The translations under genes were made by a program, and so were the position numbers. Below, piece after piece: positions 1 through 20,709 of a stretch of DNA of 20,709 bases. Position 1 is the stretch's first letter. The number at the start of each line of letters is the position of its first letter. The notes beneath the pieces were generated by a model. That model was given only the letters and a program-made list of their open reading frames with translations. It had not been told where the DNA came from and did not search any database. Source of the stretch: a virus; IMG/VR virus record IMGVR_UViG_3300032236_001018, positions 1-20,709 of that record; one strand, written 5' to 3'.

Positions 1-806
1 CTTGCAGAAACTGTTCCAACATAAATTGTATTCCAGTAGTTGCTTGCTCCACCAAGATTTAGTGTGTTGTTTGTTGTTGGTAGAACGTTTACGTTACTAC
101 GCCAAGCATTTGTAGCATTCTGGTATGTCCAAGTTACGACACTGTTGTTACCAAGAACAACACCGCCACCGTCAACACCACTACCAGTATTTTGGTTATT
201 TGCCAACACAAGGTTAAGATTGTTTGTTGTGATATTACTTGAACCACTGGTTGTAATAGTTCCAGTAACTTTCAAGCTACCAGCAACAATAAGACTGTTT
301 ACAACGTTTACGTTACCGCTTGTATCAATATATGCCTGTGTTGTGTTATTTTGTTTTAAGTTATACTGGCTATTTGTAACTGTTCCAACGTGAAAACTTG
401 TAGCATCAGTAATTGCCATACCAACAACACCACCGTCATTGGTTCTAATAAAAAGATTTCCGCCGCCGCCACTTTGTAGTGAAGTATTACCCGTAATAAC
501 AACACTACCATTTGAGTTAATAAATGCAGGTGTTTGACCAGCCATTTTAAAGTTAAGCTGTGTTGCACTCGCACTACCAAAATGTGTATAGGTATTATCA
601 GCAACAATATATGCACTTACACTGCCGCTATAGTTGTTAGCATAAATCGTTCCAAATCCATTGCTACCCGCAGGTGCAGCAACCGAGAAACCAGATGAAC
701 CAGTTGTTATAAGTGAACCGCCAATGGTAATATTACCACTTGCTGCATCAATGCTTGTTGGTCCTACGGTGAGACCGTTATGTACCGTAAAATTCGTATT
801 TGCCAT
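1..806 (-). CDS. Tail fibre-like structural protein, 3' end beyond window
   Basis: An uninterrupted reading frame runs from an ATG at 806 to the left edge, giving at least 268 codons with no stop, so the C-terminus lies outside the window. The protein is rich in Asn, Thr, Gly and Ser and opens with short beta-repeat phrases (GNITIGGSLITT; later IVAGSLKVTGTITTSG), as in phage fibre shafts. From about residue 195 it carries the module NLNLVLANNQ, then a Gly-rich turn, then VVTWTYQNATNAWRSN, which recurs in the 1094- and 253-residue proteins of this window. The last visible part (NTLNLGGASNYWNTIYVG) is the register motif common before fibre tips. A GGGAG lies about 10 bases before the start. The gene follows the 1094-residue fibre by 24 bases, so it is probably co-transcribed with it. 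Fibre family is recognised by composition and shared modules; exact role and receptor are unknown. Confidence 0.88.
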   Translation of the reverse strand, partial: MANTNFTVHNGLTVGPTSIDAASGNITIGGSLITTGSSGFSVAAPAGSNGFGTIYANNYSGSVSAYIVADNTYTHFGSASATQLNFKMAGQTPAFINSNGSVVITGNTSLQSGGGGNLFIRTNDGGVVGMAITDATSFHVGTVTNSQYNLKQNNTTQAYIDTSGNVNVVNSLIVAGSLKVTGTITTSGSSNITTNNLNLVLANNQNTGSGVDGGGVVLGNNSVVTWTYQNATNAWRSNVNVLPTTNNTLNLGGASNYWNTIYVGTVSA

Positions 807-830
807 AGTTCCATATCTCCCTGCTGGCTA

Positions 831-3800
831 TTATAGTGGCATATAGGTTGGGAACATTGTAGCAGATGCCGTGCTGCTCCAAGTGTTTGCGTTCATATAA
901 ACAACACCGCTGCTTATTGTAGTAGAGAAGTTTGCCAATGCGTTTGCACCAGTGTTAACAACACCATAAACTTGACTGGTTGGAGTTGTTCCATCATGAA
1001 CAACAATCACTTCTGCCATGCTATAACGGTTGTTTGTGCCGTCTGTTACCTTAATAACATATTTTGCGCCACGGAAAGCACTGGTTGAGAAACTATCAAT
1101 TGCTGTAGGTGTATTTTGTGTAAGAGCGACATTGCTCATAAGTGGTGCTTGACCACCACCAAAATAGTTACTGCCGCTTGTGCCAGCGTTTGCAATCCAA
1201 CGATAAGTTGAACCGTTTACATAACCGTGAATATTACCTGTTGTGCCACCAGTGTCAGTTACTTCAAATGCGCTGGTGCCTGCGCTCAATGCAGTAGCAA
1301 TAGCAGTTGTTGTAATAACACGAGCATCGATAACGTCAGTACCTAATGGTGCTTCTGTAAATGCAAGGGTTGTTCCACTTACACTATAAGCAGTTAGTGG
1401 AAGCTGAATAACACCGTTGATGGCAACGATAGTGCTGTTTGTTGTTCCAGCTTGACTTAGTGTAAAGTTTGTTGTTGTTCCATCACCAGTAAATTTATCT
1501 TCACTTACAACTGTAAATGTGCTACCAGTTCCACTCCAAGAAGATGTACCAGCATTATAAAACTCTAGTTGGTTAGTTAGTGAGTTATAACGAACCATAC
1601 CTGCGGTACCATTACTTGGACGTTGACCTGTAGTTCCAACTGGAACAATCATACTATCAGTGCTACCAATTTGGAAACTTGCGTTACCCGTAAAGGAATT
1701 AAATAATTTCTTAATACCAACTTGACCAGTTGAACCATTTAAAACAAGTAGGTTGCCATAGCCAGCAGCACTATTTCCATTAACAATTACGTTAGCAACA
1801 ACACCGCTATAGTTAATCCAAAGATTTCCATTTGCGCCAGTATTCTTGAAAAGATCAGCACCACTTGCTGGATAAATGTTAGAGTTATACATATTTGGTG
1901 CAATTACAGAACTTGCTGCCACAATATTTGCACCGCTATAAATGTTACCAACAACACCAGCACCACCCTGAACAACAAATGCACCAGTTGTTGAACTTGT
2001 GCTTGTTGTAGCAGTTTGAACAACAATATTGCCGTTAGTTGAAACGATTGCAGCATCAGTAGCACCACTGTTTACAACAAAACGGATAGCATTGCTTGTG
2101 GTTGTTCCTAATACAAGGTCACTACTAGTTGATGTTAGATAAACATTGTTTGGTGCAGATAGTGATCCGCTTCCACTAAATCCACTGCTGTTTATACCAA
2201 AGTCGCCATAGTATGTTGATGCAGTGCTCTGATCGTTGTTTACGATAAAGTCAGAACTTGCAGTGGTGCCATTGTTTGTATTTTGTAGGATGCTTTGAAC
2301 ATAACTGTTAATGTTCAATTGTCCCATATACTTTATGTTTACATCACTGTATGAGAGTGTGCCAGCAAATACGTTGCTACCAAGATATACGTTACCACTT
2401 ATACCGATACCACCATTTATGACTGCTGCACCAGTAGTAGTAGAAGTAGAGTTTGTTCCGCTATTTGCATAAACAATACCACCAACAATTGCAGCACCAC
2501 CAACACCAAGACCACCACTACCACTTATAACAACAGCACCAGTTGAAGTAGAAGTAGCAGCATTGCCACTATAGGCAACCATATTACCAAGAAGTAGAGT
2601 ATCGTAAATTATGCTTGCATTGCCAAGATCAACAGTAGAGCCTGGTTCAGTGCGAATATTACTGAACAAATACCAATTATTATCAGTATGATTTCTTACA
2701 AGACCAGTATGGTTATACCCCTCAACTAGATCATATTTGTGACTGTAAAAACCAATTTCATAGTTATAACTTACTACGCTATTTGCAGCAAGATAAAGTA
2801 ACGGTGCATTAGCAACAACCGCATTATAACCAATACTATTGATGTAGTTAACAACAAGGTTACCATTTATATAACTATCGCCACCAGCATAAAAACCACC
2901 AGCAATTTGTAGCGCACCTTGACCGCTTCCATAGCTGTTACCTGTAGTGTTAATCTTTACTGCACCAGCACCATTTTTGCCTAAATTCATAGTTGTAGCT
3001 GCGCCACCCATATTAACAGTGGTAGCATTTGCGTTAAAGACAGATGCTGTGCCAGTAGAACTTGTGTCGATAACTGGATTTGAACCATTAACTAATACTT
3101 GTGTAGTATTTGGTAAAATTAATGAAGGATTATTAATTGTTGCAGCACCAGTGGCCGCACCCATGTTAAGAGAAGTTGCTGCGCCAGCAAAGTTCATTGT
3201 AGTCGCAACAGTATTATAAAGATTCTGTGTAGCTTGGCTACCAATTAAAGTTGGGTTTGCAATATTTGCTGTTCCGCTGGTAGCACCCATATTAAGTGCA
3301 GTAGCAGCACCACCAAAGTTTAATGTCGTAGCAACAGTATTATATAAACTGGTGGTTGATGATGCACCACGAACAGTAGTTGGGTTTATTACTAAAGCGG
3401 CACCTGAAGTTGAACCAAGTGTTATAGAAGTTCCAGAAGCAAATGCAGATATTGTTGTTGCAGTGCCAAGTAAGTTTGCACTAGATTGGTCAGTTGTGAT
3501 ATAACCGTTACCAAGTAGATTGATACCAGTTCCAACATTAAGAGCACCACTCATACCAGCACCACCAGTTACTACTAATGCGCCAGTTGTTGTATTTGTA
3601 GATGCGGTCCCGCTTGCGGCCCAAATATTTCCAGTCGCCGTGATAGTTCCAGTATTAAGAGTAGTTAAACTTGCAGTGCCAATGGTTGCATTATTTAATT
3701 TAATACCATATGCTTGTAAGTTAGCATAACCACTGTTATTAATTGCGCCAAAAGTTGTAGCAGCAGTAGATTCAGTGGTATATTGTAATTGGAATTGCTG

Positions 3801-4115
3801 TGCGCCTTCTTCCCAAATCATCGCAACATTGTTTTGGTTACCACGACCCATTACAAAACCAAGGTCATATGAGGGAGTGCCGCTTTGGTTTCTATTAATA
3901 GCTAATAGTGGGTCTGCAATAACAACGTTTGTAGTATCTAGAGTTGTTGTAACACCGTTGACCGTGAGATTGCCAATGGTCATATTACCAGTATATGTAA
4001 AATTATCACTTAATAGACCGCCACTAACGGACTTTGCTACAACCTTTGCATCAGCATAGATATCACTGTTATAAACTTGGTTATTACGAATTCTCGTTAA
4101 TGCATTCGTTGCCAT
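831..4115 (-). CDS. Large tail fibre protein (1094 aa) with internal repeats
   Basis: A complete beta-repeat fibre protein. Residues 45-120 form a shaft-entry module (GNLTVNGVTTTLDTTNVVI, then DPLLAINRN and an aromatic NNVAMIWEE strand). Four copies of a TTGA-VV-GG-G-GN unit lie near residues 171-197, 518-545, 553-580 and 701-728. Three copies of an ATT-NFGGAAT-LNMG unit lie at 258-383. Residues 825-932 hold a module (RPSNGTAGMVRYNSLTNQ, then FTGDGTTTNFTLS and GVIQLP) that recurs in the 517- and 133-residue proteins. Residues 1000-1094 form a C-terminal domain (DSFSTSAFRGAKYVIKV, AEVIVVHDGT) also found at the end of the 517-residue protein. There is no S74 chaperone at its C-terminus. Translation starts 8 bases after GGGAG, which sits in a hairpin arm with a late promoter in the loop. 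Its length and multiple modules suggest a long fibre, but whether side or tail-tip is unknown. Confidence 0.92.
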   Translation of the reverse strand: MATNALTRIRNNQVYNSDIYADAKVVAKSVSGGLLSDNFTYTGNMTIGNLTVNGVTTTLDTTNVVIADPLLAINRNQSGTPSYDLGFVMGRGNQNNVAMIWEEGAQQFQLQYTTESTAATTFGAINNSGYANLQAYGIKLNNATIGTASLTTLNTGTITATGNIWAASGTASTNTTTGALVVTGGAGMSGALNVGTGINLLGNGYITTDQSSANLLGTATTISAFASGTSITLGSTSGAALVINPTTVRGASSTTSLYNTVATTLNFGGAATALNMGATSGTANIANPTLIGSQATQNLYNTVATTMNFAGAATSLNMGAATGAATINNPSLILPNTTQVLVNGSNPVIDTSSTGTASVFNANATTVNMGGAATTMNLGKNGAGAVKINTTGNSYGSGQGALQIAGGFYAGGDSYINGNLVVNYINSIGYNAVVANAPLLYLAANSVVSYNYEIGFYSHKYDLVEGYNHTGLVRNHTDNNWYLFSNIRTEPGSTVDLGNASIIYDTLLLGNMVAYSGNAATSTSTGAVVISGSGGLGVGGAAIVGGIVYANSGTNSTSTTTGAAVINGGIGISGNVYLGSNVFAGTLSYSDVNIKYMGQLNINSYVQSILQNTNNGTTASSDFIVNNDQSTASTYYGDFGINSSGFSGSGSLSAPNNVYLTSTSSDLVLGTTTSNAIRFVVNSGATDAAIVSTNGNIVVQTATTSTSSTTGAFVVQGGAGVVGNIYSGANIVAASSVIAPNMYNSNIYPASGADLFKNTGANGNLWINYSGVVANVIVNGNSAAGYGNLLVLNGSTGQVGIKKLFNSFTGNASFQIGSTDSMIVPVGTTGQRPSNGTAGMVRYNSLTNQLEFYNAGTSSWSGTGSTFTVVSEDKFTGDGTTTNFTLSQAGTTNSTIVAINGVIQLPLTAYSVSGTTLAFTEAPLGTDVIDARVITTTAIATALSAGTSAFEVTDTGGTTGNIHGYVNGSTYRWIANAGTSGSNYFGGGQAPLMSNVALTQNTPTAIDSFSTSAFRGAKYVIKVTDGTNNRYSMAEVIVVHDGTTPTSQVYGVVNTGANALANFSTTISSGVVYMNANTWSSTASATMFPTYMPL
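2376..2564 (-). repeat. Tandem pair of TTGA-V-GG-G fibre repeats
   Basis: Two adjacent copies in the 1094-residue fibre (residues 518-545 and 553-580) follow the pattern TSTTTGAAVINGGIGISGN, with a variant TSTSTGAVVISGSGGLG. Further single copies lie at 3525-3605 and 1932-2015 in the same gene and near residues 317-338 of the 608-residue fibre. Confidence 0.75.
2976..3344 (-). repeat. Three ATT-NFGGAAT-LNMG repeats inside the 1094-aa fibre
   Basis: Residues 258-281, 300-323 and 361-383 of the fibre protein repeat the pattern (Y)NTVATT-NF-GAAT-LNMGA-(T/S)G, and the third copy ends in LGKNGAG. The DNA of the first two copies is also similar. Such imperfect beta repeats are typical of trimeric fibre shafts and can expand or contract by recombination. 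Confidence 0.8.
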
Positions 4116-4122
4116 CTAAAAT

Positions 4123-4148
4123 ACTCCCACAATTCTATTTATGGGAGT
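4123..4148 (-). promoter_or_regulatory. Late promoter inside an SD-masking hairpin
   Basis: The box CATAAATA (4136-4143) matches the T4-type late promoter NATAAATA, with predicted transcript start near 4130. Perfect 7-base arms (4123-4129 and 4142-4148, ACTCCCA/TGGGAGT) enclose a 12-base loop. The 3' arm contains the GGGAG SD of the 1094-residue fibre. A late transcript would begin after the 5' arm and leave the SD free; a transcript reading through from the ketoacyl synthase gene would fold and mask it. The hairpin could also act as a weak terminator, but only ATTTTAG follows it. Confidence 0.7.
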
Positions 4149-4163
4149 TTTTGGATTTTTAAG

Positions 4164-5366
4164 TCAGTATTTGCCAAGAACCAATGAGGAGTTTATTCCA
4201 CCAAATGCAAAGTTACTACTTAACGCATAATCAATATTCATTTTACGACCAACATTTGGAATTACATCCATATCACATTCTGGGTCTGCGGTTGTATAGT
4301 TTATAGTAGGTGGTGCAAAGCTGTTTTGCATTGCTTTAATTGTAATAATTGTTTCAACAGCACCAGTTGCAGCTATCATATGTCCATGTATTGGTTTTGT
4401 GGATGATATTGGTAGTGAATCAGCATGTGAACCAAATACTTTACGCAAACCAGCTATTTCGTTCTTATCATTAAGTTCAGTACCAGTTCCGTGAGCATTT
4501 ACATAATCGATGTCACTTAAACTTAAACCAGAATCTGCAATTGCGCCTTGCATTGCTTTAACTAATCCTATATTATCAGGTTGCAATAAATGAAATGCAT
4601 CATTTGTATTTGAATGTCCAAGAATACGACCGTGTGGTTTTACACCTCTTGCTATCACATCTTCTTCTTTTTCAATTACTAAAATGCCAGCACCTTCACC
4701 GAGAACTACTCCGTCTCTGTCAATAGTAAAAGGTCTACTACCAGTTAAACTTAATGCGTTCATATATTCCCATGCTCGCATTACATATGGTTGAATAGTT
4801 GCTTCTGTTCCGCCAACGATAGCACGGTCAAGTATACCTGCACGTATAAGTTGAAATGCCAAACCAATTGATTGATTGCCAGCAGCACATCCTGCACCAA
4901 TTGGATAACTTGGACCATAAATTTTATTTTCTATACAAATGTAACTAATAGCTGCATTTGTCATAGCTTTTGGAACAGTGAATATATCTTTTTTATTAGA
5001 TTTTTCAATCAATCTTGTTATTATATTGCAAATTGATTCTGCACCAGGCAACCCATTGCCGATCACTATTCCTGTTCTGCTATCACTTAAAATTTCTTGT
5101 GTAATTTTACTTTCCGCAATTGCCTCACGTGCAGCTATCGCCGCATATGCCGCAAATAAATCTATGCGAGTTTGTCGTGTAAAATGTTCAAGATGATTGA
5201 AATTTTTAATTTTTGCGGCTATGTTTATTTTATTCCCAACATCATAATCGTGTTGAAATTCATGTATACCACTTGTATTTGTTAGTATTGCGTTCCACAA
5301 TGCGTCAACACCAATGCCACATGCAGTTATACAACCCATGCCACTAACAACAATATTTGATTTCAT
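4164..5366 (-). CDS. Beta-ketoacyl-ACP synthase (KAS II/FabF-like), phage-encoded
   Basis: A complete 400-residue condensing enzyme; E. coli FabF has about 413 residues. This family joins an acyl chain held on the active-site Cys to malonyl-ACP with loss of CO2 in the cytoplasm. All key residues are visible: Cys160 in GAGCAAGNQS, His292 in NAHGTGTELND, Lys324 and His329 in SSTKPIHGHMIAATGAVE, and the Phe-gate region SNFAFGGINSSL (Phe388). The thiolase-fold landmarks SRPFTIDRDGVVLGEGAG and PPTIN are also present. Lys-Pro-Ile-His-Gly-His replaces the usual KSMTGH of FabF, so a specialised rather than housekeeping synthase is possible and its substrate cannot be predicted. No acyl carrier protein or other fatty-acid gene is in the window, so it would need host ACP. 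It is last in the adhesin operon, 18 bases after the 196-residue gene. No SD precedes the ATG, and CTTAAATA lies just upstream. Confidence 0.95.
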   Translation of the reverse strand: MKSNIVVSGMGCITACGIGVDALWNAILTNTSGIHEFQHDYDVGNKINIAAKIKNFNHLEHFTRQTRIDLFAAYAAIAAREAIAESKITQEILSDSRTGIVIGNGLPGAESICNIITRLIEKSNKKDIFTVPKAMTNAAISYICIENKIYGPSYPIGAGCAAGNQSIGLAFQLIRAGILDRAIVGGTEATIQPYVMRAWEYMNALSLTGSRPFTIDRDGVVLGEGAGILVIEKEEDVIARGVKPHGRILGHSNTNDAFHLLQPDNIGLVKAMQGAIADSGLSLSDIDYVNAHGTGTELNDKNEIAGLRKVFGSHADSLPISSTKPIHGHMIAATGAVETIITIKAMQNSFAPPTINYTTADPECDMDVIPNVGRKMNIDYALSSNFAFGGINSSLVLGKY

Positions 5367-5371
5367 ATGGA

Positions 5372-5379
5372 TATTTAAG
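5372..5379 (-). promoter_or_regulatory. Possible degenerate late promoter box before the KAS gene
   Basis: CTTAAATA differs from NATAAATA at the second base. If used with T4-like spacing, transcription would start at or next to the A of the KAS start codon, giving a leaderless mRNA. The gap is AT-rich, so a chance match is quite possible. Confidence 0.25.
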
Positions 5380-5384
5380 AATTA

Positions 5385-5975
5385 TTATTTTGAAATGAAA
5401 ACTTTTTCAATCCAAAACTCTGCAATAGCGGCATCTACTGCGGGTGTTGCATCGGCTTCTCTATACACGCAAGCAATTGGTTCTAATGCTTTGTGTGTTT
5501 GACCATTTATTTCTAAATCAACGTTTGAAAAATAGTATCTACCTGTTCTTAAACGAAGTGGTTGTCCACTTGGTATACGCCAAACTTTATCTCGAACTAC
5601 ATCATTCATAGCATTGTTAATCAATTCACGCTGTGTTGCAGGATGTATGCAATAAAAACTCGTATTATCTTCAACTGCAGTAGATACACAACTATCAATA
5701 TTAAATGAGCCACTTGGAGTTATGATTACACCATAACGCAATTTTGAAATATAAGGAGATTCTGGTAGTTCTGTTCCAACGTTTTCTCCATTAAGATAAC
5801 CATCAATATTGAGCCAACCACTTGCAAGAACATGGCGTGAAACAAACTCTTCTTTAGATATACCAATATATGGAAAATCTTGTGTTATTGAATCACCTGC
5901 TTGAGTCATAGTAACTTTGGCAAGTTGCATAGGAAAATTAGCAATATGAATTGTATTGCCTGTAATAACACTCAT
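5385..5975 (-). CDS. Unrecognised phage protein, 196 aa
   Basis: I do not recognise this family. The protein is soluble-looking, with no signal peptide, membrane segment or repeats. Its composition (charged, with Trp, Tyr and Cys) differs from the Thr/Asn-rich fibres around it. Visible landmarks are SKEEFVSRHVLASGWLNIDG (about residues 40-59), a central IITPSGSFNIDSC, FYCIHPATQRELINNAMNDV (about 107-126), and a C-terminal AAIAEFWIEKVFISK. It starts inside the stop of the 120-residue gene (ATGA overlap) with no clear SD, so it is probably translationally coupled to it. It lies directly before the ketoacyl synthase. A small baseplate or fibre-associated protein is one option; a partner of the synthase is another. 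Neither is supported by a motif. Confidence 0.82.
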   Translation of the reverse strand: MSVITGNTIHIANFPMQLAKVTMTQAGDSITQDFPYIGISKEEFVSRHVLASGWLNIDGYLNGENVGTELPESPYISKLRYGVIITPSGSFNIDSCVSTAVEDNTSFYCIHPATQRELINNAMNDVVRDKVWRIPSGQPLRLRTGRYYFSNVDLEINGQTHKALEPIACVYREADATPAVDAAIAEFWIEKVFISK

Positions 5976-6334
5976 AAAATTGTGATGCCTGTCATATTAC
6001 CAACATCACCATTAGGCGATGTATAGGTTGTTACATTTATTAAATCGCCAATTGGAAAATTATATACTTTGCCGATTTCTGCTTTTGCTGCAGCTACTAC
6101 TTCTTCATTCTTTTTGCTTTGTTCTTTAAGATATTTTTGATGTGCTATTACAGCACCTTGTCTTGCAATTTGTGCGAGTGCATCACTTAAATCATTTGGG
6201 TTATAATTATGAATATCAAAACTATAACGTTCACTTTCATCAACGCTCATATCACTTGCATCAGTTGTAAAACTAACAATCAAGCTATGGTTTTCTTCAT
6301 TATATTCATGAACTTTTACAGTTAACGTATCCAT
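5972..6334 (-). CDS. Small unrecognised protein, possible fibre-assembly helper
   Basis: A 120-residue protein with an N-terminal beta part (TLTVKVHEYNEENHSLIVSF), a central acidic stretch, a charged helical segment at about residues 50-90 (LSDALAQIARQGAVIAH, YLKEQSKKNEEVVAAAKAEI), and a short beta-like C-terminus. SD AAGGA lies 7 bases before the ATG. It sits between the glycine-rich adhesin genes and the 196-residue gene, and overlaps the latter by four bases. Small proteins with a helical centre just after adhesin genes are often fibre-assembly chaperones. That is inference from position and shape; I see no diagnostic motif. There is no DSL phosphopantetheine site, so it is not an acyl carrier protein. 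Confidence 0.82.
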   Translation of the reverse strand: MDTLTVKVHEYNEENHSLIVSFTTDASDMSVDESERYSFDIHNYNPNDLSDALAQIARQGAVIAHQKYLKEQSKKNEEVVAAAKAEIGKVYNFPIGDLINVTTYTSPNGDVGNMTGITIL

Positions 6335-6343
6335 TTTAATTCC

Positions 6344-7165
6344 TTAAGAATAGCTTCCAAGTCTTGTGCCTGTTACAATCCACGTTGCATAGGCTATACC
6401 GTTGATATATTTACCAGCAGCGCCGCCTGCTCTACCGTTTCCACTAGTTGCACCATCTTGACCAGGATTACCACCATTAGCACCTCCGCCACCGCCTGCA
6501 GTTCTAGTTCCACCACTTCCACCATTAGCGCCGCCACTACCAGCATCATAACCAGCACCACCACCACCGCCAGTTCCGTTAAAGCTACCGCCGCCGCCTA
6601 AACAGCTACCATAAGTTGAACCACCGTCAGTTGCACCACCGCCTCCACCTGCACCAGCAATAGTTCCATTGTTTGTAATGTTTACTGCGCATTGTAATAA
6701 TAGTGCGTTACCACCAGGTGCGCCACTTCCACCAGCACCGCCGTTACCATCGCCACCATTACCTCCAGTTCCAATGATAACGCCATTGTTTATTAAATTT
6801 ATAGTATCACCAGATGAAAATCCAGTAATTGTCATTGCATAAGAACCAGTAGAACTGCTACCAACATAAATTCCGCTGTTAATTGTTAAATTTACTTTTG
6901 TAAAATTAGCTACATATCCACTTACTGCTGCTGGATTTAATGTATAATTTTTTGTATCAGCGGCAATAGTTAAATCAACAGTAACCTTATTTTGCGTTCC
7001 ACGAAACTCACTGAAATTTAAATTTGTAGTATCAAAAGTGCCAATGGTTAACGTTGATGGTTTATAATATGAAACTCCACGGTAAAATGACAGTGCATTA
7101 CCTAACTGAAATTCAGTGTTAATATTTGCATTAAGGGCAACTTTACCAGTTAACGAAATTGTCAT
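6344..7165 (-). CDS. Glycine-rich adhesin-like tail protein, 273 aa
   Basis: Residues 1-57 form a head module (NANINTEFQLGNALSFYRGV, ending NLNFSEFRG) that matches residues 14-63 of the 217-residue protein upstream. Residues 58-130 are beta-rich (VTVDLTIAADTKNYTLN, INSGIYVG, GDTINLINNGVIIG). From about residue 130 to 250 there are long glycine tracts (repeated GGxGG, with GAGGGGGA and TAGGGGGANGG), then a short C-terminal cap ending YATWIVTGTRLGSYS. Phage distal adhesins such as gp38 of Salmonella phage S16 use polyglycine helix sandwiches to present receptor-binding loops; the composition here suggests a similar solution, but homology cannot be shown by eye. It follows the 117-residue gene by one base and has only a weak GGA as SD, so coupled translation is likely. 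Confidence 0.88.
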   Translation of the reverse strand: MTISLTGKVALNANINTEFQLGNALSFYRGVSYYKPSTLTIGTFDTTNLNFSEFRGTQNKVTVDLTIAADTKNYTLNPAAVSGYVANFTKVNLTINSGIYVGSSSTGSYAMTITGFSSGDTINLINNGVIIGTGGNGGDGNGGAGGSGAPGGNALLLQCAVNITNNGTIAGAGGGGGATDGGSTYGSCLGGGGSFNGTGGGGGAGYDAGSGGANGGSGGTRTAGGGGGANGGNPGQDGATSGNGRAGGAAGKYINGIAYATWIVTGTRLGSYS

Positions 7166-7166
7166 T

Positions 7167-7520
7167 TTAAGTCCAAGTAATCTTTATTCCACCATTGGTG
7201 CCATTTCCACCAGCTGCACCAATAAAGTAATTTAAAACTGTTGCGTTAGGAATTTGACCAGCACCATATACTACTTTTATATATCCGCCTGCGCCTCCTG
7301 CACCGCCGCCTGCTCCACCAGCATATCCACTTGTTCCAGTCCCAGTTCCACCTACGCCAACATTTGCAGTTGTCGCACTTGCAGTTGTAGATGTTCCACT
7401 AGCAGTTCCAGTTGCACCACTATTACCATTAAGAAATGTAAAACTTTTTGGATTAGGTATAAACGGTGTTATACCCACATCTATTGTTCCACCACTACCG
7501 CCTGCTCCAAACTGTGCCAT
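7167..7520 (-). CDS. Small glycine-rich tail protein, 117 aa
   Basis: Short Gly/Thr/Ser/Ala-rich protein with GGAGGGAGGAGGYIKVVYG (about residues 67-85) and a C-terminal GGNGTNGGIKITW strand, as at the end of glycine-rich phage tail domains. It lacks the INTEFGLG head module of its two neighbours. It starts in a TAATG overlap with the stop of the 217-residue gene and has its own AAGGA about 9 bases upstream, which supports a real start. In its own frame the sequence upstream of the ATG reads as Arg-rich and hits a stop within 40 bases, so this is not a simple frameshift of the gene before. It may still be the detached C-terminal half of an ancestral glycine-rich protein. Confidence 0.8.
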   Translation of the reverse strand: MAQFGAGGSGGTIDVGITPFIPNPKSFTFLNGNSGATGTASGTSTTASATTANVGVGGTGTGTSGYAGGAGGGAGGAGGYIKVVYGAGQIPNATVLNYFIGAAGGNGTNGGIKITWT

Positions 7521-8173
7521 TATCCTAATCCTTCTGGCCCGCCAAGTCCTATATCTTTACCAGTTTGAACATCTCTATAAGTTGATCCGTCAAAAAAACC
7601 AGTCATTTTACCATCTGTATAAGTTGTTATTCCGATTTGTCCATTTAAAACGCCAAGTGCAACGCTTGTAACAGGGTCTCTACCACCATTTCTTGCACTT
7701 GTATCAAGTGGAGGAGGAGGAACAGGAACATTACCATTATCACCACCTTTACCACCGCCCGCAGTATAGTCCGAAGGAAATGTTCCACCACTTGGTGGTT
7801 GATAATTTACAATACTCGTGTCACCACCTTTTGCACCATTACTGCCATTGGCTCCGCCACCGCCACCACCAGCACCCCATATTTCTATAGTAATAGTATT
7901 TCTATAAAGCGGAGTTACAGTGCTACCGCTGCCACTTGTATTACTAAAATATATACCAGCACCAGCAGGATCAGTTGCACGTTTACCACGAAAATCACTT
8001 ATTTTAATAGTGCTACCACCAAAAAGACCCGTGGTAAGATTGCCATCATAATACCATCTTACACCATGATAGTTTGTAAGGTCTGTTCCCAAACCAAACT
8101 CCGTGTTGATTGCAGCTAAATCAAGTGGACCGCTAAAAGGTAGTGCACCGCCTGGTACGCCTGGTGTTGACAT
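7520..8173 (-). CDS. Glycine-rich adhesin-like tail protein, 217 aa
   Basis: Residues 14-63 hold the head module (AAINTEFGLGTDLTNYHGV to IKISDFRGK) shared with the 273-residue protein. At about residues 88-105 the phrase TITIEIWGAGGGGGGANG is the classic opening of a phage glycine-rich domain. After it come Gly tracts, a proline run (VPVPPPPLD), and a less repetitive C-terminus with GFFDGSTYRDVQTG and ending in GLGGPEGLG. The usual closing strand of such domains (GGYxKVxY) is missing here but present in the next gene, so the two products may act together. GAGG lies 9 bases before the ATG, and the S74 fibre gene ends 2 bases upstream. Probable role: distal receptor-contacting protein. Confidence 0.86.
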   Translation of the reverse strand: MSTPGVPGGALPFSGPLDLAAINTEFGLGTDLTNYHGVRWYYDGNLTTGLFGGSTIKISDFRGKRATDPAGAGIYFSNTSGSGSTVTPLYRNTITIEIWGAGGGGGGANGSNGAKGGDTSIVNYQPPSGGTFPSDYTAGGGKGGDNGNVPVPPPPLDTSARNGGRDPVTSVALGVLNGQIGITTYTDGKMTGFFDGSTYRDVQTGKDIGLGGPEGLG

Positions 8174-8175
8174 AG

Positions 8176-10002
8176 TTAACTACCTCGTGCTTTTAATGCC
8201 TCTACTTCTGCACTTAATTCTTTAATTGCTTCAATCAATAGCGGCACAAGTTTTTCATATCGCACAGCCAAAAATCCATCATCACGTTGTGTAACAACTT
8301 CTGGTAGAACTTCTGCAATTTCTTGTGCGATAACACCCGCTTCTGTTGCATCAGTTTTATTAGAATCTATGCTCTTTGCTGTATCATTCCAGTTATAAGT
8401 TACACCATTTATTTGATTAACTTTATTAAGAGCATCGGATATATTGTTTATATTAGTTTTTAAATTCTTATCTGATGAATAGAAAGCGGTAATATCACCT
8501 GTTGCTGTAATGGCACCAGTAACTGCCATAGTTGCACCATTGTATGTAATGCTGCTATTAGCCGCAAGGTTTGTAGCACTTGTGTAAATTGCAAATTGTC
8601 CTGCAGTTCCACCACCACTAACAGGTGTTGGAATTGTATACCAACTTAAATTGCTGCTACCATCGGTGATAAGAGCCTGACCACTGCTACCACCACTAAT
8701 TTGAACATTACCGACATTACCCATAATCACTTTATATGTGCTTGTTGGGTTAAATGTAACTGTTCCACCAGTGAAACCTGCTGCTCCGCTAACTTGAAGT
8801 GCGGTAAGTGTTCCAATGGTTGTGATATTTGTTTGTGTTGCTGTGCTTATTGTTCCAGTAAGAGTAGCACCAATATTACCAATAGTGCCAGCATTTACAT
8901 AGTTTGCATAAACATTACCATTATTACTGTTGCCATTAGCAATTAGATTACCAACATAAACGTTACCAGTAAATGCATTATTTGGTCCACCAACAATTAC
9001 GTTGCCACCAATACCTACACCACCAACAACTTGGAAAGCACCACTTGTTGTGTTATAAGCACCAGCAGTTCCATATACAATACTTGTTTCATTGCTTGTT
9101 GTAACATCAAGATTACCAAGAACAAACAAGTTACCGTTAACCTGAACGTCAGCATTAGCAAGGATATCAAGAGCGTCAACAACGCCGCCACTACTATTGC
9201 GTGTTCTTAGACGAATAATACCATTATTAAGGGTATTGTCTACACGCATTTCATTACTATAAACAGTAAATGCACCTTGTCCAGTTGTTCCAATATTAAT
9301 ACCACTATTATTTGTAACACTTAAAATACCAACTGTGCCAGTATTTTGATCATTACGCATAAATGAACTGCCACTTACACCATTAAGTGCGGCACTATCA
9401 CTTGCTTGACCAACAAATTTATTGTTACTTACGAAAGCGGTTGATGCTATATTAAAACCTGGTGAAATTGTACTAAAACCACTTATTGTAACACTTGGTG
9501 TAAATGTTGCGTCTTTGCTTAGAATAGCATAGCGAACATTGTTAATCTTCATACTAATAACATCATGGCTGCCAGCTACTGTATCAACAATGCTTTCACT
9601 CACAACTTGACCAGCACCACCGAGTGGACCGATTGTAACCCAACCTGTTCCATTATAAACGTTAAGTTGTTGGTTGGCACTATCAAACCATAGATCACCA
9701 GCAACACTGCTTGTTGGAGCAACTGAACTATTAGTTGCACTTGCAATATTCTTAAAAATTACACCATTATATACTTGTAATGCACCTTTTGTAGTATTAT
9801 ACCAAATTTGTCCAACAATTGGATTGCTTGGCTGACTACCACTTGCAAAGTTTTGCAACATGTAAAGGAAATTTTGATCAAGGTATTGACCATAATTAGG
9901 GTAATTTTTACCCACAAGTGAGAGACTTGTGCTGTTATCTACCGTTCCATCGGCAATAACGATTGAATTAGCACCATTTGCATAGGTAATGGTATAAGAC
10001 AT
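8176..10002 (-). CDS. Tail fibre/spike with C-terminal S74 self-cleaving chaperone
   Basis: A 608-residue fibre protein. Residues 1-125 form an N-terminal module known from aquatic phage fibres (LSLVGKNYPNYGQYLDQNF, then two copies of a G-(Q/D)-(I/L)-W-(Y/F)-(N/D) followed by L-VYNG phrase at about 64-79 and 102-117). The middle is beta repeat, with one TTSGAFQVVGGVGIGGN copy at about 318-334. Residues 508-608 are a peptidase S74 (intramolecular chaperone of endosialidase) domain: SSDKNLKTNI with likely catalytic Ser510 and Lys515, then NGVTYNW, GVIAQEIAEVLPEVV, and a terminal helix (LIEAIKELSAEVEALKA). In this family the domain trimerises, helps the beta-helical fibre fold, then cleaves itself off just before the Ser. 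A late promoter and SD GGAG (8 bases before ATG) precede it, and it leads the operon with the three glycine-rich genes. Confidence 0.94.
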   Translation of the reverse strand: MSYTITYANGANSIVIADGTVDNSTSLSLVGKNYPNYGQYLDQNFLYMLQNFASGSQPSNPIVGQIWYNTTKGALQVYNGVIFKNIASATNSSVAPTSSVAGDLWFDSANQQLNVYNGTGWVTIGPLGGAGQVVSESIVDTVAGSHDVISMKINNVRYAILSKDATFTPSVTISGFSTISPGFNIASTAFVSNNKFVGQASDSAALNGVSGSSFMRNDQNTGTVGILSVTNNSGINIGTTGQGAFTVYSNEMRVDNTLNNGIIRLRTRNSSGGVVDALDILANADVQVNGNLFVLGNLDVTTSNETSIVYGTAGAYNTTSGAFQVVGGVGIGGNVIVGGPNNAFTGNVYVGNLIANGNSNNGNVYANYVNAGTIGNIGATLTGTISTATQTNITTIGTLTALQVSGAAGFTGGTVTFNPTSTYKVIMGNVGNVQISGGSSGQALITDGSSNLSWYTIPTPVSGGGTAGQFAIYTSATNLAANSSITYNGATMAVTGAITATGDITAFYSSDKNLKTNINNISDALNKVNQINGVTYNWNDTAKSIDSNKTDATEAGVIAQEIAEVLPEVVTQRDDGFLAVRYEKLVPLLIEAIKELSAEVEALKARGS

Positions 10003-10022
10003 AAAATGGACTCCGTTAGGAA

Positions 10023-10030
10023 TATTTATG
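10023..10030 (-). promoter_or_regulatory. T4-type late promoter box CATAAATA
   Basis: The box lies 20 bases before the start of the S74 fibre gene, with predicted transcript start near 10017. Its 14-base context GCATAAATATTCCT is identical to that of the box at 15123. No SD-masking arm is seen here. It would drive the S74 fibre, the glycine-rich proteins, the two small genes and the ketoacyl synthase. Confidence 0.75.
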
Positions 10031-10046
10031 CAGTAATAGCCACTTA

Positions 10047-11600
10047 TTATACTGGTATGTAAATATTACTGATTTTAAAGTTTGTGCTGGCGGTAGTGGT
10101 TGCCCATAGCGTAACATTCCCACTATAAACGTTTGCACTCAATGTAAAAAATTGTGTATTAGTAGCAACAACGTTGTATGTAGAAATATTTGCTGTCGAA
10201 CCATTGTGCACAATCATTGCTTCTGCCGATTGATAATAATTGTCTGCGGTGTCTGTACCACTTATTAAATATTTTGCTGTTCTGTACTTTGTAGGATTAA
10301 AACTATCAAGTTGGCTAGTTGTAGTATTGATAGCGATGTTACTAACATTTGAAACAAGCGGACCCGTTAGTTGCAATGAATTAAAAATGTTTACATTAGC
10401 AGTATCTACACTAAATTTAACCTTATTTAAATCTACAAATTGTAATGTATCTATTCCGCTTACATTTTGTATGCCAAGATTAGCATTACCATTTTGCATA
10501 AAGTTTAATTGTTTTTGGCTTATTGCACCACGAACTTCAATAACATCAGTTGATACTGGAGTTTCAGTGAAGGTTATGGTATTAGCGGATATTGAATATG
10601 ATGTAGATGGTAATTGTAAAACACCATTAATTGTAACAATTGCACCAGTTGTTGTCAAACTTTGACTCAGTGGTCCAAAAGAAGCAGAGCCATTTCCTGT
10701 AAAAATATCACTAGTAACAATGGAAGTTCCGCCTTCAAGACCTACGGCTTCCCACGTTGAACCAGTATAAACTTCCAAATAACCATAATCGGTGTTCCAA
10801 CGCAACATACCAACACGGTTTACTGATGGATATTGTGTAGCACTTCCAACTGGAACTTGAATAGCACTGGTTGTGTTTACGCTAACCCAACCACCACTGC
10901 CTGGTGTAATTGCTATATTAGCATTAGAACTTGCAGCAAAGATGTTACTTGTAATTAAATTTCCATTTACTACAACATTTCCTAATGTTGTTATATTTCC
11001 ACTAACTGTTAAATTATTTGCTATACCAGTATTGGCGACAAATGTTCCTATACCAGTTTGACCTGTATATCTTGCACCACTTACATAAACGCTTTTACCA
11101 CTAAAACTTATAGGAGTTAAATTTGCATAAGTGGGTAAGTTATTACCCATGAAATTAAGCACACCACTGCTGTAGTCAAAGAACCATTCATCTTGGTTAC
11201 CACTACCATCAGCAAAAACTTGGGTACCACTTGTTTGTGCATTATACCAACCAGTGTTTGCAATATAGACTTTTACTTGATATGTTGAACCAAAACTTGA
11301 ATCGATCCAATTGGTTAAACCTGTAAGCCATGTTCTATTTGTTTGTGCAGTTCCATCATTGGTAGCTTGTACTGTTGTGTTAGCACTATCATTATAAACC
11401 GCAACAACACTTGTATTTGCACCTGGAATTGATGCTGGAATACTACTACTTTGTTGCCATATAGAATCAGCACGTAAAACAAGAGGACTTGCAATGCTTT
11501 CATTACTAGCACTTTTGGCGTTGGCATAATCAGTTTTAGCAACGCCAAACCCAACTTTTTTCCAAAGATAATCTGTTTTTTGTAAATCTGTAATAGCCAT
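10047..11600 (-). CDS. Tail fibre-like structural protein, 517 aa
   Basis: The N-terminal 180 residues are distinct (TDLQKTDYLWKKVGFGVAKT, later a Trp-rich WLTGLTNWIDSSFG and DEWFFDYSSGVLNFMGN). They are followed by shaft repeats (LTVSGNITTLGNVVVNGNLI). Residues 249-358 (VGMLRWNTDYGYLEVYTG, FTGNGSASF, INGVLQLPSTSY, ITFTETP) and the final 100 residues (DSFNPTKYRTAKYLISGTDT, AEAMIVHNGS) match the same modules, in the same order, at the end of the 1094-residue fibre. It starts in a TAATG overlap with the 662-residue gene; the nearest GGAG is 13 bases away, so coupled translation is likely. Virion structural role is well supported; precise location is not. Confidence 0.9.
   Translation of the reverse strand: MAITDLQKTDYLWKKVGFGVAKTDYANAKSASNESIASPLVLRADSIWQQSSSIPASIPGANTSVVAVYNDSANTTVQATNDGTAQTNRTWLTGLTNWIDSSFGSTYQVKVYIANTGWYNAQTSGTQVFADGSGNQDEWFFDYSSGVLNFMGNNLPTYANLTPISFSGKSVYVSGARYTGQTGIGTFVANTGIANNLTVSGNITTLGNVVVNGNLITSNIFAASSNANIAITPGSGGWVSVNTTSAIQVPVGSATQYPSVNRVGMLRWNTDYGYLEVYTGSTWEAVGLEGGTSIVTSDIFTGNGSASFGPLSQSLTTTGAIVTINGVLQLPSTSYSISANTITFTETPVSTDVIEVRGAISQKQLNFMQNGNANLGIQNVSGIDTLQFVDLNKVKFSVDTANVNIFNSLQLTGPLVSNVSNIAINTTTSQLDSFNPTKYRTAKYLISGTDTADNYYQSAEAMIVHNGSTANISTYNVVATNTQFFTLSANVYSGNVTLWATTTASTNFKISNIYIPV
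10527..10856 (-). repeat. Copy of the shared FTGDG fibre module
   Basis: This stretch encodes residues 249-358 of the 517-residue protein. It is one of three diverged copies of a roughly 110-residue module; the others are at 1320-1643 (1094-residue fibre) and 13648-13977 (most of the 133-residue protein). The shared order is G-(M/I)-(V/L/I)-R-(Y/W)-N-(S/T), an aromatic plus Trp strand, FTG-(D/N)-G, V-Q-(L/N)-P, and a final (A/I)-(F/T)-F strand. Confidence 0.78.
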
Positions 11601-13588
11601 TAGTGTGACGCTGCTCCTATACTAAGAGCGGTCACGCTCTGTCCAGATGTTAACTTAATGCGAACATAGATTTCATTGCCAGTACTATTGGTACTACTTT
11701 CTGTTCCAAATGTTGCAGTTACTGCTTTATTACTTTGTGCACTATTAAGAGGTGCATTGCCACCTAAAGCAGCACCATTACTACCATTACCACCAGCACC
11801 AGTATTTGCACCAGGTTTACCACTACCGCCGTATGCAGTGCTTAAATCTAACCATCCGTTTAATGTACTTGTGCTATCTAATGTTGAACCAGGCAATGCT
11901 ACCCATAAACCAGCAATAGTTCCGCTGAAGACAATATCAAATTTACTAACAGCAGACTTAGCAAATTTAAATGTAAAGTATTGGTTAGAACCTTGCCCAC
12001 TTAAGTTAGGACCAACTGGTTGATACCCAGTGCTATAGTTTGTTTGATCAAACTTAAGAACAGCAGCCACAACAGTTGCATCATATGTATAAAATGGTCC
12101 AGTTTGGCTATTAAATGCACTTTCACTGCCAGTATATGCAGGTGTATCGGTAGAACCAGGATTTGCAATACGAAATGTACTTGGTGTTCCTGCAAGTGAA
12201 TTTGTTAAACTTGTTTCTTCAATTTGCGTAGATGTTCCAGTTTTATAAAGAACCGTAACACCAGGTGAAAAAGATTGTGCAGCACTGCTATAACTGTTGA
12301 AAACAGTCATACTTGGACCACTACTACTGCTACCAAAACCAGCAACACCACTTGCTGTTGTTAAGAAATATGCACTGCCACTACTTACATACGCATTGCG
12401 AGTGAGAGGAGTTGTAACACCAGCGGCAGTATATGTAACACTACTTGGTGTTGATATTGCGCCACCAGCACTACCTGTAATAAATGTATCACTGCTATAA
12501 TATGTGTCACCACTTAATTTTGCTACGTTACCAACTAAACGCCATACACTGCTGCTATTAAGATGCGGAATAGTAGAACTAAATGTTGCACTATTAGTTG
12601 TTAGCGCAATACTACTGTTGCTCCAAGTCGGTACACCTACGTTATTGTTATCATAATACCAAGTTACAGCATTAGTATTTGCACCAGCACTATCAGTTAG
12701 GTATACTTGATTCCAACCAGCAACAGCATTAGCACCGCTGCCTTGCGCACTAAAACTGCTCCAAAATCCACCGCTACCACCACTTAATACGCTATAATCT
12801 TGGTTTAGCGTAATAATAAGTTGACCATATGTTCCGTTATTGTTATTACCTGGTGCCATTACACGATAACCAGTAGCCACACCATTTACGATAACTTGAA
12901 CGTTACCACTATCACCTGGTCCTTGGCGAGAGAAAGTATTGGTTGTCATGGTTGCAGCACGAATACCACTTGTTACGCTTGTACCAGCGGCAACACTTAG
13001 ATTACCCCAACCACTGTTATCAGTTTGAGTAAAGTTAGTCATACGACCAATCGTAGATAGTCCACTTAAACTTAATGATCCACTGTTTGGAAATGTTCCT
13101 GGGCTTGGTGGAACAAGTTTACCTAATACTTGGTTCAATTTTGCAATACCGTCTGTAACATAAGTTGTAGTCGTTAGCGTAACAGCGTTTGAAACTAACT
13201 GACCAGAAGAATTTGTTCCCAATATAATTGAGTTACCAATAACTGTTGCAGTAAAAGTATCTACATATGATTTTGTTACTGCATCATTGCTATAAACTGG
13301 TGTAGCAAGATTACCAATACGTTGGTTACTGGCATCAATATTACCAGCATAACTATAAAGAAAAAGATTACCAGTTGTGGCAGCAATTGTGTTGCCACTT
13401 ATAAAGATATTTCCTAACGTGGTTGTGCCATTTACTGAAAAAGTATTACCTGGTGTATTATTAAGAACACCAACACGACGATTGTTAGTATCATAATACA
13501 TTAAATTGCCATCAATAATCAAATCTACGTTATAACGTAGAAGATTATCTTTGAGCATACTTCCGCCGATTTTACCTATTACAGCCAT
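11600..13588 (-). CDS. Large virion structural (fibre/baseplate appendage) protein, 662 aa
   Basis: The N-terminus (GSMLKDNLLRYNVDLIIDGN, MYYDTNNRRVGVLNNTPGN) and the register phrase IGNLATPVYSNDAVTKSYVD (about 91-110) are typical of T4-like cyanophage and related structural proteins that begin with a short shaft and a fixed docking motif. A linker follows (LNQVLGKLVPPSPGTFPNSG), then a long Ser/Thr/Gly-rich beta body, a Gly-rich stretch (about 590-615), and a compact C-terminal domain (KAVTATFGTESS, NEIYVRIKLTSG, TALSIGAASH). It has no LamG or S74 domain. The start lies after a hairpin that holds both a late promoter and the AAGG SD. It overlaps the 517-residue gene by one base. Function in the virion is inferred from composition and neighbours. 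Confidence 0.9.
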   Translation of the reverse strand: MAVIGKIGGSMLKDNLLRYNVDLIIDGNLMYYDTNNRRVGVLNNTPGNTFSVNGTTTLGNIFISGNTIAATTGNLFLYSYAGNIDASNQRIGNLATPVYSNDAVTKSYVDTFTATVIGNSIILGTNSSGQLVSNAVTLTTTTYVTDGIAKLNQVLGKLVPPSPGTFPNSGSLSLSGLSTIGRMTNFTQTDNSGWGNLSVAAGTSVTSGIRAATMTTNTFSRQGPGDSGNVQVIVNGVATGYRVMAPGNNNNGTYGQLIITLNQDYSVLSGGSGGFWSSFSAQGSGANAVAGWNQVYLTDSAGANTNAVTWYYDNNNVGVPTWSNSSIALTTNSATFSSTIPHLNSSSVWRLVGNVAKLSGDTYYSSDTFITGSAGGAISTPSSVTYTAAGVTTPLTRNAYVSSGSAYFLTTASGVAGFGSSSSGPSMTVFNSYSSAAQSFSPGVTVLYKTGTSTQIEETSLTNSLAGTPSTFRIANPGSTDTPAYTGSESAFNSQTGPFYTYDATVVAAVLKFDQTNYSTGYQPVGPNLSGQGSNQYFTFKFAKSAVSKFDIVFSGTIAGLWVALPGSTLDSTSTLNGWLDLSTAYGGSGKPGANTGAGGNGSNGAALGGNAPLNSAQSNKAVTATFGTESSTNSTGNEIYVRIKLTSGQSVTALSIGAASH

Positions 13589-13593
13589 TTATG

Positions 13594-13617
13594 ATACCTT
13601 ATAAGATATTTAGGTAT
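13594..13617 (-). promoter_or_regulatory. Late promoter inside a second SD-masking hairpin
   Basis: The box CCTAAATA (13607-13614) lies 18 bases before the 662-residue gene, with predicted transcript start near 13601. Perfect 6-base arms (13594-13599 and 13612-13617, ATACCT/AGGTAT) enclose a 12-base loop. The 3' arm includes the AGG of the AAGG SD. Geometry matches the element at 4123-4148: same loop length, promoter box overlapping the 5' arm, SD in the 3' arm. Confidence 0.62.
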
Positions 13618-13620
13618 ATT

Positions 13621-14022
13621 TTAATTGGCGTCGGTTGAATTAAACTTATGGAAAACAACAACGCTATAGGTTGCAGGCGGAGGATTAGAAAATGTAATTA
13701 CCGCACCAGCAAGTGTAAATGCATCGCCTGGATTTTGTGCAACGTTACCAACAAACACAAGAATACTGTTTTGATCTGGCGGAGTATAACTCAATGTAAA
13801 TTGTGTTTGAACACCATCGCCAGTAAATGTATCTTTATAAATGGTAACATTACCAAGGATAGCAACGCTTTGCCAAGCATTATAATAAATCTCAAATCGT
13901 TGAGTATCGGTGTTATAACGAATTTGTCCATTTATAGGATTAGATGGTCTATCAGAAGTTGCTCCTGTTGGCAACTGAACTGCGGCACCTTTAATAAATG
14001 GATTTTTAAGAGACTGTGCCAT
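13621..14022 (-). CDS. Small structural protein: stand-alone FTGDG module, 133 aa
   Basis: Nearly the whole protein (residues 16-125) is the module found inside the 1094- and 517-residue fibres: RPSNPINGQIRYNTDTQRFE, then an aromatic YYNAWQSV, DTFTGDGVQTQFTLSY, and ITFSNPPPATYSVVVFHKF. A short N-terminal tail (SLKNPFIKGAAVQLPTG) precedes it. It starts in a TAATG overlap with the 102-residue gene and has no SD, so it should be translated by coupling. As an independent gene the module probably folds alone, perhaps as a fibre-docking or adaptor protein. It may be either the ancestor or a liberated copy of the fused versions. Confidence 0.87.
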   Translation of the reverse strand: MAQSLKNPFIKGAAVQLPTGATSDRPSNPINGQIRYNTDTQRFEIYYNAWQSVAILGNVTIYKDTFTGDGVQTQFTLSYTPPDQNSILVFVGNVAQNPGDAFTLAGAVITFSNPPPATYSVVVFHKFNSTDAN

Positions 14023-14330
14023 TATAGATTAATATATCCTACAGTTGTGGTAATACTGCTACTTACGTTTGCGTTAGCATAAAGAGCATCACCATTACTT
14101 AAAATAATCTTTTCTGTTGCAACAACCAAAGTATCGGTGCTTACAATTGGATAATTATAATATACAACGGTGCTATTACTTGCTGTACCACCGCTTGGAA
14201 CAACATACAGATTTACTGTCTTAGTGCTGCCACTTGTGTTACAAAAGTAAAGTAGCTGAACAACACTTTGACCAGTGCTTGTATAAATTGCACTTGCAGA
14301 AGTGCCTAAAACTGATTGCGTGATCGCCAT
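14022..14330 (-). CDS. Small virion structural protein, 102 aa
   Basis: A compact all-beta-looking protein: SVLGTSASAIYTSTGQ, VVQLLYFCNTSGSTKTVNLY, VVPSGG, then LVVATEKIILSNGDALYAN and a final VSSSITTTVGYINL. The arrangement (a strand with CNTS, then V-LY-VPSGG, then a sheet with L-NGDAL-A) is common in small phage tail or head accessory proteins next to fibre genes. SD AAGGA lies 7 bases before the ATG. It sits 9 bases after the 253-residue gene and shares one base with the 133-residue gene. No enzymatic residues or membrane segment are seen. Confidence 0.85.
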   Translation of the reverse strand: MAITQSVLGTSASAIYTSTGQSVVQLLYFCNTSGSTKTVNLYVVPSGGTASNSTVVYYNYPIVSTDTLVVATEKIILSNGDALYANANVSSSITTTVGYINL

Positions 14331-14339
14331 TTTAAATCC

Positions 14340-15101
14340 TTATCCAAAAATCAAACTAAGAACAGTTGCTTTAGTTTTGGTTATTAACTCATCGCCTGTT
14401 CCACTATTTACTACGTACAAACCCGTTCCGCCACCGCCAACAGTATTTGCAAATATTTGAACCGTGCTTGCAATATTACTTGGTGCAGTATTTTGAAAGC
14501 TAAACTTTAAAATATCATTTACATAAACTGTGCCGTTAGCAGAAGATAATGTCAAATCTTGGCTTACACCAGTAGCATTAATATTACCATTACCAATCAC
14601 TGTTCCATATACGTTTAGGTTACCGTTTGTAAAAGTAAAATTACTATTTCCTAAAAGAGTTCCACCATTATTATACTGAACAGATGTTGTTGGTCCAGCA
14701 GCAGCACCACCCAAAGTTAAGAAACTATAATAATTAAGCAAATCATAACCACTAGCGGCGTTAGCACCTTGAACTTTTGCAACAGCACCATTTGCTGTGC
14801 CACGCCAACTTAAAGTTGGTTCATTCCAAGTCCAATATGCATTACCAATCACACTACCATTAGCATAACCATTACTAGTCCCACGATTGACAATAACACC
14901 ACTGTTACCACCAGTAACACCAGGTCCAGTATCGTTACTATTCAAATATAGATATGCATTACCAATTTGCGTTACTGTACTGTTAATATATTGTGTGTTA
15001 CCGACAACATTCAAGTTTCCGTGAATAGTAATCACATTACTATAAATGTCCCACGGACCAGTTAATCCATCTGCACCAGTTACACGTTTTATACTCGCCA
15101 T
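14340..15101 (-). CDS. Fibre-like structural protein, 253 aa
   Basis: The N-terminus (VTGADGLTGPWDIYSNVITI) leads into a shaft phrase (HGNLNVVGNTQYINST) and the module IGNAYLYLNSNDTG, a Gly turn, and YWTWNEPTLSWRG (about residues 45-104), related to modules in the 1094-residue and left-edge fibres. Then comes a second short shaft (NFTFTNGNLNVYGTVIGNGN) and a C-terminal domain (VQIFANTVGGGGTGLYVVN, GDELITKTKATVLSLIF). The KTKA-LSLIF ending is one I associate with structural proteins of aquatic T4-like phages. It is first in its transcription unit: a late promoter lies 21 bases upstream and AGGA about 11 bases before the ATG. The upstream gene is cut off by a strong terminator. Confidence 0.89.
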   Translation of the reverse strand: MASIKRVTGADGLTGPWDIYSNVITIHGNLNVVGNTQYINSTVTQIGNAYLYLNSNDTGPGVTGGNSGVIVNRGTSNGYANGSVIGNAYWTWNEPTLSWRGTANGAVAKVQGANAASGYDLLNYYSFLTLGGAAAGPTTSVQYNNGGTLLGNSNFTFTNGNLNVYGTVIGNGNINATGVSQDLTLSSANGTVYVNDILKFSFQNTAPSNIASTVQIFANTVGGGGTGLYVVNSGTGDELITKTKATVLSLIFG

Positions 15102-15122
15102 TTAACAAAAATCCTACAGGAA

Positions 15123-15130
15123 TATTTATG
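15123..15130 (-). promoter_or_regulatory. T4-type late promoter box CATAAATA
   Basis: The box lies 21 bases before the 253-residue gene and directly after the terminator of the previous gene, so this unit depends on its own promoter. Predicted transcript start is near 15117. It shares GCATAAATATTCCT with the box at 10023. Confidence 0.78.
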
Positions 15131-15143
15131 CGGTTATCATTTT

Positions 15144-15174
15144 ATAAAAAAATAGCAGCCCGAAGGCTGCTATT
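15144..15174 (-). terminator. Rho-independent terminator with UUCG loop
   Basis: Read on the minus strand, AATAGCAGCC and GGCTGCTATT form a perfect 10-base stem closed by TTCG, followed by a run of T. UUCG closed by C-G is an exceptionally stable tetraloop. It lies 22 bases after the stop of the 215-residue gene and should end that transcript efficiently. Confidence 0.95.
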
Positions 15175-15196
15175 AATCCTCCCATATTCTTGGTTA

Positions 15197-15844
15197 TTAA
15201 GCGCCAGGAATACGTGCAGTTGTTGCAGTTGGATCACTGAATGTCCACTTATATTCACTGTTAGTAAAATCTTGAACAAACTTATTAGTTAAACGTGCTG
15301 TATAACCACCGCTATAAACTGTAACTTGGTTTGTTACGTTTGCAACTGATTGAGTAATACCAAGAGCAACGTTTGCATTTGATACTGTGCCTACTACTGA
15401 TACGCTGCTGATTACAACGTTACCTGTAAGACCAGTGCCACGTAGATAATCACCTGCACCTGGTGTTTTTGGACCAGTTACGTTTGCAGTAAGATAATTT
15501 ACATAAGCATAAGTTGTGCTACCACTTACGCCACCATTGCTAATATTAGCATATGAGATAACTGCTGTATCAACAGGAAGGCTCATTTGACCAGCAACAA
15601 GGTTGCCGTGTGGAACGTTTGTTAGTGTGCATTGACCTTTGTTACCACTACCATCTTGAACTAAAAACTTTCTACTACCTTTTTGTAGAAGAATTGAACC
15701 ATAACCAGCACTACCAGTTACGAATACGTTTGGACGAACTTGGTTACCTGCAATACTTGTTAGACCACCAGTACCACCGATTACGTTCGTAGCATCAAAA
15801 TATTGGTTTACTGTTGCGCTCTTTTGAATCTTAAATTTTGCCAT
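15197..15844 (-). CDS. Probable abundant virion structural protein, 215 aa
   Basis: I do not recognise the exact family. The N-terminus (KFKIQKSATVNQYFDATNVI), a central KGSRKFLVQDGSGNKGQCTL (about residues 55-74), GQMSLPVDTAVISY, and a C-terminal YKWTFSDPTATTARIPGA suggest a small all-beta structural protein; it lacks the shaft repeats of its neighbours. The expression signals are the strongest in the window: consensus TATAAATA, SD AAGGAG 6 bases before the ATG, a leader of about 58 bases with a hairpin, and its own UUCG-loop terminator, making it a single-gene unit. Inference: a protein needed in many copies, such as a head decoration, tail or fibre-collar subunit. Confidence 0.87.
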   Translation of the reverse strand: MAKFKIQKSATVNQYFDATNVIGGTGGLTSIAGNQVRPNVFVTGSAGYGSILLQKGSRKFLVQDGSGNKGQCTLTNVPHGNLVAGQMSLPVDTAVISYANISNGGVSGSTTYAYVNYLTANVTGPKTPGAGDYLRGTGLTGNVVISSVSVVGTVSNANVALGITQSVANVTNQVTVYSGGYTARLTNKFVQDFTNSEYKWTFSDPTATTARIPGA

Positions 15845-15869
15845 TTTATTCTCCTTGTGTGACGTTCCA

Positions 15870-15888
15870 GGTCAACGGCTGGCTAACC
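15870..15888 (-). promoter_or_regulatory. Leader hairpin of the 215-aa gene
   Basis: On the minus strand GGTTAGC and GTTGACC can pair over 7 bases (two G-U pairs) around a CAGCC loop, between the late promoter and the SD. It could stabilise the mRNA or help position an outer pairing (15902-15907 with 15853-15858) that touches the SD. Confidence 0.45.
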
Positions 15889-15907
15889 GTAGTCTTAAAC
15901 GACAAGG

Positions 15908-15915
15908 TATTTATA
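15908..15915 (-). promoter_or_regulatory. Consensus T4 late promoter TATAAATA
   Basis: An exact TATAAATA on the minus strand lies 63 bases before the 215-residue gene, with predicted transcript start near 15902. It is the only perfect match to the T4 consensus among the five good boxes of the window. Confidence 0.8.
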
Positions 15916-15926
15916 TAATAAAAAGG

Positions 15927-16667
15927 TTATACGCCGTATTGTCCTCTTTGTGCGGTATAGTTTGCAGCCATTTCAGTGGAACTTAACGCACGATTATAAA
16001 TTAATATTGATCCTATACTACCCTGAAACATACCATCGCCTGCCCATTCACTGCGTCCAATAAAACAATATTGTCTTGTTACGTTAGCCGCTGTACTCAT
16101 TGTTGCTGTGCCTGCAGCAGCACCATTTACATATATGGTTCCTGTTGTTCCCGACATTGTACCACCAACATTATACCACACATTATAAGATAACTGTTGA
16201 GTAGATTGGAATTGTGAACCACTGACATAAAAACCTGGATATCCTGTAGTGCCATAGGTTGATGCTAATAGCACAGAGTTATTGCCAGCACCATTACCAA
16301 AGTCAATAATGCGTTGCCAGTTATTATATGCTGAAATTTTAATCCAAGAACTTATTGTAAAATCGCCGTTAAAATAAACATCGTTAGGTGCTTGTCCATA
16401 TTGAACTGAACCTACTGTGCCTAATGCTGGTGCAACGCCTGTTCCAGAAAATACTAAACTTTTTCCATCATAAGTTGGGCTGTTATATAGTGTAGCATTT
16501 CTACCATTACCACTTAAATCATACCAAGTTGAACCAGTGCCAGGATAACTGCTTACAAGTGTTGAGTCAAGGTTCAGTAACAATCCAGCTGCCACAACGT
16601 TTAAACTTGTTGTAAATTGAAATCCACTGCCAATGTTAAATCCAGTTCCTATTGTGTGTGATACCAT
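15927..16667 (-). CDS. LamG-like (concanavalin A-like) tail protein, 246 aa
   Basis: A short leader (HTIGTGFNIGSGFQF) precedes a single LamG/ConA-like lectin fold filling the rest: GLLLNLDSTLVSSYPGTGS with TWYDLSGNGRNATLYNSPTY (about 28-65), FTISSWIKISAYNNWQRIID (about 102-121), WYNVGGTMSGTTGTIYVNG (about 160-178), then CFIGRSEW, and the closing MFQGSIGSILIYNRALSSTE and YTAQRGQYGV. This fold is widespread in sugar-binding domains and common in aquatic phage appendages. Role inferred: surface glycan contact or virion decoration. The start overlaps the stop of the 240-residue gene (TAATG) without an SD. It is the last of three LamG genes in a row. Confidence 0.92.
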   Translation of the reverse strand: MVSHTIGTGFNIGSGFQFTTSLNVVAAGLLLNLDSTLVSSYPGTGSTWYDLSGNGRNATLYNSPTYDGKSLVFSGTGVAPALGTVGSVQYGQAPNDVYFNGDFTISSWIKISAYNNWQRIIDFGNGAGNNSVLLASTYGTTGYPGFYVSGSQFQSTQQLSYNVWYNVGGTMSGTTGTIYVNGAAAGTATMSTAANVTRQYCFIGRSEWAGDGMFQGSIGSILIYNRALSSTEMAANYTAQRGQYGV

Positions 16668-17389
16668 TAAGTTAAACCAAATCTTGTTTTATTAGCATTA
16701 TAGTTTGTTGCTATTTGCGTTGGCGTTAACGCACCATTGTAGATACGAACTATACCTAAACTTCCGCCCCAATATTCAGCATTATCCCAACGGCGCATGA
16801 GTCGCACACCACTGCCTCCACTGGAGGGTGTGCCTGTGTAAGATGTTGAGTATGTGAGTGTATTATTCACATACAATTTGACTGTGGCACCATCATATGT
16901 GCCCACCAATTGATACCAGTTGCCAGCAGTGGGTGCATAGCCACTAGTGGCGTGAAACTGACCATTGAAGAATCCAGCCTGCACACCTGTGGTGGTGCCG
17001 CTGCCTAGGAAGTAATTGATGCTGCCGCCTGTAAAAACTTCTGTAATTATGCAAGGCGAACTTCCTGTGTTGGTACCTGTGTAATAATGCCAGACTTCCA
17101 CAGTGAATGTTGTCAAGGTGCCAAAACTTGGATTGGGGCTTTGTGCGTACTGACTGCTGGCAGTGGCAAATTGCAACACACCGCCATTGGCACTGCTATA
17201 AGTTGGTGAGCCATAAAGAGTAAATGCTAAATTACTTACGCTATCTGTCCAAGTTGTTGGATTTGCTGATAGGGTAGCGGCATCAAGGTTCATAACAAGA
17301 CCAGCAGTAACAGGATTTCCACCACTATAACTTTGTAATCCCCAACCGTTTCCTACTGTCCATCCACCTTCAATGTTAAAATTTGGCAT
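16667..17389 (-). CDS. LamG-like (concanavalin A-like) tail protein, 240 aa
   Basis: Same architecture as its downstream neighbour: a leader with WTVGNGWGL, then the LamG domain with GLVMNLDAATLSANPTTWTD (about 31-50), LAFTLYGSPTYSS, TFTVEVWHYYTGTN, WYQLVGTYDGATVKLYVNNT (about 157-176), and a closing GSLGIVRIYNGALTPTQIA and YNANKTRFG. SD AAGGA lies 6 bases before the ATG. The DNA between about 16780 and 17220 is clearly more GC-rich than both flanks (about 49% by hand count against about 32-40%) and uses more G/C-ending codons, suggesting that the core of the lectin domain was acquired recently while the ends were kept. Probable role: glycan binding. Confidence 0.92.
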   Translation of the reverse strand: MPNFNIEGGWTVGNGWGLQSYSGGNPVTAGLVMNLDAATLSANPTTWTDSVSNLAFTLYGSPTYSSANGGVLQFATASSQYAQSPNPSFGTLTTFTVEVWHYYTGTNTGSSPCIITEVFTGGSINYFLGSGTTTGVQAGFFNGQFHATSGYAPTAGNWYQLVGTYDGATVKLYVNNTLTYSTSYTGTPSSGGSGVRLMRRWDNAEYWGGSLGIVRIYNGALTPTQIATNYNANKTRFGLT

Positions 17390-17398
17390 CGTTAATCC

Positions 17399-18706
17399 TT
17401 AAAACGGCACAGTTGCAATTTGTGATACTGAACCAGTGTTAGTTACTGTGTTAGTGCCACTTGAATCAGTAGTTGCAACAGCACCTAACATCAAATACTT
17501 GGTGTTGGTAATGTTAGTAAGCGGACCAATTGGCACAGTGCAATACGCATAACTTGGGTCATAAACATAAGAACCTACTACTGCTCTAAAATTAGTCATA
17601 TAACCTGGCCAACTACGCACATAACTCATACCTATACGTGTTGTAGCCGCAGTATAATTAAGTGCATTAGTTACACTGGCTCCTGCTCGCACACCATTAA
17701 TGAACAACGCTTCTGTTGTTCCATTTCTCGTTAGAGCAAAATGATACCAAGTGTTAGCACTCATAGTTGGAACTGTGTAGGTAACACTACCGCCTCCACC
17801 ATTCTTGTCCGAAAATATGGATGTTGAACTTCCTACAATCAGGTTCATCATTCCATTACCGTCACCTGCACTGGCATTGGCACCAAACAAAGCATATTGA
17901 TTATTAAAGTCAGGTAATTGGAACCATCCTTCAACCGTGTATGATCCAGACCCTAATGTAAATCCAGTAGATAAATCTAACATACGTGTACCAGCCACAC
18001 CACCAGGAAAACTTAAACTACCTGCTAATGGTCCACCGCCATATGTGCTTCTAACTGTTTCAAATTGTGTAGAAATCTGTGTAGCATTAAGTGCAGTAGT
18101 TTGGTGTTTCATTCTATACAATGCACCAGTTGCCATGGTGTTACCAGGTGTGCTTTCATCAGCACCAAATCGTAGTGGGTTAAGCCAACCTTGATTAGCG
18201 GCACTTAATGTTCCACTGGATAATAATCTTCCATTTCTATAAACTGTAATACTTGTTCCATTATATACAAAATCATACCAAGCCAGTTTACCCATATCAA
18301 GATTCAAAGAAATAACGCCACTGGCTATTGTTCCTGATTCAAAAGTAGTCCATTTTCTGGAATAAATGTAATTGCCTGTTCTTGACACAGTATTACCAGC
18401 AAACAGCGGAACATAATGAGCAGCACTTTGTGGCACAGTAGCCGCCATACTAATGGTAAATCCACCAGTGCCATTACGTGAAATAGGAACATCTACCCAA
18501 GTTGGTATAGCTTCTGTAAAATTAATACCGCCACCATAATTAGAATCATATGTTGGTGAACCTTGAATTGTAGCAACAATACCATTTATACTATCAGTCC
18601 AAGTTGATGACACTATACCACCACTTTGCGTAGGATTGACAAAATCAAATGCCAATGGTCCTGATGATTTGCCAAAACTTGAACTAAGCATCATAATACC
18701 AACCAT
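17399..18706 (-). CDS. Double LamG-domain tail protein, 435 aa
   Basis: Two LamG/ConA-like domains. The first covers about residues 15-220 (LAFDFVNPTQSGG, STWTDSINGIVATIQGSPTY, GTGGFTISMAATVPQ, LAWYDFVYNGTSITVYRNGR, and a closing ALYRMKHQTTALNATQIS). The second covers about 228-410 (GSLSFPGGVAG, YTVEGWFQLPDFNNQYALFG, TWYHFALTRNGTTEALFING, and GYMTNFRAVVGSYVYD with PIGPLTNITNTKYLMLG). A Thr/Ser-rich tail follows. The chosen ATG is one base after the upstream stop, with AGGA 10 bases before it; Met5 or Met6 are possible alternatives. The second domain type is frequent in phage appendages. Likely role: binding of surface sugars or structural decoration, inferred from fold and context. Confidence 0.92.
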   Translation of the reverse strand: MVGIMMLSSSFGKSSGPLAFDFVNPTQSGGIVSSTWTDSINGIVATIQGSPTYDSNYGGGINFTEAIPTWVDVPISRNGTGGFTISMAATVPQSAAHYVPLFAGNTVSRTGNYIYSRKWTTFESGTIASGVISLNLDMGKLAWYDFVYNGTSITVYRNGRLLSSGTLSAANQGWLNPLRFGADESTPGNTMATGALYRMKHQTTALNATQISTQFETVRSTYGGGPLAGSLSFPGGVAGTRMLDLSTGFTLGSGSYTVEGWFQLPDFNNQYALFGANASAGDGNGMMNLIVGSSTSIFSDKNGGGGSVTYTVPTMSANTWYHFALTRNGTTEALFINGVRAGASVTNALNYTAATTRIGMSYVRSWPGYMTNFRAVVGSYVYDPSYAYCTVPIGPLTNITNTKYLMLGAVATTDSSGTNTVTNTGSVSQIATVPF

Positions 18707-18707
18707 A

Positions 18708-20709
18708 TTATGTTAGTCCTGTTCCACTTATAAACCAAGTTGTAGAGGCTACTTTAACTGCTGTTGCCATACCATATGCCGCCAATGTGCGTGATCCAGT
18801 TGTTCCCGTGCCAGCCAAATACATAGTATCTGTCGTAATAGCAATGGTTAATGTTGTAGAAGCATTAGCAATAAATGCAATAGTTGTTCCAACTGGGAAC
18901 GCAACTGAACTGTTTGCAGGTATAGTTGCTGTCACGGTTGCAGCAGTAAAGTATAGATGCTTACCAGCATCACCAATTGCAACTGCATAAGTTGAACCAC
19001 TTTGGCTATTTTGTGGCATACCCATGTAACCAACGCCGTTAGCAGCACTTGTTAGAGTTCCAACAGCAGCATTACCATAAACATAACCACCAGTTGAAGT
19101 AATCAAGTTACCAACACTTACGTTACCAGTTGTGGTAATTGGGTTAGCATTGCTCATATAAACGTTGCCGTTTGGATACAACACTATCTGTGCCGCACCG
19201 TTGTTATAGAAACTTAACGGTAAATATGTACCAGTGCCGTTGATACCACTAACCAACTGAACATCTGTTGAACCATTTGTAGCAATAAGAATCTTACTTG
19301 CATTAGTTGGGTTAGTGCTATTAGCTGCTTGCCAACTTGCCGCAGTGCTACTACCACTCGGTAATGCATAGATACCAGTGCTGCTATTAACATTAGCAGT
19401 TTGGAACATTGTTCTATAAGCAACAGTAGAATTAGTAAAGTCACCAAGAATATAACTATTGCTTGGATGTGTTATGTTTCCAGTTACAGTAATGTTACCA
19501 GCAGTTAAATTACCAGTATAAGTTGGTAAGTAAGCGGCAACAGTAGCGTTGCTGTAAGTTGAACTACTAAACGCAGCACCGTTGTTTAACCAATAGAAAC
19601 CGTTAGCATACACATTAGTATTTGCTACCAAGTTACCAGCAACAACATAACCGCTACCAGTTAAGTTACCAGCAGTGCCAGTTGTTGTAATATTTCCAAC
19701 ATTGAATGTGTTAGTTGCGGTTACGTTAGTTGCATAAACGTTACCAATAGTATTGATATTACCCTGAATTGTAATATTACTTGTGATCACATTGCTGTTT
19801 AAGTAGTAACCAACCTGTGTATTGCCAAAAGTTCCACTTACACCAGCGAGTATTGATGTTCCATTTGGATATAGGTAATTTGGTGAATAAATGTTGGATA
19901 CAAACGCATTACCAAAGAATGTGCTTATGCTACCAATGTTACCATAGTTGTTTCCACCACCATTAACAATTGCATTTTGTTGGTTACCATAGACATTTAA
20001 TTGGTAGATACCAAATTGTCCACTAACTGAACCATAATTTAGCACAGCATTTCTTGATCCATTTGGTGATAACAGATAACCACTTCCACCAATAACTACA
20101 CCAGCAAGTGCATCTACAGCAGTATTAGGTGAAAGGACAAGAAAACCAGGACTATAACTATCACTTATACTTGCACCAGTTGCTAATCTTATATTACCAT
20201 TTCTCAATATTTGAACATTACTTGTTGCAACAGTGTTAGCAACATAGTAAGCACTTACTTGTGTATTACCATAAGTTGCAGGCAGACCTGTTAGATAATA
20301 TCCATTACCTGTAAAGAAAGCGGCATTTGAATTACCACTATAAGTTGGCAAATATGTGGCAACTTGTGTATTGCCATACATGCCAGTAAGAGCCGAACCA
20401 TTACCAATGTAATAAGTTGCACCAATATTACCACTTGCAACAACATTACCAGCAGTTAAATTACCGCTATAAGTTGGCAAATATGTAGCAACGTTTGCAT
20501 TGCTATAACTAAATGCACCATTTATAATGGATAAAAGTATGTTATTGATGCTTACAATATTACCTTCAACGACTGTAACACGACCAGTTAATGTTCCAAG
20601 ATTAGCATTAGCTGCAGTAATATTTGCAGTCATTGCACTGTTTAAACTGTTTATATAAGCAGTAACAGCACTATTAGAAGTAACAATTGCACTATTTGCA
20701 CCAGTTACA
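18708..20709 (-). CDS. Tail fibre protein, 5' end beyond window
   Basis: The frame stays open to the right edge, past the first in-window ATG at 20633: the upstream codons give AVTAYINSLNSA, continuing the same heptad-like style, so the true start is probably outside. At least 667 codons are visible. After a helical N-terminal part come repeats of the N-xx-VATYLPTYSGN type (clear copies near 20464, 20350 and 19520), shaft phrases (NLTAGNITVTGNI), and a C-terminal domain of about 110 residues (YAVAIGDAGKHLYFTAATVT, IPANSSVAFPVGTTIAF, TGSRTLAAYGMATAVKV, STTWFISGTGL) that I recognise from many phage fibres. It precedes the LamG genes by one base. It has no S74 chaperone. Likely a trimeric fibre. 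Confidence 0.92.
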   Translation of the reverse strand, partial: VTGANSAIVTSNSAVTAYINSLNSAMTANITAANANLGTLTGRVTVVEGNIVSINNILLSIINGAFSYSNANVATYLPTYSGNLTAGNVVASGNIGATYYIGNGSALTGMYGNTQVATYLPTYSGNSNAAFFTGNGYYLTGLPATYGNTQVSAYYVANTVATSNVQILRNGNIRLATGASISDSYSPGFLVLSPNTAVDALAGVVIGGSGYLLSPNGSRNAVLNYGSVSGQFGIYQLNVYGNQQNAIVNGGGNNYGNIGSISTFFGNAFVSNIYSPNYLYPNGTSILAGVSGTFGNTQVGYYLNSNVITSNITIQGNINTIGNVYATNVTATNTFNVGNITTTGTAGNLTGSGYVVAGNLVANTNVYANGFYWLNNGAAFSSSTYSNATVAAYLPTYTGNLTAGNITVTGNITHPSNSYILGDFTNSTVAYRTMFQTANVNSSTGIYALPSGSSTAASWQAANSTNPTNASKILIATNGSTDVQLVSGINGTGTYLPLSFYNNGAAQIVLYPNGNVYMSNANPITTTGNVSVGNLITSTGGYVYGNAAVGTLTSAANGVGYMGMPQNSQSGSTYAVAIGDAGKHLYFTAATVTATIPANSSVAFPVGTTIAFIANASTTLTIAITTDTMYLAGTGTTGSRTLAAYGMATAVKVASTTWFISGTGLT
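20271..20504 (-). repeat. Tandem YLPTYSGN fibre repeats
   Basis: Two adjacent units (43 and 35 codons), each opening with N-xx-VATYLPTYSGN and ending in G-x-YYLTG or similar, and a partial third just after (GNTQVSAYYVANT). More distant copies lie near 19510-19560 (VAAYLPTYTGNLTAGN) and near 19800-19830 (GNTQVGYYLNSNV). Similarity is visible in the DNA too. Confidence 0.8.

Follow-up and report, generated by a model that had tools for sequence, protein, structure and literature searches.

The stretch of DNA analysed here (the window) comprises the 20,709 nucleotides of an IMG/VR virus fragment, and the gene under study, located at positions 4164–5366 on the minus strand, encodes a 400 aa ketoacyl-ACP synthase (KS) of the accessory (NodE-like) class with an ATG start codon and intact Cys160, His292, Lys324 and His329. 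The gene resides in a tail-fibre unit, marked as such by a tail-fibre protein with a C-terminal Peptidase_S74 chaperone domain (8176–10002, minus strand). On the same strand are a Gp38-like glycine-rich tail-fibre adhesin (6344–7165; PF05268 E = 2e-6, with PHROG tail-fibre matches), a conserved 120 aa tail-block protein which occurs both with and without a KS (5972–6334), a predicted bicupin of 196–197 aa that always lies directly upstream of the KS gene (5385–5975), and a long fibre-like protein of 1094 aa (831–4115), the next gene after the KS at all eight loci examined. A protein with a LamG/concanavalin-like lectin domain is encoded at 15927–16667, also within the fibre block (PF13385 E 2.8e-24). 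The Pfam and PHROG matches among the recognisable neighbours (Peptidase_S74 chaperone, Gp38-like, tail-fibre PHROGs and LamG lectin) are tail-fibre, adhesin or lectin-like, in agreement with a preliminary description of this DNA in which they had been read as virion structural genes. The same description placed the KS at the end of an operon, and this must be corrected: two further fibre ORFs of the same strand (831–4115 and 3–806) come after the KS, which also seems to possess a late-promoter-like motif of its own. An AlphaFold model of the 197 aa protein (pLDDT 76) returned Foldseek matches to bicupins with TM values of approximately 0.45–0.53, suggesting a cupin-like tail-block protein with no sign of a fatty-acid enzyme.

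The T4 late promoter is TATAAATA, which the motif YWTAAATA resembles. A T4-like late-promoter motif, CTTAAATA, occupies positions 5372–5379 (minus strand), with 5 nt between it and the start codon of the KS, and a second late-promoter-like motif, CATAAATA (4136–4143, minus strand), precedes the gene of the 1094 aa fibre. Ahead of the KS, YWTAAATA is found at seven of the eight loci and TTAAATAT at all eight. In the window as a whole YWTAAATA occurs six times against 11 expected, which is no more than chance, yet all six copies are on the coding strand and five are positioned in short gaps before genes, including the one preceding the KS; it is the placement of these motifs, not their number, that is telling. 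No Shine-Dalgarno sequence is visible in the 18-nt gap before the KS. From these features it would appear that the KS is expressed late from its own start, and a leaderless KS message is possible.

Both KS domains were recovered by Pfam over the full length of the protein (PF00109, E = 3.8e-35; PF02801, E = 1.1e-30), with scores of 122.1 and 106.5 bits, respectively, against a cut-off of 20.8, which places it in the elongating-KS superfamily. The catalytic residues Cys160, His292, Lys324 and His329 align with Cys163, His303, Lys335 and His340 of Escherichia coli FabF and are invariant in all eight phage homologues, as are the gating residues Phe388, Asp256 and Asn392. All of the solved structures closest to it in sequence belong to elongating KSs, bearing the annotation FabF-type synthase 2 (E 2e-86); an AlphaFold model of the KS itself, built from eight close sequences, reached a pLDDT of 39 and was set aside. 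The preliminary description of a full-length, 400-residue enzyme with an intact active site is thereby substantiated, and the assignment as an intact, full-length, accessory-class ketoacyl-ACP synthase under selection, as judged from its sequence, is firm.

It had been proposed that the gene be sought at the same locus in related contigs. A scan of IMG/VR returned eight contigs bearing a KS gene with 71–95% identity to that of the window; since a 111-kb contig is a 100% subset of a 338-kb contig, these represent seven independent relatives which, together with the window, provide eight loci. The gene order Gp38-like adhesin, 120 aa protein, 197 aa protein, KS and long fibre is retained at all eight, and each of three contigs searched for the purpose contains a single KS. 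The 338-kb contig exhibits a T4-like layout with many tRNAs, its sheath-like and other structural genes having been identified by eye without a family search. It also carries a permuted alpha-type tmRNA (RF01849, 108 bits; L050:330–709, tag ANDNAPVEMRLAA), on account of which an alphaproteobacterial host is hinted at. Other genes were noted in these contigs. Towards an end of the 338-kb contig that is putatively viral, a curli-type set (L064:12096–15635, approximately 310.1–313.6 kb) comprises CsgG (E 4.6e-45), CsgF (8e-13), two curlin-repeat proteins and one FecR-domain protein, and the jumbo-phage contig also encodes sugar-nucleotide enzymes (L052:2394–10685), namely a GDP-mannose 4,6-dehydratase (E 6e-137), an epimerase and a C-methyltransferase. 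A tryptophan halogenase (L169:14193–16387, E 8.5e-105) is encoded in the tail region of a 63-kb KS-bearing relative, where a 2OG-Fe(II) oxygenase is also weakly matched.

A viral auxiliary metabolic gene is a metabolic-enzyme gene flanked by viral genes in a genuine viral genome, which is the situation encountered at all eight loci, and its product would alter the metabolism of the host during infection. The notion that the gene is neutral, recently acquired cargo, an assembly chimera or host contamination is very improbable. It draws on the sporadic distribution of the KS in the wider phage group, where ten contigs with the 120 aa neighbour have no KS at this place, and is opposed by the presence of the gene at one and the same locus in eight phage sequences of 71–95% identity, by a GC content resembling that of the surroundings, and by dN/dS values of 0.07–0.20, far below 1 and indicative of purifying selection. 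The shared arrangement at eight loci leads us to reject chimerism and contamination, and the suspicion of a decayed insertion, raised alongside that of a chimeric contig in the preliminary description, fails because the catalytic residues are lost in none of the eight homologues. The KS inside the virion-gene block is consequently real, complete and selectively maintained.

Comparison with KS-less phages delineates the insertion. In the IMG/VR search the 197 aa protein was confined to KS-bearing contigs, while the 120 aa protein was detected on ten further contigs from which the KS is absent at that place; the KS-less relatives carry a distant homologue of the 197 aa protein (180–192 aa) at the equivalent position. 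In five of these (L084–L088) the bicupin-like gene is followed directly by the fibre-gene homologue, and in two others (L089 and L090) by neck-type genes. Related phages are without a KS at that spot, and the gene is thus an insertion belonging to a single T4-like jumbo-phage lineage. Its history within that lineage differs from that of its neighbours: in the KS gene tree relative L004 is joined to the window, L002 and L003 (support 100/99), but it falls with L005 and L008 in the tree of the 197 aa gene (97/94), and with L007 in that of the 120 aa gene (100/99). These supported conflicts imply that recombination has passed the KS between members of this phage group, a frequent occurrence for tail modules. 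They also bear on the proposal that the KS produces an acyl group to be attached to a tail fibre or other virion protein, which would account for its place among fibre genes. The constant location of the KS, flanked by the bicupin-like gene and the fibre gene at 8/8 loci, is in line with such a role, as is the occurrence of the putative modifying enzymes in the tail region of the 63-kb relative, whereas the separate exchange of the KS and its neighbours argues against a strict partnership. A KS, moreover, catalyses C–C bond formation and is unable to acylate a protein on its own, no acyltransferase was recognised within the window, and nothing links the KS to a virion protein; we consider the proposal quite improbable.

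The class of the enzyme was established by scores and by individual residues. The best NCBIfam match is to fabF (TIGR03150), at 372.6 bits against a cut-off of 493.75, and the score to a second FabF model (PRK07314) is 369.1 bits against 387, such that the protein falls below both. Four positions separate the accessory KSs from the FabF type to varying degrees. Trp199 (FabF position 202) and Ala387 (FabF 399) are each present in 8/8 phage and 38/38 accessory KSs and in one of 16 FabF-type enzymes; His327 (FabF 338) is found in 7/8, 36/38 and 1/16, respectively; and Asn299 (FabF 310), which is shared by half of the FabF-type enzymes (8/16), occurs in 8/8 and 38/38. In addition, FabF position 133 is not Phe in the phage KS, and the loop at 205–213 is shortened in all eight phage proteins, as in accessory KSs and unlike FabF. 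The KPIHGH signature had been taken as a hint of a specialised KS, a view substantiated by the distribution of His at FabF 338; the site comparison identifies it as a mark of the accessory class, and the exact signature recurs in two cellular accessory KSs, while relative L008 has KPIYGH, meaning that His327 is not invariant. Falling under the FabF cut-offs and lacking Phe202, Gly399, Thr338 and the loop of FabF, the protein is not a FabF. An extra elongating KS that sustains ordinary fatty-acid synthesis late in infection is for these reasons unlikely: the scores and the class residues and loop stand against it, despite the elongating-KS fold, the fabF model as top NCBIfam match and the earlier proposal that fatty-acid auxiliary genes boost elongation (PMC10653327).

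Among 398 Pseudomonadota genomes the best cellular matches are paralogues of approximately 395 aa, scoring 345 bits against approximately 265–285 for proteins of FabF length; in the Acidobacteriota genome search accessory-type and FabF-type matches score alike. These broad genome searches replaced a peptide-pattern scan of genome contigs that was biased toward Nitrospina FabF. A phylogeny had been suggested as a check, and in a tree of 76 KSs the phage proteins form a branch with a long stem within the accessory clade that includes NodE, accessory and phage KSs being united with a support of 96 in the free tree. A sister position of the phage branch relative to that clade fits just as well (p-AU 0.60), and its grouping with NodE alone is allowed, possible if not required (p-AU 0.55); forcing it to join FabF costs 30 log units (p-AU 0.10), which falls short of formal rejection. 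The tree thus leaves the origin of the KS unfixed, either inside or sister to the accessory clade, and the residue evidence is the clearer.

Cellular accessory KSs have an ACP gene in their flanks in 33 of 34 cases, and those with annotation lie beside nod genes or an LpxD-like acyltransferase. The absence of an ACP claimed in the preliminary description was borne out in searches with PF00550 and a custom ACP profile, which returned none in the window, the 338-kb relative or the other KS-bearing contigs; neither was a FabG-type reductase (PF13561) found in KS-bearing contigs, and in both cases the contigs may be fragments. A 120–121 aa MaoC/hotdog-like dehydratase candidate with the GDxxxxH motif, present in both large KS-bearing contigs (L054:14490–14855 and L171:2204–2566), was unsupported by Pfam and PDB comparisons (at most 12 bits, below cut-off) and rejected; as the 121 aa protein also occurs in the sample yielding a KS-less relative, it is not counted as a partner of the KS.

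The docking face of the enzyme is altered. In the AcpP–FabF complex, ACP is bound by Lys65, Arg68, Lys69, Arg127, Lys128 and Arg206 (PMC7138838). The equivalent of Arg206 is Asn in seven and Gly in one of the eight phage KSs, Lys65 is replaced by Gln and Arg68 by Thr, and position 128 is Lys in five and lost in three; a two-residue alignment gap near 65–69 renders those positions less certain than 206. The gating Phe and the loop-2 Asp are retained. Catalysis looks possible on this evidence, and the carrier partner may be unusual. Were catalysis secondary, the protein might instead bind host ACP or act in a structural or regulatory capacity. Such moonlighting would fit the rewired docking residues, the lack of a detected phage ACP and an enzyme chemistry that is predicted from sequence, and it sits poorly with the retention of all catalytic residues, under purifying selection, down to 71% identity; we hold it to be improbable.

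A second, unrelated phage KS lineage was encountered in MW202545 and 51 IMG/VR contigs (L010:11339–12717, L189–L239; 314–376 aa, Pfam 1e-15). It is divergent from the jumbo-phage KS (29% identity over half of the protein) and, like it, lies inside a block of virion genes, between a gene annotated as a phage stabilization protein and ejection-like genes, one of which has a transglycosylase domain. The Cys, His, Lys and His residues are kept in almost all members. Directly upstream of the KS, 50 of 50 checkable contigs have an ORF whose product contains the motif DS[LM]D; this product received no ACP call from Pfam and is linked to ACPs by profile comparison (hhalign 94%, E 1e-7). The corresponding PHROGs, phrog_35856 (KS) and phrog_28189, are listed as of unknown function. 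A profile of these ACP-like proteins found no match in the KS-bearing jumbo-phage contigs. With Arg206 lost in 8/8 and region 1 changed, it is conceivable, if decidedly doubtful, that the jumbo-phage KS has been retuned from normal ACP docking towards an unconventional carrier or a direct role in tail maturation. If true, virion genes and a C–C-bond-forming enzyme would constitute one functional module, to which the ACP–KS pairs of the second lineage would be a parallel case.

The reading we favour, at a probability of roughly 0.45 and hence somewhat short of even odds, is that these phages have captured an accessory-type (NodE-like) KS and keep it as an auxiliary metabolic gene whose product, acting late, supplies the envelope of the host with a special acyl chain. 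The KS would be expressed late in infection together with the tail fibres; Cys160 would accept an acyl group, presumably from host acyl-ACP, and His292 and His329 would decarboxylate malonyl-ACP, yielding a beta-ketoacyl-ACP; the reductase and dehydratase of the host could complete this product to an unusual acyl chain. The chain may then enter an envelope lipid or glycolipid of the host, altering its surface or membrane to the benefit of the phage. Of the three roles put forward in the preliminary description (redirected host fatty-acid or envelope-lipid synthesis, surface lipids altered to stop re-adsorption of progeny, and an acyl group for a virion protein), redirection of envelope lipids is favoured because the cellular kin are ACP–KS pairs, some of them in nod or LpxD-like loci. 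Weighing against it are the phage ACP and FabG-type reductase not found in these contigs, the altered docking face and an origin left unfixed by the tree.

The preliminary description noted that surveys list fatty-acid genes among viral auxiliary metabolic genes, and earlier reports confirm this: fabF has been described with acpP and fabG in putative Rhodobacteraceae prophages (PMC8224337), and fabF, fabG and fabZ in deep marine viromes at 1,000 m (PMC10653327). Phage isolates are also on record with a lone ACP or FabG gene (PMC5463345, PMC11705849, PMC11372344). No paper describing a KS in a jumbo-phage tail-fibre block was found in the literature searched, which covered few subscription papers. 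Most KS matches in INPHARED were discarded, being of less than 40% identity and from unannotated records resembling bacterial sequence, and the KS of E. coli phage 500465-2 looks like a chromosomal fabB. The KS described here forms a stable phage gene family of definite class, specialised and not housekeeping; its locus is fixed, phages lacking the KS are available for comparison, and the selection acting on it has been estimated. The family yields the testable claim that specific surface acyl chains are altered by phages late in infection, and the ACP–KS pair among the virion genes of the second lineage suggests that late phage ketosynthases are recurrent and are missed by current annotation.

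With regard to known systems, the earlier fabF-type viral genes resemble the jumbo-phage case in that a KS is present in virus-assigned sequence, and differ in being accompanied by ACP and reductase genes or known from reads only (PMC8224337, PMC10653327). FabF (KASII) has the fold, the Cys-His-His-Lys active site and the Phe gate in common with the phage KS. Alphaproteobacterial ACP–KS pairs, such as the LpxD-like/ACP/KS arrangement of Paracoccus, belong to the same class at approximately 37–39% identity; unlike the phage gene they are non-viral, being chromosomal or on megaplasmids, with the ACP adjacent (33/34), and judging from their neighbour genes they likely act on surface-lipid acyl chains. 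NodE, the rhizobial KS that functions with the ACP NodF on the acyl chain of Nod factors, adjoins its own ACP in nod clusters, whereas the phage KS was found without one and has altered docking residues; at approximately 37% identity, the two enzymes nevertheless share Trp202, Ala399, the KxxH[GA]H signature and the short loop.
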